From positions 1-64,000 of the IMG/VR virus record IMGVR_UViG_3300005600_000030: DNA of 64,000 nucleotides; one strand, written 5' to 3'. Below the pieces are notes generated by a model. The model had not been told where the DNA came from, did no database searches, and saw nothing but the letters and a program-made list of their open reading frames with translations. This document shows, piece by piece, positions 1 through 64,000 of this stretch. Positions within the stretch are counted from its first letter, which is position 1; each line of letters begins with the position of its first letter. The DNA is from a virus. Position numbers and translations under genes: made by a program.

Positions 1-68
1 CTACCAAAGGTAAAATAAACCTCCCTTTCCTCTTCGATGAGGTATTGGGAAAAATTCTTAATCGGCAC
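1..68 (-). CDS. Partial nucleotidyltransferase-like protein, N-terminus only
   Basis: A reading frame opens at a GTG (68-66) and runs off the left edge; about 22 residues are visible, VPIKNFSQYLIEE then EVYFTFGR. An AAGGGGG ribosome binding site sits 5 to 6 bases upstream, inside the end of the preceding gene. The segment ending TFGR resembles the start of phage cytidylyl/nucleotidyltransferases, where it is followed by an NPPT-x-GH motif; that part lies outside the window. The first residues also look like a T4 capsid-targeting peptide (F-x-x-Y-L-I-E followed by E). The family call is an inference from very little sequence. Confidence 0.45.
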   Translation of the reverse strand, partial: MPIKNFSQYLIEEEREVYFTFG

Positions 69-453
69 TTGGGCCCCCTTTTTTACGTTCAAGTTCTTTC
101 TTACGAACCTTCGGTAACATTTTCTGTGCGAGTTTGTCAATCTTAGGTTTCATCTTATCTAGTCTTTTCTCAATGTCCTGTCTGCGAGACATTGACAACT
201 CGTCTTTGGGGATATCTTTAGTTAGTTTCTTTAGGATAATATTACGTGCGGCTTTACGTGCACGTTTTTTGATGGTATCCATATTCGCCATCTTACGGGC
301 AGCGCGTTTGCGGCCGATTGCGATTTTGGGTGCAAGTTTCTTCATCTGACGAGACTTCGCCATACGTTGTTGTACGGTCAATGCCTCTTGCGCGACTTCT
401 TCGTTGGTATCAACGGAGTCGAATTCTTTGAATCTAAGCGGTTTCTTTGCCAC
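58..453 (-). CDS. Highly basic conserved phage protein, unknown function
   Basis: 131 residues, extremely rich in lysine and arginine from about residue 28 to the end, with an acidic patch near residues 14-22. No domain is recognised. The composition would suit a nucleic-acid-binding or packaged protein. It lies just downstream of a capsid-targeted protein and overlaps by a few bases the start of the next gene, so it is probably translated with the late structural operon that begins near 4375. The role is unknown. Confidence 0.8.
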   Translation of the reverse strand: MAKKPLRFKEFDSVDTNEEVAQEALTVQQRMAKSRQMKKLAPKIAIGRKRAARKMANMDTIKKRARKAARNIILKKLTKDIPKDELSMSRRQDIEKRLDKMKPKIDKLAQKMLPKVRKKELERKKGGPSAD

Positions 454-477
454 TTCTATTTCCTCTGGTTTATCCCA

Positions 478-1698
478 TTAAGTACGACTAGGTGTGTCCC
501 AGCCTTTTAATATATCGGGTGAAAAGTTGTTGTATGAGAATTCCATACGGTCAACAAGTTTCACCGCATCACCACCAAGTTTATCTATTGCCACATAACC
601 TTCTTCACCAGTTACTTTATAACCAGTTTTGGTTTTAACAAAAGTGTCAATATCTTTTAAACTGTTAAGTTTATTTATAAGAGTTAACTTTGCAAGAACT
701 ATCATTTTTTGCAATTCGAACATCTTTTCTAGAGATGCTCGATTTGCAGGTGAAAAGAACGACATTATTTCTTCGCGTTTGGTTTCTTGGGCTTGCTTAC
801 CCTTTTCGGTTTTGCGCTTGTCGATTTCTTTTTGGTACTTGTCGTTGATGTATTTGATGAGACCTTTGACGTGGGTTTTCGAGTTGCCGATGACTTCGCC
901 TTTGCGGACTTTGGTGTTTCCGTAGGTTTCGATGGTTTGGGCGAGGGTGGGGTTTCCTTCGAGGGTTCTGAGGGTCGTCCCACTAATTTGGTTAAAAAGT
1001 TTACCAGCTTGCGAAAGATATTCATTCACTTTCTCCGTTTCTTTAGTTGTCATTGTTGCGTTAGATAAATCACGAAGCATTGCATCTTGTGACCATACAG
1101 TAGTAGACTTTTTAAGTTTCGATACATCAACACCATAGGATGCCTTCATCGTCTCAAAAGAACTACCAGTATATGTAGTGTGCCACACTATACCGATTTT
1201 TGCAGCCTTAACTGATTGCGCCTGTTCTTCCGGTACTGCATACACAATTGTATTAGGATGGAACGTTACATATTTTTGTCCATCGATTGTCTTAGTCTGT
1301 ACATCACCTCGACCAAAAAGAAAGTCGCCCTGAATAACACCTTTAATACCAAGACTTGGTAGATATTTAAGAGCGTCTTTAAGTTTGTCCGCAAGGTCTC
1401 CCGAAGTGTCTTCTTCAATTTCTGCATTAGTTTTATATACCTTTGGGTTCTTATTAAATATACCTTTCTTCGCAACAAAGAACTCACCGTCCCGTGGGTC
1501 TTGTCCACAGAAGATTGCAGGCGCACCATCCCATTTTACCGAGACTTTTCCGCTGTGTTTACCGGACAACATATCACGCAATTCTCGCAGTGCAAGGATT
1601 GCTTGCCGTGTACCATTCACACCCCCGTAAATGACTTTATCTTCGATATGCGTCATGTGGGTGTTCTTTTGTTCTGTGATAAATTCTTTAAATTTCAT
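478..1698 (-). CDS. Capsid-targeted protein with KxDG nucleotidyltransferase-like motif
   Basis: 406 residues. The N-terminus MKFKEFITE-Q resembles the T4 internal-protein capsid-targeting sequence (MKTYQEFIAE-A) and ends in an I-x-E site of the type cut by prohead protease gp21. Residues 55-58 read KWDG, matching motif I (K-x-D-G) of the DNA/RNA ligase nucleotidyltransferase superfamily. A GVIQGDF segment near residue 120 could serve as motif III. I recall similar proteins in marine T4-like phages filed as a DUF (DUF6267). The ATG overlaps the preceding stop (TAATG) behind a GAGGTAAG ribosome site. Seen: the motifs. Inferred: ligase or adenylyltransferase fold and packaging in the head. Confidence 0.7.
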   Translation of the reverse strand: MKFKEFITEQKNTHMTHIEDKVIYGGVNGTRQAILALRELRDMLSGKHSGKVSVKWDGAPAIFCGQDPRDGEFFVAKKGIFNKNPKVYKTNAEIEEDTSGDLADKLKDALKYLPSLGIKGVIQGDFLFGRGDVQTKTIDGQKYVTFHPNTIVYAVPEEQAQSVKAAKIGIVWHTTYTGSSFETMKASYGVDVSKLKKSTTVWSQDAMLRDLSNATMTTKETEKVNEYLSQAGKLFNQISGTTLRTLEGNPTLAQTIETYGNTKVRKGEVIGNSKTHVKGLIKYINDKYQKEIDKRKTEKGKQAQETKREEIMSFFSPANRASLEKMFELQKMIVLAKLTLINKLNSLKDIDTFVKTKTGYKVTGEEGYVAIDKLGGDAVKLVDRMEFSYNNFSPDILKGWDTPSRT

Positions 1699-3032
1699 TA
1701 TCTTACCTCAATCCAACCCAGATCTGCCCAACCCGTCTTGTTTGAACCCGTTGAAGCAACAGCAATCAGGAACGTGGTTGTAGTATCACCTAGTGTTGTT
1801 GTGGTCTTTCTGGCAAGTTGAGTAATCGACCTTTCAGGAAATTCAACTTTCTGTCCCATGTTACCACTAGAAACATATGTTGTTCCTAAAATATTACCGT
1901 TGGTATAACCAGTAGCGGTGATATTATATTCAATAGGAGAATCAGAGTCGTATGAAACCCAAGTGCCGCCAGTAACAGTAGCATCTTCGATTGCTCTGAT
2001 AAACATACTTGAGTTATCTAATGTAGCACCAGAATATTCATCGGGTAGTACGACAGAGTTTAGTGCGTCTGCCTTGAGTCGTATCGCAACAATAGGATAA
2101 AAAGTATTAGCAGATGTGAGGGATTTTCCTGTAATTGCCGAAGAAATACTTTTTTGTCTTCCGAGAAGAGTAGTTGTTCCTTCAGTAAGGAATGAATGAG
2201 AACCCTGATACACGGAGTGAGTTCCCGCAATACCATCAACATTTGTCAATTCTATGCGAACTGGAAGTGCACCACGTGATGCCCAAGTGTGGTCATGAGT
2301 ATTAGCGTGATCTATCTTATGAATAGAAATTGCATTGTTGTCAATAACAAACTTCCACTCAACCTGTCCTGCACCATACCACTCGTACTCAATTACCATT
2401 AATTGAATTTTAGAAAGATCTAATGTGATACCACTCGGCCCAGTACCATCCAACTTATCAACAGACCAATTTGCACGAGAATAACGTTCTTCGTCTTCTC
2501 CACCGGCAGTATCTCTTCTCAATACACAATAAAGGTCATCACCATCATCTTCAAAGTATGCACCTTTGTCATCATCGAATACACCGAATCTTTTACGAAT
2601 ACCCGATGTCTGAGATCCAAAAATTACAGACATAGAAACTTCATTAGCACGGCCTGGTAAATATCTCTGGATACGTGCGGTTTGTCGAATGATCGAATCT
2701 CCAGAATCCGAACCAACCTCTAATTCAACCATACCGAGATACGGATCATGGGTAGAAGAACCTGTACCAACAACGAGTTCGTCCCAAATATCTACGTCTT
2801 TTCCGTATGTAAATGTGTTGAAGTCTGTCACTTCATATGTAGAAACTTTACGTCTATTCTTAGAAGTGTGTTGAACAGTATCGTCATCGACTAGAAGAAC
2901 TTGTTTGCCCCAAGGGTTTTCTGTAGTGCCAACAATAGGTAAAGGATTGCCACTATCTACCAACGTGCCGTGTCTATTTACTAGTGCAGTAGTTTCATGA
3001 AACTTTCCCTGCGCGCCTTTAATTTGTGCCAT
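1698..3032 (-). CDS. Probable virion structural protein
   Basis: 444 residues rich in Thr, Ser, Gly and beta-branched residues, without charged coiled coils, typical of beta-rich phage surface or tail-associated proteins. No family is recognised with certainty. The N-terminus carries a long segment about residues 10-60 that may form an attachment region. It is the middle gene of a three-gene late operon and is coupled by overlap to the next gene. An AAGGTAAG ribosome site precedes the ATG. Confidence 0.7.
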   Translation of the reverse strand: MAQIKGAQGKFHETTALVNRHGTLVDSGNPLPIVGTTENPWGKQVLLVDDDTVQHTSKNRRKVSTYEVTDFNTFTYGKDVDIWDELVVGTGSSTHDPYLGMVELEVGSDSGDSIIRQTARIQRYLPGRANEVSMSVIFGSQTSGIRKRFGVFDDDKGAYFEDDGDDLYCVLRRDTAGGEDEERYSRANWSVDKLDGTGPSGITLDLSKIQLMVIEYEWYGAGQVEWKFVIDNNAISIHKIDHANTHDHTWASRGALPVRIELTNVDGIAGTHSVYQGSHSFLTEGTTTLLGRQKSISSAITGKSLTSANTFYPIVAIRLKADALNSVVLPDEYSGATLDNSSMFIRAIEDATVTGGTWVSYDSDSPIEYNITATGYTNGNILGTTYVSSGNMGQKVEFPERSITQLARKTTTTLGDTTTTFLIAVASTGSNKTGWADLGWIEVR

Positions 3033-3033
3033 T

Positions 3034-4335
3034 TTAACTTACCTTTAAGTGTACCGCAGATAGCGGTGATTGTGACTTTGCTACACGGAATAAATAATCC
3101 ATGAATTGTTGTTCGCGACCTTGTATCATTATGAAAATAGAAGTCACATAGTACTTAGAGACTAACCATTCTGTTGTCTTACCTTCCAGATTCTTTTTAA
3201 AAGTTTCCTTGTCTACCGGACTATCTACTGCACCATCATAGAATCCATAGAATTTGTCTAGGAACGCATCCCTATCTTTCTTGATGGACGACTCAAGATC
3301 CTTACGATTCTCGGTCTTATCACGAGTTGTTGCATATAGAGCCGCATCAATACCACCATGAGATACCTTACCATGTTTAGCAGCTTTACCGATAATCTCG
3401 CACTGGAAGGTAGGGAAGGTTCGGAACTGCATCTCAATACCACCGGCACCAAACAGGTAACCATCTTTGGACTTGAAGAAATCTTTCTTACCATAAGATG
3501 ACTTGGTGAACTTCGCACCTTTGAATGGTTTCTTATAGTTAACTTGAGACAGTCTGACCTTGTTACCTATTACCTTCTTCAACGACACACCAATGATATC
3601 ACGTGCAGTGTATGCCTTCATCAATTCGTTGTTCAGGTATTCCAGAGACTTTGCACCCTCTATATCATACATGTTCTCTGCACCCTTTGCGACCATGTAG
3701 ATGTCCGCAGGAGACCATTTGTTGACATTACCGAATGCTTTCTCGATGCGATTCAACTCTTTAAACTTCTTCTCTAATATCTCAACCCAACCAGATCCAC
3801 GATGGAAACTGTATTGTTTTTTACCTAGAGCTTTATGTAGAATTTTTGCGGCAGTAATGGAAGAGGAGATCCATCCTTCATCAGCCAGAAGAACTTCATC
3901 TAGAGACGCATCTGTATGCGTTTTGGGATATGCGTTACGTATATCATCCGCAGAGAATTTAGTTGTCCGGTTATCCCAGATTGCTTGTAGATAAACACAT
4001 TGTGCAGATTCAGTTGCACGAGTGTTGGCTGCACCACCACCCGAACCACGACCACCCCCGAACTCGGCAGTCTTAGATAACTTACCGAATGCGAGTTTAG
4101 TTCCATCTAGGGTTTCGAGTCCAATTGACTGTGCGAGTTTAGAGTTTCCTGATTTAACAGCTTTCTCAATCTCTGCATTGTACTTAAAGACTACTTGGTC
4201 ACCACCGACCAACTCAAAGGGTTCATTACCTTTATACTTTCGGAGAAATAATTCTATTCGGTCAGGTCTATCCTCACGAGTGATTTCTCCGAAGGTCAAA
4301 GATGCCTCCGATAAAAAAGTTTTGAACCCTATCAT
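3034..4335 (-). CDS. Capsid-targeted phage protein, possible nuclease-like fold
   Basis: 433 residues. The N-terminus MIGFKTFLSE-A matches the pattern of a T4 capsid-targeting peptide ending in L-x-E. A Gly-rich stretch (FGGGRGSGGG, near residue 95) is followed by an ATESAQ segment. Further on, FHRGSGW and WSPADIY occur; the W-x-P-x-D-I-[WY] pattern is seen in several putative phage and host nucleases, which is a weak hint only. It is the first gene of the late operon, 40 bases after a TATAAATA box, with AGGAAATAGGA before the ATG. Likely packaged in, or associated with, the head. Confidence 0.65.
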   Translation of the reverse strand: MIGFKTFLSEASLTFGEITREDRPDRIELFLRKYKGNEPFELVGGDQVVFKYNAEIEKAVKSGNSKLAQSIGLETLDGTKLAFGKLSKTAEFGGGRGSGGGAANTRATESAQCVYLQAIWDNRTTKFSADDIRNAYPKTHTDASLDEVLLADEGWISSSITAAKILHKALGKKQYSFHRGSGWVEILEKKFKELNRIEKAFGNVNKWSPADIYMVAKGAENMYDIEGAKSLEYLNNELMKAYTARDIIGVSLKKVIGNKVRLSQVNYKKPFKGAKFTKSSYGKKDFFKSKDGYLFGAGGIEMQFRTFPTFQCEIIGKAAKHGKVSHGGIDAALYATTRDKTENRKDLESSIKKDRDAFLDKFYGFYDGAVDSPVDKETFKKNLEGKTTEWLVSKYYVTSIFIMIQGREQQFMDYLFRVAKSQSPLSAVHLKVS

Positions 4336-4374
4336 TCCTATTTCCTAAAAGTGATTATAACTGAATTATACCAC

Positions 4375-4382
4375 TATTTATA
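4375..4382 (-). promoter_or_regulatory. Late promoter (TATAAATA)
   Basis: The minus strand reads TATAAATA about 40 bases upstream of the start at 4335, the exact T4 late-promoter box recognised by gp55. It serves the three-gene left-end structural operon and perhaps the basic protein and nucleotidyltransferase beyond. Confidence 0.8.
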
Positions 4383-5052
4383 CAAAAAGGGAAGTAGAAT
4401 TTTCCTCATTATATTGTGCAATAGTTTCGATTAGGGGTCGTACCCAGTTGTCTCGATGTTCGATAAACACTTGAGGTTCATTGTTATCAACCGAGATTAT
4501 GGTAACCAACTGAGTGATAGGTTGACCAGTACGTTCTTCCCACATGATTGCATACGCAGCTTCTTGCATGAAGTAGTTCTTAATCCAGTCAAGACGTTTA
4601 GGTTTCATCGAAGTTTTGTAATCGATGATTGACGGTTTACCATCAAAGATACCCACGCAATCCACACGACCCGCAACACCCAAATGATTGGAGTATAGTG
4701 GGGCTTCTTGTGCGAAGACCTTAGTCAAACGTTCATCAAGTATTGGTTTCAAATCAAGGAAAGAACCAATAATGTCAGGTGTGTAACCCTCTTTGAAGTT
4801 GGGGTCATTGTTAACATACTTCTCACAGATTTCGTGAACCGAGGTACCACGAGTAGATGCACGATAAGAGACACGATTCGCCTCTTCCTCACCTACACGT
4901 TTACGCCACTTGGCAATACTGTCACGTGACAGAATCGAAAGGACTGTAGTGATAGAGGGAAGGTTGACACCTTCGGGGGTTTTGTATTTGCGGCCACTAT
5001 CGGTGGTCACTGCTTCCATCTCGGTCAATTCGACCGGAACATGTTCAAACAT
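4378..5052 (-). CDS. PD-(D/E)XK exonuclease (RecB/Cas4-like)
   Basis: About 224 residues from the preferred ATG at 5052, which has a GAGAG ribosome site like other genes here; an upstream GTG/ATG near 5091 would lie almost at the transcript start. The protein shows RGTSVHEI, then GRVD about 60 residues on and IDYKTS, the nuclease core G-R-x-D and [DE]-x-K of the RecB/Cas4 family. Similar exonucleases are common in cyanophages. It is a single-gene early unit with its own sigma70 promoter, suggesting host-DNA degradation or recombination. Confidence 0.85.
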   Translation of the reverse strand: MFEHVPVELTEMEAVTTDSGRKYKTPEGVNLPSITTVLSILSRDSIAKWRKRVGEEEANRVSYRASTRGTSVHEICEKYVNNDPNFKEGYTPDIIGSFLDLKPILDERLTKVFAQEAPLYSNHLGVAGRVDCVGIFDGKPSIIDYKTSMKPKRLDWIKNYFMQEAAYAIMWEERTGQPITQLVTIISVDNNEPQVFIEHRDNWVRPLIETIAQYNEENSTSLFV

Positions 5053-5102
5053 TATATATTTCTCTCTTTTGTTTAGGAATTCATCACTCAATTTGTACAG
5101 TC

Positions 5103-5131
5103 ATTATCTCATAATCATAACAAGAAGTCAA
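5103..5131 (-). promoter_or_regulatory. Early sigma70-like promoter of the exonuclease
   Basis: TTGACT (5131-5126), a 17-base spacer and GATAAT (5108-5103) on the minus strand. The sequence is nearly identical to the promoters at 13926, 14196 and 14612. Confidence 0.85.
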
Positions 5132-5168
5132 GTGTTTTTATTGATAAAATGTGACCCAAATGTGAGTT

Positions 5169-5861
5169 TTAGTCGATGGACTCGTAGAACTCGATATCCG
5201 ATGCATAGTATGAACGCAGAAGGTCTATGCAATCTTCGGCCATCCAAGTCGCTATTGGTAGTTTAAGATACTCGGGTGTTGGGTCACCGAGTTGTATCTG
5301 AGGTACATCAGTCTCCGCAAAACCTCCCGCATTACCCACTACGGTAGATAGAACCGTATCCATAGACTCTAGTTTGTACGGAGTTAGTATGAGTTCATCG
5401 TTGTGATAAAAATAATCACGGTAGTTCCATTTGAAATCTAATGCAAGGTCAGTTCGACCATTGAACAATCCATGACGTATCGCAAGAGTCATGGTATCTA
5501 TATTATCACCTTCCCACAAACCGAATGACTTTGCCAACATAAATCTAGACACCCATCTTTCCAGAGGGTCTCGGACAAATGCAAAACTGGTATACTCACG
5601 AAGTTCTTCTAGTGTGATTAGTCCTTGGTCAATCGCCTGTGTAGGCGTCATGTGATATTCATTGAGAGTTCTGGTCGCAAGACTATCTCGTCTTGAAAGA
5701 GTATCCTCATTCATCTCCAAGGATTCTATTTCATCTAGGTTGGTTATCACATCATCATCTCGAGTAGGGAGTTGACTGTTTTCTAACACATACTGGGCAG
5801 AGTTAGACCCTACCCTTGGTACTGAAAAGTATGCGATTTTATGTTGGTGAGATATAAACAT
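5169..5861 (-). CDS. Sulfotransferase-family protein
   Basis: 230 residues. The N-terminal FSVPRVGSNSA resembles the PAPS 5'-phosphate loop of sulfotransferases (P-[KR]-x-G-[ST]-[ST]), and FVRDPLERWVSRF matches the 3'-phosphate-binding R-D-P-x-x-R-x-x-S segment. It would move sulfate from PAPS to an unidentified acceptor, perhaps a host or phage glycan. The start overlaps the stop of the upstream cupin-like gene, so the pair is coupled and lies behind a late promoter at 6500. Confidence 0.7.
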   Translation of the reverse strand: MFISHQHKIAYFSVPRVGSNSAQYVLENSQLPTRDDDVITNLDEIESLEMNEDTLSRRDSLATRTLNEYHMTPTQAIDQGLITLEELREYTSFAFVRDPLERWVSRFMLAKSFGLWEGDNIDTMTLAIRHGLFNGRTDLALDFKWNYRDYFYHNDELILTPYKLESMDTVLSTVVGNAGGFAETDVPQIQLGDPTPEYLKLPIATWMAEDCIDLLRSYYASDIEFYESID

Positions 5862-6466
5862 TATTTCATTTTCCTTGTCACGTCAGCATATCCGTCCACG
5901 ACATACGCATCCGGATAGAATCTTCTAATTAAATCTTCTTGCATTGGGCCTACCGTTTCACCCTTCCATCGAGTTGCAACAGTAGTCATATCTAAATCTT
6001 CGTCCCATCTTTCAAACGCGAGTAAAGGGAACCCTTTATTCAACTGACCTTCACGTTCCTTAAAGTTGATTCCTGCACCATGCGCCTCACCCGCCTTCAA
6101 TATATGACTGGTAATCATTGGTTCCATACCTTCAGGACTTGGATAGTATGGCATTCTATATTTGATAACTTCTACGCCAGGATGTTCATGTATAGGTAAA
6201 TTAGGTGTAGGAAAAATCATGTAGAGTTCTACCTGATACCTTCCATGTCTAAACATACACATCGAGGTCGCATCGTCCGAACGATAAATCTCTGTATCGA
6301 GTGGGGGTGCAAATGGCATATTATTATAGAACCACCATTGTGCAAAATCCTTAACTGTTCCGAAGTCGCCAGGGATGTCAATCTTTCCATCTATCGGGTG
6401 TTCCGGAACAAAACGTTCTCTGTCCCTACTCTCGGGTATTTCAGTTGCTATTAATTTCTCATCCAT
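5861..6466 (-). CDS. Cupin-like protein
   Basis: 201 residues. The stretch PIHEHPGVEVI followed about 40 residues later by EAHGAG gives the His/Glu spacing of a cupin metal site (H-x-H...E...H). No catalytic subfamily is recognised. It starts 34 bases after a TATAAATA box and is coupled to the sulfotransferase-like gene, so both are probably made late. The substrate is unknown. Confidence 0.55.
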   Translation of the reverse strand: MDEKLIATEIPESRDRERFVPEHPIDGKIDIPGDFGTVKDFAQWWFYNNMPFAPPLDTEIYRSDDATSMCMFRHGRYQVELYMIFPTPNLPIHEHPGVEVIKYRMPYYPSPEGMEPMITSHILKAGEAHGAGINFKEREGQLNKGFPLLAFERWDEDLDMTTVATRWKGETVGPMQEDLIRRFYPDAYVVDGYADVTRKMK

Positions 6467-6499
6467 TACGGGTACCTGTGATTACAATGCAGTTTCCCA

Positions 6500-6507
6500 T
6501 ATTTATA
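6500..6507 (-). promoter_or_regulatory. Late promoter (TATAAATA)
   Basis: A perfect TATAAATA on the minus strand overlaps the last codons of the ATP-grasp gene and stands just before the cupin-like gene at 6466. Confidence 0.75.
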
Positions 6508-8101
6508 CAATAAACAACGCATCGAACGTTGGGTCGAGTAACAACATTCTCAGTTGTTCTTGATGAGTACCTTTATGGTACCACTCTTTACCGTCACTCC
6601 ATGTAACCTTTTCACCGGAAAGAACTGCATAACGAATACCTTCCTCCACGTTTTTCAGTACTTCATCTTCTTGTATGACAGGTATACAACAGTCACCTTC
6701 AAAATAGGTATCGATGAACTCGGGTAGGTAACTACGAGAGATACTAGCCGCACAGAATGTAGGAGATGGATTGATGTCAGTAATCACCATATCCGATTTG
6801 TGCCATGGTACCGACAAATCTTTTCCGATGATATCCACACCCGCAATATCCAGACCCAAAACTTTGGTTGCGCGTATCGCCATATCAATATTGTCAGGAT
6901 GAATCTTCTTGGTCATATCCTCATCTATACCACCATCTTGGGTAGACTCTATGGCTCTTAGATAAACCACTTCACCCTCGGCAGGTACAGTCTGACCATC
7001 CATACCCGTGAGTTGTAGATGCAGTTCGGTAGTATAGTCAAAGTGTGCAAAGGGTTCGCGATTCCAGACCGGACGTTTATCTTGACGAGTTTTTTCTTTC
7101 TCATTAAGGGATAATATAGTATCGACACCATTACCTACCACGTAAATAGGGTCACGTTTTACCGCATAGACCATTTTTCCATTGGTGATAAAGAGTCGAT
7201 GACACACACCTTCGACAGGTTTTTCTATCAACAGAACTTTACTGATAGACGCATTCATACCCTTCTGGACTGCACCACGTAACATGGCATCATTGTCCAC
7301 ATTAATAGTCACACCTTCCCCACGGTCACCATCTACAGGTTTGACCACCACAGGGTATCCCAAGTCTTCTACTACCCCTAGTGCATGTTCTAGACGAGTC
7401 ACCATATAATGCTCGGGTGTAGGGAATCCCATGTTCCGTAATGTACTTGACGCAACAAACTTATCCCCTGCAATATCAACACCAATACTAGAATCACGGT
7501 CGGACATACTGCCTTTAATACGTCTCTGAGAACTTCCTGTACCTAGTTGGTAGATACCCTTACCTAGACATACAAAGGGTATTCCACGTTCTCCCGCAGC
7601 CTTGATTACAGGAACAGTTGCATTTGAATATGCGACCATGATACGTATATCAGGTATTACCTTAGACTCTATATGTGACATCAATGATAAGATGTTATTA
7701 TCAGTAGGTTCGGTTGTTAATGATTTGTGACATATCGAGATGGCATGTTGAAGAGAACCAGTGAAGGTTTCTGGCATAAAACCAGACAGACGGTATTGTA
7801 TCAGTTCAACCTCGATGGAATCACCTAGGTCAGTAACCTCGGTAACCATGGGTATCTTGAAAGTAGGGACTCCTACTGCATTCTGGAGAGTTACCGATAG
7901 ACGTAACACACAGTTAAGAAAAGTCACTATCGACTTATCCTTGCAAGGTATAGTTGTCGTCTCCGGACTTATTTCTAAAACATCATTGACCCAGCAGGTT
8001 AACTGTTTGAAGTTCCCACTAGGTTTTTTGATAGTTAACGTTAATTCTGTATCGGGGGTATTGTTAATAATCCCATGAATATCAAGAGGACTCAATGTCA
8101 C
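6503..8101 (-). CDS. Cyanophycin-synthetase-like ATP-grasp ligase
   Basis: 532 residues from a GTG at 8101 that overlaps the preceding stop (GTGA) behind AAAGGAG; the longer frame to 8200 would lie inside the upstream gene. An N-terminal domain of about 150 residues is followed by an ATP-grasp: GIYQLGTGSSQRRI near residue 182, then DIAGDK, then VVVKPVDGDRGEGV at about 251-264, and DINPSP as the metal-binding end. This arrangement recalls CphA, which joins Asp and Arg into cyanophycin. The C-terminus (SDGKEW ... LLLDPTFDA) resembles the start of CphA's Mur-ligase domain but lacks the GTNGKT loop and stops early. The substrate is unknown; RimK-like or GshF-like ligation is an alternative. Confidence 0.7.
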   Translation of the reverse strand: MTLSPLDIHGIINNTPDTELTLTIKKPSGNFKQLTCWVNDVLEISPETTTIPCKDKSIVTFLNCVLRLSVTLQNAVGVPTFKIPMVTEVTDLGDSIEVELIQYRLSGFMPETFTGSLQHAISICHKSLTTEPTDNNILSLMSHIESKVIPDIRIMVAYSNATVPVIKAAGERGIPFVCLGKGIYQLGTGSSQRRIKGSMSDRDSSIGVDIAGDKFVASSTLRNMGFPTPEHYMVTRLEHALGVVEDLGYPVVVKPVDGDRGEGVTINVDNDAMLRGAVQKGMNASISKVLLIEKPVEGVCHRLFITNGKMVYAVKRDPIYVVGNGVDTILSLNEKEKTRQDKRPVWNREPFAHFDYTTELHLQLTGMDGQTVPAEGEVVYLRAIESTQDGGIDEDMTKKIHPDNIDMAIRATKVLGLDIAGVDIIGKDLSVPWHKSDMVITDINPSPTFCAASISRSYLPEFIDTYFEGDCCIPVIQEDEVLKNVEEGIRYAVLSGEKVTWSDGKEWYHKGTHQEQLRMLLLDPTFDALFIV

Positions 8102-8358
8102 ACAAACTCCTTTATTAGTGCTGACCCTAATAAAAGTGTCATTACCGCATTCAAAATAATCAGTGCACGGTCTTTCCACATCACCGATACCCATAACCAA
8201 AGCAAGGTACCGAGTAAACCGAAGGACAGGTCGAAATGTCGGAACTCGACACCCGCATTACGGAATGTCACCGAAACCAAGATAATTACAGTTGCAGCCC
8301 ACTTGACATACCAGTCAAAGTTTTTACCGTACCACTTGTCATCAACTTTCTCTTCCAT
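8098..8358 (-). CDS. Small membrane protein (three hydrophobic segments)
   Basis: About 86 residues from the ATG at 8358 (a TTG at 8367 is possible). After a charged N-terminus come hydrophobic spans near residues 17-32, 43-58 and 64-82. Aromatic residues flank the spans. No enzyme motif is present. It is stop-start coupled on both sides: to the 72-residue membrane protein upstream and to the ATP-grasp gene downstream (GTGA). I recall a DUF6552-type family of similar phage proteins. Confidence 0.7.
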   Translation of the reverse strand: MEEKVDDKWYGKNFDWYVKWAATVIILVSVTFRNAGVEFRHFDLSFGLLGTLLWLWVSVMWKDRALIILNAVMTLLLGSALIKEFV

Positions 8359-8359
8359 G

Positions 8360-8578
8360 TTACTCAAATACTCCTGTCAAAATATATGTTATTATTATAA
8401 CAGATACTAACAAGATTGACAAGATAAAGTTTATAATCATTTCATCAGTGAACGTTTTTAGTTTACTTTCTTTGAGACATGTTGCCTCGATTCTTGCACG
8501 TCTTTTTGGGTAAGTCACTACCGTTATAACAAGGGATGCAACTAGTGCAATCAGTATTGCATCTATAATAGGTATCAT
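8360..8578 (-). CDS. Small two-helix membrane protein
   Basis: 72 residues with hydrophobic segments at about 3-22 and 49-68 joined by a basic loop (KRRAR). A TAGGAG ribosome site precedes the ATG. It is the first of two consecutive membrane proteins upstream of the ATP-grasp gene. No function is recognised. Confidence 0.65.
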   Translation of the reverse strand: MIPIIDAILIALVASLVITVVTYPKRRARIEATCLKESKLKTFTDEMIINFILSILLVSVIIITYILTGVFE

Positions 8579-8587
8579 AATATTCTC

Positions 8588-8797
8588 CTAATAACTGTAA
8601 ACAACGAGTTTGATTTTATCAGCACCCAAGGATTCTTCTTTAATGATAGGGTCGACCAAATCGAACGCCTTTCCTAGTATCTTCATACACATCGACTTTC
8701 TTTTGTATAGAGGTGCGTCAAATATATCAGGATGTTCGTCTGGATAAAAGAACACTTTATATTGTGTTACTTCTTTTACGCTATCAACTACCATCAT
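8588..8797 (-). CDS. Small hypothetical protein
   Basis: 69 residues, soluble, no recognised motif. The start overlaps the stop of the upstream gene (TAATGATG) behind GAGAG, so it is translated in the early operon that starts with the DUF932-like gene. Confidence 0.6.
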   Translation of the reverse strand: MMVVDSVKEVTQYKVFFYPDEHPDIFDAPLYKRKSMCMKILGKAFDLVDPIIKEESLGADKIKLVVYSY

Positions 8798-9195
8798 TAG
8801 TCTCTCACCTCAATCATGTTCTCAATACGATACTCAAGTTCCATGATTAACACTTTACGAAGTTGTGGATAGATACGAGTCTGTGTATCAAGTACTGCCT
8901 GAATATGGTCATTACTCATTTCACTTACTGGTACATATCGTAATGGCTGGTCGCCATTCTTACCATAAGTTCCCCAAGTGACTTGTTCACGTACTAACAT
9001 ATATTCATCATCAAGAAAAACCGAAGCATCAACTTCGTCACCGTTGACAGAACGTCTAATGTAATCTAGACCACCATCGACCATATAGGTTTTTCCATTG
9101 GTCGAATCCACATGTTCTTTATAATCATGACGTGAGTAACTCTGAAGTCGAGTGCCATCTGGTGTCCATAATGCATTGACTAATATATCACTCAT
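8797..9195 (-). CDS. Hypothetical protein
   Basis: 132 residues, soluble, acidic, no recognised domain. TAATG overlap with the preceding stop and a GGAGGCAC ribosome site support the start. Position in the DUF932-like early operon is the only functional clue. Confidence 0.7.
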   Translation of the reverse strand: MSDILVNALWTPDGTRLQSYSRHDYKEHVDSTNGKTYMVDGGLDYIRRSVNGDEVDASVFLDDEYMLVREQVTWGTYGKNGDQPLRYVPVSEMSNDHIQAVLDTQTRIYPQLRKVLIMELEYRIENMIEVRD

Positions 9196-10160
9196 TATAG
9201 TGCCTCCGCAAATTCAATTGCTTTAGAAACCGCAAGTTGTTTACGGTTTTGGTTCGCACCAAACCATGCAGAGGTCATACGTGAATCTGCTTCACGACCC
9301 ATCTCGTGGTCGGTCAGGTAGGTCACTGAGTTAAGTGCCTGCCACCATGAACCACGTGCGAACTCTGCACCCGGCTGAGTCTCCAACACATCAAATGCCT
9401 TCTGACCATTAGTGGTCAAGTCAGCATACGTTTTGACCTGTGGTGGATTCTTACCTTGGTAAGTACGTGGGAATACTTCATTGTAGTACTGAATCAAGTT
9501 TTCCATCTTGAACTGTTTACCCGCAAGGAATTGCGACAGTTCTTTGTACTGTTCGAACTTCTCATGAGCAAGACCAAGAGTAGTCTTAACGTGATTCGCA
9601 TCAAACGCACGGCGGTGGTTAATTTTCGCACCATTGATTGCACGACCCTTCAGTGCATATGCAAGAGTGTTCATGCATGATACACGGATCGGGGTGAAAC
9701 GGATGTCGATTGACTTACCGTATTCGTGTGGGTTAGAGAACAACAAGTATGAATCAACTTGGTCACCCTTGAGAACATCAAAAGACTCATTGACCTTGGC
9801 AAGTGCCCAGACCATCTTACCGCCTTTCAGAGAACCCGCAGTGTCCATCTGCATACCACCTTCCATGCAGTACTCATTGAAGAACTCAAACGCAGTCTCG
9901 TTCTGACAAGGTTCCCAGTTACCACCAACTTGGGTGAGAACTTTATTGTCCGAAGAACGAACAAGAGCTTCCATACCAGTAGGGATCTTGTCACCGTTAT
10001 AGTCGGCATAGGTAGGAACCTTTTCTACCGACCAGTCACAACCTGCCTTCTCCATCATTTGACGTGGAGTCAGGTCACCAGAAACAATCTCACCGATACC
10101 CCAAGGAGAAGAACCTACAGACGCAGTGGTTTCGATTTGTAAAATGTCATTCATACTCAT
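9195..10160 (-). CDS. DUF932-like phage/plasmid protein
   Basis: 321 residues. The layout (PWGIGE near the start, GGKMVWALAKV, FTPIRVSCMNTL in the middle, then the AHEKFEQY region) matches the DUF932 / phage-plasmid-like TIGR03299 group found on many phages and plasmids. The biochemical role of the family is not established to my knowledge. The ATG has a GAGAG ribosome site and lies 46 bases after an early promoter. Confidence 0.8.
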   Translation of the reverse strand: MSMNDILQIETTASVGSSPWGIGEIVSGDLTPRQMMEKAGCDWSVEKVPTYADYNGDKIPTGMEALVRSSDNKVLTQVGGNWEPCQNETAFEFFNEYCMEGGMQMDTAGSLKGGKMVWALAKVNESFDVLKGDQVDSYLLFSNPHEYGKSIDIRFTPIRVSCMNTLAYALKGRAINGAKINHRRAFDANHVKTTLGLAHEKFEQYKELSQFLAGKQFKMENLIQYYNEVFPRTYQGKNPPQVKTYADLTTNGQKAFDVLETQPGAEFARGSWWQALNSVTYLTDHEMGREADSRMTSAWFGANQNRKQLAVSKAIEFAEAL

Positions 10161-10205
10161 AATATATACTCTCTATTTAAAAGGTTAACTCAATTCAACA
10201 AGGAC

Positions 10206-10234
10206 ATTATCTCATATTCAGAACAAGTTGGCAA
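10206..10234 (-). promoter_or_regulatory. Early sigma70-like promoter of the DUF932-like gene
   Basis: TTGCCA (10234-10229), 17-base spacer, GATAAT (10211-10206) on the minus strand. Confidence 0.75.
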
Positions 10235-10252
10235 CACTTTTTTTCAAAATAA

Positions 10253-10477
10253 TTATAAAACTTTCATCAATAAATCAACAGACCGGATGAAGTCACTTTT
10301 CAACTCCATAGTCGAAGTCAGTGCATCAACTTCTTGTTCGGTCTTGATATCTTCTATCAGTTCTGCGGCTTCATCCTTCGATAACTGACCGTCCTGTACC
10401 ATCTCAACGATAGCGTCTAAACGTTCTGCATATGGTTCAAGGTCTGTACCCGCGAATTTTACTGTAAAGTTTTCCAT
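10253..10477 (-). CDS. Small acidic hypothetical protein
   Basis: 74 residues, acidic and probably helical; no family recognised. It ends just upstream of the promoter at 10206 and its start abuts the stop of the lipoprotein gene, so it closes the operon that begins near 11661. Confidence 0.6.
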   Translation of the reverse strand: MENFTVKFAGTDLEPYAERLDAIVEMVQDGQLSKDEAAELIEDIKTEQEVDALTSTMELKSDFIRSVDLLMKVL

Positions 10478-10851
10478 TAGAATCTCCCTAATACTGCACT
10501 GGCAATATCACCAGTTTGTTTGACTAAACTCTCTTTCTTGATTCTACAATAAGTTGGATTGATTACTTGTTTCGCAGACAATCCCTCTACTGTTTTACCT
10601 ACAAGTCCGGTGAGTTCGACTATATCACGCGACTTCTTATATGTCGCATATGTTTCTAGGTATGCAAGTTTATATGCAATCTTCCTAATCTGAGGTTTCA
10701 CGAACTGACTATCACAGTCCAACTCTTGAACCGCAAACGCAACATCGACCGCAGCCTTCGCCTCGTTATCATCCCAAAAACTCGTGTTCATTATTTGTGA
10801 ACATCCCGAAATACTGAACAACATCAAAGTTGTTATAACTACTTTCTTCAT
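10477..10851 (-). CDS. Putative lipoprotein
   Basis: 124 residues. The N-terminus MKKVVITTLMLFSISGCSQ is a bacterial lipoprotein signal with lipobox I-S-G-C (Cys17). The mature part has two more cysteines and is otherwise featureless. It follows a two-helix membrane protein with a 4-base overlap. An envelope role such as superinfection exclusion or lysis accessory is possible but unproven. Confidence 0.75.
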   Translation of the reverse strand: MKKVVITTLMLFSISGCSQIMNTSFWDDNEAKAAVDVAFAVQELDCDSQFVKPQIRKIAYKLAYLETYATYKKSRDIVELTGLVGKTVEGLSAKQVINPTYCRIKKESLVKQTGDIASAVLGRF

Positions 10852-11024
10852 CTATATTTCCTCGTTAGTGTACGTGATATTATATAGTGTGTTTGTAGTA
10901 TGAAGTAAAATGAACATGGGATTGTTAGGAGTGCATAGAAACCGGCAGTCCCTTCAGTTATCCTTAAATGGAATGCGAATGTCAATATCGCGATAGATAT
11001 CAAATATAACAATGTCTGTTTCAT
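10848..11024 (-). CDS. Small two-helix membrane protein
   Basis: 58 residues from the ATG at 11024, chosen because GGAGGTAAA precedes it and it overlaps the preceding stop as ATGA. Hydrophobic spans at about 4-19 and 27-48. It is coupled to the lipoprotein gene downstream, making a membrane protein/lipoprotein pair. Confidence 0.65.
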   Translation of the reverse strand: MKQTLLYLISIAILTFAFHLRITEGTAGFYALLTIPCSFYFILQTHYIISRTLTRKYR

Positions 11025-11434
11025 TTTACCTCCATATCGAATGGGAAACAATCAAGGAACAATTCACGTTCGAGACGATAGGCTTCCTTTTCCCATGGTT
11101 GATTCATATAATCGTAACCGTCTGCCTTACGACCCTTCCATGCAAACCCACCTTCCGAGGTCAACTGACCACGAAGAAACTGTCGTGCATGAACCATCTC
11201 GTGAGCAAGTGCTTGCATCTGACGCATGAAGGTCTGACCTTTGGTACCGATTTCAATCTCAGCGTAGTCACGGTCACCGATACACAGACCTTGTGCGTAA
11301 CCGTCTAAAGTTCCTTTGAATTTGATATGGACGAGACGTTGGAGACGATTAATCTTCAACGCACGAAAAAGATTATCGACATATTTCTCGACAACCTTCT
11401 TGTTTTTATGACGACCTTCAATAACTACAAACAT
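11021..11434 (-). CDS. Zincin-like metallopeptidase-type protein (HExxH)
   Basis: 137 residues. HEMVHARQ gives the zinc-binding HExxH helix, and a downstream W-E-K-E-A-Y supplies a plausible third ligand, the arrangement of SprT-like or minimal gluzincin proteins. It could cut a host protein or be a non-enzymatic relative. It belongs to a chain of small early genes with overlapping starts and stops. Confidence 0.65.
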   Translation of the reverse strand: MFVVIEGRHKNKKVVEKYVDNLFRALKINRLQRLVHIKFKGTLDGYAQGLCIGDRDYAEIEIGTKGQTFMRQMQALAHEMVHARQFLRGQLTSEGGFAWKGRKADGYDYMNQPWEKEAYRLERELFLDCFPFDMEVK

Positions 11435-11661
11435 TATTTAATCTCCTCAAAACCTTTGGCTTCTAGAATATAACGAACACGTTCACGATCAACGCTGTCA
11501 CCACCGCCCCAATGACCGGCAATATCCATGCATTTCACTGCATACTCAATAATTGCATTCTGGATATCAGGGATACCACAACCGAGGTCGTAGATACCCT
11601 CTTTACCGTAGAAACTATGGACATAATCACGGAAGTCATTTAACGCAGTAGGAAAATTCAT
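11434..11661 (-). CDS. Small hypothetical protein
   Basis: 75 residues from the ATG at 11661, which has GAGAGAG eight bases upstream and lies 32 bases after an early promoter. No motif recognised beyond a small Gly-rich segment (GHWGGGD). First gene of the early operon running to 10253. Confidence 0.65.
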   Translation of the reverse strand: MNFPTALNDFRDYVHSFYGKEGIYDLGCGIPDIQNAIIEYAVKCMDIAGHWGGGDSVDRERVRYILEAKGFEEIK

Positions 11662-11692
11662 AATACATACTCTCTCAATCAATTAGGTAACT

Positions 11693-11721
11693 ATTATCTC
11701 ATAATGATAACAAGAATGCAA
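11693..11721 (-). promoter_or_regulatory. Early sigma70-like promoter
   Basis: TTGCAT (11721-11716), 17-base spacer, GATAAT (11698-11693) on the minus strand; the interior closely matches the cassette promoters at 13926-14640. Confidence 0.75.
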
Positions 11722-11754
11722 GACTTATTTCACTTATTTTCACTTATTTTTAGA

Positions 11755-11991
11755 TCATTTTGTTATATCAAGGTAGGTTCTTATCTCTTTTTTGGATAAC
11801 TTGCGGAACTTCCTGCGAGTCACAGCCCAAGTCTTCAGGGGTGTACTGAACTCGATTATCTCGGTCGTACCACGTTTGACATACCCTATCAACTGAGAAC
11901 CTCGGGTAATGTAGGTATGGTTCGGAGTCTTATGGTCACCCCAGTCAGTCAGTTCTTCTCTCCACAGAGAGGTTAATAGTCGTTCACTCAT
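11755..11991 (-). CDS. Small basic hypothetical protein
   Basis: 78 residues, basic C-terminal half. No family recognised. The leader (AAGGAGCGGACA before the ATG) is the same 26-base sequence found before the gene starting at 12672. Confidence 0.6.
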   Translation of the reverse strand: MSERLLTSLWREELTDWGDHKTPNHTYITRGSQLIGYVKRGTTEIIEFSTPLKTWAVTRRKFRKLSKKEIRTYLDITK

Positions 11992-12004
11992 TGTCCGCTC
12001 CTTC

Positions 12005-12331
12005 CTACAGTTCCCTGTTCGATATGCACTGTTCGAAGGTACGGAAGGTTCGTTGGAACTTCACTTCGTACAGTTCCTTCATACCGAGTAGGAGGTTCAT
12101 AAGCTTATCGGTATGTTTCGCACTCATGTCAGCAAAGAACTCACTATCCCCAATATACTCATAGATATCATTAATGTCCGTGGTAATATCCCAACATTCC
12201 ATGAGTTCCTGTTCTAGGTCAAACCTGTCCTTTGGGTTCAGAGGTTTCGTTTCAAATTCGGATGCAGTCTGTTCTAGACGCAACTTTATTCTTTTATACT
12301 CTTCATAACACTCATCAGTTACTATTGTCAT
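12005..12331 (-). CDS. Hypothetical helical protein
   Basis: 108 residues, acidic, mostly helical by composition; no motif recognised. The ATG follows AGGAG with a longish spacer and overlaps the preceding gene by four bases. Confidence 0.6.
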   Translation of the reverse strand: MTIVTDECYEEYKRIKLRLEQTASEFETKPLNPKDRFDLEQELMECWDITTDINDIYEYIGDSEFFADMSAKHTDKLMNLLLGMKELYEVKFQRTFRTFEQCISNREL

Positions 12332-12672
12332 TTGTATTTTACTCCTGTCCAGTTAGTGTCTTCGTCCATCAAGGTTATTTGTCCCTCGAATGTCTCGTTC
12401 TCTTTCAGTTGATTGTATATACCTGCATTGTTCATACGCAAGCCATAACTACCTTTATAACAACGATACACACTGCCACTGTATCCGTGAAATAATAGGT
12501 AGCCACCGTCTTCAGTGACTTCGGAGATACCTGAGTTCATTCGCCAACTGTCACCATCGACATAACCACCACTCCATCCACCGAGAACTTTGTAGTAGAA
12601 CCCGCTGTCAAGTTTACCCTCTTTAATTTTCAACACGACCCAGTTGTCTGGTTTATATTCCCACATTCTCAT
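12328..12672 (-). CDS. Hypothetical protein
   Basis: 114 residues from the ATG at 12672, chosen for AAGGAGCGGACA and an ATGA overlap with the preceding stop; the longer frame would run through the neighbouring gene. Aromatic and glycine-rich middle (GGWSGGYVDG). No family recognised. Confidence 0.65.
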   Translation of the reverse strand: MRMWEYKPDNWVVLKIKEGKLDSGFYYKVLGGWSGGYVDGDSWRMNSGISEVTEDGGYLLFHGYSGSVYRCYKGSYGLRMNNAGIYNQLKENETFEGQITLMDEDTNWTGVKYK

Positions 12673-12887
12673 TGTCCGCTCCTTCCTACAGTTTTCTTTT
12701 CGTAGATTGCTGTGATATTCGCACCCATTTGCGGGCATACCAATATAATGTCAGGCAATCCACTATCATCGCGTTCACCACCTTCACCACATATAAAGAA
12801 TGAACCACTCTTGTCAGGTTGTGTATGGAACCAAATCTTTGTCAGTTTTTTGAAGAGATCGTATTCTTCATCTGTGATTTGTTTCAT
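12669..12887 (-). CDS. Small hypothetical protein
   Basis: 72 residues, no recognised domain; one Cys near the middle and one near the C-terminus. Coupled to the next gene by ATGA. Confidence 0.6.
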   Translation of the reverse strand: MKQITDEEYDLFKKLTKIWFHTQPDKSGSFFICGEGGERDDSGLPDIILVCPQMGANITAIYEKKTVGRSGQ

Positions 12888-12907
12888 TGTTGCTCACTCT
12901 CCTATGA

Positions 12908-13198
12908 TTACCTACGCATATTGGCGTGGTCTTTCGCCTCTTGCGCATCAATGATAGGTACCGCATTAGACTTGTGCATCGTACTGATACCTTTGACCAA
13001 CGTACCCGTGTAGATCATTTTTTCTTTCTTTTCGGTACTACCAGTACCACTATCTAGAGATTTATAAACCGGAGTCTCACGTCTGTAAGGTTGTTCTGGT
13101 GTATAGTCTTTGAACTCATACTCACGTTTTTTGGTCGTCCATGCATTGTACTTCTTCTTACGTCCATTTGCATAGTGTCGCATACTACCGTGAATCAT
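12908..13198 (-). CDS. Small basic hypothetical protein
   Basis: 96 residues, Tyr/Lys/Arg-rich N-terminal half. I recall comparable proteins in marine T4-like phages but no assigned function. It overlaps the preceding stop. Confidence 0.6.
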   Translation of the reverse strand: MIHGSMRHYANGRKKKYNAWTTKKREYEFKDYTPEQPYRRETPVYKSLDSGTGSTEKKEKMIYTGTLVKGISTMHKSNAVPIIDAQEAKDHANMRR

Positions 13199-13446
13199 AA
13201 ACCGCCACCGTAGTAATCCAGTACCAGACCAAACGCCTCGATATATTCATTCAGGTAAACAACATCAGCCTTGGGGTCATTATCAAATATAGCCATACCT
13301 TCACCCTTTTCTCTGCGTTCCAGATCCTTCCTGAAGGTTTCGAGGTGCCATTTCAATTCACTGACCATTATCGCGTCAACCTGTTCGTGTTCCATTTCAA
13401 TCGTTACTTTAGACACATTGTTCTCCATTAGATAAATTTTTAACAT
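13195..13446 (-). CDS. Small hypothetical protein
   Basis: 83 residues if started at 13446; an ATG at 13428 is equally possible, and neither has a clear ribosome site, so translation is likely coupled to the upstream gene it overlaps. No motif recognised. Confidence 0.55.
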   Translation of the reverse strand: MLKIYLMENNVSKVTIEMEHEQVDAIMVSELKWHLETFRKDLERREKGEGMAIFDNDPKADVVYLNEYIEAFGLVLDYYGGGL

Positions 13447-13759
13447 TAAGGGTTTTCATTCCGTTGTATGACAGAAAGATCGGGTTCTCCCATTCTTCGC
13501 ACGGAATCTTCTCATCATCGTTAATGAAATCGTAAGAGATAATGTACTCCATAGAGTAGTCATCTTTGTCTTCAATCGAAGACGTGAGGGTGGTGGGAAT
13601 ACCATACTTGAGAATACTAATGAATTGATCCTCTGTGATATTCTCTACAACATATGTGTCACCACCTTTGGACTTCCAGTGCTGAGGACATTCGCCCTGA
13701 CCGTCCCAATCATGGGCACCATAGTTTTCACGGAACTGAGTTTCGATAATAAGTTTCAT
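13409..13759 (-). CDS. Hypothetical protein
   Basis: 116 residues. The N-terminus (IIETQFRENYGAHDWDG) looks like a conserved family but I cannot name one. The start lies immediately after the stop of the 45-residue gene. Confidence 0.65.
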   Translation of the reverse strand: MKLIIETQFRENYGAHDWDGQGECPQHWKSKGGDTYVVENITEDQFISILKYGIPTTLTSSIEDKDDYSMEYIISYDFINDDEKIPCEEWENPIFLSYNGMKTLNVKNLSNGEQCV

Positions 13760-13897
13760 TTAGTTCTCCATCTCATTAATTTTTGCAATAATCTCATTGT
13801 AGATTCTTTCGAACTCTTCTTCATTGAAACGTTCTTTAGTTTCACAATGAACCATCAAGTCATTCCAGTGGTAAGTAATCTGTTCTTCTCTATTCAT
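13760..13897 (-). CDS. Small hypothetical protein
   Basis: 45 residues from the ATG at 13897 with GAGAG upstream; a longer frame to 13957 would include the promoter itself, so it is rejected. Acidic and helical. First gene after the promoter at 13926. Confidence 0.55.
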   Translation of the reverse strand: MNREEQITYHWNDLMVHCETKERFNEEEFERIYNEIIAKINEMEN

Positions 13898-13925
13898 AAT
13901 ATCTCTCAACTCAATCAACAAAGGT

Positions 13926-13954
13926 ATTATCTCATAATCATAACAAGAAGTCAA
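13926..13954 (-). promoter_or_regulatory. Early sigma70-like promoter in repeat cassette
   Basis: TTGACT (13954-13949), 17-base spacer, GATAAT (13931-13926), minus strand. Part of a roughly 95-base unit repeated at 14175-14272. Confidence 0.85.
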
Positions 13955-13979
13955 CACCTTCTTTAGAACATTTTGTCAT

Positions 13980-13994
13980 AAGAACCGAAGTCTT
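13980..13994 (-). other. CUUCGG-loop hairpin after the 56-residue gene
   Basis: The minus strand reads AAGACTTCGGTTCTT: a short stem with one bulged base closed by the very stable C(UUCG)G tetraloop, starting at the stop codon. No U-run follows, so it may protect or process RNA rather than terminate. Confidence 0.5.
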
Positions 13995-14164
13995 TATAAC
14001 TCCCCTACCTTACAGTACTCTTCGGTCAGACGTTTTACCTCTAGGGTGGTGACCCCGTTAGGATTAGATGAAGCGGGAACGTCCCGCACGATAACGGTAG
14101 AACCTACCGCCATACCAATTGTTGATGGATAGTTTTGGGTAACACATTCAAAAGATAAAGTCAT
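13994..14164 (-). CDS. Small hypothetical protein (56 residues)
   Basis: Starts ATG at 14164 behind GAGAGGTG and ends TAA at 13994. The protein begins MTLSFECV and ends CKVGEL; it has a moderately hydrophobic middle (GMAVGSTVIV) and no recognised family. It fits exactly between two copies of the regulatory cassette, which supports it as a real gene. Confidence 0.65.
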   Translation of the reverse strand: MTLSFECVTQNYPSTIGMAVGSTVIVRDVPASSNPNGVTTLEVKRLTEEYCKVGEL

Positions 14165-14195
14165 AACAAACACCTCTCAACTCAATTAGGTAACC

Positions 14196-14224
14196 ATTAT
14201 CTCATAATCATAACAAGAAGTCAA
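14196..14224 (-). promoter_or_regulatory. Early sigma70-like promoter in repeat cassette
   Basis: TTGACT (14224-14219), 17-base spacer, GATAAT (14201-14196), minus strand; drives the 56-residue gene. Confidence 0.85.
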
Positions 14225-14249
14225 CACCTTCTTTAGAACATTTTTTCAT

Positions 14250-14264
14250 AAGAACCGAAGTCTT
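14250..14264 (-). other. CUUCGG-loop hairpin after the 105-residue gene
   Basis: Same 15 bases as at 13980-13994, overlapping the stop codon of the gene ending at 14263. Confidence 0.5.
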
Positions 14265-14580
14265 AATAACTCCAGTACCTTACAGTCTTTTTCTTACGTG
14301 GTTTGAAACCAAGGGTTTTCATTGCATCCAGTGGAGTAGTATTTCCAGACAACTGAATATAGTCTTCAATATTTACATTTTTCACTAGGAAGTTGACCCA
14401 AGATTTCCAAGGTTTAGAACCGTACTTGAATCGTGCAATGAAAGTACGTTCTGGCTTACCGTGCCAAGATGGGTGACAGTTCGGAGATACTTCTTCCATA
14501 GTACGTGAACCTTCGAACTCACCTTGATACATAAGGTACATACCGTCCCAAGTGAAGTTCTCTTTAACAAATGCAGTCAT
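14263..14580 (-). CDS. Hypothetical protein
   Basis: 105 residues, aromatic-rich with a basic C-terminus (PRKKKTVR). No family recognised. GAGAG precedes the ATG, 32 bases after an early promoter. It is the first of the small early genes on the left of the exported-protein cluster. Confidence 0.65.
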   Translation of the reverse strand: MTAFVKENFTWDGMYLMYQGEFEGSRTMEEVSPNCHPSWHGKPERTFIARFKYGSKPWKSWVNFLVKNVNIEDYIQLSGNTTPLDAMKTLGFKPRKKKTVRYWSY

Positions 14581-14611
14581 AATTTATACTCTCTCAATCA
14601 ATTAGGTAACC

Positions 14612-14640
14612 ATTATCTCATAATCATAACAAGAAGTCAA
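14612..14640 (-). promoter_or_regulatory. Early sigma70-like promoter
   Basis: TTGACT (14640-14635), 17-base spacer, GATAAT (14617-14612), minus strand. Confidence 0.85.
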
Positions 14641-14845
14641 CACTTATCAGCTGATTCTTTTAGACTTTTTTAACACTTTTATGGGGTTTGATATAACGGA
14701 AAGGTATAATCACCCTCCCCGACTGGATAAGGCTTAGTATACCACAGTAAGGGGAGAATGTCAAGGGGGTTTTTTTAGATTATTTTATTATAAGGAAAGG
14801 AGCAGTTTGGGGACATACTCAGGTCACGATCCCAAGGTAGGGGGA
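14641..14845. other. Intergenic region between late cluster and early genes
   Basis: About 200 bases without a credible gene. It contains the tandem outer promoter at 14736-14764 and C/G-rich tracts around 14715 and 14760. I see no clear terminator for the exported-protein cluster that ends at 14846. Confidence 0.6.
14736..14764 (-). promoter_or_regulatory. Early sigma70-like promoter (outer, tandem)
   Basis: TTGACA (14764-14759), 17-base spacer, TATACT (14741-14736) on the minus strand, about 125 bases upstream of the promoter at 14612. The long leader in between has no ATG-initiated gene. Confidence 0.8.
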
Positions 14846-15391
14846 TTAGGTATCCGAGAGGGGATTGTCTAGTGCTTTCTGTAGGGTGTCTCGGAGGTCT
14901 TTATCTAGTTTTTCCATCTTCATTTCAATACGGTCTTCGGCCTTCCTTATCGAGTCCCGAACATCTTTCTCGGTCTCTCTACTCAGGTCTGAAACTTCTC
15001 GGAGTCTTTCATCGATATCGTCTTGGATATCCTTGACACGATTGCTAGAACGTTCTGCGACCTGTTCTACGCGAATGATGTCGTCTCGTAGAGAGTTCTT
15101 GATGTCACGGGTATAGTCGATTGCATCGTCCAGTTTACGTTCGATTGAAACATTACGTGCCTCGACCGCTTCGATATCCATTGCATCGAGTTTCTCGGAC
15201 ATCTCTTGGAATGCCTTGTAGGTTTCGAATCCGCCGTACAATGTACCAAGGATAGAACCGACCAATGCAAACGCACCCATGATAGTTGCAGGTGTCATCT
15301 TGATACCCGCAATACGAAACTCTTTGTGTTGAAGGTTCTCAAGACCTTCTTCTAAATTCTCGGTGATTTCACCTAAATCTTTATCTGACAT
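14846..15391 (-). CDS. Membrane-anchored coiled-coil protein
   Basis: 181 residues: an acidic N-terminus, one hydrophobic segment at about 33-51 (GAFALVGSILGTLYGG), then roughly 120 residues of charged heptad-like sequence rich in D, E, R and K, consistent with a long coiled coil. It is the last gene of the exported-protein cluster and overlaps the previous stop. A spanin-like or scaffold-like envelope role is conceivable, but no homology is recognised. Confidence 0.7.
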   Translation of the reverse strand: MSDKDLGEITENLEEGLENLQHKEFRIAGIKMTPATIMGAFALVGSILGTLYGGFETYKAFQEMSEKLDAMDIEAVEARNVSIERKLDDAIDYTRDIKNSLRDDIIRVEQVAERSSNRVKDIQDDIDERLREVSDLSRETEKDVRDSIRKAEDRIEMKMEKLDKDLRDTLQKALDNPLSDT

Positions 15392-15819
15392 TAGTTGTCA
15401 TCCTCATCTTCGAACTTCAATCTACGCAGGTTTGTAATCTCTTGTTGTAATTTCAAGACTTCTAGTCTTCGTCTTTCCAATTCCAACTTGAACAGTGCAT
15501 TACAGTCCATACGTTGTTTGGGTGCACCAATTGGTATAGTAATTCGTGCATATACGCCAACGTCTTTAACATAGTCATCGTTCATTCTATTGGGGTCAAA
15601 CTGTATATTAGCATATGGGTCGTTTTGATTAAGAACACCCACTACCCCAAACTCAACATTGGTAGACGAACCAATTGCTTGTCTACAGTCCATATCACCC
15701 GCCCTAAACTGGTCGGATGCATAACTCTGTGGTGATGTCGGTATGTTTAAATTAAGAGAACTGTTGTCTGCTCTCGCAACCCAACTAACCATTATTAACA
15801 TCAATATAAAATATTTCAC
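15391..15819 (-). CDS. Exported protein of unknown function
   Basis: 142 residues from a GTG at 15819, preferred because it overlaps the previous TAG (TAGTG) behind AGGTGAAAGG; a longer ATG start at 15840 adds seven residues. The N-terminus is a cleavable signal (hydrophobic core, then VARA-D). The mature part has two cysteines and a C-terminal helical region of about 35 charged residues (LELERRRLEVLKLQQ). I recall similar proteins in marine myophages without a function. Confidence 0.7.
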   Translation of the reverse strand: MKYFILMLIMVSWVARADNSSLNLNIPTSPQSYASDQFRAGDMDCRQAIGSSTNVEFGVVGVLNQNDPYANIQFDPNRMNDDYVKDVGVYARITIPIGAPKQRMDCNALFKLELERRRLEVLKLQQEITNLRRLKFEDEDDN

Positions 15820-16196
15820 TAACCTTTCACCTTGGAACATATCCTAGAGGAAAGTACTGTGGCCTTCTCGTCATTAGAAAGAATCTTAGACCGACTACAA
15901 ATATACACCGCTTTCTCTACGTCTTGTTCACGTATATACACATTAATAGTTTTTCGTTGTAGGTAGTTCACCTGCACAATTTTACTTTCAGTAGCAAATT
16001 TAACTGAATTCCAGTCCTTATCCCACACCGATATTTGATAATAACGAATACCCTTTCGACCATTGAATATATTCATCTTGGTCGTCAAAATTCCTTCCAC
16101 ATATGATGGTCGGAGTTCCGGATAAGTTGGAGTCCACTCATGCGCGAGAGAACTCCAACTAATCATAAGGATACTTATAATCATAACAAAACGCAT
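15819..16196 (-). CDS. Exported protein, possible pilus-chaperone-like domain
   Basis: 125 residues with a signal peptide (about 18 residues, ending SLAH). The mature sequence of short beta-type strands, with Y-Q-I-S-V-W-D near its middle, resembles the N-terminal immunoglobulin-like domain of periplasmic pilus chaperones, but it is half the usual length (about 230) and lacks the second domain. It is followed four bases later by the end of a fimbria-like gene. The chaperone reading is a weak inference. Confidence 0.6.
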   Translation of the reverse strand: MRFVMIISILMISWSSLAHEWTPTYPELRPSYVEGILTTKMNIFNGRKGIRYYQISVWDKDWNSVKFATESKIVQVNYLQRKTINVYIREQDVEKAVYICSRSKILSNDEKATVLSSRICSKVKG

Positions 16197-16199
16197 AGA

Positions 16200-16703
16200 T
16201 TACTTCGCTATACATTCCGCAAGGATTATAGAACGGTACGTACCGCCAGGAAATGACTTACCAAAACCGTACTCTGCAACAGAACTTACCTTGAACCATG
16301 CAGAACCTGAAATTGTCAAGTCATACTCTGTAACATTGTTCCACTGAACTTTGTTAGTTTCAAAGTCAGACATGTTCGCATCTGACACGTCAGTAAGTTC
16401 AACATCACCAGTCCAGTTTACCACATCATTCAAGTTGGGAGATGTAGTAAAACTGTCAGGCCAAGATACTTGCGCCTTGTACGAGTCCGCTTCGATTATA
16501 TCATAACGGATGATTGGTAACACACCACCGTCCTGTGGATCTGTACTTAATCTATCTGAAGTAGGGTTACCGTAGACGCCAGGAGTGTCTGTAGTGATAA
16601 CACACTTAGATTCAATATTACCTGTAATCGGTACGTCAACAGCGGCAGTTGCAACCGCAGAACCCGTACAGAATACATATAGCATAAACATTTTCTTGAA
16701 CAT
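16200..16703 (-). CDS. Exported fimbria-like protein
   Basis: 167 residues: signal peptide (about 20 residues, ending ATAA), then VPITGNIESKCVIT, a start typical of fimbrial and spore-coat-U/CsuA-type subunits with a first-strand cysteine. A second cysteine near the C-terminus (ILAECIAK) could close a disulfide. The remainder is beta-rich and ends in a strand. Its upstream neighbour in the operon is the 298-residue exported protein. Function is unknown; an adhesin or envelope fibre is one option. Confidence 0.6.
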   Translation of the reverse strand: MFKKMFMLYVFCTGSAVATAAVDVPITGNIESKCVITTDTPGVYGNPTSDRLSTDPQDGGVLPIIRYDIIEADSYKAQVSWPDSFTTSPNLNDVVNWTGDVELTDVSDANMSDFETNKVQWNNVTEYDLTISGSAWFKVSSVAEYGFGKSFPGGTYRSIILAECIAK

Positions 16704-17599
16704 TATTGTTCCCCTTTATTATTGTTGTTTTTAACATACTGTTGTTCAACCATCTGCTCATGCAAAAGTTGTTGCATCAATCCTACTCGCCTTCCCGACT
16801 TATTGTCCGGTAAGTTTTTATCCTTCAATGCAAATGGTTCTTCATATGAACCACCATCAATTGAAGCATTAACGTATGTCGAAGGTATGATACTCAACGC
16901 CATAAGTTGTGTATGTTTTTCTTGTGCACCCTCGGTAAGTAATTCCGAGTTTACTGCACCAAGTGTAATCTCTAGACGTTCACGTTTCTTCTGTAGAACC
17001 GCCTTTTTTCTATCTCTTTCTTTTTCTTCTTCTTCGTCTTTATCGACTTTCTTATTTTCTTCATTTTCCTGTATGAATCTATCTTCCTGTTCATACAGTG
17101 CATTCAAATCCACTTCGGGTATATCCGGAATAGGTTGTACATAATTGGGACAAGAAGGGTCACTCTGAGGGTCAAAACATGGGTCATACCTATAATCGTA
17201 TGTGACCAGTGCATCCTCTACCGTACCTTCACCCTCTACTTCTATCGAACCATCACCCCAACGGTCAATCAACACATTAGGTTGAGGTAACAACTTTCGT
17301 ATTGTCCTGCCTGGTTTCTGAGACCAGTCATCCACTTCTCGAAATATATACTGTCCTTCGTTACGTGCATCCTCGTTCTGAACATAAACGACCATATCAC
17401 TATTAGGGTCTTTCACTGCGGTATATTGATAAAAGATACCCGTCACTTCCAGTCCCGCCTGTTGAGGCAGGATATTTTGCATTACCCAATTATAACCTAT
17501 ATCCGCAGCGTTACCTGTGGTACCGTTAACAGTCTCAGAGTAAGAGTAAGAGGAGTAACAAACTAGCAACACTAGCGCCACCCACAAGAGTCTTTTCAT
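16703..17599 (-). CDS. Exported protein with charged linker, unknown function
   Basis: 298 residues: signal peptide (about 21 residues), a conserved-looking domain at about 30-150 (YNWVMQNILPQQAG, GDGSIEVEG, then a Cys pair in CFDPQSDPSC), a very charged helical segment at about 180-215 (E/K/D-rich) and a C-terminal domain. I recall relatives in marine T4-like phages, all unannotated. The start overlaps the preceding gene by 65 bases, which makes a shorter start possible. Confidence 0.7.
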   Translation of the reverse strand: MKRLLWVALVLLVCYSSYSYSETVNGTTGNAADIGYNWVMQNILPQQAGLEVTGIFYQYTAVKDPNSDMVVYVQNEDARNEGQYIFREVDDWSQKPGRTIRKLLPQPNVLIDRWGDGSIEVEGEGTVEDALVTYDYRYDPCFDPQSDPSCPNYVQPIPDIPEVDLNALYEQEDRFIQENEENKKVDKDEEEEKERDRKKAVLQKKRERLEITLGAVNSELLTEGAQEKHTQLMALSIIPSTYVNASIDGGSYEEPFALKDKNLPDNKSGRRVGLMQQLLHEQMVEQQYVKNNNNKGEQ

Positions 17600-18110
17600 C
17601 TTTACTCATTTCCTTATCTTTTTCTTTACCGTCTTGGGGTTTGTCTAATTCAGATGCTGCCTGCCACGCAAGTTTTGCATCTTCACCAATCATCCCGTCA
17701 TATGGACAAGGTGTTCCTGCATTCATCATCGCATCAAAGACTCGTTTGTCCTGACACATTACTGATACCGCAGCCACCTTCATACCCATATCATATAGGG
17801 TCTTAGAATTCTTGAGTCGTTCACAGTTGAGGTCTGTTACCTGAGTACCCATTGAGATACCGAGGATTTGCGTTTGAACCGCACCCGCTACACCGAACGT
17901 ACATAAGTCTGAGTTAGACGTATTGATAGTCGGACTAATAGCACTAGGAGGAGGTGACTTCAAGGTTGTCGTTGAGTCTGACTTCGAGGTCACTGTGCTG
18001 TTTGTAGTTGAATCTGTTCTAATCGTATCGTCTACAGGTTCTACTTCTTGAGAGAACGCCATTGACGAAAATAAAAGTAATGCACTTGTTATTATTATCA
18101 TTCGTTGCAT
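17535..18110 (-). CDS. Exported protein, first gene of late secreted cluster
   Basis: 191 residues: signal peptide (about 20 residues), a Ser/Thr-rich linker to about residue 65, a domain with four cysteines (DLCTFG, LNCERL, VMCQDK, TPCPYD), a charged segment and a C-terminal hydrophobic tail (ASLLLLLLLL) that may anchor it in a membrane. The ATG follows a run of T directly after a terminator hairpin and has no obvious ribosome site. A TATAAATA box lies 36 bases upstream. Confidence 0.7.
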   Translation of the reverse strand: MQRMIIITSALLLFSSMAFSQEVEPVDDTIRTDSTTNSTVTSKSDSTTTLKSPPPSAISPTINTSNSDLCTFGVAGAVQTQILGISMGTQVTDLNCERLKNSKTLYDMGMKVAAVSVMCQDKRVFDAMMNAGTPCPYDGMIGEDAKLAWQAASELDKPQDGKEKDKEMSKDEKTLVGGASVASLLLLLLLL

Positions 18111-18148
18111 AAAAAAATACCCATGTTTTAATTCGTTAACATGGGTAT
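18111..18148 (-). terminator. Intrinsic terminator overlapping a late promoter
   Basis: On the minus strand an 11-base-pair perfect stem (ATACCCATGTT / AACATGGGTAT, loop of 10) is followed by seven Ts. It would end transcripts arriving from the glycosyltransferase gene at 18178. The left arm overlaps the TATAAATA box at 18146. Confidence 0.85.
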
Positions 18149-18153
18149 TTATA
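18146..18153 (-). promoter_or_regulatory. Late promoter (TATAAATA) of the exported-protein cluster
   Basis: Exact T4 late-promoter box. Its transcript would begin within the terminator's left arm and so could not form the full hairpin. Confidence 0.85.
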
Positions 18154-18177
18154 CGATTTAACTTTTTAAGTAGAGTA

Positions 18178-18855
18178 TTATTTAATCAGTCCGCGTTCAA
18201 CCAACTCTCTATAATTCTCAATCTTCTGTCGTTTAGGGCCTTGGGGAGTGACCTTTGTCCTTATATGTATAAAGTTTGCACGTTCAACATCTGGTTCGAA
18301 CGAAGAGTAGTTCCACATTTGTCCATCGAGATAGTTACCCTTCTGTGTGTGGGACATCCCAAGTTTATGTGCGAGAGTGTGCATGACACCTTCATCGACC
18401 CAGTTCTGTTTATACTGCAACACGATATTATCGGTCAGTACACTACGAAACTTCCTACGTTGTTCTCGTGTGAGTTTGTAGATAGAACCACCCCAGTAAG
18501 GTGCACCTTCATTGCCCCAAACAACACCTAATGTTTTCGCAATACCTGCACGTAGTTTAGTTTGAATCTCGGTATGCCTACCTATACCTTCACACTCAAA
18601 AATGTTTTCAGAACAACCCTTACGAACAAACATATCGGCATCGACCATAACGAGATTGTCATAGTCATCCCATCTCTCATCTAACATGAGTAGTTTCTGT
18701 AGTTCTGGTCTCACAGACAAAGAAGTGAATTGGTCTCCCAATACAAGTTCATAGTCCGCACCGACCATCTCAGCGTACTCAGAGATACTCTTAGATGAGA
18801 GTTTGGCTAGTTCGTTGAGTTCTCCAGACCAGTGTTGTAGGATAATATTTTTCAT
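18178..18855 (-). CDS. GT-A type glycosyltransferase
   Basis: 225 residues. The N-terminus (IILQHWSG, then YAEMVGADYEL) and MVDADMFV give a short nucleotide-sugar glycosyltransferase with a D-x-D metal motif near residue 72. It resembles the protein at 35550 in its opening and in the D-x-D context, so the two are probably distant paralogues. It sits last in the early operon, after two SGNH-like genes, and is followed by a strong terminator. Confidence 0.7.
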   Translation of the reverse strand: MKNIILQHWSGELNELAKLSSKSISEYAEMVGADYELVLGDQFTSLSVRPELQKLLMLDERWDDYDNLVMVDADMFVRKGCSENIFECEGIGRHTEIQTKLRAGIAKTLGVVWGNEGAPYWGGSIYKLTREQRRKFRSVLTDNIVLQYKQNWVDEGVMHTLAHKLGMSHTQKGNYLDGQMWNYSSFEPDVERANFIHIRTKVTPQGPKRQKIENYRELVERGLIK

Positions 18856-19619
18856 TATGTATTCTTAAATCGTGTGTTAAATAGGTGTTCAAGAAGAACT
18901 GCATATCCGGTATGCGCGTCTTCGTCAGGGTGACCGTGTGGTCTAATAGTATAACCCTTCATAGCGAATCCGAAGAAATCTATATGTTTCCCTAGACCTA
19001 TACGACTAGTGTCCTTTAATGCACCAAGGGAGTCTTCGACATAGTTCATCCAGTTTGTCCAAGGTGCCTCGGTCTTGCGATATCTAGGTTTCATAGTCTC
19101 TAGTAATCCTTCCCACATTCTTTCGTGGAAGACTCCCTGTATAAGTTTGATACCAAGTTGGTCACACAACCATTGCATATGAGTCATATAGTTTAGAGTT
19201 CGAAGTATACCCGTTCTTGTAACATCATAGTAATCATAGTACTGATCCATTACCTTTTCGAGTTCTGGTTTAAGGTTGTTTAACCTAGAGGGAGATATCT
19301 GAGTCATACACTGATATCTTTTGATATTACGAACAGTCTCATAATCTGCGACATGATTTTCTGCGACCTCTTCTCTCTGCCACGCAGACCATAGTATTAC
19401 AATATGGGTAGGAAGTTCTTTGCATGTTCTGAGATAGTCCGTGGTATCTCGAAATATCTTAGAATTACACGCACCACAAGTCGCTAGATTAATATGGGGC
19501 ATATCCATAGACTTTGCTAATTTATATGTGAATGTGTGTTCGTCATGGGTAGGAGGTTCTTGGTCATAACCATCCAATTCATCTCCCCAAACAAAACTAC
19601 ACCCATTAGTCAATAACAT
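18855..19619 (-). CDS. SGNH/GDSL-hydrolase-like protein (paralogue A)
   Basis: 254 residues from the ATG at 19619 (TGATG overlap, AAGGTGG ribosome site). TNGCSFVWGDEL resembles the GDS block I, NLATCGACN block II, and HPDEDAH a C-terminal D-x-x-H-like block. The nucleophile Ser is in GCSF. Esterase or deacetylase activity on a glycan is plausible, given the glycosyltransferase next to it. Clearly homologous to the next gene. Confidence 0.6.
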   Translation of the reverse strand: MLLTNGCSFVWGDELDGYDQEPPTHDEHTFTYKLAKSMDMPHINLATCGACNSKIFRDTTDYLRTCKELPTHIVILWSAWQREEVAENHVADYETVRNIKRYQCMTQISPSRLNNLKPELEKVMDQYYDYYDVTRTGILRTLNYMTHMQWLCDQLGIKLIQGVFHERMWEGLLETMKPRYRKTEAPWTNWMNYVEDSLGALKDTSRIGLGKHIDFFGFAMKGYTIRPHGHPDEDAHTGYAVLLEHLFNTRFKNT

Positions 19620-20401
19620 CAAAACCACCTTCTTCTTTTTGAAATTTGATGTATCATATTTGCATACTCGGTATGAGCCACCTCATCCGCGTGACCCATA
19701 GGTTTGACAGTTCCCACATTATACGAAAGACTAAAAATGTCTGTATAGTATCCCAACCCAATTTTACACTCGGGTCTCAGATAATCAAGAGAATCTATCA
19801 TTTCAGATTTATAGTCAGAATAACCATCACTCTTCATAGTGCTCAAGATGTTCTTGTATAGGTCACCGTGTATAACACCCTGAACCACTTTAATCCCTAA
19901 CTGGTCACACAACCACTGTATATGTTTCATGTACATCATACCGTGGACAATCTGAGTGTGCATAGATAATACTTTTTCAGTATATAGTCTTAGAATATCA
20001 GTTCGTTCGGGGTGTGCATCATCTCCAATCTCCCATCTCAAAGAAGAGGAACCATGGAATGGAATGACCTGATTCATATTACATTCTTGAGGGATGTTTA
20101 TATTTTTATCCGACTCAAGACGAAAGGGTTCACATATCTCAAACCTACCCCAACTACTCCATGTGATAACCAAGAGGTCAATGTCTCGGTCATCTTTCTG
20201 GAGGAAGTCAAGGGTAGTTCGAAATATCTTGGTGTTGGACGAACCGTTGGCCGCGAGGTTTACATACTTCTTACCTAACATGTCCGATAGTTTGTATGCA
20301 TACGTGTGGTGATGATGGTAGTCTTCACCTTCAGTGTTTCGACTACCGTCTAACTCATCACCGTATGTAAAGGAATCACCGTTATAAAGTATTATTCCCA
20401 T
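19619..20401 (-). CDS. SGNH/GDSL-hydrolase-like protein (paralogue B)
   Basis: 260 residues from the ATG at 20401, chosen by alignment with its paralogue; 20413 is an alternative. NGDSFTYGDEL matches the GDSL block I exactly at G-D-S, NLAANGSSN the block II Asn region, and HADEVAHTEYAN the C-terminal block. Tandem duplicate of the next gene. Substrate unknown. Confidence 0.6.
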   Translation of the reverse strand: MGIILYNGDSFTYGDELDGSRNTEGEDYHHHHTYAYKLSDMLGKKYVNLAANGSSNTKIFRTTLDFLQKDDRDIDLLVITWSSWGRFEICEPFRLESDKNINIPQECNMNQVIPFHGSSSLRWEIGDDAHPERTDILRLYTEKVLSMHTQIVHGMMYMKHIQWLCDQLGIKVVQGVIHGDLYKNILSTMKSDGYSDYKSEMIDSLDYLRPECKIGLGYYTDIFSLSYNVGTVKPMGHADEVAHTEYANMIHQISKRRRWF

Positions 20402-20885
20402 GTTCCAAGTCATGTATGTAAAGTTGAATTAAACCATAGTGCAATACTTTGATGATGTCTTTACGCCACTCGGCAGGAGTCTCACCTTTCTTACCATAAC
20501 GTTTCAGATACTTCTTCGCATTACCGATACAGAAACCTGTACCATGACCGTCATCAATGATGTCTTCGGTTGCCTGAATCTTACCACCGGCATAGTGTTG
20601 GTCATATGTCTTATCGATGTATGACTGTAGTTCTTGAATCAACTCACCTTCACGGAACTTATATTCAATACGAGGATTATAATCATTTGGATTGAATGTA
20701 TTGAATTGATACGTGTCCGAAAACACCTTCCAATCATCGGACAAAGGAGGATTATTGTCAACATAGGTGATATCATCTACAGACAATTTAGTGTTCTCAT
20801 ATGCCTTATCCCACTCGGCAGGAGTCGCATCATTCAGACTGCGACCACCTACGGTAACATCTCCATAATATTCTGAACCAGCCAT
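20382..20885 (-). CDS. DUF3310-domain protein
   Basis: 167 residues. The C-terminal part CIGNAKKYLKRYG ... DIIKVLHYGL matches the phage DUF3310 domain (annotated in some phages as nucleotide-kinase-like). The N-terminal 90 residues are phage-specific. It overlaps the next gene by about 20 bases and starts at the stop of DsbA-like gene. Confidence 0.7.
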   Translation of the reverse strand: MAGSEYYGDVTVGGRSLNDATPAEWDKAYENTKLSVDDITYVDNNPPLSDDWKVFSDTYQFNTFNPNDYNPRIEYKFREGELIQELQSYIDKTYDQHYAGGKIQATEDIIDDGHGTGFCIGNAKKYLKRYGKKGETPAEWRKDIIKVLHYGLIQLYIHDLEHGNNTL

Positions 20886-21130
20886 TAGAACAACTCCTCA
20901 TATAATGCTTCAAGGTCTTCGTACTCGGTACGAACTTCTGCCATGTTTGCTTTGTGATAAATCGTAGCAAGTTTGCGGATGTGTTTCTTATCCACACCAT
21001 GATTCTCAAAAGTAACTTGGACGATATCTTTCATCAAATCTTTCTCTGCATCAATGCGAGTCATACTATCAGATAGTTCTTTAATCGCACCTGCAACTTT
21101 CTTTTTATCTTCGGGGGTCAATGTAATCAT
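20885..21130 (-). CDS. dsbA: DsbA-like double-stranded DNA-binding protein
   Basis: 81 residues, acidic and helical. The pattern KELSDSMTRIDAEKD ... RKLATIYHKAN corresponds to the T4 DsbA family, which binds DNA near late promoters. The name here refers to the T4 dsDNA-binding protein, not to the thiol oxidoreductase. Confidence 0.7.
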   Translation of the reverse strand: MITLTPEDKKKVAGAIKELSDSMTRIDAEKDLMKDIVQVTFENHGVDKKHIRKLATIYHKANMAEVRTEYEDLEALYEELF

Positions 21131-21792
21131 TCTGTTTCTATATCCTCAATTAGTAAATCACGTAAATCTCGAGCCTGTTGGTCACGAGGGTCACTTCTTC
21201 CATACCCGCAAAACTTGTATGCGAGGGTAATTCTGTCTTCTCCTGCATACGCAGAATGCCAACATAAGTTCTCAGGTTCATCTTCGGGTGCAAAGTAGAA
21301 GTGTCTACACTGCCATCCTGCGACATCCTGAATAGTTACAATCTCACCTGTATCATTGTCACGGTACTTGAAGTATCCATTACCACTCCTAGACCAAGTG
21401 AATAGTACCTGATAAGCAGATGCATCATAATTAGTGTGCCATCCCACGAATCCGCCTGGCGGATAGTAGGATAACAGTGCGGATGTATGTGCACCAATCT
21501 CTGCTGCAAAGTCGTACTTGACACGTTGCATATAATCTTTCCAAGAAGGGTCATGTCGAACCATCTTAGAGATAGGTTGTGCAAAATGTCTATCCGGTAC
21601 ACCAACCAGTGTATCACGTGATAAACAGTTTGTCAAGTATTCCTTGGAACAAAAGTATTCACCGTTGGTCTTATCTTCTTCTTCACTGTATACATGAAAG
21701 TCAGGATTGGAATAGTCGCGACTAAAGAAGTCCTCGACAAAACCATCAAGGGTCTTTAGTAGTTCTTTGTTCCGAATTACAACTTCACTCAT
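21127..21792 (-). CDS. 2OG-Fe(II) oxygenase-like protein
   Basis: 221 residues from the ATG at 21792 (GGAA upstream; a GTG precedes it). GWHTNYDASAY would be the first iron-binding segment and WHSAYAGEDRITL the distal His...Arg. The usual H-x-D reads H-T-N here. A paralogue with the same H-T-N occurs at 49460. Possible roles are protein, nucleotide or metabolite hydroxylation. Confidence 0.6.
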   Translation of the reverse strand: MSEVVIRNKELLKTLDGFVEDFFSRDYSNPDFHVYSEEEDKTNGEYFCSKEYLTNCLSRDTLVGVPDRHFAQPISKMVRHDPSWKDYMQRVKYDFAAEIGAHTSALLSYYPPGGFVGWHTNYDASAYQVLFTWSRSGNGYFKYRDNDTGEIVTIQDVAGWQCRHFYFAPEDEPENLCWHSAYAGEDRITLAYKFCGYGRSDPRDQQARDLRDLLIEDIETE

Positions 21793-21997
21793 CACTTATT
21801 CCGTATCTGATATGGTTGTACCATAATCTTTCATGACCATAGTACATAACAAACTTAATAACCAAATCTGCAAAGAATACTGCACCAACCGCTTTCATCG
21901 GTAGACCGAAGAATAGTGCAATACCCGCAGTGGTCACTGACGCAATTATGCGCCAAGTAACCGCCTTTGCAAGATGTCTCTTATACGATAATACCAC
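21785..21997 (-). CDS. DUF2061-like membrane protein
   Basis: 70 residues from a GTG at 21997 with GAGG six bases upstream. The sequence KRHLAKAVTWRIIAS followed by two hydrophobic helices and GHERLWYNH closely fits DUF2061, a small bacterial membrane family. The longer frame to 22057 would run over the preceding gene. Confidence 0.75.
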   Translation of the reverse strand: MVLSYKRHLAKAVTWRIIASVTTAGIALFFGLPMKAVGAVFFADLVIKFVMYYGHERLWYNHIRYGISDE

Positions 21998-22250
21998 TAG
22001 TGGCCTCAATCCAAGCCTTCTCGAAAGACTCATTGGTTGGTACCACAAAGATGACATCGGTAAATGTCAAGGTCTTTGGGTTCTCGACCGCAGACATACA
22101 CACACCACGACCAAAACCAATCTGACCATCCGGACTCTTCACGATTAGACGTGGGTCTTGTACATGAATAGAACCAGCATCAATTCGGTCTAGTCGAGCG
22201 ATATACTCACCCACACCCGTCATTATTGTAACAATATCATTCTTCTTCAT
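21981..22250 (-). CDS. Small hypothetical beta-rich protein
   Basis: 89 residues, many short strands and glycines (VTIMTGVGEYIARL), resembling a small beta-barrel. No family assigned. It overlaps its neighbours on both sides. Confidence 0.6.
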   Translation of the reverse strand: MKKNDIVTIMTGVGEYIARLDRIDAGSIHVQDPRLIVKSPDGQIGFGRGVCMSAVENPKTLTFTDVIFVVPTNESFEKAWIEATSGIIV

Positions 22251-22425
22251 TTTCTTCTCCTACCTTTTTATTTAAAATCCATGAACCATTTGTATGAAGT
22301 TCCCATTTTACCACATCACCTACCTTCAAGTCAAGCGATTCCATTATCTCATCATTAAATTCAATACACAATTGTCCATCATCATCTTCAACAATAGGAC
22401 ATGTATAAGTCTTATTCGCTTTCAT
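22237..22425 (-). CDS. AbrB-like small protein
   Basis: 62 residues. CIEFNDEIMESLDLKVGDVVKWEL follows the swapped-hairpin AbrB/SpoVT pattern (I-P-x-x-[IL] ... L-x-x-G-D-x-[IV]). A DNA-binding regulatory role is possible; in phages such proteins are usually uncharacterised. Confidence 0.55.
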   Translation of the reverse strand: MKANKTYTCPIVEDDDGQLCIEFNDEIMESLDLKVGDVVKWELHTNGSWILNKKVGEENEEE

Positions 22426-23077
22426 TCATCACCGCCTCTGCTATATCTGGGAAATGTACCTTAACATGTTCCCAACATTGTTCTGCAACTATACGATGTT
22501 CCTTCTGAGTCTCGATACCCATACGCAACTTACAATAGTGAATCCACGAACGCAGACTCCCTGCCATGTACAATGTAGTATCGGTCAGACCTTCGGGCAG
22601 TAACGCACGTGCCTGTTCTTTTGCAATACCCATATCGAGTGCTTTCTCATACTCTTTCTGAGCCATCCAACGAACCCGACTCTGAGCGTGCATCCACTCA
22701 TGATGGATATGTTGGTCATCAGTCTCATTAGATGCCTGACGGTTCTTCTCATCCTGTAGACGTGGTTCACGTGTAGAGAACTCTTCACTAACCGCATACC
22801 GTTGAGAGAACTCTTGAAATGAAAACGAACGATGACGAAGAATCTGACGTGAGATATCTCGAGTTGTTTTGATTTCAAGGGTCATGTGCACCATTTCAAA
22901 CGGTGACCAATGTTGGTGTTTTGCAAGATACCGCAATAGTTTAGGTGCGGTCTCACTGTTATTTTGATTTGTAGGATTAGACACACGTGCAGTATATGCG
23001 ATTAGTTCATTCGCATCCCAACACCCTGTCACACCCACATTAGGTTTACTTATAGCAACCAGATTTGCTTCACTCAT
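22412..23077 (-). CDS. thyX: Flavin-dependent thymidylate synthase ThyX
   Basis: 221 residues from the ATG at 23077 (GAGGAAAAAG ribosome site). RHRSFSFQEFSQRY contains the ThyX motif R-H-R-x(7)-S. It makes dTMP from dUMP with FAD and methylenetetrahydrofolate. It replaces the T4 ThyA-type synthase, as in many marine phages, and works with the dCMP deaminase and MazG-like protein encoded at 39 kb. Confidence 0.95.
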   Translation of the reverse strand: MSEANLVAISKPNVGVTGCWDANELIAYTARVSNPTNQNNSETAPKLLRYLAKHQHWSPFEMVHMTLEIKTTRDISRQILRHRSFSFQEFSQRYAVSEEFSTREPRLQDEKNRQASNETDDQHIHHEWMHAQSRVRWMAQKEYEKALDMGIAKEQARALLPEGLTDTTLYMAGSLRSWIHYCKLRMGIETQKEHRIVAEQCWEHVKVHFPDIAEAVMNESE

Positions 23078-23246
23078 CTTTTTCCTCTTCGTCCTCGTAT
23101 TCAATTGCACCATCTTTAAACATATCGTTATCTTCGAAAAAAATTACTGCTGTTTCGATACCCTTCTGTTTACCTTCTCTATACCCCCACCAGAATGCGA
23201 GGAGCATACACCCCATGGTCAATAGTGTTTGTCCGATTGGTGTCAT
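23070..23246 (-). CDS. Small membrane protein
   Basis: 58 residues starting ATG at 23246 (ATGA overlap with the helicase stop) and ending at 23070 inside the ThyX start region. It begins MTPIGQTLLTMGCMLLAFWWG, one transmembrane segment, and has an acidic tail (EYEDEEEKDE). I recall similar short proteins beside the helicase gene in cyanophages. Confidence 0.65.
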   Translation of the reverse strand: MTPIGQTLLTMGCMLLAFWWGYREGKQKGIETAVIFFEDNDMFKDGAIEYEDEEEKDE

Positions 23247-24637
23247 ACTCTGAACTCCCCAAATTTATTTTCTGCCTTGAGTCTCTGACCAGAATTTGAA
23301 TTATCAAATGCAGGGCCATTATCCTCTTCTCGGTTCAACGGAGAACTATTTTGGTCGACATCAAATAAACGCATCTTCGAACGGTCAATACCAACAACAA
23401 ATCGTTGATTACTAGTAGGGTCATTGTACCTATTCTTCAACTGTTTGACCAGTATCTGACCATTGTTTGCCAACTCTTCGTTACTTATTAATGCAAACAT
23501 TAAGTCAGCAGTAGCAGGTAAACCAAACGACTCGGATGTATCCTCGAGTCCAACGTCATCATTAGAGAAACCAGAACGGGTCGTTTGAGTCGCAGATACC
23601 ACCGGCACATCGAACTCTACCGCAAGACCACGCAGTTCTTCTGCGATACTCTTGATGTAGGTATACGAGTTGATTGCACCACCCATTGCCTTCATACGAG
23701 AAGATGAACAGATATTTAGATAATCAATATAGATGATATCTGGAACAAAGTTCTTCTTCAGTTTCAACTCATTTAGTAACGCACGGAAGTGTGACGCATT
23801 CGCCTGTCCGGTCGGATACTCTTTGATGATGAGTTTACCTTGGGTCTTCTGTGCAACATTCAATACCTTCTGGGTGAACATATCCTTGGATAGATTCTCC
23901 AACTGGTCAATAGGTACGTTCAGTAGGTTCGCATCGATACGTTCTGCAATACGTTCCTCAGCCATCTCCATGGTAATGTACAACACATTCTTACCTTGAG
24001 ATAGAATTGCACCCGCACAGTGACACATGAACAGAGACTTACCGACACCTGTACCTGCAAGTGCAATGTTCAGAGTCTTGTTCGGTAAACCACCTTTGGT
24101 AATCTGATTGAACAGGTCAAGGTCAAATGGAGTACGTTCTTCTTGTTCATGGTAGAAGTCGAAACGACCTTCCATGTTATCAATATAATCGTGACCGATG
24201 TTAGTATCAAAAGTAACAGATAGTGCCTTACTCAGGATATCAGGTAATGCATTCTTAGTAAGTGTCTGGTGTTTACCATCGATTACTTGAATAGATTCCA
24301 TGATTGCATTGTAGACCGCACGGTCTTGACACCACTTCTCGGTACGGTCTAACAACCATTCAAGGTTCTCCGCTTCCGGTGTAAAGATATTTGGTAGGAT
24401 TTCTACTGCATGTCGGTATTGTTCATCATTTAATCGATTACCTTCATCAATCTCAATCTTGAAGGATTCCATAGTGGGAAGTTTATTATACTTGGCAATA
24501 AACTTGGTGAACTCTTTGAAAAGGGACTTGTACGTCCCCTCAAAGTAATCAGGGTCTAGAAAGGCTGCAACCTTACGTGCATACCCATCATTAGTCAATA
24601 GATTCCGAAGAATCGTCTGTTCCAATTGTATTTCCAT
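23243..24637 (-). CDS. 41: Replicative DNA helicase gp41 (DnaB-like)
   Basis: 464 residues from the ATG at 24637 (AAGGA upstream; longer frames overlap the previous gene). The Walker A GTGVGKS and Walker B IIYIDYLN, together with GLPNKTLNIALAG just before and QTTRSGF after, identify the RecA-like hexameric helicase. It unwinds the fork ahead of gp43 and partners with the primase at 27894. Length is close to T4 gp41 (475). Confidence 0.95.
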   Translation of the reverse strand: MEIQLEQTILRNLLTNDGYARKVAAFLDPDYFEGTYKSLFKEFTKFIAKYNKLPTMESFKIEIDEGNRLNDEQYRHAVEILPNIFTPEAENLEWLLDRTEKWCQDRAVYNAIMESIQVIDGKHQTLTKNALPDILSKALSVTFDTNIGHDYIDNMEGRFDFYHEQEERTPFDLDLFNQITKGGLPNKTLNIALAGTGVGKSLFMCHCAGAILSQGKNVLYITMEMAEERIAERIDANLLNVPIDQLENLSKDMFTQKVLNVAQKTQGKLIIKEYPTGQANASHFRALLNELKLKKNFVPDIIYIDYLNICSSSRMKAMGGAINSYTYIKSIAEELRGLAVEFDVPVVSATQTTRSGFSNDDVGLEDTSESFGLPATADLMFALISNEELANNGQILVKQLKNRYNDPTSNQRFVVGIDRSKMRLFDVDQNSSPLNREEDNGPAFDNSNSGQRLKAENKFGEFRV

Positions 24638-24953
24638 CATTATCCTTAGTCTCAGTTCCGTACACCCATCCCTCACTAATACCACGTTCTAGGATATCCT
24701 CGAGAACACTACCAGAGTATTCTTGAAGACCTTCATCATCAGAACTCAAGTGGGGGTCAGGGGAAGTGACAACGCGAAAGTCAAAGGTAAGACAATCACG
24801 TTCCCCGTCATACTTGATAGTTCCGAAGCGAAGTACAGTTTCGGAGAATTTACCACGCAGGATTCTTACATCCCACGCGGCCTCATTATCTACATATTCA
24901 ACAGGGATTAACTCATAGTCAACCCCTTCACTCACCTTGTCGATATTAATCAT
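24591..24953 (-). CDS. Hypothetical acidic protein between UvsX and helicase
   Basis: 120 residues, very acidic, with a beta-rich middle and a disordered tail (DDSSESID). No domain recognised. It overlaps uvsX at its start and gp41 at its end. Confidence 0.65.
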   Translation of the reverse strand: MINIDKVSEGVDYELIPVEYVDNEAAWDVRILRGKFSETVLRFGTIKYDGERDCLTFDFRVVTSPDPHLSSDDEGLQEYSGSVLEDILERGISEGWVYGTETKDNDGNTIGTDDSSESID

Positions 24954-26013
24954 TTACATCTTCACCATCTATTTGTACTATTATATCAGGATCTACTTGC
25001 ATTGGCAATCCAATTTGATATTGTTTCTTAATAAAGTCTGCAAAGTCCGTAAATTCCCAAATAGGTGCCCAGAACTCATCGGTCAGGGTATCTTTCTGTC
25101 GAACCTTCGGGTCAACTAGTTCTCCGGTATTTTTATCTACACGTTGGTACCAACCATTACTTGGTTTGAAAACATATCCACCGGCAAGAGCAACATCAAG
25201 TAGTCCAGAGTTCTTCTCGACACCACCATCCCAAGATACTGAGATAGGAATCTTAGACTTCTCTTTGAGGTAACGAGACTTCTCGATGTTGATTACGAAA
25301 TCATAACCAGTCACTTCGGTACCAGTCTTCGTCTGTCTACGACCAATAATCCAGATAGTATCGGCACTATAATAGATACCAGTACCACCACCAACAACAT
25401 CCTTCGGAAAGAGACCGATCTCTTTATAGGTGTGATTGATAGCCAACATAGGAATATTTTTCATTGCAAGGTATGGTGTTGACATACGGAACAAACCCTT
25501 CAGTGCCTTCGCACGTGACATGTCCGCAACACCCTTCTCTGCCAATGCATCATCAAGTTCTTTCTTAGACGCAAGGTTACCAATAGAATCGATTACAATG
25601 ATAACTTCATCATCACGGTCAATCTCTTCTAGTTGAGAGATAAGGTCAAACTTTAGTTCTTCTACATTCGTGATAGGAGTGTGAAGAACACGACTAGTGT
25701 CAATTCCAAACTGTTCAAAATAAGATTGGGGTGAACCGAACTCACTATCGTAGAATAAAATAACTGCATCTTTTCTCTCCCGTAAGTATGCACCAGCCAT
25801 AAGTAGTGCAAATGATGTCTTAAAGTGTTTAGATGGCCCTGCGAGGACAGTCAGTCCAGGCGTAATACCACCGTCAATAGAACCGGACAATGCGACATTG
25901 ACCATAGGTACATCGGTGGAAACCATATCCTTTTCTGTGAAGAACTTACTCTTTGACATAACCTCGGCACTCTTGACCTTGGAGTTCTTCTTCAATTTAT
26001 TCATTATACTCAT
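24946..26013 (-). CDS. uvsX: UvsX recombinase (RecA-like)
   Basis: 355 residues. Walker A reads GPSKHFKTS, as in T4 UvsX; Walker B VIIVIDSIGNL; the loop NHTYKEIG follows. It forms the presynaptic filament for strand invasion and recombination-dependent replication with UvsY (48999) and UvsW (47491). The ATG overlaps the preceding stop (ATGA) behind GAGGAAG. A sigma70-like promoter lies 60 bases upstream, inside the sugar-dehydrogenase gene. Confidence 0.95.
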   Translation of the reverse strand: MSIMNKLKKNSKVKSAEVMSKSKFFTEKDMVSTDVPMVNVALSGSIDGGITPGLTVLAGPSKHFKTSFALLMAGAYLRERKDAVILFYDSEFGSPQSYFEQFGIDTSRVLHTPITNVEELKFDLISQLEEIDRDDEVIIVIDSIGNLASKKELDDALAEKGVADMSRAKALKGLFRMSTPYLAMKNIPMLAINHTYKEIGLFPKDVVGGGTGIYYSADTIWIIGRRQTKTGTEVTGYDFVINIEKSRYLKEKSKIPISVSWDGGVEKNSGLLDVALAGGYVFKPSNGWYQRVDKNTGELVDPKVRQKDTLTDEFWAPIWEFTDFADFIKKQYQIGLPMQVDPDIIVQIDGEDVND

Positions 26014-26957
26014 ACGTCTTCCTCATCTCCAAATGATATATTATTTACTTTTTCACGTTCATCTAACTCGTATATTATACGATATTTGTTGTTGATTGTC
26101 AATACATTTTCCAACAATTCGAACTTATTATCTTTCCCGCGAGTCTCCGAGAATCTCAACAGTGCCATCGTATCCTTGGGAAGACACGCACCACCAAACC
26201 CACGTTTCTTATCTGGGCCAGGAACTCTGGTATGTTTTATTCCAATACGGTCGTCCGCACCCATTGCACGGGTAATCATATTGTAACTACAATCAAAAGA
26301 ATCCACCACATCACGTAATTGATTGAAGAAGGTTAGTTTAGTTGCAAGGAATGCATTGGTCGCATACTTCACGAACGATGCCTCACAACCAGACATTCGA
26401 TAATACTTATCTGACTTACATGCACTGAAGATGTCATAGACTTGTTGAAGTTCATCACACGCAGCAGGAGTACCACCGAATACATGATGTTCCGCATTAA
26501 CAAAATCTTCACACGCAGACTTCTCGGTCAGGAACTCAGGATTATAGATGAACCTGTCGTAGTCTTCGGGACGAATAGAGTTGTACAGACGGTCGATGAT
26601 ATCTGGTGTCACTGTTGATTTGACAACAACAAATGCATTAGTGTGGTGTGTCAGTTTGAGTACCGCATCCTCTACGATAGACGCATCTACAAAACCTGTC
26701 TCTGCATTCTGCGGAGTAGGTGCACAGATAAAGACCACCTGTGGTTTCCAGTCAATCAACTGGTCAATGTTTGTACCATCTTTAGGGTCAACAATAAAGT
26801 GTTCTACCATAGGATGATAGAATGCGTACTCTACTGCTTTACCCACGAACCCATGTCCTACAATTCCCATTCTTAGGGGATTATTAGGACTTACAGGTTG
26901 TGGTTTGTTTTCGGTCTCACCCTGTTGTGGGACGTGTTGGTCGAAATCATCAGCCAT
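26010..26957 (-). CDS. UDP-glucose 6-dehydrogenase-like enzyme
   Basis: 315 residues. After a 28-residue proline-rich extension come the NAD-binding GHGFVGK and, near the C-terminus, GGACLPKD with the catalytic Cys of UDP-glucose/GDP-mannose dehydrogenases. Shorter than bacterial Ugd (about 390-450), lacking part of the C-terminal UDP-binding domain. Likely makes UDP-glucuronate. Paired with the epimerase upstream by an 8-base overlap. Confidence 0.85.
   Translation of the reverse strand: MADDFDQHVPQQGETENKPQPVSPNNPLRMGIVGHGFVGKAVEYAFYHPMVEHFIVDPKDGTNIDQLIDWKPQVVFICAPTPQNAETGFVDASIVEDAVLKLTHHTNAFVVVKSTVTPDIIDRLYNSIRPEDYDRFIYNPEFLTEKSACEDFVNAEHHVFGGTPAACDELQQVYDIFSACKSDKYYRMSGCEASFVKYATNAFLATKLTFFNQLRDVVDSFDCSYNMITRAMGADDRIGIKHTRVPGPDKKRGFGGACLPKDTMALLRFSETRGKDNKFELLENVLTINNKYRIIYELDEREKVNNISFGDEEDV
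26074..26102 (-). promoter_or_regulatory. Internal sigma70-like promoter before uvsX
   Basis: TTGACA (26102-26097), 17-base spacer, TATAAT (26079-26074): a perfect consensus on the minus strand, inside the last codons of the dehydrogenase gene. Confidence 0.8.
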
Positions 26958-27894
26958 TATATACCTCGTTATACAATTGGTACCATTTATAAAATTCTTT
27001 CACACCTACACTCACATCGGTCTTAGGTACATAACCAAGTGCTTGGAGTTTCTCGGTGTTCGCCCAAGTCTCTAGAGTGTCTGCGGGATGTTTGGGAGCG
27101 AGATTCTTAATTGCATCTTTACCCACATTCTTCTCAATCTCTTCGATGAAACTCATCAAAGGAACTTGTTTACCCCGACCAATATTAAAGACCTCACCTG
27201 CATCAATATCATTGTTCAGTACAACTTCAATACCATCAAGGATATCTTCCACGTAAGTAAAATCACGCTTCATATCCCCATAATTATACACGGTTATTTC
27301 TTTCCCGTCAAGTATATTCTTGGTGAAATCAAACAGTGCCATATCAGGACGACCCCATGGCCCATAGACCGTAAAGAACCTCAGACCAATAGTATGCAGA
27401 GTAGAACCTTGGAACTGACATTCGTTAGACCATTTAGTCCAACCATAAGGGTTCAGTTGTTTACCTGTCTCTCTACCTTCTGTCCACGGAATCTCTGAAC
27501 CTGCATAGACACAAGAAGTTGACGCATAGACGATACGAGCATCAGGTGCATGTTTCTTACATGCGTCAATAAGATTCTGAGTACCATCGATGTTGTTTGC
27601 ATGATATTGTTTTTCTTTACCAAACGAATCACGCACACCGGCATGTGCTGCAAGGTGAATAATATCTGTAGGATTAGTACCTTCGATGACATCGTTCATC
27701 TGTTCTTGATTACGCAAATCTACATCCAATACATCAATATCAAAGTGTTCGACACGATGATGTTTCAGGATAGGGTCATATAAATGGTCATTGTAATTGT
27801 CTATACCCATAACCCAGTGACCCTGTTGTTTCAACCTGTTACATAGTTGAGACCCGATGAATCCTGCCGCACCTGTTACTAAATATTTCCTCAT
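26950..27894 (-). CDS. NAD-dependent sugar epimerase (UDP-glucuronate 4-epimerase-like)
   Basis: 314 residues. GAAGFIGS is the Rossmann loop; STSCVYAG followed by YGWTK gives the Ser...Y-x-x-x-K catalytic set of extended SDR epimerases. GLRFFTVYGPWGRPDMA matches the UDP-GlcA 4-epimerase subgroup. With the next gene it could convert UDP-glucose through UDP-glucuronate to UDP-galacturonate. The exact sugar is inferred. Confidence 0.85.
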   Translation of the reverse strand: MRKYLVTGAAGFIGSQLCNRLKQQGHWVMGIDNYNDHLYDPILKHHRVEHFDIDVLDVDLRNQEQMNDVIEGTNPTDIIHLAAHAGVRDSFGKEKQYHANNIDGTQNLIDACKKHAPDARIVYASTSCVYAGSEIPWTEGRETGKQLNPYGWTKWSNECQFQGSTLHTIGLRFFTVYGPWGRPDMALFDFTKNILDGKEITVYNYGDMKRDFTYVEDILDGIEVVLNNDIDAGEVFNIGRGKQVPLMSFIEEIEKNVGKDAIKNLAPKHPADTLETWANTEKLQALGYVPKTDVSVGVKEFYKWYQLYNEVYNG

Positions 27895-28838
27895 TATCCG
27901 TTCCTGTAAATATATTCTAATGCTCTGTCTGCTTCTACAGTCAGAGGACGATTTTCGTACCAGTTACCTGTGTCACGGTCAAAATCTTTACACATGTTTG
28001 CAATCTGTTGAGAGGTTATAGGATAACCCTGTTTGACTGCATTACCCGCAACCGCAACCATAATCTGATACATCTTGACATACCAACCCGTTCCGGTAAT
28101 CTGTTGATATTCCGCACCCAACCTTCTAGGCCAAAACGGACAATCACTATAAGACACCCAATTGAAGTTGGTATTATTTAGACTGTTCTTACGATATGCA
28201 ACTACCGCCTTCTGCATATCTGGTGGTAATCTATCTAGGAAAGAATTACCTGTCTTCTCAACATAAGGATATTTCGCAATCAGTTCACTTACGTTAAGTG
28301 AATTGCCGCCATTGTGATAAAAGATAAAACTATTAGCATTTGGGTACCTAGCAGGTACGTAATACATTCGTGCAAGGTCTTTCGTCTGCGGATCTCCAAT
28401 GTCTCCCAAGTGCGTGTTGATAGCGTGCCAGAACGCTTTAATTCGTTCACGCTCGATAATTTCGTCAGTTCGAAATACGAGACGAAACTTAGGAAAGTCG
28501 CTACGACTACCAGCAGTGCTGTAACAAACAAAGTCATAATCTCTAAAATCATCAATTAGTTGCTCCTTTAAAGAAATAATATCATTAGGATAAACATGGT
28601 CATCCACATCAACACAACACCAACCACCCCAATATAAAGTAGACTTATTACTACGCGTACTATCGGTTTCAAAAACAGCAGGAGTAATAAGAGGACTAGA
28701 ATTTCTACCACCTTTTTGTCCCTCTTGTTCAGACAGCCCGTACAACAAGTCAACGAAATTGTCCCACGATTCGAGAGACATTTTCCGATGAGTCTTGTTG
28801 TCAAACTGATTTTTAAATATAGTTAATTCATAATTCAT
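27894..28838 (-). CDS. 61: DNA primase gp61 (cyanophage-type)
   Basis: 314 residues. WCCVDVDDHV is an acidic metal-binding motif and the following FVCYSTAGSRSDFPKFRLVF resembles the conserved nucleotide-binding region of AEP/RepB-like primases annotated as gp61 in marine T4-like phages. It sits first in the early replication operon with uvsX and gp41. It would prime lagging-strand synthesis with gp41. Confidence 0.75.
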   Translation of the reverse strand: MNYELTIFKNQFDNKTHRKMSLESWDNFVDLLYGLSEQEGQKGGRNSSPLITPAVFETDSTRSNKSTLYWGGWCCVDVDDHVYPNDIISLKEQLIDDFRDYDFVCYSTAGSRSDFPKFRLVFRTDEIIERERIKAFWHAINTHLGDIGDPQTKDLARMYYVPARYPNANSFIFYHNGGNSLNVSELIAKYPYVEKTGNSFLDRLPPDMQKAVVAYRKNSLNNTNFNWVSYSDCPFWPRRLGAEYQQITGTGWYVKMYQIMVAVAGNAVKQGYPITSQQIANMCKDFDRDTGNWYENRPLTVEADRALEYIYRNG

Positions 28839-28844
28839 AAGGAC

Positions 28845-28873
28845 ATTATATCAAAATGGGTCAAAGGTGTCAA
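28845..28873 (-). promoter_or_regulatory. Early sigma70-like promoter of the primase operon
   Basis: TTGACA (28873-28868), 17-base spacer, TATAAT (28850-28845), a perfect consensus on the minus strand. It starts the long operon running at least to gp41 and ThyX and ending at the terminator near 18111. Confidence 0.9.
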
Positions 28874-29390
28874 CCCTTTTATCATATTTTAAATGAGTAT
28901 GTTCACCATCTGCATAGACATAACACAAGAACACTTGTACATGTTCATTACCATCAAATGGTTTTCTGGTATGAAGAACTTTAGTGCCCTCGTATATAAC
29001 ACCGTCACCTTGGTCTAGATGAACATCGACCGGAGAAGTAGCACCCAATATTATAGGCCATGGGACACCATCGTTCTTCAGGTTAATAGATATCACCAAC
29101 TCACATGAAGGTCTGTCTAGGTGTTGGGGTAGTCTGTGACCATTCCTATACACCCTACAGTAACTAAATGTGGGTAGTAATTTCTTACCCACAATCTTTT
29201 CTAGTTTATGTCTCACATAAAATAACAGAGAGTCTGTTCCGGAGTATCCGTGACGTTGGAATGCGCCCGGAGTTATGTTGTCTCCCATATGTTCTTCGGG
29301 TGTATTATTTTCCAGTATAAGAATAGACCCTGCAAGTACTTCACAAAGGTCTTTACTTATAATACCCTCTACCTTTTTATAATTAACCAA
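28851..29390 (-). CDS. 2OG-Fe(II) oxygenase-like protein
   Basis: 179 residues if it begins at a TTG at 29390, which overlaps the polymerase stop and has GGAGG six bases upstream; ATG starts further up would lie inside the polymerase gene. QHLDRPSCE gives H-x-D and the downstream LHTRKPF the second His, the iron site of 2OG oxygenases, with a probable Arg nearby. Substrate unknown. Confidence 0.65.
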
Positions 29391-31872
29391 AGAAGTCCTC
29401 CAGTGATGACTGAGGTTCAGAATCCCAACCGACCGCATCCAGAATGGGAGTGAGTGGGTCAAGGAATGTTTTGTTGAACATCATATCATAATTGATATAT
29501 TTATCTAGTCCCAATTCACGGGGAAGGTTTAGTGGATAAGAGATTACATTCTCACCGATTGGATTAGGCATCTTCAGGTAACAAAACTTAATCTTCTCAC
29601 CATTCTTGATAGTCTCGTACCGTTTGGTCAGAGAACTTTCCTTGAGTGCTTTGTTGAACATCAACGCACCACGCACGTGGATAGGAGTACCTTTCTTGTA
29701 CACACTCTTACGGTCAGACCATTTGGTCACATCCGATACACCCCGAGGAAACGAAACCGCTTCGGGCGGTAAGGTCTTAAAATGGGACTTAAAGTCCGAA
29801 ATGTATCGTTGTGTGTCTACTTCGGTACCTTCTACGATGACCCGAAATATCTCTTTGAACTTGTCACGGACAACCTGCGGAGTACTGGACTTGATTGCCT
29901 CGATACCCATCATCTTGAGTTTGGGTTCTGCGTACTGGACACCCTCGTTATTGTGCACGTTCAGGATGTAACGTTTCTTGGCCATCCAGATGCCACGGTC
30001 TGCGATTACCTCCCGTTCCATCTCCATGCGATTCTCATAGGCATTGGTCGCTAGTGCCATATCCGCATAAGACTTTACAAGGATTTTCTCGAAGTGTTCC
30101 GAACAGATCTTGTCGAGAAACTTTACCGGATTACTAGGAGAAAACTTATCAACGAGATCCCCCATACGAAGATAAACAGAATCGGTGTCAATTGCCACAA
30201 CGTAGTCTTCATCCGTTTTAAGAAGTTTTTGCATTTCATTGTTTACTGCTCTCTCCGCCCATTTGATTGCAAGTTGACCAGCAAGAGTAATGGACTCTGC
30301 AACTCTTTGGTCGAAATATCTGAACCAACGATTCCCGAGGGCACCATAAAGTGAATTCATAAGAATTTTAATTGCCATCTGTTGATTATTCAGAGAAGTT
30401 ATGGTATACTCTAGAGTTTTAGATGGGTTAGTCTGCATCTCCTGTTGACATTCCAACATCTTCTTCTTGATTACTCTACGTTCCGAGTAATACATTTTAA
30501 TGATTTTGGGAACCACACCTTCTTTATCTTGGGCGAATCTAACACCAGTGGGTGCAAGAGCATAATCTAGATTCTGGTCAGTCAGGTCAACCGAACCGTC
30601 CAGAAACTTATCGACCGAGACATTGTTAACGAATCCGTCCATTACCGTCTCGGGTGACATATTGTATTGTACAATGATGTTAGGATACAGAGATGCCAAA
30701 TCGAATGAGGTTACCCAGTCGTGCGAACCAACCTGTGGGTCTTTCACGTAACCGCCAGGATATGAGGTCTTGGGTTTCTCAATCTTCTTAGGAACCGCAA
30801 CCTTGTTCTTATTCAGAAGTCGGTAGATGATGGTGTCCCAGATAGCAGTCGTACCCAGAGTATCGTTATAGTTCACACCCGCCTTGTAGGCCATGGTCAG
30901 GATTAATGAAATCAAATCAAGTTTAACATCGAGGAGATGTACCAACTCAACGTCTTTGATGTTATAGTCAATGAACTTCTGGAAGTCATTCTCATACAGG
31001 GCAAACAGAGAACCATGTTCCTCATAGGATAGTTTGCGTTCACCCAGTACTACGTGGGCGATATGGTCTAGTCGATAGGATTCTTGTTGACCCAGAGTAT
31101 TGTAGGTGAACTTCTTGAAGACTTCGAGGTAGTCAAGTTGTTCGATACCCTCAAGGACAAACTCTTGGTTGGGTTTACCGTTGATGGTAGTATTACGTTC
31201 ACGGATAAGACCCCACGGAGACATACGTTTCGCCATGGTATCATCACCGAGAATTTTAGTCATACGGTTAACCAGATACGGAATATCGAAGAACCGTGTG
31301 TTCCAACCAGTAATAATATTGGGGGCGTATTGTTCGAACTGACGTACAAACTTTTGAAGTAGGTCTAGTTCGTTGTCACACTTGATATAGAGTACATCAT
31401 CACGAGATACCGTATAGTCTTGACAACCCCAGACCCAGTACGTACCACAGTCTTGACGCATAGTGATTGCGGTAATAGGATATGCGGCCGCGCCAGGTTC
31501 GGGGAATCCGTCCTGAGAGAAAACCTCGATATCGATGTTCGCAGTCTTGATGAGACTGCGGTCATAGTCAATCTTATCGGGAAAGACTTCACCAATCAAT
31601 TGGGCAACATAGTTAGTGTTACCTGCAATAGTAAAGTTAGAGACATGTTCGTAACGTTTCTCGAAGTCCTTCGCCTCTGTCATAGAGTCAAACGTTATTG
31701 GTTGTACGGGTAGTCCATCAAGTGTAGTCCAACCATCAGATTGTTCTGCGGTACCGGACATAAACAGAGTGGGTTTAAAAGGAATTCTGCGTTTTACTTC
31801 TTTACCGTTCTCGAAACCACGGTACAGAAGTTTGTTGCCAAAACGGACAACGGATGTATAAAAATTAGACAT
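29383..31872 (-). CDS. 43: DNA polymerase gp43 (family B)
   Basis: 829 residues, complete, slightly shorter than T4 gp43 (898). Exonuclease motifs: [17 protein letters not shown] and Y-x3-D in YNIKDVEL. Polymerase motifs: [29 protein letters not shown] and KKRY. It is the replicative polymerase, working with the clamp gp45 and loader gp44/gp62 encoded at 38-43 kb. It is transcribed from its own early promoter at 31901. Confidence 0.98.
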
Positions 31873-31900
31873 AGACTCACTTCTTTAGGATAATGTATAT

Positions 31901-31929
31901 AGTATAACAAAAAGAAAGGGGGATGTCAA
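31901..31929 (-). promoter_or_regulatory. Early sigma70-like promoter of gp43
   Basis: TTGACA (31929-31924), 17-base spacer, TATACT (31906-31901), minus strand. Confidence 0.85.
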
Positions 31930-32474
31930 TCCCCCGTTTGAAATAATATGCTTTCGGTCTCTGAGTATTTACCAAAGATATTCCCTAGAGTTAGGGGAAT
32001 CTTTTTGAGTGTATCAGTGACGTTCTTCTTTTTGAAATGAGTATCGACTGTAGGATATTTCTTAATAATGTCTTCGTCTACAATCAGAACTCGGTCACGG
32101 TTATAGTTCAGATAACACATGAGGAAAGGAACACCTTTATTAAGGAACTTCTCCTTTCGTCCAAGGAAGTGAATCGCCTTATAGAAATGAGGCCAATCAG
32201 ACTTCCACGCACTCCACCGTTCTAGGTCGAAGTTCACTATGCGTCTATCAGTAACCTTCTCTACAAGTGCAAGGTCAACTCCATAAATACCATCAGGATG
32301 AGGAACCCATTCATAGTCCCCCGACCCTATGAAGTTTTTAATATATTTTTTGAGGGGATGACTCTCACCGACCATTGTAATGAATCGAGAGATGTCCTCG
32401 GAATCGTCAAAACTATCTTGACGATCCGAGTATGAACCCCACTGTGTTTTGAGTTGTTGATTCACATGGTTCAT
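31926..32474 (-). CDS. Hypothetical protein, possible nuclease-like fold
   Basis: 182 residues. The run GIYGVDLALVEK ... IVNFDLERWSAW has an acid...D-x-E spacing seen in some PD-(D/E)XK proteins; this is only a hint. It follows the ParB-like gene by three bases and precedes gp43. Confidence 0.55.
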   Translation of the reverse strand: MNHVNQQLKTQWGSYSDRQDSFDDSEDISRFITMVGESHPLKKYIKNFIGSGDYEWVPHPDGIYGVDLALVEKVTDRRIVNFDLERWSAWKSDWPHFYKAIHFLGRKEKFLNKGVPFLMCYLNYNRDRVLIVDEDIIKKYPTVDTHFKKKNVTDTLKKIPLTLGNIFGKYSETESILFQTGD

Positions 32475-32477
32475 AAT

Positions 32478-33473
32478 TTATGCCGCCTGATCTATGACTT
32501 CCATAGTTTCATTGTCCAAACCAAAGGAAGACAATAAACCATTGTTGTCATTTAAAGCACGTCTTGTAATCAAGTAAGCGATACTTGCACGGGCATTTCC
32601 AGCTAAACGCCCTTTAATTAGATTAGTCTGTTTGGGATTGACACTCTTATATTTTTTCAAATATTCCAGAATCTCTTCTCTGTCATATGAATGATCGACA
32701 TCTTCGTTTTTCATCAATAAGTATGCGAGTCCTGTGAGCAGATAACCAGACACCGTAGGTTCCTTATCATACACTTCTCGAATGATATTAGAAGACTCTA
32801 TAAAGTATTCCTCTGCAATACCATCCTTTCGGAAGTAGTTGGTCTTCACCTCGACAAACCCACCCAAAGACTTGCCGGATGGATTTAGTCCTTCTACGTC
32901 AAGTTCACAGTTCTTGAAAAGATCCAGTAGTTCAAGAGCGTCCTTGTCTCCGTAGACAACTTCGGACTTGAAAATCTCTTCCTGTTTCATGGACTCGTTA
33001 TCAGCATTACGTGACTTGAAGTAACGAGCTTCCTCTTTCTGACATTCCAGATCAGTCATAAACTGTTTATGCACCAACTGTGAAGTCTTGATGTGCGTCA
33101 ATCCACAAAGTCCAGCCATGATGATACGGCGGAGACCATCCCAACAAAACTTCTTCTGAGACGGACGGATTGCGATGTCCACCACTCCAGCGGAGTATGG
33201 ATCAAAACCATTCATTTTTTGAAGTTTGTTGATGAGTTTCTTCAGACGCACAATACGTTGATACGTCATATCAACCCAAATTTCATCTATTGCAACAACT
33301 CCTTCTTCATTAGGATTGTATTTTGCAATTGTGGTCATACCATCTAGGGTTTTAGACTTGAAGTTTTCGATACGAAGAATTGCATCGATTATTTCTTGGA
33401 TACGGATTGTACCCGTTAAGTTAGCAAGTTGTCCTGTGACTTCGCTGTGTTTAGTACTCTTACTTAATTTCAT
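32478..33473 (-). CDS. ParB/sulfiredoxin-like domain protein
   Basis: 331 residues. VAIDEIWVDMTYQR and, 50 residues later, FCWDGLRRIIMAG resemble the ParB nuclease-like domain, where the second motif is D-G-x-H-R; here His is replaced by Arg. The C-terminal two thirds are alpha-helical with no name. An AGGAG ribosome site precedes the ATG. It shares its operon with the 182-residue gene. Confidence 0.6.
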   Translation of the reverse strand: MKLSKSTKHSEVTGQLANLTGTIRIQEIIDAILRIENFKSKTLDGMTTIAKYNPNEEGVVAIDEIWVDMTYQRIVRLKKLINKLQKMNGFDPYSAGVVDIAIRPSQKKFCWDGLRRIIMAGLCGLTHIKTSQLVHKQFMTDLECQKEEARYFKSRNADNESMKQEEIFKSEVVYGDKDALELLDLFKNCELDVEGLNPSGKSLGGFVEVKTNYFRKDGIAEEYFIESSNIIREVYDKEPTVSGYLLTGLAYLLMKNEDVDHSYDREEILEYLKKYKSVNPKQTNLIKGRLAGNARASIAYLITRRALNDNNGLLSSFGLDNETMEVIDQAA

Positions 33474-33528
33474 ATAATACTCCTAGTATCATTTTGTTTT
33501 AGAGATACAACATGCATCTCACTATTAT

Positions 33529-33557
33529 ATAGTACCAAACTATCTACAGTTTGGCAA
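33529..33557 (-). promoter_or_regulatory. Probable early promoter of the ParB-like operon
   Basis: TTGCCA (33557-33552), 17-base spacer, TACTAT (33534-33529), minus strand. Weaker than the others; an overlapping TATAAT is offset by five bases. Confidence 0.5.
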
Positions 33558-33564
33558 CACTTTT

Positions 33565-34701
33565 TTAACGAATGATATCAATTTCATCCGCATTTGTATT
33601 CCACGTTTCTAGTTTGGTACGTAGACGACCATCTGCCTTGACCTGTTCGAATCTCTTGGATGCCTTCTTGCGCCACCAAGATACGATGTTCTCCATCTCG
33701 AATCGGTCAAAGTTCTCTGCGGGTTTGAGTTCATCGGTCTTGAGGTTTAGATAGTCCTTGACTGACTGTGCCTCATAACCATAGGTAGAGAAGAAGGATC
33801 GTTTCTTCTCGGTCAAACCCTTCGCATCTTTAAAGGTTTGACAGAACTTCGCATAGGCATCCACATCATATTGTTTGAGAGAGGATTTGATAATGGATAC
33901 CATCTTGGTCTGCGTCTTCAACTTACGAGAAGATGCGTCAGCAGGTACCAAGTAATCACCACCGTTCCGTTCTTTGAACCAGTCGTTCAATCTACGGAAG
34001 TTATCATCGTTGATTAGTGGGGCGAAGTTTGAGTCTGTCAAACCGTTAAAACGTAGGAATGGGCGCATACCGTCATACATACTTGCAGCGGTAGACGACC
34101 CATATAGGGATGTGGTCTCGAACATCGCAATGTTAGAACCATATCGTTTATTAATTTCTTTTCTCATTTGGTGGGAACAACAGATACCTGCGAGTAGTTT
34201 ACCACCTAAAGTATTGAACGCTGCGGGCTGCACGGGGATTATGTTAAACCCCATTATAACAGAGTTATTGAATCGTTTCATCACTGCGGGATTGTACGAG
34301 TCCAGAGGATTACCCAACCATTCGTTTCGAGGACGTGAGTTGATTGTCGGAGAACCGAATCGAATCATACCGAAGATCTTACCTGAGTTCTTCTCTTTGA
34401 CAATCTTCAACATCTGTTTGCCCGGAATACTAGATTCTACGGGCGCAGAAGTAACAATCTCCATGTACTGCATGAACTGGTTCTGTGGACATTCGCCAAT
34501 AACAAACTCCATATCATTGGGGTGCATGTCGAAATCATCGAACAGGTCATCTTCGGGGCCCATACCAAGTAGACCCGTGGGGAACGTCTTCATACGTTCC
34601 ATCTTGATTTGTCGCATATAGTCGTCAATACGGTCGAAGTTCGAAAAGAACTCCGTGAAAACATTTGCTGCGTAGAACGCATCTTCTTTAGTTAGTATCA
34701 T
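33565..34701 (-). CDS. DruA-like (DUF4338-type) protein
   Basis: 378 residues. The middle (GKIFGMIRFGSP, then FNIIPVQPAAFNTLGGKLLAG, then FETTSLYGSS) follows the order of motifs in DUF4338, the family that includes DruA of the Druantia defence system. Marine T4-like phages carry such proteins without a known role. GAGGAATTT precedes the ATG. It is a single-gene early unit with its own promoter. Confidence 0.6.
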   Translation of the reverse strand: MILTKEDAFYAANVFTEFFSNFDRIDDYMRQIKMERMKTFPTGLLGMGPEDDLFDDFDMHPNDMEFVIGECPQNQFMQYMEIVTSAPVESSIPGKQMLKIVKEKNSGKIFGMIRFGSPTINSRPRNEWLGNPLDSYNPAVMKRFNNSVIMGFNIIPVQPAAFNTLGGKLLAGICCSHQMRKEINKRYGSNIAMFETTSLYGSSTAASMYDGMRPFLRFNGLTDSNFAPLINDDNFRRLNDWFKERNGGDYLVPADASSRKLKTQTKMVSIIKSSLKQYDVDAYAKFCQTFKDAKGLTEKKRSFFSTYGYEAQSVKDYLNLKTDELKPAENFDRFEMENIVSWWRKKASKRFEQVKADGRLRTKLETWNTNADEIDIIR

Positions 34702-34724
34702 AAATTCCTCATCTCAATGTAACC

Positions 34725-34753
34725 ATTATATATTATTACGAGTCGTTTGTCAA
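34725..34753 (-). promoter_or_regulatory. Early sigma70-like promoter of the DruA-like gene
   Basis: TTGACA (34753-34748), 17-base spacer, TATAAT (34730-34725), perfect consensus on the minus strand. Confidence 0.9.
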
Positions 34754-35553
34754 TCTATTATATGAAAATATTTGTGACGTGTCCATGGGTGGTCGATGAA
34801 GTTTTGTTGGTAACCATGATGGTCTTGGGTCACTGCGAGTGACTTAGAAACCACTTGGGTAGTCGGAGTCTTCCACATATTATCCGCACGAGAAGGGTCT
34901 CGTTTATTGAACGCGATACCCACCTTTCTACCAAAGAAGAGAGTGTCACAGTCATGCCATGGATGGATAACAGTATCTTCAACTCCTCGATAGTCTACCT
35001 TCTTGAGGTATGCAGTTGTATATGTAGAGAACAATCGTTGTAGTGTGCAGTATGGGCCACAGTTGATTGGGAAGTCTTTCTCGGTCAACACTTCGTACTG
35101 CCATCCCGCAGTATGGGGATGTAAAGAATAACATCCCATGAATAGTCCGAGGTTTGCATATAAGGTACCCTCTTCCTCGATACGTTTAATCAAGTCACAG
35201 AACACATCAAAGTGTTCCGCCAAGAAGAAAGTGTCATGTTCTAAAACCAAGAATCTCTCGTCCGACTCGGACTGCATTCGCATAAGTTCCCAGTGAGAAC
35301 ACATACCTGCTTTCTCGGTCGGTGAATGGTCATCAGGATTAGACCCACGAAGGTCTCCTACCATCAAGGAAGATTCCCAGTTATATCTTGACACATGTTC
35401 GTCAAAATGGGGACAATCTGGTGTGATGGCATCAAAGGTAATTATCTCTTCGATGACACCTGCTACAATTAAAGGTTCAAATGATTTCCGAGAGATACGT
35501 GCGTACTCCTCGGATACTTCATTACCCTTGATTACTATCTGATACGCCTTCAA
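34750..35553 (-). CDS. Glycosyltransferase-like protein (GT25-like)
   Basis: 267 residues. MCSHWELMR followed by RFLVLEHDTFF resembles family 25 (LPS-type) glycosyltransferases, where the acidic E-x-D follows a short hydrophobic strand. Acceptor unknown. The gene is coupled to the glycosyltransferase at 35550 by a 4-base overlap. Confidence 0.65.
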   Translation of the reverse strand: MKAYQIVIKGNEVSEEYARISRKSFEPLIVAGVIEEIITFDAITPDCPHFDEHVSRYNWESSLMVGDLRGSNPDDHSPTEKAGMCSHWELMRMQSESDERFLVLEHDTFFLAEHFDVFCDLIKRIEEEGTLYANLGLFMGCYSLHPHTAGWQYEVLTEKDFPINCGPYCTLQRLFSTYTTAYLKKVDYRGVEDTVIHPWHDCDTLFFGRKVGIAFNKRDPSRADNMWKTPTTQVVSKSLAVTQDHHGYQQNFIDHPWTRHKYFHIID

Positions 35554-36365
35554 CTAGGGAGATTCCATTTTTCTTGGGGAAGGTTCACAATACGGTGATG
35601 AGTCTCTGCGTCTAAGTTATCTGCACCTGCAAACTGTACGTGTACAAATTTAGTAGCCTTGTTTCTCCAATCACATAAGTAACGTTCTTCTTTGTCTACT
35701 GTACGTGCGAAGTGAATGTATGAGTTCCATCCGTTGTCCATATATTGTACATCAAAGTCGCATATAAACATCATGGCGTGTAGATATGGTTGGTCACAGG
35801 TGTAGAATGAGTCTAGACCTTTTGACTTACACAACTGAAAATATAGTGCAGGGTCAACCCATTCCTTTCGTGCTTTGATACGTCCTTGTTTTGAATATAA
35901 CACCATACCAGTATTGAAGACTTCAACAAGTCCATCATCGGTACGGGGTACTTCGGTACTCCAAGTGTCTCGTACCATCTGTGCCCACTTCTCATCTTGT
36001 TTAGATGTAATGCGACCCTTAGTGATTGTACGAATACGTGGTTGTTCTGGTTCTGTACAGATACCAATCTCACCAGTAAACTCGTCAAAGATATTATGCG
36101 TCAGACCTTCTACAGGAAATACATCTGTATCTACAAATAGAACATTGTCATACTTGTCAAATGATTCATCAAAGATAGGTTTGAATGCACCATAGTGCGG
36201 AGTGTAACCACCAAAGTTATAACCGAAGTGATTCTTTAGAAACTGAGGGTTCTCTTCGAATATGTACTCTGCACCAATACGTTCTGCGTATTCTTGCATT
36301 GCATATACACCGGCACGACATGATTCTCTTACTTCACCATCCCAATATTGATATATCAAATTCAT
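35550..36365 (-). CDS. GT-A type glycosyltransferase
   Basis: 271 residues. VLFVDTDVFP contains a D-x-D motif near residue 80; the N-terminal pattern YQYWDGE ... YAERIGAEY resembles the glycosyltransferase at 18178. Several aromatic residues may line the acceptor site. AAGGATATAGT precedes the ATG. Possible targets are host surface glycans or phage proteins. Confidence 0.7.
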   Translation of the reverse strand: MNLIYQYWDGEVRESCRAGVYAMQEYAERIGAEYIFEENPQFLKNHFGYNFGGYTPHYGAFKPIFDESFDKYDNVLFVDTDVFPVEGLTHNIFDEFTGEIGICTEPEQPRIRTITKGRITSKQDEKWAQMVRDTWSTEVPRTDDGLVEVFNTGMVLYSKQGRIKARKEWVDPALYFQLCKSKGLDSFYTCDQPYLHAMMFICDFDVQYMDNGWNSYIHFARTVDKEERYLCDWRNKATKFVHVQFAGADNLDAETHHRIVNLPQEKWNLPS

Positions 36366-36383
36366 ACTATATCCTTAATAGAT

Positions 36384-36403
36384 GGGGGGACTTTCACCCC
36401 CCC
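36384..36403 (-). other. G/C-rich hairpin after the 30-residue peptide
   Basis: Six G:C pairs with a short loop (GGGGGG ... CCCCCC) on the minus strand between the peptide and the glycosyltransferase genes. It is followed by a mixed rather than U-rich sequence, so it may be an mRNA-stability element or a leaky terminator. Confidence 0.5.
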
Positions 36404-36409
36404 GTGTTT

Positions 36410-36502
36410 TTATACCAATGGTAGTAGTGCAAACCACATAGTAGTAAAAATAACTACTGCGGCAAAACTATTACCAAATCTTTCGATTTTACTAGTTTTC
36501 AT
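36410..36502 (-). CDS. 30-residue membrane peptide
   Basis: Starts ATG at 36502 behind a good GAGGAAT ribosome site and ends TAA at 36410. It begins MKTSKIERFGNSF and the rest is one hydrophobic segment ending FALLPLV. It lies in the Hsp20 transcript. Its size and topology fit a membrane-associated regulatory or lysis-timing peptide, but this is conjecture. Confidence 0.5.
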   Translation of the reverse strand: MKTSKIERFGNSFAAVVIFTTMWFALLPLV

Positions 36503-36522
36503 TTTATTCCTCGAAAATTGAT

Positions 36523-36930
36523 TTAATTTATATCGATTTTGCGAGGACGCTTCTCTTCTGGTAGGACTACCTTCAATTCAATTGACAGGATTCCGTCTTT
36601 GTGATTAGCTCCAACCACTTCTACATACTCAGATAAACGGAATTGACGTTTGAACTGTTTCTGTGAGATACCTTGATGGATATACTCACGACCACGTTTA
36701 TCGTGTTTACCAGTTAGTGTCAATGTACGTTCATCTTGTACAATTTCTATTTCCTCGCGACTGAACCCCGAACACGCAACCTCAATGAGATAGTTATGTT
36801 CTTCTAATTTCACAATGTTGTGAGGTGGGTAATTATCGTTCGCATGACGACCGATAAAATCTAACTCATTGAGTAGATGTTCAAAACCCACAAAGGTCTG
36901 GCGAGGGAATAAAGTTTTAGTATTAGTCAT
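36523..36930 (-). CDS. hsp20: Small heat-shock protein Hsp20
   Basis: 135 residues. An alpha-crystallin domain runs from about 40 to 130 (YLIEVACSGFSREEIEI, LTLTGKH, KDGILSIEL), with a short C-terminal tail containing the I-x-I-like DIN end. Such proteins are standard in cyanophage-type myoviruses and are thought to chaperone capsid assembly or host proteins. A TATAAATA box stands 61 bases upstream of the start. Confidence 0.9.
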   Translation of the reverse strand: MTNTKTLFPRQTFVGFEHLLNELDFIGRHANDNYPPHNIVKLEEHNYLIEVACSGFSREEIEIVQDERTLTLTGKHDKRGREYIHQGISQKQFKRQFRLSEYVEVVGANHKDGILSIELKVVLPEEKRPRKIDIN

Positions 36931-36990
36931 AGTGCTCTCCTATTATTAAGCAAGATTAAATGAGTACCGGACAATCCGCATACCCGAGTC

Positions 36991-36998
36991 TATTTATA
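36991..36998 (-). promoter_or_regulatory. Late promoter (TATAAATA) of hsp20
   Basis: Exact late-promoter box on the minus strand, also probably serving the membrane peptide and the two glycosyltransferases. Confidence 0.8.
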
Positions 36999-37009
36999 CA
37001 CCTTTATAT

Positions 37010-37543
37010 TTAAAAGTATATTGCAGGGTCAGGATTTCCTTCGACACCGAAAGAAAACGTTGCTCTGCTTGTGGTTGGGAACACTTGATGGTGGTTCCCT
37101 CGAGGAATCCAATAGTAATCCCCCGGCTTGAATGGGACAGGTTCATCATGCAACCCATCCACACAAATCTTTATTTCACCCAGTACTTGAACAAGGAAGA
37201 CATCCATAGAATCTTTGTGTCGTGGATAACTGTCAGAGTTAGGCCCGAAACCAGTGAACGCAATGTTAGTGATCTTATTACCATGAAGTGCAAAGACTTC
37301 CTGCATTGCGCTCTCTATATCCTTTGCGAACTGAGGTGCAGAAGGTCTTGTGTGAAACGAGTTGAGACCTATACGCATTTTACTTGTATTGGTGTCAAGA
37401 AGTTCCTCGGGATGAGTATCTAACATATCCATGTGGATATCCCAGTTATACTTCTCAATCAGTTCTTGCGGAAGTTTACCGTAATAAGGAGTCTTCTCTG
37501 CAATATTATCTACGTTATCCTCAAAGATGTCTACCATGTTCAT
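37010..37543 (-). CDS. Cupin / JmjC-like dioxygenase-type protein
   Basis: 177 residues from the ATG at 37543 (a TTG at 37558 is possible). SYPRHKDSMDVFLVQVLG and GDYYWIPRGNHHQVF give the H-x-D...H metal pattern of the cupin fold used by ribosomal-oxygenase-like enzymes. It ends the gp44-RegA operon. Substrate unknown. Confidence 0.6.
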   Translation of the reverse strand: MNMVDIFEDNVDNIAEKTPYYGKLPQELIEKYNWDIHMDMLDTHPEELLDTNTSKMRIGLNSFHTRPSAPQFAKDIESAMQEVFALHGNKITNIAFTGFGPNSDSYPRHKDSMDVFLVQVLGEIKICVDGLHDEPVPFKPGDYYWIPRGNHHQVFPTTSRATFSFGVEGNPDPAIYF

Positions 37544-37544
37544 A

Positions 37545-37955
37545 TCATTTATTTCCAATATTATACTTCGGACAAAGCTCCCATTGGTCTTTATCTTTAA
37601 ATCCGATAATCTTAATCATTCGCATGGGTGCACAATCTTTGGACACCTCTTTGCTTTGAATCTCTAAGAGACCCCAGTCTTGCAGTAGAGTCGCGATAGT
37701 GTTTCTACGTTGTACATCACCAAGTTCTAGGTTAGACTTCTTACCGTCCAACATGAAGAGTTCTTTGAAGTGTACGATGAAGTATCGACCCTGCTTGTGT
37801 AGGATATGACAAGACTGATATAACTTGTTATCACGTCTTGATGCAATACCTATGCGAGTAAGAGTTTCCTTTACTTTAAGGAAGTCATCCGGTTCCGCTA
37901 AAGTCACCTCCAACATCAGACCAGAGTTCCATTCTACTAAATTATTTTCTTCCAC
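37545..37955 (-). CDS. regA: RegA translational repressor
   Basis: 136 residues. KQGRYFIVHFKELF, LDGKKSNLELGDVQRRNTI and WGLLEIQSKEV are conserved parts of RegA, which in T4 blocks translation of many early mRNAs near the ribosome site. Downstream of gp62, as in T4. Confidence 0.9.
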   Translation of the reverse strand: MEENNLVEWNSGLMLEVTLAEPDDFLKVKETLTRIGIASRRDNKLYQSCHILHKQGRYFIVHFKELFMLDGKKSNLELGDVQRRNTIATLLQDWGLLEIQSKEVSKDCAPMRMIKIIGFKDKDQWELCPKYNIGNK

Positions 37956-38343
37956 CTTTATCCACCTTATTCTTAATATATTTTAGTTGACAGGAAGAGA
38001 GTAATGGTAGGACTTGACGGGCTTTGTCATTACTATATCCATAATACTCTTTCACCATTTCAATATCATTTTCTATTTCGGGTTTAACCCATTTCGAGAA
38101 ACGTTTACGTTTCCTGACTATATTTAGTAAAAATTGATATTGTAACTTATTATCAATATGGTGGTATCGATTCATTTCATTTGCAATCGCAACCGTGTCG
38201 GGGAAGTACGACAGACTGCGATTGATTACAAATGATGCGTATTTCTTTTCATTATCCGGTTCATTCATCAAGTCAACCTTGGTCGAGTTGATGGTGTTCA
38301 GGAAGTCAAACGGTGAGACGGTCTTCTTGTTTGCACCAGCCAT
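37942..38343 (-). CDS. 62: Clamp-loader small subunit gp62
   Basis: 133 residues from the ATG at 38343 (AAGGA upstream; the longer frame would overlap its neighbour more). SPFDFLNTINSTKVDL and the ANEMNRYHHIDNKLQYQFLL region match cyanophage gp62. It works with gp44 to load the gp45 clamp. T4 gp62 is longer (187), so a shortened form. Confidence 0.85.
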   Translation of the reverse strand: MAGANKKTVSPFDFLNTINSTKVDLMNEPDNEKKYASFVINRSLSYFPDTVAIANEMNRYHHIDNKLQYQFLLNIVRKRKRFSKWVKPEIENDIEMVKEYYGYSNDKARQVLPLLSSCQLKYIKNKVDKGGRK

Positions 38344-38944
38344 TACGAAAATCCTTATTATAAAAGTTATACAACTTCTCCATATGTTCAGGAGATATTG
38401 CATCATTATATAGTTTCAGTGACGTTTTGTTCTCATGTAATTGAGTAATGTCACGTTCTATTTTACACGTTTCTTGGAGAAAGTCAAGTAGTTTATCCAT
38501 TTCCGAGATATGAAATACCATATCATAATCTTCGGGTACACCCATATAATAACTCTGAGTATAGAAGTGATTATTCCGAAGTGTTTTATTTTCAAGACTA
38601 TCTATCACTTCTCCTATCTGCATCGATATTGAAGGTAGGGTTTTACCGTTCTGTATAAAATATGCACGTTTCTGTTGGATAAATTCACATGCAGATTTGA
38701 ACCTATCAATAGGGTCTCGTCTTATTGCAATGCGAACTGACCCAGTACGAAAAGGAATATCAAATTGGTCACCTTCTCGTTTAACCAACTTATTTCGATA
38801 CTCCATTCCCTGAGAGTGTTCTTGGTCTAGTGTTCTACGCAGTGCCTCTTTGAGGGTAGACATACCATTCTTGGGACACATTCTGATATCAATATTATTA
38901 GGCCAATACAGGATATTGTCCGTAGGAGTCATTTCTGTGTTCAT
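38306..38944 (-). CDS. Sulfotransferase-family protein
   Basis: 212 residues. MCPKNGMSTLKEAL resembles the PAPS loop (P-K-x-G-x-[ST]) and AIRRDPIDRFKSAC the R-D-P-x-x-R-x-x-S segment. Second sulfotransferase-like gene here, distant from that at 5169. It overlaps both gp62 and the deaminase, and is expressed early in the replication operon. Acceptor unknown. Confidence 0.65.
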   Translation of the reverse strand: MNTEMTPTDNILYWPNNIDIRMCPKNGMSTLKEALRRTLDQEHSQGMEYRNKLVKREGDQFDIPFRTGSVRIAIRRDPIDRFKSACEFIQQKRAYFIQNGKTLPSISMQIGEVIDSLENKTLRNNHFYTQSYYMGVPEDYDMVFHISEMDKLLDFLQETCKIERDITQLHENKTSLKLYNDAISPEHMEKLYNFYNKDFRNGWCKQEDRLTV

Positions 38945-39342
38945 ATTTTACTCACAGGGATTTCACATTTATTTAAAAAATCTAATCCTGCTGTACCCTT
39001 GGGGTATTGGTCTGAATAGTATACCTTACGGATGCCTGATTGATAGATCAATTTTGCACAATCTAAACAGGGCAGCATCGTTGTATATAGTGTAGAACCT
39101 TCGGTAGATTCTGAACTACGTGCAACCTTAGTGATTGCGTTAGACTCTGCGTGAATGACTTCTGGTTTTGTTTTATCTTCGTGTTCACAACAGTTGTCCC
39201 AACCCGATGGCATACCGTTATATCCAATAGATAGGATACGACCATCTTTTACGATGACCGCACCCACCTGTGCACGTTTTGCAGAGGACAGTTGCGCATA
39301 CCTACGTGCAGTATCCATATGCGCTTCGTCCCATTTAGACAC
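38941..39342 (-). CDS. dCMP deaminase
   Basis: About 133 residues if it begins at a GTG at 39342; starts up to 39357 are possible. HAESNAI and PCLDCAK are the zinc ligands and catalytic Glu of the CDA superfamily, and the N-terminal RRYAQLSSAKRAQVGAVI fits dCMP deaminase. It supplies dUMP to ThyX. Confidence 0.9.
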   Translation of the reverse strand: MSKWDEAHMDTARRYAQLSSAKRAQVGAVIVKDGRILSIGYNGMPSGWDNCCEHEDKTKPEVIHAESNAITKVARSSESTEGSTLYTTMLPCLDCAKLIYQSGIRKVYYSDQYPKGTAGLDFLNKCEIPVSKI

Positions 39343-39733
39343 CCAACACACTCGCAAGATCTGGTTCAGAGAAAGTATCTGGTTTCATAATCTTACCTGT
39401 CTCGGGATTTTTAATCGCAACACCATCAACAAACTTAGACATGTTAGACCGAGAAACTTCTTCCCATACCGCTTCAAAGTCAATATCTAGACTGGAAGCC
39501 ATACCCATGATAACCCATACCATATCCGCAAGACCATCTGCGAGTTCTACGATGTCACCGTTCCTATATGCTTCAAGGGTCTCGTTATACTCTTCGGTAA
39601 TCAAATCCATATACAACTGAACTTGGTCATCATTCTCTTTAGGGTCTTTGTAGAGATGTGTACCTTGACTGCAAGGAAACTCTTGACCACCAATATACAT
39701 AAACTCTTCTACATTATTTTGATAAAACGCCAT
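39335..39733 (-). CDS. MazG-like nucleotide pyrophosphohydrolase
   Basis: 132 residues from the ATG at 39733 (GGAG upstream). LITEEYNETLEAYRNGD and VELADGLADMVWVI have the E-x-x-E...E-x-x-D metal-binding helices of the PRA-PH/MazG superfamily. It may hydrolyse unwanted nucleotides or (p)ppGpp-like compounds; in cyanophages the true substrate is debated. Confidence 0.85.
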   Translation of the reverse strand: MAFYQNNVEEFMYIGGQEFPCSQGTHLYKDPKENDDQVQLYMDLITEEYNETLEAYRNGDIVELADGLADMVWVIMGMASSLDIDFEAVWEEVSRSNMSKFVDGVAIKNPETGKIMKPDTFSEPDLASVLGV

Positions 39734-39734
39734 T

Positions 39735-40673
39735 TTATATAATCTCCACATTCGCCATAATTTCGGTCATACATGCGACCAGATTTAGTTCGTGGTCAGC
39801 CACAAACGCATTTTTATATTGGTAATCCGCAAGGATTAATACCAACTGAGGAATAGATTGCGGTTGCACATTTTCATACATCGCATCGTATATACCACGG
39901 AAGATAGACGCAGGTTCTACATCCATGTTATTGACAACCCATCCACGCATCTTCTTAAAGTCTTTACCCTTGAGTGCCTTGAACAATATACCATAGTTGT
40001 CATTCGCGTCATTCAGGATAACCGAGGTTTCCAATTGACCTGAGATAGAGTGACGTTGTAGTTCGTTGAGTACACGTCTCCAGTCAGGTGCATGACGCAT
40101 AATCAACTGTGCAAGGGTATCGGGGTTATACTGGACATTCTCTTGACCGAGGATATCTTGTACCCGACCCATGAATTGACCACATAATCCAGACAATATT
40201 TTCTTAGAGAAGTTAAACTCGTAATTAGAACAACGAGAATGTAATGGTTCGATGATACGGTTCTTGAAGTTACAGGTCAGGATGAACCGACAGTTCTTAG
40301 AGAACTCTTCAATGAATCCACGCAATGCAGGTTGGGTAGATTGAGGATTGAGATAGTCAGCCTCATCTAGGATAACAACCTTGTAACCACCCGAGAGTGA
40401 TACCGAGGATGCAAACTGTTTGATTTTACCACGAAGGGTATCGATGTTACCCTCTTCAGAACCATTGATGACGATATAGTCAAGACCAAGTTCCTCACAC
40501 ATTGCACGTGCGATAGTCGTCTTACCAGTACCCGCAGTACCAGAAAACAACATGTTAGGTAGTTCACCACCTTCAACAATCTTCTGGAAGGTTTCTTTAA
40601 GTGGTTTAGGTAGGATTGTGTCATTCACATTACGTGGGCGATATTTCTCGCACCACAAAAACTCATCACGCAT
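39735..40673 (-). CDS. 44: Clamp-loader ATPase subunit gp44
   Basis: 312 residues from the ATG at 40673 (GGAG six bases upstream). GTAGTGKTT (Walker A), VVILDEADYL (Walker B) and LHSRCSNYEF (SRC motif with the arginine finger) identify the AAA+ clamp loader. With gp62 it loads gp45. First gene of an operon through RegA and the cupin. Confidence 0.97.
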   Translation of the reverse strand: MRDEFLWCEKYRPRNVNDTILPKPLKETFQKIVEGGELPNMLFSGTAGTGKTTIARAMCEELGLDYIVINGSEEGNIDTLRGKIKQFASSVSLSGGYKVVILDEADYLNPQSTQPALRGFIEEFSKNCRFILTCNFKNRIIEPLHSRCSNYEFNFSKKILSGLCGQFMGRVQDILGQENVQYNPDTLAQLIMRHAPDWRRVLNELQRHSISGQLETSVILNDANDNYGILFKALKGKDFKKMRGWVVNNMDVEPASIFRGIYDAMYENVQPQSIPQLVLILADYQYKNAFVADHELNLVACMTEIMANVEII

Positions 40674-40702
40674 TTGGTACTCCATCATTTAATTAAGTAG
40701 TC

Positions 40703-40731
40703 ATTATATCGCAAGTGGAACGATATGTCAA
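40703..40731 (-). promoter_or_regulatory. Early sigma70-like promoter of the gp44 operon
   Basis: TTGACA (40731-40726), 17-base spacer, TATAAT (40708-40703), perfect consensus on the minus strand, overlapping the end of the preceding small gene. Confidence 0.9.
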
Positions 40732-40958
40732 TCTTTTCTTTTAGTTTCTGAGATATATCTTACTGTGTACACTCGTATCATTGCAACTATAAAGAACCCG
40801 ATAGTTGAGATGGTCGCAAATGCAACAGGGTCAGTGATACCCCAGATGTCAATAATCAACCAAGCAAAGAGGATGCCTATAGGATAATTGATTACTGTTC
40901 CAGACCCCACAATGACTAGAGTCTCTTTCATTACATATTTGTTATAATATTTTTTCAT
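40728..40958 (-). CDS. Small membrane protein
   Basis: 76 residues with two hydrophobic helices at about 17-36 and 45-64 and a basic end (TKRKD). An internal ATG at 40931 is possible but lacks a ribosome site. The preferred ATG at 40958 uses GGAGG located in the right arm of the terminator just upstream. Confidence 0.65.
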   Translation of the reverse strand: MKKYYNKYVMKETLVIVGSGTVINYPIGILFAWLIIDIWGITDPVAFATISTIGFFIVAMIRVYTVRYISETKRKD

Positions 40959-40961
40959 GAT

Positions 40962-40985
40962 AAAAAAACCCTCCTTTCGGAGGGT
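40962..40985 (-). terminator. Intrinsic terminator after the peroxiredoxin gene
   Basis: The minus strand reads ACCCTCC-GAAA-GGAGGGT followed by seven Ts: a 7-base-pair stem with a GNRA loop. The right arm doubles as the ribosome binding site of the next gene. Confidence 0.85.
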
Positions 40986-40993
40986 ATCCCATT

Positions 40994-41524
40994 TTAACCT
41001 TCTCGCAATTTGGCGAGTACGTTTTCAGGATTAGATACTTCGTATGGGTCGTCCGGACAATTGTCAGACATACCGTCTTCATCGAACCAACGTTCAATAC
41101 TCATGTTATCGATGACTAGTGCGTAACGCCAAGAACGTTTGCCGAACCCTAGATTGGACTTATCAACTAAGTAACCCAGACCATCTGCAAACTGACCGTT
41201 ACCGTCAGGTAACATCTTCACCTTGATAATACCAAGGTCTTTGGCCCACTTGTTCATCGAGAATGCATCATTCACAGAAGTACACCAGACTTCTTCGATA
41301 CCTTCTGCGACAAACTCATCATAGAGTCGTTCGAAGTTAGGTAGTTGTTCATTAGTGCAAGTAGGAGTAAATGCGCCAGGCAATCCAAACACGACAACCC
41401 TCTTTCCTCCAAGCAATTCACTTGTCATCTTACGAACCCATTTGTAAGGATTGTCTCCTCCAATAGATTCATCACGTTCCCGCATATGGTGTACAACATC
41501 GGGGATATATGTCTTAAACAACAT
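40994..41524 (-). CDS. Peroxiredoxin (Prx5-like)
   Basis: 176 residues. VVVFGLPGAFTPTCTNEQLP contains the peroxidatic Cys in the P-x-x-x-T-x-x-C arrangement typical of the Prx5/AhpE-like group. It would reduce peroxides, protecting the infected cell. It lies downstream of the tRNA pair and ends at the terminator. Confidence 0.9.
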   Translation of the reverse strand: MLFKTYIPDVVHHMRERDESIGGDNPYKWVRKMTSELLGGKRVVVFGLPGAFTPTCTNEQLPNFERLYDEFVAEGIEEVWCTSVNDAFSMNKWAKDLGIIKVKMLPDGNGQFADGLGYLVDKSNLGFGKRSWRYALVIDNMSIERWFDEDGMSDNCPDDPYEVSNPENVLAKLREG

Positions 41525-41543
41525 TTGTTCTCCTATAATAATA

Positions 41544-41617
41544 TGGAGCGGGTGGAGAGAATCGAACTCCCATCAAAAGGTTGGAAACCTCCTGTAATAC
41601 CACTATACTACACCCGC
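41544..41617 (-). tRNA. tRNA-Gly (UCC)
   Basis: 74 bases including an encoded CCA. Acceptor arms GCGGGTG/CACCCGC pair fully; the anticodon loop is TTTCCAA, giving UCC. The D arm (GTATAGTGGTATTAC) is typical of tRNA-Gly. Confidence 0.95.
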
Positions 41618-41623
41618 ATCGTT

Positions 41624-41700
41624 TGGCCTCCGAGGTAGGACTCGAACCTACAACTATCAACTTAGAAGGTTGATGCTCTATCCAGTTGAACTACTCGGAG
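41624..41700 (-). tRNA. tRNA-Arg (UCU)
   Basis: 77 bases including CCA. Acceptor CTCCGAG/CTCGGAG pairs; stem TCAAC/GTTGA holds loop CTTCTAA, anticodon UCU, reading AGA/AGG. Its first ten bases overlap the end of the small gene at 41691. Confidence 0.95.
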
Positions 41701-41870
41701 ATATTCTCTATACTTATAACCGTGGTTTTGATGATATCTTCGTAGGTACCATCTTCGGTGATAACTATAAATCGGTCACTGAGATTCCCGTTGATTTTGT
41801 CAGGCATTGTACCAACTACCTCCAAAATCACATCAGGTTCTTTCCAGTGCCTATAAGTTACCTTTACCAT
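41691..41870 (-). CDS. Small hypothetical protein overlapping a tRNA
   Basis: 59 residues, starting ATG at 41870 (TAATG overlap with the preceding stop) and ending with a TAG inside tRNA-Arg. It begins MVKVTYRHWKEPDVI. Sequence is soluble and beta-rich. No family recognised. Confidence 0.6.
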   Translation of the reverse strand: MVKVTYRHWKEPDVILEVVGTMPDKINGNLSDRFIVITEDGTYEDIIKTTVISIENISE

Positions 41871-42079
41871 TACTGGTTCTGTAACTGCTCAACTAGTTGG
41901 ATAGCCTCAATCGCTTGGTCACGTAACTGACCAATTGTAGTGAGTTCTTCACCTTTAAAACCACCACGTTGAACCACAGTGTCAATCACTGCAACTGTTG
42001 AACGCGATACACGGTTAGTCAAGTCTGTCAATACTGCGACACGTTCGTCTACTGCTTGTTTCTCTTCTTTACTCATCAT
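41870..42079 (-). CDS. Small helical hypothetical protein
   Basis: 69 residues, helical with a Gly break near the middle; GGAGCATAA precedes the ATG directly at the gp45 stop. Function unknown; linked to the clamp gene. Confidence 0.65.
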   Translation of the reverse strand: MMSKEEKQAVDERVAVLTDLTNRVSRSTVAVIDTVVQRGGFKGEELTTIGQLRDQAIEAIQLVEQLQNQ

Positions 42080-42757
42080 TTATGCTCCGTAGGTTGATGA
42101 TTTTTCAAGTGCGATAAAGTACTCGATTGGTGATTGTTTTGATTTGAAGTTTGAGATAAGTTTCTTAGAGATACCAACCTCAAAGTCCTCATTAACAATC
42201 TTTAGGTTATTAACATTTAGGATGAAATTAAAGTCCGCACCCTCTTCGAACTCCCCGTCAACATATGAGAAGAAACTATTAGATGTAGAATCTTCACCGT
42301 CAACAACAGTAAGTTTCACATTACCACCACTTGGGGTAATAGAAATCGAATCGTGTCCTAGGACAGAGGACGCACGTTTCAACCTACTCAATGTATCAGT
42401 ATCTAGTGTGAATTTAACTTCGCACTCTGGCATGATAACATCTTTACTAGGAGTAGACAACATATCTACATCAGAGAAGTAGTACTTGTTACCACGTAGA
42501 CCCGTAGAGTCAGAGATGGTAACACACTTCTCTTGGAAGTTCAGTGTAGGATTCTCGACCAAACCCATCACACTAAGGAATTCGTTTAGGTCATAGATAC
42601 CAAACTCTTGGGGTACTGTCTCATCAAGGGTGGCCTTGGCGAGGATGTTCTTTGCAACTGAGATGGTTTTCAGTTCGTTGCCTTCACGGAACACAATATT
42701 AGAATTGATGTTTGCGAAGTTTTTTAGCACGGATAAGGTGCGATCAGATAGTTCCAT
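42080..42757 (-). CDS. 45: Sliding clamp gp45
   Basis: 225 residues, the usual length for gp45 (228 in T4). The N-terminal LSVLKNFANINSNIVF and the C-terminal SPIEYFIALEKSS match the family. It forms the trimeric ring that holds gp43 on DNA and also activates late transcription with gp55. Early promoter at 42794. Confidence 0.95.
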   Translation of the reverse strand: MELSDRTLSVLKNFANINSNIVFREGNELKTISVAKNILAKATLDETVPQEFGIYDLNEFLSVMGLVENPTLNFQEKCVTISDSTGLRGNKYYFSDVDMLSTPSKDVIMPECEVKFTLDTDTLSRLKRASSVLGHDSISITPSGGNVKLTVVDGEDSTSNSFFSYVDGEFEEGADFNFILNVNNLKIVNEDFEVGISKKLISNFKSKQSPIEYFIALEKSSTYGA

Positions 42758-42793
42758 AATTAAATCTCTCTTTTAACATTAAGTGATACGACC

Positions 42794-42822
42794 ATTATAT
42801 ACAATTTACACAGGTTTGGCAA
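42794..42822 (-). promoter_or_regulatory. Early sigma70-like promoter of gp45
   Basis: TTGCCA (42822-42817), 17-base spacer, TATAAT (42799-42794), minus strand. Confidence 0.8.
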
Positions 42823-42825
42823 CCC

Positions 42826-44547
42826 CTATGCTACCTTTAATTTCGAAAAGTTTTTCTCTTTTACGAATTCAAGTCTACGTTGGAACTGAGCATCCTCGAG
42901 TTCCGCCTTGTGAGAGATAACAAAAACATTAGTCTCTTCACCTAAACTATACAGTATTTTCATCAGGTTGTCAACCCCATCGTCATCCAAAGATGAATCA
43001 AATGTTTCATCAAGGATTAATAGGTTGGTAGCAACCGAGTTCTTCATCTTCGCAATCTGTCTCCATGTGAACAGTAGGGACAAATCGATACGTTGTTTCT
43101 CACCCTCAGAGAATGAGTCATACGAGAAGTTATCACGGAAACGTGAACGGATAGTCTCGTTGAAACTCTCGTCCAGATCAAAGTGTACAAAGAAGTCAAG
43201 TATCTGTAGGTACTGGTTGGTCAACTGATTGATGACCGGAATGTACTGTTTGATAATCTTAGTCTTAATACCAGTATCTCGCAGAAGTTCCGCACTCACC
43301 TGTTGATACGAATACTGTTCGTTCAGTCGGTACTTCTCATCCTGAGTATCGTGTAACTCCTTGGACGCACTTTCTAACTCTTCGTTGGCTGTCTTCAGGT
43401 CACCTGTGTTCTCAGATAGACTATCGATGTCTGTACGGATACGCGTGATGTTATTATTCAATCGAGAGATAGTAGAGTTGTTATTATTCACCTCGTTGTG
43501 TAGGTTTCGAACCTCGTCCATCTCGGACTGTAGTTCAGACAAGGTAGTATCAAACTCTGTCATCTGTTCGGTAGATTTAGACATCGCATCATTAAGAGAC
43601 TTTGCACGCTGGGTAGCATTAATCTTCTTACGTTCCCGAAGTTCTTCTGCAATACCTTGGTCGCACGTAGGACAGTGTTCATTCTCATCAAAGAACTTAG
43701 CTTCCTTTACGACAGTCTTAATCTGAGTCTTGAAGGTTGACTGGTATTCCAATAACTTATTACGTTTCTCGGTAACAGACAAAATCTTATTCTGAGTATC
43801 CTCTAGACGAATAGACACACTACCCATGTGGAGAGTATTGAAGTCTTGTAATGTCGCAATCTCGTTCTGTAGAGAGATCATCTCAGACTCTTTGTCCTTA
43901 CGATGTTGTGCATTTACCGCAGACAAATCACGCAGATATTTCTTCTGTGCATTGATTTTGGTCTTACAGATTTCTATCTGGTGACCATTGGCCTTGATAT
44001 TCTCTCGGAGGATAGACATCTTTTCTTTCAATAGACCATTCATCTTAGAGAAGATATTGATGTCGAGTAAGTCCTCGATAACCTCACGTCTCGCACTTGA
44101 TGATAGTTGCATAAAAGGTACAAATGAACTTGAACCCAAAACAACAATCTGGTGGAAAGACTTGTGGGTCAATTTGAGAATATTCTTCTCTAACATTTGT
44201 TGGTAGTCTTTGGCATGGGCACTCTGGTTGACCATGTTACCCCCAACCCACACCTCAAAGATGTTTGGTTTGATGCCACGGACAATCTTATATTCCTGTG
44301 AACCAATAGAGAACTCAACCTCTACGACTGTACCCTTACCGTTGATAGAGTTTACCAACTGTGGTTTGGATATCTTACGGTGCGGTTTACCAAACAGACC
44401 AAAGGACAGTGCGTCCAACATGGTAGACTTACCTGCACCATTATGACCCACGACCAATGTAGTAGGAGATTCAGTAAAATCTATATTAGTAAATGCATTA
44501 CCAGATGATAGAAAATTCTTGTATCTGAGTTTCCGAAAATTAATCAA
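42826..44547 (-). CDS. 46: Recombination endonuclease subunit gp46 (Rad50-like)
   Basis: 573 residues. Walker A GHNGAGKST, zinc hook CPTC between two coiled coils at about 300, signature SFSEGEKQRIDLS and Walker B LLILDETFDSSLD identify the SMC-like ATPase. With gp47 it resects DNA ends for recombination. Confidence 0.97.
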   Translation of the reverse strand: MINFRKLRYKNFLSSGNAFTNIDFTESPTTLVVGHNGAGKSTMLDALSFGLFGKPHRKISKPQLVNSINGKGTVVEVEFSIGSQEYKIVRGIKPNIFEVWVGGNMVNQSAHAKDYQQMLEKNILKLTHKSFHQIVVLGSSSFVPFMQLSSSARREVIEDLLDINIFSKMNGLLKEKMSILRENIKANGHQIEICKTKINAQKKYLRDLSAVNAQHRKDKESEMISLQNEIATLQDFNTLHMGSVSIRLEDTQNKILSVTEKRNKLLEYQSTFKTQIKTVVKEAKFFDENEHCPTCDQGIAEELRERKKINATQRAKSLNDAMSKSTEQMTEFDTTLSELQSEMDEVRNLHNEVNNNNSTISRLNNNITRIRTDIDSLSENTGDLKTANEELESASKELHDTQDEKYRLNEQYSYQQVSAELLRDTGIKTKIIKQYIPVINQLTNQYLQILDFFVHFDLDESFNETIRSRFRDNFSYDSFSEGEKQRIDLSLLFTWRQIAKMKNSVATNLLILDETFDSSLDDDGVDNLMKILYSLGEETNVFVISHKAELEDAQFQRRLEFVKEKNFSKLKVA

Positions 44548-44764
44548 GACTTCCGTCCTCTTTCAATCCGCACCAACTACAGGCCTGACCCTGTTTAGTC
44601 GATAACTTCACATTTTTAATTTTACAGGTATGACTCCAAAATGAGTCAACCGTGTCTACTCGTTCTTTGTTCTTACCGAAGATACGATCCCAACCTGCAT
44701 CATAGTCTTTATTCGAACCCTTAGTTCTGAGAGTATCACCTGTAATATCATTTTTAGTTGCCAT
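44540..44764 (-). CDS. Small conserved protein between gp46 and gp47
   Basis: 74 residues with three cysteines and a C-terminal CSWCG (C-x-x-C), perhaps a small zinc-binding unit together with HTC. Cyanophage-type genomes carry a comparable gene here, in my recollection. Overlaps gp46 by eight bases. Confidence 0.7.
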   Translation of the reverse strand: MATKNDITGDTLRTKGSNKDYDAGWDRIFGKNKERVDTVDSFWSHTCKIKNVKLSTKQGQACSWCGLKEDGSLD

Positions 44765-45829
44765 CTACATGACCTCCATACTCTGAGCTTCCGTCATAAG
44801 AGCGGTTATCTCAGTTTTAATTCTGTCCCGATCCAAGTCGGTACTCACATTGTCAATATAATTATATACTAAAGTTTGGGTGTCGTCAACCTTTATGTTG
44901 TCATCTTCTACATTTTCTCCGAGGAAGTCTTTGAAATCCTCTGCAATCTTCAGTTCATGTATCTTCTGTTGTTGGACTCGGTCAATGAATCGTTCGAACT
45001 CTAATGCATTTCCCTTGTTGACCACAATGACCTTGACGAACTTATTATCTAAGTAAGACATATCTTTAAATTGCAATTCACCGATAGATTCGTGGTCATA
45101 GTAAATCTTCTCGAAGATGGTGAGAGGATTACGTACTGCTTCTATTTCTCTTGTTTTGGTATCAAGGACATGGAAGTGTTTAGGGTCACCACAATCATTC
45201 CAGAAGAATTCCATCTGTGCACCAAGGTAGTGAATATTACCCTGTGATGATTTGGCGTGGAAGTGTCCGGTCAGTACAGTCTCGAATCGATCAAATACAG
45301 ACTTGTCCATACCATCCTTACAGACCTGACCACGAGCCATCTCGAATCCAGATAGTTCTAAGTGTGCGCCCACAACAGTTGCTTTTGTATTAGAGAGAAA
45401 CTCAAGTGTCTCTTTTTCATTCTCGGAATTAATCCAAGGTACCAGTGCAACCGTAAGACCGTCATACTTCATTTCGGTAGGTTCCATGATAAGGTTAACC
45501 TCATTCATGTAGTGACCCTGAAGTTCCTTCAATGCATTCAACTCATTGGTATTCTTATAGTACACATCGTGGTTGCCCGGAATGATGTCCATAGTAATAC
45601 CATACTCACGCAACTTCTCTAAGAAGATTTTGCGGTTATGAGATAAGGCTTTGAAGTTGACGGTCTTACGGTTATCGTAGTAATCCCCCAAGTGGAGGAT
45701 TTGTGTGATATTGTTCTCTAACAGATAAGGAAAGAACACTTCCGAATAGAAACGTTCTTGGTAGTCCATAAAAATGTCAGATGAGTTACGACATCCACAG
45801 TGTGTGTCGTTTAGTATTGCGATCTTCAT
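44765..45829 (-). CDS. 47: Recombination endonuclease subunit gp47 (Mre11-like)
   Basis: 354 residues. LNDTHCG, LGDYYDNR, IPGNHDVYYKN and GHFHA are the metal-binding motifs of the calcineurin-like nuclease Mre11. Partner of gp46. Early promoter at 45860. Confidence 0.97.
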   Translation of the reverse strand: MKIAILNDTHCGCRNSSDIFMDYQERFYSEVFFPYLLENNITQILHLGDYYDNRKTVNFKALSHNRKIFLEKLREYGITMDIIPGNHDVYYKNTNELNALKELQGHYMNEVNLIMEPTEMKYDGLTVALVPWINSENEKETLEFLSNTKATVVGAHLELSGFEMARGQVCKDGMDKSVFDRFETVLTGHFHAKSSQGNIHYLGAQMEFFWNDCGDPKHFHVLDTKTREIEAVRNPLTIFEKIYYDHESIGELQFKDMSYLDNKFVKVIVVNKGNALEFERFIDRVQQQKIHELKIAEDFKDFLGENVEDDNIKVDDTQTLVYNYIDNVSTDLDRDRIKTEITALMTEAQSMEVM

Positions 45830-45859
45830 AATATACTCATTTTATTAATAGATGTTACT

Positions 45860-45888
45860 ATTATACATGATAAAAATCAGTTTGTCAA
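45860..45888 (-). promoter_or_regulatory. Early sigma70-like promoter of gp47/gp46
   Basis: TTGACA (45888-45883), 17-base spacer, TATAAT (45865-45860), perfect consensus on the minus strand. Confidence 0.9.
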
Positions 45889-46469
45889 GTGAGAAAATCA
45901 CTCAGGTCAGAATCGACATTAACCGCACGTCTCTTACGTTCTTTCTTCTCTTCTTTGACATAGGTCTTGAACTGAGTGTCCGCTTCCTTGACAGTGTCAA
46001 TACGAACACGTAATTGTTCAACAAAAGGTTGACTTTGTTTAATGTCTCCCAATTCATCATCAATGAAGTTCGATATATCAGCTTCAGCCATATACTTCAT
46101 TTTGATGTCTTGTTGTTTCTTCTCTTTCTGAATACGTCTTAGGAAGGCATACCATGATATCTGTGTAAAGTACGCAAATGCATTTGGATTCCCAGAACGA
46201 GTCGCAGCGTCAATATCGTAGTTCTCTATCGCCTTGAGACAATTCTCAACCGCATCCATTACCATCTCTTCGCGGTAGGTGTACCTAACAAAGTTAGCTT
46301 TATGCGATAGTCCCTCTGCAATCTTTAGGAAACAAGATGCGATATAGTCGGTAACGATTGGTCGTTCGTTTCCGGACTTGGATGCATCTTGTACACTTTT
46401 ACAGTAGTCAACCACAGATTGCGAGAACTCTTTATTATTGACGTAATGTGGTTTATCTTTTGGTTTCAT
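45885..46469 (-). CDS. 55: Late-transcription sigma factor gp55
   Basis: 194 residues. AIENYDIDAATRSGNPNAFA followed by AFLRRIQKEKKQQDI corresponds to the sigma region-2-like part of T4 gp55 (185 residues). It directs host RNA polymerase to TATAAATA promoters, seven of which are seen in this window. Confidence 0.93.
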   Translation of the reverse strand: MKPKDKPHYVNNKEFSQSVVDYCKSVQDASKSGNERPIVTDYIASCFLKIAEGLSHKANFVRYTYREEMVMDAVENCLKAIENYDIDAATRSGNPNAFAYFTQISWYAFLRRIQKEKKQQDIKMKYMAEADISNFIDDELGDIKQSQPFVEQLRVRIDTVKEADTQFKTYVKEEKKERKRRAVNVDSDLSDFLT

Positions 46470-46496
46470 TTGGTACTCTCACTTTATATTTACCCT

Positions 46497-46525
46497 ATTA
46501 TACTATGAAAGGGTATGAATGTCAA
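46497..46525 (-). promoter_or_regulatory. Early sigma70-like promoter of gp55
   Basis: TTGACA (46525-46520), 17-base spacer, TATAAT (46502-46497), perfect consensus on the minus strand. Confidence 0.9.
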
Positions 46526-46528
46526 GGG

Positions 46529-47020
46529 TTAATTGTGTATTTCTCGTCTTAACCAATCTTCTGCTTTCTTTTTTAACTCTTCTTCGTGGGTGACTTTCAT
46601 ACCCATCAGGGGGTCTTTCATGGATACTCGTTTGCGGAGGTCACTGGTGGAGAAACGATGGTCTCTCCTATTAAAGTATATCTCTATACCACGGGCCGCA
46701 CAAGTTGCACGTCCGGTGAAGGTCTTGTCTTTATATTCACTACCGATGATTCTCACATCGATATCGACCATCTTGAGGATGTCCTCCAAGTCTTTTTCGG
46801 TCTGGTATGGGATTATCTCATCCACATACTTAACCGCAGAAAGTTGAGTATATCTTTCAACCAACGTCTGGACGGGAGAGTTTTTTTCTGAACGGTCTGT
46901 AGAAGGGTCTATCTGAAGTGCGCATATAAGGTAGTCACACTGTGTCTTCGCTTCACGTAACATCGATATATGACCTGCATGTAACAAATCAAATGTAGAG
47001 GCGGTTAAACCAACTTTCAT
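46529..47020 (-). CDS. Cytidylyltransferase-family protein (TagD-like)
   Basis: 163 residues. TFDLLHAGHISMLREA contains the H-x-G-H nucleotidyl-transfer motif, and FSTSDLRKRV the C-terminal motif of glycerol-3-phosphate and ethanolamine-phosphate cytidylyltransferases. It probably makes a CDP-alcohol or activated sugar for a surface polymer. Located between UvsW and gp55. Confidence 0.85.
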   Translation of the reverse strand: MKVGLTASTFDLLHAGHISMLREAKTQCDYLICALQIDPSTDRSEKNSPVQTLVERYTQLSAVKYVDEIIPYQTEKDLEDILKMVDIDVRIIGSEYKDKTFTGRATCAARGIEIYFNRRDHRFSTSDLRKRVSMKDPLMGMKVTHEEELKKKAEDWLRREIHN

Positions 47021-47051
47021 AAAATAATCCTAAAATAATTAAAAATATAAC

Positions 47052-47080
47052 TTGACATAATCTTTTTTATGTGGTAGAAT
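47052..47080 (+). promoter_or_regulatory. Plus-strand sigma70-like promoter
   Basis: TTGACA (47052-47057), a 17-base spacer and TAGAAT (47075-47080), the only strong promoter I see on the plus strand. It would transcribe antisense to the gene at 47115-47504. Confidence 0.6.
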
Positions 47081-47109
47081 AAGACTGTTGTCTGCCCCCC
47101 AGTGAATAT

Positions 47110-47127
47110 AACGATTAGTGAATCGTT
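47110..47127. other. Perfect 7-bp inverted repeat overlapping a stop codon
   Basis: AACGATT-AGTG-AATCGTT, readable on either strand; it contains the stop of the minus-strand gene at 47115. No U-run follows on either strand. Confidence 0.45.
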
Positions 47128-47504
47128 GGGAACTTAACAACCTTACCTTTATCTTCATCTTCTGTAATTCCTTCTTCCTCTTCACCCCAAGTACCATCTT
47201 CAACTGGTGCGTCCATCATCGATTGTACAGCACCATAGTACTGTTCATACAAATCATTGATTGGATTTGCAACTGCAACAATCTTATCCATCTTGACAAG
47301 GGTAAAACGTTCAGAGTCGTCTTGGTAACACATAAAATATTTGAACGACCACATACGACTACCATCTTCCATCGTATTGAATTGAATAGTCAGTGCATTT
47401 CGTATAATGATATCCTGTTCGTCTTCCTCGAGGATTTCACACATAATCTCTTCGCCAGTAACCAGCTTGAGTTGTTTAACTTTCTTCGAATCATATATCA
47501 TCAT
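47115..47504 (-). CDS. Conserved hypothetical protein
   Basis: 129 residues. A beta-rich N-terminal half (VKQLKLVTGEEIMCEI, DIIIRNALTI) of Sm-like appearance and an acidic disordered C-terminus. Cyanophage-type genomes have similar genes beside uvsW. Overlaps the end of UvsW by 14 bases. Confidence 0.7.
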   Translation of the reverse strand: MMIYDSKKVKQLKLVTGEEIMCEILEEDEQDIIIRNALTIQFNTMEDGSRMWSFKYFMCYQDDSERFTLVKMDKIVAVANPINDLYEQYYGAVQSMMDAPVEDGTWGEEEEGITEDEDKGKVVKFPTIH

Positions 47505-48999
47505 CGTTTCCTTTTAGGTCTATCTTATATATCCTATATTTAAACCCCTCCCGCGTGTACATCTTAACACGTTCACCCGAGTGGTTAAGGGTAAAGTTAC
47601 GATGACCTTTTAAGGATAAATCATCAGCAATATCAAACAACTTGGTAGTACTACCATCATCAGACTGACGTAAACCACGTCCAATACTTTGGAGTACCTT
47701 GACTTGGGATTTACTTGGAGTCGCAAATACGATGTTATGTAAATTCCGTATATTGATACCAGTACTGAAAGTACCGAGACTAGCAACAATAATTGAATCA
47801 TTTTCTTTCTCCACGATCCCCCGAATCTTCTCTCGGTCAGAGGTGTCGACTTCACCGGACACATAAAAGACTTTTCTGTCTGTGTCAGATGTTGCATCAT
47901 TAATCATGTCGTAAAGAACCTTACCGTGTTTCTCTACGAACTGAAACATGACCAGAGTGTTACCTGTCTGGTCAGTTGCAAGTTTAGTAATGAACTTGTT
48001 TCGGCGTTCATTTGTAACTATGTAATCAATCTCTTCTTGATAGGTCTTTTCTTTCATCCGTTGACATATATCATTATGATACTTCAGAAGAAGAATAGAG
48101 ATGTCTAGGTCTGCAAGTTGTTTATCTTCTTGCAATTTCACGGTGCTAGTCACCGTAAACACAGGCCCGAATAAACCTTCTAGTACCAGTTTGTTAGTCT
48201 CGGTACCATCAAGTGTACCTGTAGTACCGAACCTGTACTTCGCATTAACACATTTATCCATCATAGTAGACAGGGACTTTGCCTTGAATAGATGAACCTC
48301 ATCTCCAAATATCGCACCAAACTGTTCGAACCATTCTGACCCGAACTTATAGATTGACTGCCAAGTGGATATGATAATGGGTTTATCGGTGACCTTTTCC
48401 TTACCTGAGTATATACGATGACAGTTCTCTTCTACGTCATACCCATAGTCCTCGAAGTCTTTGTACATCTGTTCTACCAGACTTGTTGTAGGAACAATAA
48501 TAAGAGTCTTCTTTACCGAACGTTTTTCCTTGACAAAACGCATAAGGTTGTATATAATAAAAGACTTACCACTGCCGGTGGGTGACAGTAACAAACACCG
48601 TCTACTCTCAATACCATGGGATATCGCTTTGTACTGATAGTCTCTAGGTTCGAATGGACAACCAAGGTTTCCTAGGTACTTAACTAAGTCAGGGTGGTTC
48701 ACTTCATCCTGTGCATTCGGAATACCATACTTCTCATGTTCTACAATTTGTAGGGGATAAAATCTATCCGCACAGAACTTACGTAGGTGGTGATATAGAC
48801 CTACGTTCATTTGTTTAGTGACAGTCGAATATAATTTTATCTTCCCATCCCATTTACGCGATTTAAATGCCGGCATAAATTTATGGCCAGGAACAAAGAA
48901 CGCGAAGTGATCTCTCAACTCCTGTTCTTGTGCTGGATTAGATTCGATTGCCATATAAGAATGACTCAACATTCTGACACGGATAGTATTATCTTGCAT
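47491..48999 (-). CDS. uvsW: UvsW helicase
   Basis: 502 residues, the same length as T4 UvsW (502/503). Motif I SPTGSGKSFI, motif II GDEVHLF (DEVH), motif VI QSIGRGLRQSD. It is an SF2 helicase that resolves branched and R-loop structures and shifts replication from origin- to recombination-dependent. Confidence 0.95.
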   Translation of the reverse strand: MQDNTIRVRMLSHSYMAIESNPAQEQELRDHFAFFVPGHKFMPAFKSRKWDGKIKLYSTVTKQMNVGLYHHLRKFCADRFYPLQIVEHEKYGIPNAQDEVNHPDLVKYLGNLGCPFEPRDYQYKAISHGIESRRCLLLSPTGSGKSFIIYNLMRFVKEKRSVKKTLIIVPTTSLVEQMYKDFEDYGYDVEENCHRIYSGKEKVTDKPIIISTWQSIYKFGSEWFEQFGAIFGDEVHLFKAKSLSTMMDKCVNAKYRFGTTGTLDGTETNKLVLEGLFGPVFTVTSTVKLQEDKQLADLDISILLLKYHNDICQRMKEKTYQEEIDYIVTNERRNKFITKLATDQTGNTLVMFQFVEKHGKVLYDMINDATSDTDRKVFYVSGEVDTSDREKIRGIVEKENDSIIVASLGTFSTGINIRNLHNIVFATPSKSQVKVLQSIGRGLRQSDDGSTTKLFDIADDLSLKGHRNFTLNHSGERVKMYTREGFKYRIYKIDLKGNDDDI

Positions 49000-49445
49000 T
49001 ACGCCCCTGCTTCAAATTTACGATATTCTATCATATTTTTTATGGTTTGATGTCTCCACTTTAAGTTATCTAGTATATCCGTAAGTGTCTCAATTATAGT
49101 CTTGAGGTATGCAATCTTCTCTTCAGATTTTTGGATATCTTTGTCTGAATTGTAGTAACGGTCAAGGTCACCCTTGAGTATGCGTAGACCATGGAAAGGG
49201 TCAGGATTCCAACCACGTTCCTTGAGGGTTTCTTCATCCATCGAACCGTTATAATAATGCCACTTATCGAGTAACATATCTTTTTGTGTGTGTTCTGCAC
49301 GTTTAAGATTTAACTTAGTGAGAGACAGATACTGCAAATACTTTGCATGTAACATGGGGGTGTGTCTGGATGTCTCGTCCAGTTGGTGTTGGGGAATCTT
49401 ACAATCTTCTTCCCACTCTTTCAATATAGATTCAAGGTCTAACAT
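48999..49445 (-). CDS. uvsY: UvsY recombination mediator
   Basis: 148 residues from the ATG at 49445 (GGAGATATT upstream). LDLESILKEWEEDC, KDMLLDKWHYYNG and the C-terminal helix with IKNMIEYRKFEAG match UvsY. It loads UvsX onto gp32-coated DNA. Confidence 0.9.
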   Translation of the reverse strand: MLDLESILKEWEEDCKIPQHQLDETSRHTPMLHAKYLQYLSLTKLNLKRAEHTQKDMLLDKWHYYNGSMDEETLKERGWNPDPFHGLRILKGDLDRYYNSDKDIQKSEEKIAYLKTIIETLTDILDNLKWRHQTIKNMIEYRKFEAGA

Positions 49446-49459
49446 AATATCTCCATTAT

Positions 49460-50089
49460 TCAAGGTGTACTTATATGTTCAATACAGTCCTGCCAAAAGT
49501 CATAATCATGACCAAGGGTAAAACTTAACGTCATTCTCCAACAATTAGTTGATGCGCAATGGTAAACTATACGGTCAGATTCATACGAAGACCCAAAGTA
49601 ACCAGCCTTACAGTTCCAACCCTTCTTGTCTTGAACTCTTATCTTTTCTTTTGTCTTGGGGTCTATATATTCAAAGTATCCATCCCCAGTCTCACTGTAG
49701 GTGAATATCAAATTATATGCAGACGCATTCTCGTTGGTGTGCCATCCAATAAAACCACTTGGTGGATACAACTGACTGAGTGCAGAGAATTGAACTCCGA
49801 GTTCAGTCTTTAATCTCGAGTCTAGACACATATAGTCTATCACATAATCAGTTTTTTCGCAACCTTTATAATGGTCTGGTTTAAGACAATAAGATCTTGC
49901 AGCCGGTGGACTACCATCATGGTCGTGTTGCATATCTTCTAGAACTTCATCACTACACCAATACTCACTCCCCCTATCATCAGTAAGGAAGGTGTTTGTT
50001 TCTGTCACATCATACCTAATCATAAAGGTGTGTCGAAAGTCTTGTAGTATATCCAAAACATTTCTATTCATAATATCAATAACACGCAT
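49460..50089 (-). CDS. 2OG-Fe(II) oxygenase-like protein (paralogue)
   Basis: 209 residues. GFIGWHTNENASAY and VYHCASTNCWRMTL align with the protein at 21127, sharing the H-T-N first motif. TAATG overlap with the upstream gene. Likely late-expressed from the promoter at 50607. Confidence 0.6.
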   Translation of the reverse strand: MRVIDIMNRNVLDILQDFRHTFMIRYDVTETNTFLTDDRGSEYWCSDEVLEDMQHDHDGSPPAARSYCLKPDHYKGCEKTDYVIDYMCLDSRLKTELGVQFSALSQLYPPSGFIGWHTNENASAYNLIFTYSETGDGYFEYIDPKTKEKIRVQDKKGWNCKAGYFGSSYESDRIVYHCASTNCWRMTLSFTLGHDYDFWQDCIEHISTP

Positions 50090-50583
50090 TATTTTATCTC
50101 AAATGAACTAAACCTAAATGATGTGGTGAAAGTGGGGTATGTAACATCAGTTGCATTTGCGGACAATTGAATAGACCCTACGTTGGTAGGAAGACAATCA
50201 TTGTATCGTATCTGCACATTATTGTTGTTATGACTAGTAAGAATCATCAGGGTGATATCTGCATAGGTAGGTACCTTGGTAGTACTTTCACTATTCACTT
50301 GACCATCATTGACAATACGTTCCAACCAATTCTGCATTTCAATATAAGATTCCATGTTCTCGTCAAGTAGGATATCGAGTTGCATCTCACCATAGTTAAT
50401 CTTATCACCCGCAAGTGGCATAGACTGGATACGACTCAGTGGCATCTCAAGAGGTGCGACAGTTGCGCCAGGATGCGTAACCGACTGTGCAAAGAACTCT
50501 AAGTTGGTATAGTTCTGTCTATTGATGATGAACTTGAATCCCGTAGGTTGCAAGTAGTTTTTGTTTGTAGTTAATGTTGCCAT
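50089..50583 (-). CDS. Tail-tube-like / tail completion protein
   Basis: 164 residues from the ATG at 50583 (GGAGACCCTA upstream). FKFIINRQNYTNLEFFAQSV-THPG and the MESYIEMQNWLERI segment match the T4-type tube fold found in gp19 and related initiator/terminator proteins. In cyanophages a gene at this position, after gp23, is often called gp3. Late promoter 24 bases upstream. Confidence 0.6.
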   Translation of the reverse strand: MATLTTNKNYLQPTGFKFIINRQNYTNLEFFAQSVTHPGATVAPLEMPLSRIQSMPLAGDKINYGEMQLDILLDENMESYIEMQNWLERIVNDGQVNSESTTKVPTYADITLMILTSHNNNNVQIRYNDCLPTNVGSIQLSANATDVTYPTFTTSFRFSSFEIK

Positions 50584-50606
50584 TAGGGTCTCCATTTATA
50601 TACTGG

Positions 50607-50614
50607 TATTTATA
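50607..50614 (-). promoter_or_regulatory. Late promoter (TATAAATA)
   Basis: Exact box on the minus strand, just after the gp23 terminator. Confidence 0.8.
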
Positions 50615-50642
50615 CCCATTATAATGGTCAATATAATGGACA

Positions 50643-50671
50643 TAAAAAAAGGGGTGCATTTCTGCACCCCT
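50643..50671 (-). terminator. Intrinsic terminator after gp23
   Basis: Minus strand AGGGGTGCA-GAAA-TGCACCCCT followed by seven Ts: a 9-bp stem with a GAAA loop, placed 40 bases after the capsid gene stop. Confidence 0.95.
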
Positions 50672-50710
50672 GAAAAGACGACTCTTAAAAGAGTTCTTTT
50701 TATCTGTATC

Positions 50711-52057
50711 TTAGGAGAGGATATTGTCCACTCGGAAGATGCGGTAGTACTGGTTGCTCTTAGCAGCGGCAAGACCGTCACTAGGAGTTGAACCAACAAA
50801 TGGGTTAGACGCCATACCGTAACGGGTTTTGAAACCAATTTTCGGTTGGAAGTTGTCTTCACCAACGGCTTTAACCATTTGTAGAGGTACGTATGGGCAG
50901 TAGAATACACCTGCGTCATATGCGTTAGTACCTTTGTAACCAACAGTGATATAATCAGCAGTTGCATAAGGGTCGATGTAAACTTTCATGCGACCGTTAA
51001 GAACACCGGCAAAAGTATTACCAGTATCATCAACTTGCAGACTAGTGCTCAACGCAGGGCTGTAATCCAACATACCAGATGCAGCAAGTGCAGTAGCAAC
51101 GTCAGAAGAACAGATAACGATGTTACCTTTACCACGGCGAGTTTCTTTTGCAATTACGTTTGCTTCGCGGTCTAATTGTACTACAAGACCTTTGAACTTC
51201 TCAGCAGACCAACGACCATCGGCATCAGTTGACAAGTCGAAGATACCTTTAGTAGTAACGTTCGCTTGCAATGCACCAGTTTTTGCTTGACTGTTGATAG
51301 TACGGATAACTTCACGGTTAATTTCCGCAAGGATTTCAGTACTAAGGATGTTAGCAAGTTCAGTTTCTGCGTCAAGACCATGAATCGCTTTCAAGTCTTG
51401 TGCAAGTTCTAAACTGTACTCAGCTTTCAACGCACGAGATTTTGCAGTAACAGTCTGCTTCTCGATGGTGAAACCCATTTCTGCGAAAGGTGCACCAACA
51501 CCGTCACCCAATGCTTCAGCAGCAGCGGTAGTCATACCAGTTGCAGCAAGTGAAGTCAGACGTGAGTCATCAACACTTGAGTCAACAGTGCGAACACCAG
51601 TTTCAGAGTCATCAGAGATGCCGTTGAAACCAGAAGCGTTATCAGAATCGTGAGTACCAGTACGGTCACCAGAGAACTGAGTTTCTGCTTCGTTGAACAA
51701 TGCTTCACGTGAAGCAGTTGCACCTGCACCATAACGTGCCTTCATCGCGAAGATGAGACCAGTTGGGCCAGACATTGGTTGAACACCACATACGTCATAT
51801 GCCATCAAGTTAGGCATTGCACGGCGTACAAGTGAAATCAATACTGGATCCCAAGTACCGATAGAAGAAGTGCTGTTACCAGGCGCAGCTTCGTTCAATC
51901 CACCAAAACCTTCGTGTTGTGCACGGTCTTGACGCATTGCGATTTCTTGGTTTTCTAGGATAGCAGCGGTAACTGCTTTACGTTGTTGGTCTTTAATTTC
52001 AACACCTTCGTTGAGGACTGGTGACCATTTTTCGATAAGAGTATCGTAAGATTGCAT
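50711..52057 (-). CDS. 23: Major capsid protein gp23
   Basis: 448 residues (T4: 521). The HK97-like middle (DLAQDLKAIHGLDAETELANILS, FKGLVVQLDREANVIA, NIVICSSDVATAL) is typical. An L-x-E site (GGLNE-AAPG, after residue 56) is the probable gp21 cleavage that removes the propeptide. Follows gp22 by about 20 bases. Confidence 0.97.
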   Translation of the reverse strand: MQSYDTLIEKWSPVLNEGVEIKDQQRKAVTAAILENQEIAMRQDRAQHEGFGGLNEAAPGNSTSSIGTWDPVLISLVRRAMPNLMAYDVCGVQPMSGPTGLIFAMKARYGAGATASREALFNEAETQFSGDRTGTHDSDNASGFNGISDDSETGVRTVDSSVDDSRLTSLAATGMTTAAAEALGDGVGAPFAEMGFTIEKQTVTAKSRALKAEYSLELAQDLKAIHGLDAETELANILSTEILAEINREVIRTINSQAKTGALQANVTTKGIFDLSTDADGRWSAEKFKGLVVQLDREANVIAKETRRGKGNIVICSSDVATALAASGMLDYSPALSTSLQVDDTGNTFAGVLNGRMKVYIDPYATADYITVGYKGTNAYDAGVFYCPYVPLQMVKAVGEDNFQPKIGFKTRYGMASNPFVGSTPSDGLAAAKSNQYYRIFRVDNILS

Positions 52058-52075
52058 AATAGTTTCCTTTAATCT

Positions 52076-53107
52076 TTACTTGAGTTTACGAATAGCGTTT
52101 AAGTAAGTGTTCATTGCATCTGAAGTCTCAACAATATGTTCAGGTTCTTCGTCTACAACTTCAACTTCTTCACTAATTTGTTTTGAGAAATAAGACTCTT
52201 TGATAGTAGCAACTCTTGACGCAAATTGTTCTTTGCTGTCAAAGTCGATACCTTCAACTAGACCTTTCATTTTCTCGATTTGGGTGTCTGCAAGACCACG
52301 ACACGCTTCTGCAATAATTGCATCACGCTTATATTGTTCGAGTTCTTCTGACAGTTTAATAGACTCACCAGTCTGAGAGTTTAACTTCTCTTCAAGTTCT
52401 TCAACTTGACCAGCCAGTTCATCAACTAGGTCTACCTTGGTTTCAGGTACATCAATGTAAGACTCTACGAATAGGTCTTTCATTTTACCCATGAAAGTTT
52501 CAGCGATTTCAGTACGGAGACCGTTCTGTACTGCAACCTTGTTATCTTCCATCCAAGATTCAACTACGTAGTTAAGGTAAGAATCTACTTTCTCAACAAG
52601 GTCACTCTTAATAGACGCGACTTCTTCAGATAGTTCTTCTTGATATTGTTCCTCTAAACGAGAAACTTCTTCGGACAGTTTAGACTTCAGAGCTGCTTCA
52701 AAGATTACCGCAGTTTTCTCTTTGAACTCTTCGCTCAGAGTTGCCTCTGATTCGATAAGTGCATCGATTTCACTTGCAGTATTAATCTCTTCTGCAACAA
52801 CTTCACCCATACCTTCAACGTCTTCACCCATGACCTTGCCGTATGCAGCCTGAAGATCCACTTTTTTCATAGCGTTCATCTTCTGGTACATTGCATTGAC
52901 CATACCTGCTTTAGTTTTAGGTAGTGCGGCTTTACTTGTCGCATCAGCGGCTTTGTCTACAGATGCGATTGACTCTGGTTCACCAACTAGTTGACCTTTG
53001 TCTGCTGCGCCTGCACCCTTAGGCTCCGACTTTTCTTCGAGAGTTTCCTCCACGATTTCGTTAATATCATCGTGAAGTTCAACTTCGACATTTTTTTCAA
53101 TAGTCAT
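52076..53107 (-). CDS. 22: Prohead core scaffold gp22
   Basis: 343 residues, very acidic and coiled-coil (E/K/S-rich heptads), longer than T4 gp22 (269). Multiple L/I-x-E sites fit its complete destruction by gp21 during maturation. It guides capsid assembly. Confidence 0.9.
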   Translation of the reverse strand: MTIEKNVEVELHDDINEIVEETLEEKSEPKGAGAADKGQLVGEPESIASVDKAADATSKAALPKTKAGMVNAMYQKMNAMKKVDLQAAYGKVMGEDVEGMGEVVAEEINTASEIDALIESEATLSEEFKEKTAVIFEAALKSKLSEEVSRLEEQYQEELSEEVASIKSDLVEKVDSYLNYVVESWMEDNKVAVQNGLRTEIAETFMGKMKDLFVESYIDVPETKVDLVDELAGQVEELEEKLNSQTGESIKLSEELEQYKRDAIIAEACRGLADTQIEKMKGLVEGIDFDSKEQFASRVATIKESYFSKQISEEVEVVDEEPEHIVETSDAMNTYLNAIRKLK

Positions 53108-53117
53108 TATTGACTCC

Positions 53118-53777
53118 TTACATATTAGATTTGATTAACGAGAGGAAATTTTTAAACTCACGAATTTGAACAGCAGAACTGTACTCCTTCGGTGCATTCT
53201 TGATTTCTGTCTCCATATCTTCAATTGTCTGTTGTTCCAAAATGCCGTTATTCCAGACCCAATCTACACCTTCCATAATACCATTAACAAAAGCATCAGG
53301 TGCGGAGGGGTCTTGTACTATGTCTACGGTTGCAAGCATGAAATCATCCTTTACATACGCGACACCATTTCGGTTCTCTAAACTTCCCATACCACGAGTT
53401 GACACACCTAGTTGTACACCACCCTCAAGCAGACCTTTTACAATCCTACCCATTGGAGTATCCAATATTTGTGCCTTTCCGACCACATTATTCCCTTCTA
53501 AACGAAGGTCAGTAATAAGGTGCGAAACTTTGTCAAGGTTAACAGTAGGGCCTTCGGGGTGATTCAACTCACCGACCGCACGTTTCTTGCTAACCTGTTC
53601 TGTAACGTACTTATTTACCGCATTCTCCATAATGGCTCTTGGGTAAATACGTCCGTTTCTATTCTTTTGATCTGCCTGAGCGAATACACCTTCGATGACG
53701 TAATTCTTCTCGCCATTCTCTTTCGCTTCTACGATACAGTGGATATCGTTTTCGGTAAATTCGCTAATCAGTTTCAT
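53118..53777 (-). CDS. 21: Prohead protease gp21
   Basis: 219 residues. NGRIYPRAIMENA, GELNHP (catalytic His) and VSTRGMGSL (catalytic Ser region) match the U9/S78-type prohead protease. It processes gp22, gp23 and the internal proteins. Confidence 0.95.
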   Translation of the reverse strand: MKLISEFTENDIHCIVEAKENGEKNYVIEGVFAQADQKNRNGRIYPRAIMENAVNKYVTEQVSKKRAVGELNHPEGPTVNLDKVSHLITDLRLEGNNVVGKAQILDTPMGRIVKGLLEGGVQLGVSTRGMGSLENRNGVAYVKDDFMLATVDIVQDPSAPDAFVNGIMEGVDWVWNNGILEQQTIEDMETEIKNAPKEYSSAVQIREFKNFLSLIKSNM

Positions 53778-53981
53778 TTAACTTAATTCCTTAACTACAG
53801 TCTGTGCAGTTTTCTCTGCCTCTTTCTGTGTTTTAAAAGTGTCTAGACGGTCACCGTCTATGTACACAGTGAAACCTTTACCTTCTTTAGTAATCTTTAC
53901 AGGGACGCGTTGAATCTTTTTATCAAAGACTACCTCACCTTTCGGTTTTGCTGCCTCTCTAAGTTGACTAAATGTTTTCAT
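53778..53981 (-). CDS. 68: Prohead core protein gp68-like, with capsid-targeting N-terminus
   Basis: 67 residues at the position of T4 gp68. The N-terminus MKTFSQLRE-A resembles the T4 capsid-targeting peptide and ends in an L-x-E site. The rest is a small basic domain (VDKKIQ-type strands). First gene after a late promoter. Confidence 0.7.
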   Translation of the reverse strand: MKTFSQLREAAKPKGEVVFDKKIQRVPVKITKEGKGFTVYIDGDRLDTFKTQKEAEKTAQTVVKELS

Positions 53982-54002
53982 TTAAAGTTTCCAGTTTAGT
54001 AT

Positions 54003-54010
54003 TATTTATA
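54003..54010 (-). promoter_or_regulatory. Late promoter (TATAAATA) of gp68-gp21-gp22-gp23
   Basis: Exact box on the minus strand 22 bases upstream of the gp68-like start. Confidence 0.85.
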
Positions 54011-54039
54011 CAAATTATAGCTTTAAGATTAAACTTTTA

Positions 54040-54264
54040 TTAATCTTCGTCTTCGATTTCATCTTCGATAAGATCGTCATCATCAAGGTCGAATTCGAGT
54101 TGTTCTTCTTCTGCATCATTGAAGATAGTGTCAGCGACAGCAATCTTTTCTTGTTCCAATGCATCATTCATCTTCTCACCAACTAAAGCATCAAAGTGGT
54201 CTTTCGCTGAGTTGAAGTTCTGTTTTTGAATTGCATCAATAAAATCGTTAATATCATTTTCCAT
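54040..54264 (-). CDS. 67: Prohead core protein gp67
   Basis: 74 residues with a very acidic C-terminus (D/E-rich, from about residue 52), as in T4 gp67 (80). NFNSAKDHFDALVGEKMNDALEQEKI is the conserved segment. Between gp20 and gp68 as in T4. Confidence 0.85.
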   Translation of the reverse strand: MENDINDFIDAIQKQNFNSAKDHFDALVGEKMNDALEQEKIAVADTIFNDAEEEQLEFDLDDDDLIEDEIEDED

Positions 54265-54266
54265 AG

Positions 54267-55790
54267 TTATACTCCAAGGTCTTCTTCGTCATCGTCTCCA
54301 CCCTTTGCATTCTCGGCTTCAACTTGTTTTTTCATTTCATCGATATCTTCATCAGACATCATCATCACATTTTTCATTACCCACTCGCGTGAGAAATATT
54401 CACCTACATATTGTGTTACTTGGTCAAGAGTTTGCAGTCTATTAGTTAATATCTCTGCATCTTTTAATTCTGTAAAATGATTATCCCGAATAAAATCAAC
54501 TTGGATATCATTTTTCCATTCATTCCAATCCTGTTCAGTAATGATACCTTTTAGGATTAATTGTTTCTTCAGAATGTTTATGAATAGACCAGAAAAACGT
54601 TTACGCAGTCTATCTATAAACTTCTGAAACTTGACTTCGTCTCTAGATATTTCTGTAGAGCGACCCAGTGAGAACTGTGACTCTTGTTCTAATCGAGCGA
54701 TAGGTACATTCAGAGAACGATACAAACGTTTCTGGAAGTATACAATATCATCAATCTGACCTAAGTTCTCACCGCCTGGCAGTGTTGAAATCTCAGTACC
54801 TCTACCACCCTCTCTACGGGGTAACCAGAAGTCCTCTAACATTGACATATGTTTACGGTCATCTTTCAGATTACCCGTACTCGCATCGTACACTAACTTG
54901 TTACGATAACGATTCATGATATCTTTCATGTGTTGTTCTGCCTTGTTGGCTGGCAGGTTACCCACATCAATGTAAAAAATTCTACGTTCTGGTGCACGTG
55001 CAAGACGATAAATTACCAGACTGTCTTCCATCATCCGTAGTTGGTTGATGGGTTTAATTGCTTTGTGTAGGTATGATACTACACGTTTTTTAGTAGGGTC
55101 GGTTAGACCCGAAGTAATATATGAAACGGAATCGGGAGAAAGTCTCACCGCAGATTGTGTTTGATTCTTCTCTTGGAAGACATAAAACTCTTCAGTCTTA
55201 TCTACAATCTTCGCATTGGTTTGAGTATCCTTTTTATATTTTACCTCTTTTACTTTTCTTACTTTCGCAGAATCGACAGGACGAATCTCCTGAATACCTG
55301 CTTTCATATTCGATTCATTTACTACCAGATGGTGTACAAGACGACCATCAATATACCATGAACGGAACATGTCGTGTCCGAATTCGTTGAAGTTCAACAT
55401 CGAACATATATCATAAAACTCATCTGTAATCATTTTCTTAATCTTATCAGAAGTTTCAACTCCATCAAGATTAATTTGAACCGGAGATTCTTGTTCTGAA
55501 CCTGAAATAGACTCATTAACAATATCTTCAATTGCAGCATCAACTTCGGGGTGTTGTGCGATACCACGATACTTCATGATGAGTTCTGCGTTATCTTTCG
55601 CATTGTCACCGTTGATATCGATATACTGTCCATAGTGTGAACCACTAGCAGTGACGTACCCTGCGCCATCGTCATCCGTCTTGGGAACGATAGAGGGTAA
55701 TTTATCATTTTCTTTATTCGGATCTTTCTTGTTCGAACGTTTAAGTTCGAAACCGAATAGTTTCATAATACTATTATTGTCGTCTGCCAT
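54267..55790 (-). CDS. 20: Portal vertex protein gp20
   Basis: 507 residues (T4: 524). VDAAIEDIVNESI, SYLHKAIKPINQLRMMEDSLVIYRL and RAPERRIFYIDVGNLP are signature portions of T4-type portals used as a marine-phage marker. GAGGCAAAG precedes the ATG. Confidence 0.97.
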   Translation of the reverse strand: MADDNNSIMKLFGFELKRSNKKDPNKENDKLPSIVPKTDDDGAGYVTASGSHYGQYIDINGDNAKDNAELIMKYRGIAQHPEVDAAIEDIVNESISGSEQESPVQINLDGVETSDKIKKMITDEFYDICSMLNFNEFGHDMFRSWYIDGRLVHHLVVNESNMKAGIQEIRPVDSAKVRKVKEVKYKKDTQTNAKIVDKTEEFYVFQEKNQTQSAVRLSPDSVSYITSGLTDPTKKRVVSYLHKAIKPINQLRMMEDSLVIYRLARAPERRIFYIDVGNLPANKAEQHMKDIMNRYRNKLVYDASTGNLKDDRKHMSMLEDFWLPRREGGRGTEISTLPGGENLGQIDDIVYFQKRLYRSLNVPIARLEQESQFSLGRSTEISRDEVKFQKFIDRLRKRFSGLFINILKKQLILKGIITEQDWNEWKNDIQVDFIRDNHFTELKDAEILTNRLQTLDQVTQYVGEYFSREWVMKNVMMMSDEDIDEMKKQVEAENAKGGDDDEEDLGV

Positions 55791-55808
55791 CTTTGCCTCA
55801 AAGTAAAA

Positions 55809-55838
55809 ATAATACGCGGGGGGACTATCCCCCCACGC
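55809..55838 (-). terminator. Intrinsic terminator between gp19 and gp20
   Basis: Minus strand GCGTGGGGGGAT-AG-TCCCCCCGCG followed by TATTATTTTT. A degenerate CTAAATA element just upstream might be a weak late promoter for gp20, but is not convincing. Confidence 0.8.
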
Positions 55839-55855
55839 ATATATTTAGTCACAAC

Positions 55856-56383
55856 TTAACTAGTTGTGTCTGACTCCCAATACTGAACTTGGAATGTTAC
55901 TGTGAACTCTTCAACAGCATCTGTTGTTTCGTAGCTCAAAGTAATCTCAGAGATATTAGTTGGGAAACAACCACGGAAATTGTACGTCTTCAGTACAAGT
56001 CCATCTTTGTCCAACTGATCTACTGACAAGTCAGTTTGATACTCATCTGGATTATTGAAACCAGTGTTCTCATTATGAGAATTGATTCCATTCATCCAAC
56101 GTTCCATTGCATTACGCACTTCGAAACCAGTATCGTTAATTACAGTGATAGTCCATACTTCGAAAGTACGGTCACCCGCAATCTTCAACTGACGACCACG
56201 GAAAGGTACAACAATCTCAGCGATTGTTGATGCGGGCAAAGCCGCACCCTTTGCCATGAACGAGGTTAACTCTGCATCTCCCAATGCGTATGCAGGGAAG
56301 TTTACACGACAGTTGAACAGGTTCGCACGGGCACCACCACCTTTGAGTTTTGACTTAAAGTCATCTACACCTAAAATAGCCAT
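55856..56383 (-). CDS. 19: Tail tube protein gp19
   Basis: 175 residues (T4: 163). The N-terminus with GGGARANLFNCRVNFP, PFRGRQLKIAGDRTF and the C-terminal EEFTVTFQVQYWE match the T4 tube protein. Next to the sheath gene. Confidence 0.95.
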   Translation of the reverse strand: MAILGVDDFKSKLKGGGARANLFNCRVNFPAYALGDAELTSFMAKGAALPASTIAEIVVPFRGRQLKIAGDRTFEVWTITVINDTGFEVRNAMERWMNGINSHNENTGFNNPDEYQTDLSVDQLDKDGLVLKTYNFRGCFPTNISEITLSYETTDAVEEFTVTFQVQYWESDTTS

Positions 56384-56387
56384 GTGA

Positions 56388-58196
56388 TTATGCTCCTACC
56401 GTGCCAACAACTTCTTCGAAGTCTACACCAGTTCTAACTGCAACAAAGTTCAATTGAACGAAGTTGATAGAACGTGCAGGTTTCACAAAGATGCTTGCAA
56501 CGAATTGGTTATTGTCCACAACTTCTTGATTGTTGTTTGTTTCATCACATACAACACGGAAGTCAGTTATACCTCTACGACCCTTAACTCTACGGAGGAA
56601 AGGTTCTACAATGTTTACGAATTCTGCACGAGTAAACTCGTCATTGAATTCGAACATTACATTTTTAGCAGCTTCACCAATTGACTTCTCAATCGCAATG
56701 AACAAACGTCTTACGTTGATACGGTCAAATGCAGAAGGTCTGCTTTCCAACGTCTTATCACCAAACAGAATCAGACCAGTGCCTGGAATGTTTGCGATAG
56801 GATTAACACCTGCCTTATATAGGGCATCACGTTGGGTTTGGTTTGGATTCGTCAAGATACCCGTAATACCACGATAGTTACCACGTCTTTGACCGGCAGG
56901 TGAATACCATGGGTCTGCGATAACGTCAGTAGCAGCCATCAGACCCGCAGTGCTTGACGCAGCAGGAATGTTGATGTACTTATCGTTGTACTTATCGAAC
57001 ACTTTGAAGAAGTTGTTATCTACTACTAAGTAAGATGATTTTGTAAGAGTATTCGCGAACGAAACTGCATTGGTTTGTGCCTGTGCATCAGTCTTACCCA
57101 CAACACCTGCTCTATCTACTGAAGTAATAACAACACAGTCTTTACGTGATTCAGCGATTGATACAAGGTCATTTACTACAGAAGTGCCGTTTGCCTCAGA
57201 ACTATGTTGAGGTGCAATCAGGAAGTCAATCTCAGTAGTGAGTTTGTCTTCGAACAGATCGTAACCTTCAGCGAATTCACCAGTACCCAAAGTTGCAGAC
57301 TCTTGTCCACCACCAAGGTTTACTGTGCGAACACCGTCCACAAGACCAGTACCTAGACCGTAGTTTACTGCGGTGTCGGTATCAGGAGTAGTTCCCCAGT
57401 TTCCACCCAGATCCAAGTAATCGGAACCGAATGCAGAGTCATCACCGAAGTAACCATTCCAGATGTATTGAGAGTTTTGGTTCAATACGTCAGAGATATA
57501 GTTAGGTGAATTATCAGGAGTTACTGCACCACGTGCAACAGAGAGGTATTCAAACTTCTCGAGAACAGAACCAACAGTACCAGTGATAGCACCAGTACGG
57601 TCAATGATTGCAACGTGAACTTCATCGTTAGCTGCACCATTGCTGGTTGCATACGCAGAAGTGCCTGGAGCACCATTGAAGTTAGACGCATATGCCCAAC
57701 CAGTAAAGTGGTCTACACTCGCAGAGTCTCCGGCAGGACAGAAAGAAACTGTCAATGCGTTACCCAATTCGCCTGGATATTTTGCAATCCAAGTACCAGA
57801 AGAAGTTGCAGCTGCACCTTCACCTACCGCAGAACTGACAGAGTTTTCCCAATGGTCAAGGTTATTAACCAACATTGAGTTACCGTCAGAATCACCAGCA
57901 AATTTAGTTACTGCACCGTGTGCGTTCTGTCCACCATTGTTCTCGCGAACAACCTGTAGAGTTTGTGAGTATTTAAGAAAGTACGCAGCGGAATGGAAAT
58001 CCACTGAGTTCGTGTCGTCAGGTGCACCAAAAGTTGATACCAGACCTGTTTCGTCTGCAATCAATGTTCTTTCGTGTACTGGGCCCCAACGGAAGTTACC
58101 TACGAAACCACCACCAGATGAACCGACCGCAGGTACTATGCCTGTTTTGTCGATTTCGCTGATATTGATCCGAGGAGATGCGGGTTTAACAGCCAT
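56388..58196 (-). CDS. 18: Tail sheath protein gp18
   Basis: 602 residues (T4: 659). The N-terminal SPRINISEIDKTGIVP and the C-terminal GITDFRVVCDETNNN / ARSINFVQLNFVAVRTG are sheath hallmarks. Late promoter at 58263. Confidence 0.97.
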   Translation of the reverse strand: MAVKPASPRINISEIDKTGIVPAVGSSGGGFVGNFRWGPVHERTLIADETGLVSTFGAPDDTNSVDFHSAAYFLKYSQTLQVVRENNGGQNAHGAVTKFAGDSDGNSMLVNNLDHWENSVSSAVGEGAAATSSGTWIAKYPGELGNALTVSFCPAGDSASVDHFTGWAYASNFNGAPGTSAYATSNGAANDEVHVAIIDRTGAITGTVGSVLEKFEYLSVARGAVTPDNSPNYISDVLNQNSQYIWNGYFGDDSAFGSDYLDLGGNWGTTPDTDTAVNYGLGTGLVDGVRTVNLGGGQESATLGTGEFAEGYDLFEDKLTTEIDFLIAPQHSSEANGTSVVNDLVSIAESRKDCVVITSVDRAGVVGKTDAQAQTNAVSFANTLTKSSYLVVDNNFFKVFDKYNDKYINIPAASSTAGLMAATDVIADPWYSPAGQRRGNYRGITGILTNPNQTQRDALYKAGVNPIANIPGTGLILFGDKTLESRPSAFDRINVRRLFIAIEKSIGEAAKNVMFEFNDEFTRAEFVNIVEPFLRRVKGRRGITDFRVVCDETNNNQEVVDNNQFVASIFVKPARSINFVQLNFVAVRTGVDFEEVVGTVGA

Positions 58197-58262
58197 AGCA
58201 TTTTCCTTTGTTTTCGTTAACGAATAATACGAGAATCATAATACGGTTATATTCAATACCTT

Positions 58263-58270
58263 TATTTATA
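58263..58270 (-). promoter_or_regulatory. Late promoter (TATAAATA) of gp18/gp19
   Basis: Exact box on the minus strand between gp17 and gp18; ends at the terminator near 55838. Confidence 0.85.
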
Positions 58271-58283
58271 ACAAACCAGTTCT

Positions 58284-59897
58284 TTACCAGTCGCGGTCGA
58301 TTACAGTGTCCATCTGGTGCCATCCTTGATTGTGATGGGTAGTATTCTGTTCTTCGATGTAATCCGAACCATCATCAATATACCCGAACGGAACAATATC
58401 ATCTTGAATTGCTTGCATCTTTTCTTCAAACATCATTTGTTTGAGATTTATATCTGTCATATCTGCAAAGAACTGTGTAGACACAAAGTAACCAAACATA
58501 ACCAAATTCATCATGAGATCGTCATGGTTACCATCTGAGGCTTCGTATGATTGTCCCTTACCGATGAATGTAGATATCTCTAGTATGGTCTGTTCATCGT
58601 ATATGTCAAGTTTACCCGTCTCGATAATGTCCTTGATAGCAGAACAACCTAGACGTTTGACCTTACGAGTCATTTCTATACCGAGTGCGTTTGCTTTGGT
58701 TGCACTGGAAGTGTGGAGATTCTCATATTCTAAATCATAATATAAACCATTACATACTACAGTCCCTTGGTCATTCGATTCAACAACAACCCATGATTCA
58801 TTGTAGAGAGTTGCATACTTATATATAATATTAGGAAAGAGCAATGGAGAAATAGTATTGTTGCGATACACGGCGACCTGTTTAAATGGTCTCTCGGTAA
58901 TATCGATTACGTTAAACGTAGAATAATCCTGTCCTCTTCCCTTCGACACATCAACTGTCATGATATATTCATGGTCTTTGATGGGTTCATTATATATTAG
59001 AACACTACCACCTTCATACTGATTTTTGTATGGAACTGCACGTAATGACATCAGTGTTTCTGCACTGATTAAGGTATCACCCGTACCGAAAAAAGTATTG
59101 CCGAATTCCTGATCGAACTGTAACTGAGATGTATTCGAAATGGTTTCATTCTTCCATTTCTCGTCACGGCCAGGCACGTCCCACCAATCCACTCGGAATG
59201 GTTTGTATTCATTGGTACCTTGTACTGCACCTGTCCAGATCTTCTCGAACTGATTACCGATACCGTTTGCGGTAGATGTGATGATTACCTTGGTGTCTTT
59301 ACCAGAAGATACTACAGGGTATGTAGAAGTATAGAATTCTGTCGCATTATCTACGAACGCAAACTCATCAAGAAATAGAAGATTGACAGACATACCACGA
59401 ATAGAAGACCCAGAAGTAGCAGCAGCGATGATACGACTATTATTAGAGAATTCAATAGAACCCTTGTTAAGGGCTTTACAACCTGGCTGGAGAAAAAATG
59501 GTAGATTCTCGAGCATGAGTGTAACACGTGCGAGCATCTCTCGTGCTGTTGCACCTTTGTTTGCAAGGACTGCAATAGTTTTCTCAGAATGGAAACAAGC
59601 AAACCAAAGGAGGTAACCAACCGAAGAAATAGACTTGCCAGATTGTCTACAAGCGAGTACAATAGAAAACCTATTCTCATCGAAATGGTCGAACATTTTT
59701 TCTTGATATGGATATAGATCGAAGTTAACCAGACCACGGTCAAGATGCACCACCTTTACATATGTACGACAAAAGTATGCGGCATCACCCATACACTTCT
59801 GGTACTCTTTTATTTTCTCTTCTGTCCATTCCTCGGCAACCCCATCTCGTTTAACTTGGGGGTTTCCAAGATACGATTCCTTAGTCTGAGTCGTCAT
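58284..59897 (-). CDS. 17: Large terminase subunit gp17
   Basis: 537 residues (T4: 610). ATPase: ACRQSGKS (Walker A), LLFLDEFAF (Walker B), TSTANG (coupling). Nuclease: TVDVSKGRGQDYS (first Asp), SNDQG and the C-terminal HDDLMMNLV. It packages and cuts concatemers. Overlaps gp16. Confidence 0.97.
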   Translation of the reverse strand: MTTQTKESYLGNPQVKRDGVAEEWTEEKIKEYQKCMGDAAYFCRTYVKVVHLDRGLVNFDLYPYQEKMFDHFDENRFSIVLACRQSGKSISSVGYLLWFACFHSEKTIAVLANKGATAREMLARVTLMLENLPFFLQPGCKALNKGSIEFSNNSRIIAAATSGSSIRGMSVNLLFLDEFAFVDNATEFYTSTYPVVSSGKDTKVIITSTANGIGNQFEKIWTGAVQGTNEYKPFRVDWWDVPGRDEKWKNETISNTSQLQFDQEFGNTFFGTGDTLISAETLMSLRAVPYKNQYEGGSVLIYNEPIKDHEYIMTVDVSKGRGQDYSTFNVIDITERPFKQVAVYRNNTISPLLFPNIIYKYATLYNESWVVVESNDQGTVVCNGLYYDLEYENLHTSSATKANALGIEMTRKVKRLGCSAIKDIIETGKLDIYDEQTILEISTFIGKGQSYEASDGNHDDLMMNLVMFGYFVSTQFFADMTDINLKQMMFEEKMQAIQDDIVPFGYIDDGSDYIEEQNTTHHNQGWHQMDTVIDRDW

Positions 59898-60225
59898 GAG
59901 GAATCACTTGTTTTTCATTGTGTAGGAATCGTTGTAGTTCAGTTGTAGACCCAATGAATATATTATTATTGGTCGTACCGTTAGGTAGTTCTTTTGGTTT
60001 GTCTAGTTGTTCGATTTGTTTCTTTGTTTTATTCAATGCCATCAGACGGTCAGAAACATCCGATACGTTTTTAATCATACCGGACAGAACTTCGAACGCA
60101 CGAGGATGTTCGGACTGTTTTGCCAGTTCCAACATCTCTTCGATACCATCTCTACCCTTTTCGATTAGGTCATAATAAACGTCACGAGAAAACTCGTAAT
60201 CGTCATCCATCTTTTTATCTGTCAT
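59881..60225 (-). CDS. 16: Small terminase subunit gp16
   Basis: 114 residues (T4: 164), acidic and helical with a central coiled-coil, lying directly before gp17. Family call rests mostly on position plus the RAFEVLSGMIKNVSDVSD segment typical of gp16. Confidence 0.85.
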   Translation of the reverse strand: MTDKKMDDDYEFSRDVYYDLIEKGRDGIEEMLELAKQSEHPRAFEVLSGMIKNVSDVSDRLMALNKTKKQIEQLDKPKELPNGTTNNNIFIGSTTELQRFLHNEKQVIPHDDSD

Positions 60226-61007
60226 TAAAATTCACTATCCAAGTATACAGTACTGAATCCATAGTCACTGTCAGCACCAACCCCAACAGGTGTCGGTGTG
60301 GTTTGTAAACGTAGTTGGAAATCTTCCCTGTCACTATCACCCGATAAAATATATAGGTTATTATTAACTTCACGGATAACACCACGAGTGGACATCGGGC
60401 CATAAAAGTTAATCTTCATGTTGAATGACAGAGTGTATATAATTGTTCTTCGGTCTCCGATAGAACCCTCATAACCATCACTGAAAGAAACACCTGACAA
60501 TATAATAGGTACATCTTCGGAGATTTCTGGGTGGTCTGTGTTGAATGGTTTGACCGATATCGTGTACTGAGGATTGAAGTAAGGTAGAATCTGTTCGACC
60601 ATCTGCAATGCATCATCCTGAGACTTTGCGTAGATATTAACCTCAAACCCAATATCGTATGGTACAGAAGAATAGAATTGATTCTTTTTAGTCGCGTCAC
60701 CACCTACCGTAGATGAGAATGAATTCATCTTGGGTAGTTGTCTCACTGGGTCATATGTCATAGAAGTAATCTCGAACGACATACGAGGTAGTTTAATTGC
60801 AACCCTGCGTTCTGCTTCCTCACCATTAGCCATCTCACCTAATCTTTCGATGAAACTCTTCTTGGGGGCGTAGGACAAAGGTACCTTAACTTGAGAGATA
60901 GTCTCTCCCGAAGAGTTTTGACGAAGTACATAGATGTTATTAAACATGGAACCGAATACCGATACCGCAGTTCTTACCCTCTTATGATAAAACCAATTTC
61001 CTAACAT
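60225..61007 (-). CDS. 15: Tail sheath stabiliser and completion protein gp15
   Basis: 260 residues (T4: 272). KRVRTAVSVFGSMFNNIYV, KVPLSYAPKKSFIERL and LPRMSFEITSMTYDP are strongly conserved gp15 motifs. It caps the tail for head joining. Confidence 0.97.
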   Translation of the reverse strand: MLGNWFYHKRVRTAVSVFGSMFNNIYVLRQNSSGETISQVKVPLSYAPKKSFIERLGEMANGEEAERRVAIKLPRMSFEITSMTYDPVRQLPKMNSFSSTVGGDATKKNQFYSSVPYDIGFEVNIYAKSQDDALQMVEQILPYFNPQYTISVKPFNTDHPEISEDVPIILSGVSFSDGYEGSIGDRRTIIYTLSFNMKINFYGPMSTRGVIREVNNNLYILSGDSDREDFQLRLQTTPTPVGVGADSDYGFSTVYLDSEF

Positions 61008-62749
61008 TATGATATATCTCCGAATGGATTACTCTCGCTGAAATCAAGGAAGTCCCCTTCAAAGTCATCGAAGAAATCGTTCTGTGCAGCCAGTTGTATG
61101 TTCTGCAATTCCTGTACCAAAGAAGGTGCATAGGACGCATCCTCACTGACTACCGCATTGCTTGTATTAAACGTATGATATACACCATCGTCCGAACCAA
61201 CGTGTACTAGGTACAACGTGTTGTCCGAGTCAGACCATTTCGCAACTTCACCTTTCATGGTGAATGTCCCTTGGTCTTGACTTACGATAGTATTACGTTG
61301 ATAATTACCACCGGCAGAAGGTGCATCAATAGTTACTATTGGTTCTTCATCATAGTATATACCAGATTCGGTAAGTGCTATTGACTCTAGTATACCACCA
61401 TCTGTGATTGTTGTGGTTGCAGTTGCACTTATTGCATTGAAGTGTAGTAGTTTCGCATCGTAAGTTACGTCATCTTCCCACTCTATTGATTGTATGGTAA
61501 GAGTAGTATCATTACCTACAGTCGCATATCTAGGTTCGAGTATCTGTGCTTTACTACCGACTTGTACACGGAACTCATCAATGAATCCGTCCATTGCAGT
61601 CCAGTCTATACCATCAACAGTACGTGCAGCAGTTGCACCTACCGAGTAACCTTCATCACTCACCCAGTTGAAAGTGACACCTGCGAGGGTCGCGTCCAGT
61701 TTTCTTACGAAGTCGAAGTAGATTACTAGGTTGTTAGTTCCTACACCCGCAATAAGAATATGGTGCCAAGTATCTTCTTCGAATAAGATTGAACTTCCGG
61801 TGAGATTTGTTACACCCCCACCTTGGTTATCTCCTCTACTATACACTAATTGACCCGTTGGGTCAACACCCCAGTAATAGGTATTTGTTAGGTCACCGTC
61901 TCCACCACCTGTTTTGAAAATAATATCTTGACCAGATGAAGGAAGGTTGTTAATATATACCCATGCTTCGATACTACCATGCGCACCTGTCTGCGCATAC
62001 GTACCCTCAGAACCTCGACCACGAGTCACGTTAAGTGACGCATTACCGAACTTAGAATTACTTCCTAAAGCTGCACCAATAGTTAATGTGGGTGCAGTAA
62101 CATAACCTCTACCTGTAGTCTGAACATCAAATCCAACTACCGCACCATCAACATCAATTCGTGATAATGCAGTTGCAGTAGATGCTGCGGGAGATTCCAT
62201 AACCAGTTTGTACTGGTATGCAGATTCTTCTTCAACGTCATCGATACCTTCAATGTCGGTATCAAAGTCTTCGTCATTATATTCGAATAATTCACATTGA
62301 AGTCTGAATGTAGGTAGTTGACTCAACTGATAGAACGGAGTCTCGGTCTCTACTTTATATATCTCAAAGATTGATTGTGATAAAGGAAGATAGATTAAGT
62401 CGCCTTCACGAGGACGGAAGTTATATGCATCTAGTTTGTCACCGATGAGTTTCTTCCATCGTCTACGTGCGCATACAAATGTTGCTTGGTCACGCAACTC
62501 CACACCAAACTTAGAGAAGAGGTCACCCTCTCCTCCAAACGCTTCTGCATTCTCGATATACATCTCGATTTTATATGCGTCAGAAAAATGCGAAGGAACG
62601 TCATCAAGGAATATTTTATCCTTGTTAACAATTTCTCGAGGTAAATAGTATACGTCCTGACCATAGAATTGTAAGGACTCTATTACTATGTCCTCATATA
62701 AATTCTGTTCAGCACGTACTGATTGTGAAATCCAAGGATTTGTTGCCAT
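61007..62749 (-). CDS. 14: Neck protein gp14 with inserted LamG-like domain
   Basis: 580 residues, more than twice T4 gp14 (256). The N-terminal part to about 170 (NLYEDIVIESLQFYGQDVYYLPRE, FRPREGDLIYLPL) and the C-terminal part from about 480 (DFFDDFEGDFLDFSESNPFGDI) are gp14. Between them, about 225-440, is a beta-rich domain with GSIEAWVYI and TWHHILIAG, hallmarks of LamG/concanavalin-like lectin domains, flanked by GRGYVTAPTLTIG-type repeats. Confidence 0.93.
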   Translation of the reverse strand: MATNPWISQSVRAEQNLYEDIVIESLQFYGQDVYYLPREIVNKDKIFLDDVPSHFSDAYKIEMYIENAEAFGGEGDLFSKFGVELRDQATFVCARRRWKKLIGDKLDAYNFRPREGDLIYLPLSQSIFEIYKVETETPFYQLSQLPTFRLQCELFEYNDEDFDTDIEGIDDVEEESAYQYKLVMESPAASTATALSRIDVDGAVVGFDVQTTGRGYVTAPTLTIGAALGSNSKFGNASLNVTRGRGSEGTYAQTGAHGSIEAWVYINNLPSSGQDIIFKTGGGDGDLTNTYYWGVDPTGQLVYSRGDNQGGGVTNLTGSSILFEEDTWHHILIAGVGTNNLVIYFDFVRKLDATLAGVTFNWVSDEGYSVGATAARTVDGIDWTAMDGFIDEFRVQVGSKAQILEPRYATVGNDTTLTIQSIEWEDDVTYDAKLLHFNAISATATTTITDGGILESIALTESGIYYDEEPIVTIDAPSAGGNYQRNTIVSQDQGTFTMKGEVAKWSDSDNTLYLVHVGSDDGVYHTFNTSNAVVSEDASYAPSLVQELQNIQLAAQNDFFDDFEGDFLDFSESNPFGDIS

Positions 62750-62752
62750 CTT

Positions 62753-63514
62753 TTACCCCACGAAGAACATTGGGCCAATGTCTTCTTCTTCTCTAAACTT
62801 GGTCATAAGTTGTTCAATTTCAGTATTCGCATCTTCGAGTATTTGTCTACCCGAGATAGTAACACCGCCTGGCAACTGCATACCTTCGAACTTGGACATG
62901 TTTTGTCCCCACTGACGGCGAATCAATGCGGTTGTATATGCCTTGAGAAACTTGTGGTTCCACAGAGAATTATAATCAGAGTTAGCACCCGTATCAGGGT
63001 CACGTGTACCATATACTTCAAATATTACATAGTTACCTACGGTGAAGTCACCTGCATCATGATAGAAGTATACACGATCTGCCTGTCTATCAAATGTAAT
63101 CTGTGGTTCACCACTTAGTTTCATATCCAACAGTGACAGATGTTGTTGCATCTGTTCATAGTATCCCATGTCACCGCTGAATCTATTTAGGTCTGCAATA
63201 TCATTCAATCGCATCTGATATTTTATGTCAAAGAAGTTGGTAGACGCAGATGCGTTATCCACTCTGAACATTCGAACAACTGTCATCACCTCAGTATCCA
63301 AATCGACATACTTATTATCAATCATTGCCTGAGTGATTTCTTTGGTGATATAATACCGTCTCTTACCGTCCGGATGATGTTCACGGAACCATTGTAGTGC
63401 TTCGTCCACACGGTCTTCTACTTGTTCATCCGCAACATTAATTTCCAATACCGGAGAACCCAAGGCTCTCAAGCAATAATCAATTAGTTCGTCTCTAGTG
63501 TCTGGAGTTGCCAT
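62753..63514 (-). CDS. 13: Neck protein gp13
   Basis: 253 residues (T4: 309). TRDELIDYCLRALGSPVLEINVADEQVEDRVDEAL and the C-terminal region NTEIEQLMTKFREEEDIGPMFFVG match gp13. It joins head and tail with gp14. Confidence 0.95.
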   Translation of the reverse strand: MATPDTRDELIDYCLRALGSPVLEINVADEQVEDRVDEALQWFREHHPDGKRRYYITKEITQAMIDNKYVDLDTEVMTVVRMFRVDNASASTNFFDIKYQMRLNDIADLNRFSGDMGYYEQMQQHLSLLDMKLSGEPQITFDRQADRVYFYHDAGDFTVGNYVIFEVYGTRDPDTGANSDYNSLWNHKFLKAYTTALIRRQWGQNMSKFEGMQLPGGVTISGRQILEDANTEIEQLMTKFREEEDIGPMFFVG

Positions 63515-63524
63515 TTTCTATACC

Positions 63525-64000
63525 TTAGTTAAGTAGTGTACCCGAAGAGTTATACACGTTAATTCTGTAATGTGAACCTTGTTGTCCATCTAGTGTGTCA
63601 GCATCTAATCCAGAACCCGCACCGTCCACGGTTTTGATTGCGGTCAATAGTTCGGTTGGAGTTGAGTACGTCTCTATAGTACTAATAACACCAGATGCAG
63701 AGTCATATGCAATACCCGAACCCGCAACCATTACCCCACGAATTGTGGATGTGTGGTTAGACAGACTTGACACAGTACCAGTAACATCACCAGTTAAGTT
63801 TGCAGTAATAGTACCCGCAGTAAAGTTACCAGAAATATCACGTGCAACAATTGTCGAACCAGTATTAGAAGAAGTCGCAGTAGTTGCAGAGTTCTGTACT
63901 TTACCTGAAGTCGAAATAGTTGCAAGTTTAGTGTCTGCGATATTCGCAGTTGCATTAATCATCGCATTGGTGATGACATTGCTTGCAATACTTGTTGTTA
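63525..64000 (-). CDS. Partial fibre- or structural-repeat protein, C-terminus
   Basis: The frame enters from beyond the right edge (no stop before 64000) and ends at 63525; at least 158 residues. Short Thr/Ser/Ala/Gly repeats (NITGDVT/GTITANLTGDVTGTVS, LDADTLDGQQGSHY) are typical of marine-phage fibre and baseplate-associated proteins. The DADTLDGxxGSHY end is common among them. The internal ATG at 63962 is not the true start. Confidence 0.8.
   Translation of the reverse strand, partial: TTSIASNVITNAMINATANIADTKLATISTSGKVQNSATTATSSNTGSTIVARDISGNFTAGTITANLTGDVTGTVSSLSNHTSTIRGVMVAGSGIAYDSASGVISTIETYSTPTELLTAIKTVDGAGSGLDADTLDGQQGSHYRINVYNSSGTLLN

Follow-up and report, generated by a model that had tools for sequence, protein, structure and literature searches.

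The neck protein gp14 encoded in the 64,000-nucleotide stretch of viral DNA analysed here (the window; positions 1 to 64,000 of IMG/VR record IMGVR_UViG_3300005600_000030) carries a LamG domain within a nested insert, an architecture that we regard as close to certain. As gp14 closes the pressurised head and is conserved across T4-like phages, it is an unexpected site for an optional, fast-changing domain of lectin fold. LamG domains are already known on phage virion proteins; what looks new is that gp14 bears them, and does so at a nested modular site, and literature searches listed no earlier report of LamG on gp14.

The gene occupies 61007-62749 on the minus strand, begins with ATG and encodes a neck or head-closure protein of 580 residues (phrog_460, head closure Hc2). 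Residues 1-176 (62222-62749) form a T4-like N-terminal part, recognised by Pfam family PF11649 (T4_neck-protein) at residues 10-173 (110.6 bits against a cut-off of 25, E 1.1e-31), and a profile built from 40 relatives finds T4 gp14 in the PDB at 5e-31, the alignment ending at position 208. A first GYxxxP beta-repeat follows at about residues 190-232 (62054-62182), placed by alignments and by model strands at 193-198, 204-211 and 222-224, then the LamG or ConA-like domain at about 232-438 (61436-62056), a second GYxxxP repeat at about 443-482 (61304-61423), placed by alignments of relatives, and finally a C-terminal beta segment with a conserved DFSESNPFGD tail at about 484-580 (61007-61300), all on the same strand. 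The first-pass annotation had described an enlarged gp14 with GSIEAWVYI and TWHHILIAG in its reading frame, both of which are present there, and with both ends of the T4 protein retained, which stands for the N-terminus but not for the C-terminus. T4 gp14 (PF11649; PDB 9mkb, 9lu4-9lu7) shares 170-200 homologous N-terminal residues and the gene order gp13-gp14-gp15-terminase, but is 256 residues long, lacks both repeats and LamG, and cannot be aligned in its C-terminal region. A sequence search of the PDB with the last 93 residues did not match T4 gp14, and among named phages these residues match Phage C48C1 only; the tail is common to marine relatives, cyanophages included, and is not detectable in T4. 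The extra sequence, put earlier at about 250 residues, is real but larger: measured against the nearest insert-free gp14s (289-299 residues) it comes to about 290, made up of a LamG of about 206 residues and the two flanking repeat segments.

Pfam, a confident model and structural alignment all back the presence of a LamG-like domain in the insert. Pfam PF13385 (Laminin_G_3) matches residues 257-395 (35 bits against a cut-off of 27.6, E 1.9e-8), the sole match to that family across the 74,179-base record containing the window, and at E 0.01 the family is found in 25 of 40 aligned relatives, 30 of which carry the insert. Structure prediction, proposed earlier as a check, places a beta-sandwich in the insert: an AlphaFold2 model built from the 40 relatives is confident from about residue 178 to 548, with the sandwich at about 230-440, and poor in the gp14 core (pLDDT below 50) and the last 30 residues. 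In VIA-align comparisons, residues of about 229-440 align best with 4dqa, a putative carbohydrate-binding protein (Z 14.6), followed by the pentraxin PTX3 (Z 14.3) and by laminin LG4-5 and neurexin LNS2 (Z 12.8 each); as modelled, the insert is thus a ConA-like beta-sandwich with Z scores of 12-15 to LG and pentraxin chains. The window LamG sequence alone finds no match in the PDB; the profile of 40 relatives reaches LG-type chains of an S-layer protein, an arabinanase domain and thrombospondin-1 at E values from 6e-5 to 0.02. A chance match is ruled out by the agreement of Pfam, profile and predicted fold, and kinship with the clostridial neurotoxins whose binding domains appear in the Foldseek list was set aside as a reflection of the common ConA-like fold only.

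Comparison of gp14 across relatives reveals a single insertion site, flanked by the T4-like N-terminal part and the C-terminal tail kept in marine relatives, that exists in graded states. We compared 94 distinct full-length gp14s, from which reading frames whose N-terminal profile match started after position 6 had been dropped and identical sequences collapsed; the queries that gathered them were three gp14s and one insert, and the counts that follow are therefore not natural frequencies. The site is bare in 35 (289-299 residues), carries a pair of GYxxxP repeats in 10 (366-372 residues), holds LamG between two repeats in 45 (564-592 residues), and in the remaining 4 (678 residues) has repeats and a LamG in which a further, cupredoxin-like module is nested. 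LamG is thus present in 49 of the 94 within this query-biased sample, and the possibility that the insert is universal gp14 sequence is refuted by the bare and repeat-only relatives and by named phages without LamG. An assembly chimera is unlikely, given identical junctions on many separate contigs and 49 distinct LamG-bearing proteins. One gene was excluded from the full-length counts (L040, 1304-2992), its gp14 frame halting after 56 codons through either a sequencing error or a broken gene. A LamG profile matched 147 reading frames in 238 loci, many of which are copies of one contig; 143 of these frames have the gp14 N-terminal region and the other four, cut by contig edges, have the gp14 C-terminal region. 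As all 147 are gp14, the fetched flanks give no sign that insert-free relatives have LamG relocated to an adjacent gene.

The additional module of the 678-residue form spans about 100 residues, at about 413-520 of its model (L043, 2555-2893; likewise in L044, L045 and L055). VIA-align rows for this form extend over model residues of about 230-561 with only 146-182 residues aligned, and the added module would therefore sit within the LG fold. Its resemblance to cupredoxins is weak (best E 0.066), with copper proteins making up all 15 PDB matches up to E 1. Type-1 copper sites use His, Cys, His and Met as ligands, and the same residues stand at ligand-like places in the four aligned rows, recalling such a site. 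Sequence akin to this module is also found in structural proteins of named cyanophages.

Among named phages, the nearest by both gp14 and portal identity is Phage C48C1, whose gp14 is insert-free at 292 residues; its portal is 72% identical to that of the window, followed by Methylophilales, Pelagibacter and cyanophages at about 52%. The incomplete 74-kb record showed no match to a psbA-type gene, which would be a sign of a cyanophage host. Sixteen cyanophage gp14s (phrog_460; 373-657 residues) share the expansion site, the DFSE/DFTE-NPFG tail and the GYxxxP repeats with the window protein, but fill the site with two to nine GYxxxP-like motifs, counted with a loose pattern, and in none of the sixteen was LamG found. 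By Pfam and by LamG profile, the domain is absent from these and from C48C1 (17 gp14s), and it was not found in gp14 of Pelagibacter phage Mosig, giving none in 18 named gp14s, a small share of the 2359 records in which gp14 was matched. Searches by tblastn of 50,697 phage records returned nothing for the window insert (E 0.01) or for that of L035 (E 0.1). The L032 insert matched 32 records and the L043 insert 27; none of the 12 matches listed for the former was labelled a neck protein, nor was any for the latter. LamGs of the same Laminin_G_3 family, distantly similar to those of gp14, occur elsewhere in cyanophage virions, in P-HM2 gp7 and in giant structural proteins of syn9 and S-MbCM6, differing in that they are borne by baseplate wedge or fibre-like proteins and fall on the opposite side of the LamG tree. 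Methylophilales phage Melnitz encodes a 677-residue F5/8 type C (discoidin-like) protein between its small and large terminase genes (L256, 3011-5044).

Trees of the gp14 core were built from 75 rows after collapsing identical cores. At least four changes of LamG state are forced by the starred branches of the careful tree, a single clade of all LamG rows is rejected (p-AU 1.15e-5), and the 17-row LamG clade that contains the window has as its sister an insert-free pair, L056 and L057 (19 rows, support 100/98). In a quick LamG-only tree with long branches and a root set by three LamGs from other virion proteins, the gp14 LamGs lie together on one side and broadly repeat the core groupings. The simplest reading of these sequences would be a single gain of LamG and then recurrent loss, the repeat-only form being a remnant in that lineage. 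Where cores are 70-80% identical (290 of 561 LamG-bearing gp14 pairs), the mean identity of LamG is 37% against a core mean of 74%. In the 13 of 561 pairs with dS between 0.05 and 1.2 in both regions, which are drawn from few clades and are non-independent, the N-terminal core has a median dN/dS of 0.05 and LamG one of 0.21. LamG is under purifying selection and much less constrained than the core, evidence that stops short of positive selection. Scaffold residues invariant over 34 rows include G246, G258, G281, H330, G371, G388, D391 and E392. For the pair formed by L006 and L009 (gp14 genes at 5001-6752), exchange is hinted at by a LamG dS of 0.11, far under the core dS of 0.63, and the LamG segment may have been swapped by recombination.

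The best explanation, to which we would give roughly an even chance, is that LamG forms a dispensable, neck-borne display ring that contacts glycans or fibres weakly and multivalently. On its C-terminal arm, gp14 would bear an optional display module in which LamG is held between the two beta-repeats as on a stalk. T4 gp14 is a hexamer, and by analogy each neck probably carries six LamG copies, which would form a ring at the top of the tail. The module would face outward with no part in head closure, for which the insert appears dispensable in insert-free relatives because their gp14 cores are intact. Its binding would be weak and multivalent, with host glycans and other surface polymers or the fibres of the phage itself as targets, and would supplement the fibre adhesins whose genes lie alongside. 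A secondary receptor or whisker-like contact, suggested in the first-pass annotation, is plausible and fits an insert that is optional in close relatives and evolves faster than the core, in a neck whose gp13 is without most of the whisker domain. A display role is supported by the kindred modules on other tail-associated virion proteins of cyanophages, and by the fibre-like genes beside the neck genes together with the host recognition cluster that adjoins gp14 in pelagimyophages, whose structural proteins carry concanavalin A domains (PMC7029224). Against it, the site also accepts non-lectin modules, as in the 10 repeat-only forms and the cyanophage repeats, and host contact is not obvious for an adhesin on the neck, far from the baseplate.

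The neighbours of gp14 bear on what else the insert might do. Upstream lies gp13 (62753-63514, minus strand; 253 residues; phrog_211, head-tail adaptor), and directly upstream of gp13 are two fibre-like genes of 1140 and 667 residues, the former labelled by PHROG tail fibre matches of its C-terminal end, which lies in the window at 63525-63998 (minus strand; full frame in L239), and the latter by inspection. Beyond the window, at record positions 71614-74178, is a frame of at least 854 residues that is open at the contig end (L239, 11615-14179, minus strand) and is built almost entirely from short repeats of GNYTRDFAGEYTR / STRTST-like type, with a high content of Tyr, Thr and Arg. In T4, fibritin whiskers dock on domain III of gp13, residues 190-239 (PMC12270204), and an alignment around this domain counts 34 residues in the window gp13 and 69 in its T4 counterpart. 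Together with the adjoining fibre-like genes and the lack of a Fibritin_C match in the record (an incomplete record, searched without any control match), this shortening lends some appeal to a collar that handles fibres, in which the LamG ring would bind, hold or sense the long fibres of the phage in place of T4 fibritin whiskers. We consider it unlikely: gp13 is similarly short without the insert (251-274 residues in bare-gp14 relatives, 243-259 in LamG relatives), so LamG does not track the loss of the whisker site, and a simple replacement whisker is disfavoured. Since the lengths of gp13, and of gp15, are alike in all gp14 states, the whisker site is reduced lineage-wide, with LamG no one-for-one replacement.

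On the other side of gp14 lies gp15, the tail sheath stabiliser (60225-61007, minus strand; 260 residues; PF16724), which is itself insert-free. The region of T4 gp14 in which the insert would fall, residues 178-256, is ordered upon gp15 (PMC12270204), and cyanophages occupy the site with repeats only; both are in keeping with a structural spacer, whereby the repeats and LamG would stiffen or shield the gp14-gp15 joint without any ligand. This we rate slightly lower than the fibre-handling collar, as gp15 is of the same length with the insert (246-260 residues) or without it (253-260), and repeated loss of LamG and its faster change than the core are unlike a joint. A large added part is seen on another neck ring, in Pelagibacter phage Mosig, where gp15 (L257, 7386-8984, minus strand) is 532 residues long, double the usual length, with the gp15 family at residues 5-247 and no second Pfam family in the extra half. 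The window's tail sheath protein (56388-58196), in which Pfam finds sheath families only, may carry extra sequence as well, being 602 residues long compared with 516 in C48C1. Least probable is tolerated cargo, whereby recombination would have carried the domain between virion genes of marine phages and left it without use on gp14; this would account for the related LamG and cupredoxin-like modules in other structural proteins, for the one pair that hints at exchange and for the repeated losses, but sits poorly with the purifying selection on the module and its invariant scaffold.

The display ring has partial counterparts elsewhere. The collar protein gp13 of Phage Milano carries on the neck region a decorating D domain that is similar to glycan-interacting proteins, differing in that it belongs to a separate 15-mer collar protein rather than to a head-closure protein, and is described as of unknown function (PMC10491603). 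T4 fibritin (wac) whiskers are likewise neck appendages that could contact fibres or sense their surroundings, but each is a separate trimeric fibre on gp13 domain III (PMC12270204), a domain mostly missing in the window gp13. Detection of gp14 in purified virions of cyanophage S-SM1 shows that the protein is part of the virion there, and does not concern the LamG form (PMC3037559). A broader proposal, which we put forward as a tentative possibility rather than an expectation, is that the gp14 arm is a general display port on the necks of marine T4-like phages, its nested modules exchanged and lost, with the ring serving in host choice or particle tethering apart from fibritin and the tail fibres.

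Among close relatives, some lack the graft through loss and others have built further onto it, a pattern that points to an optional surface appendage of the neck. Furthermore, bare, repeat-only and LamG forms of a nearly identical protein exist naturally, and the idea is therefore directly testable. If the ring does bind hosts or fibres, these marine myophages would have a second adsorption contact, one that surveys of tail fibres have overlooked.
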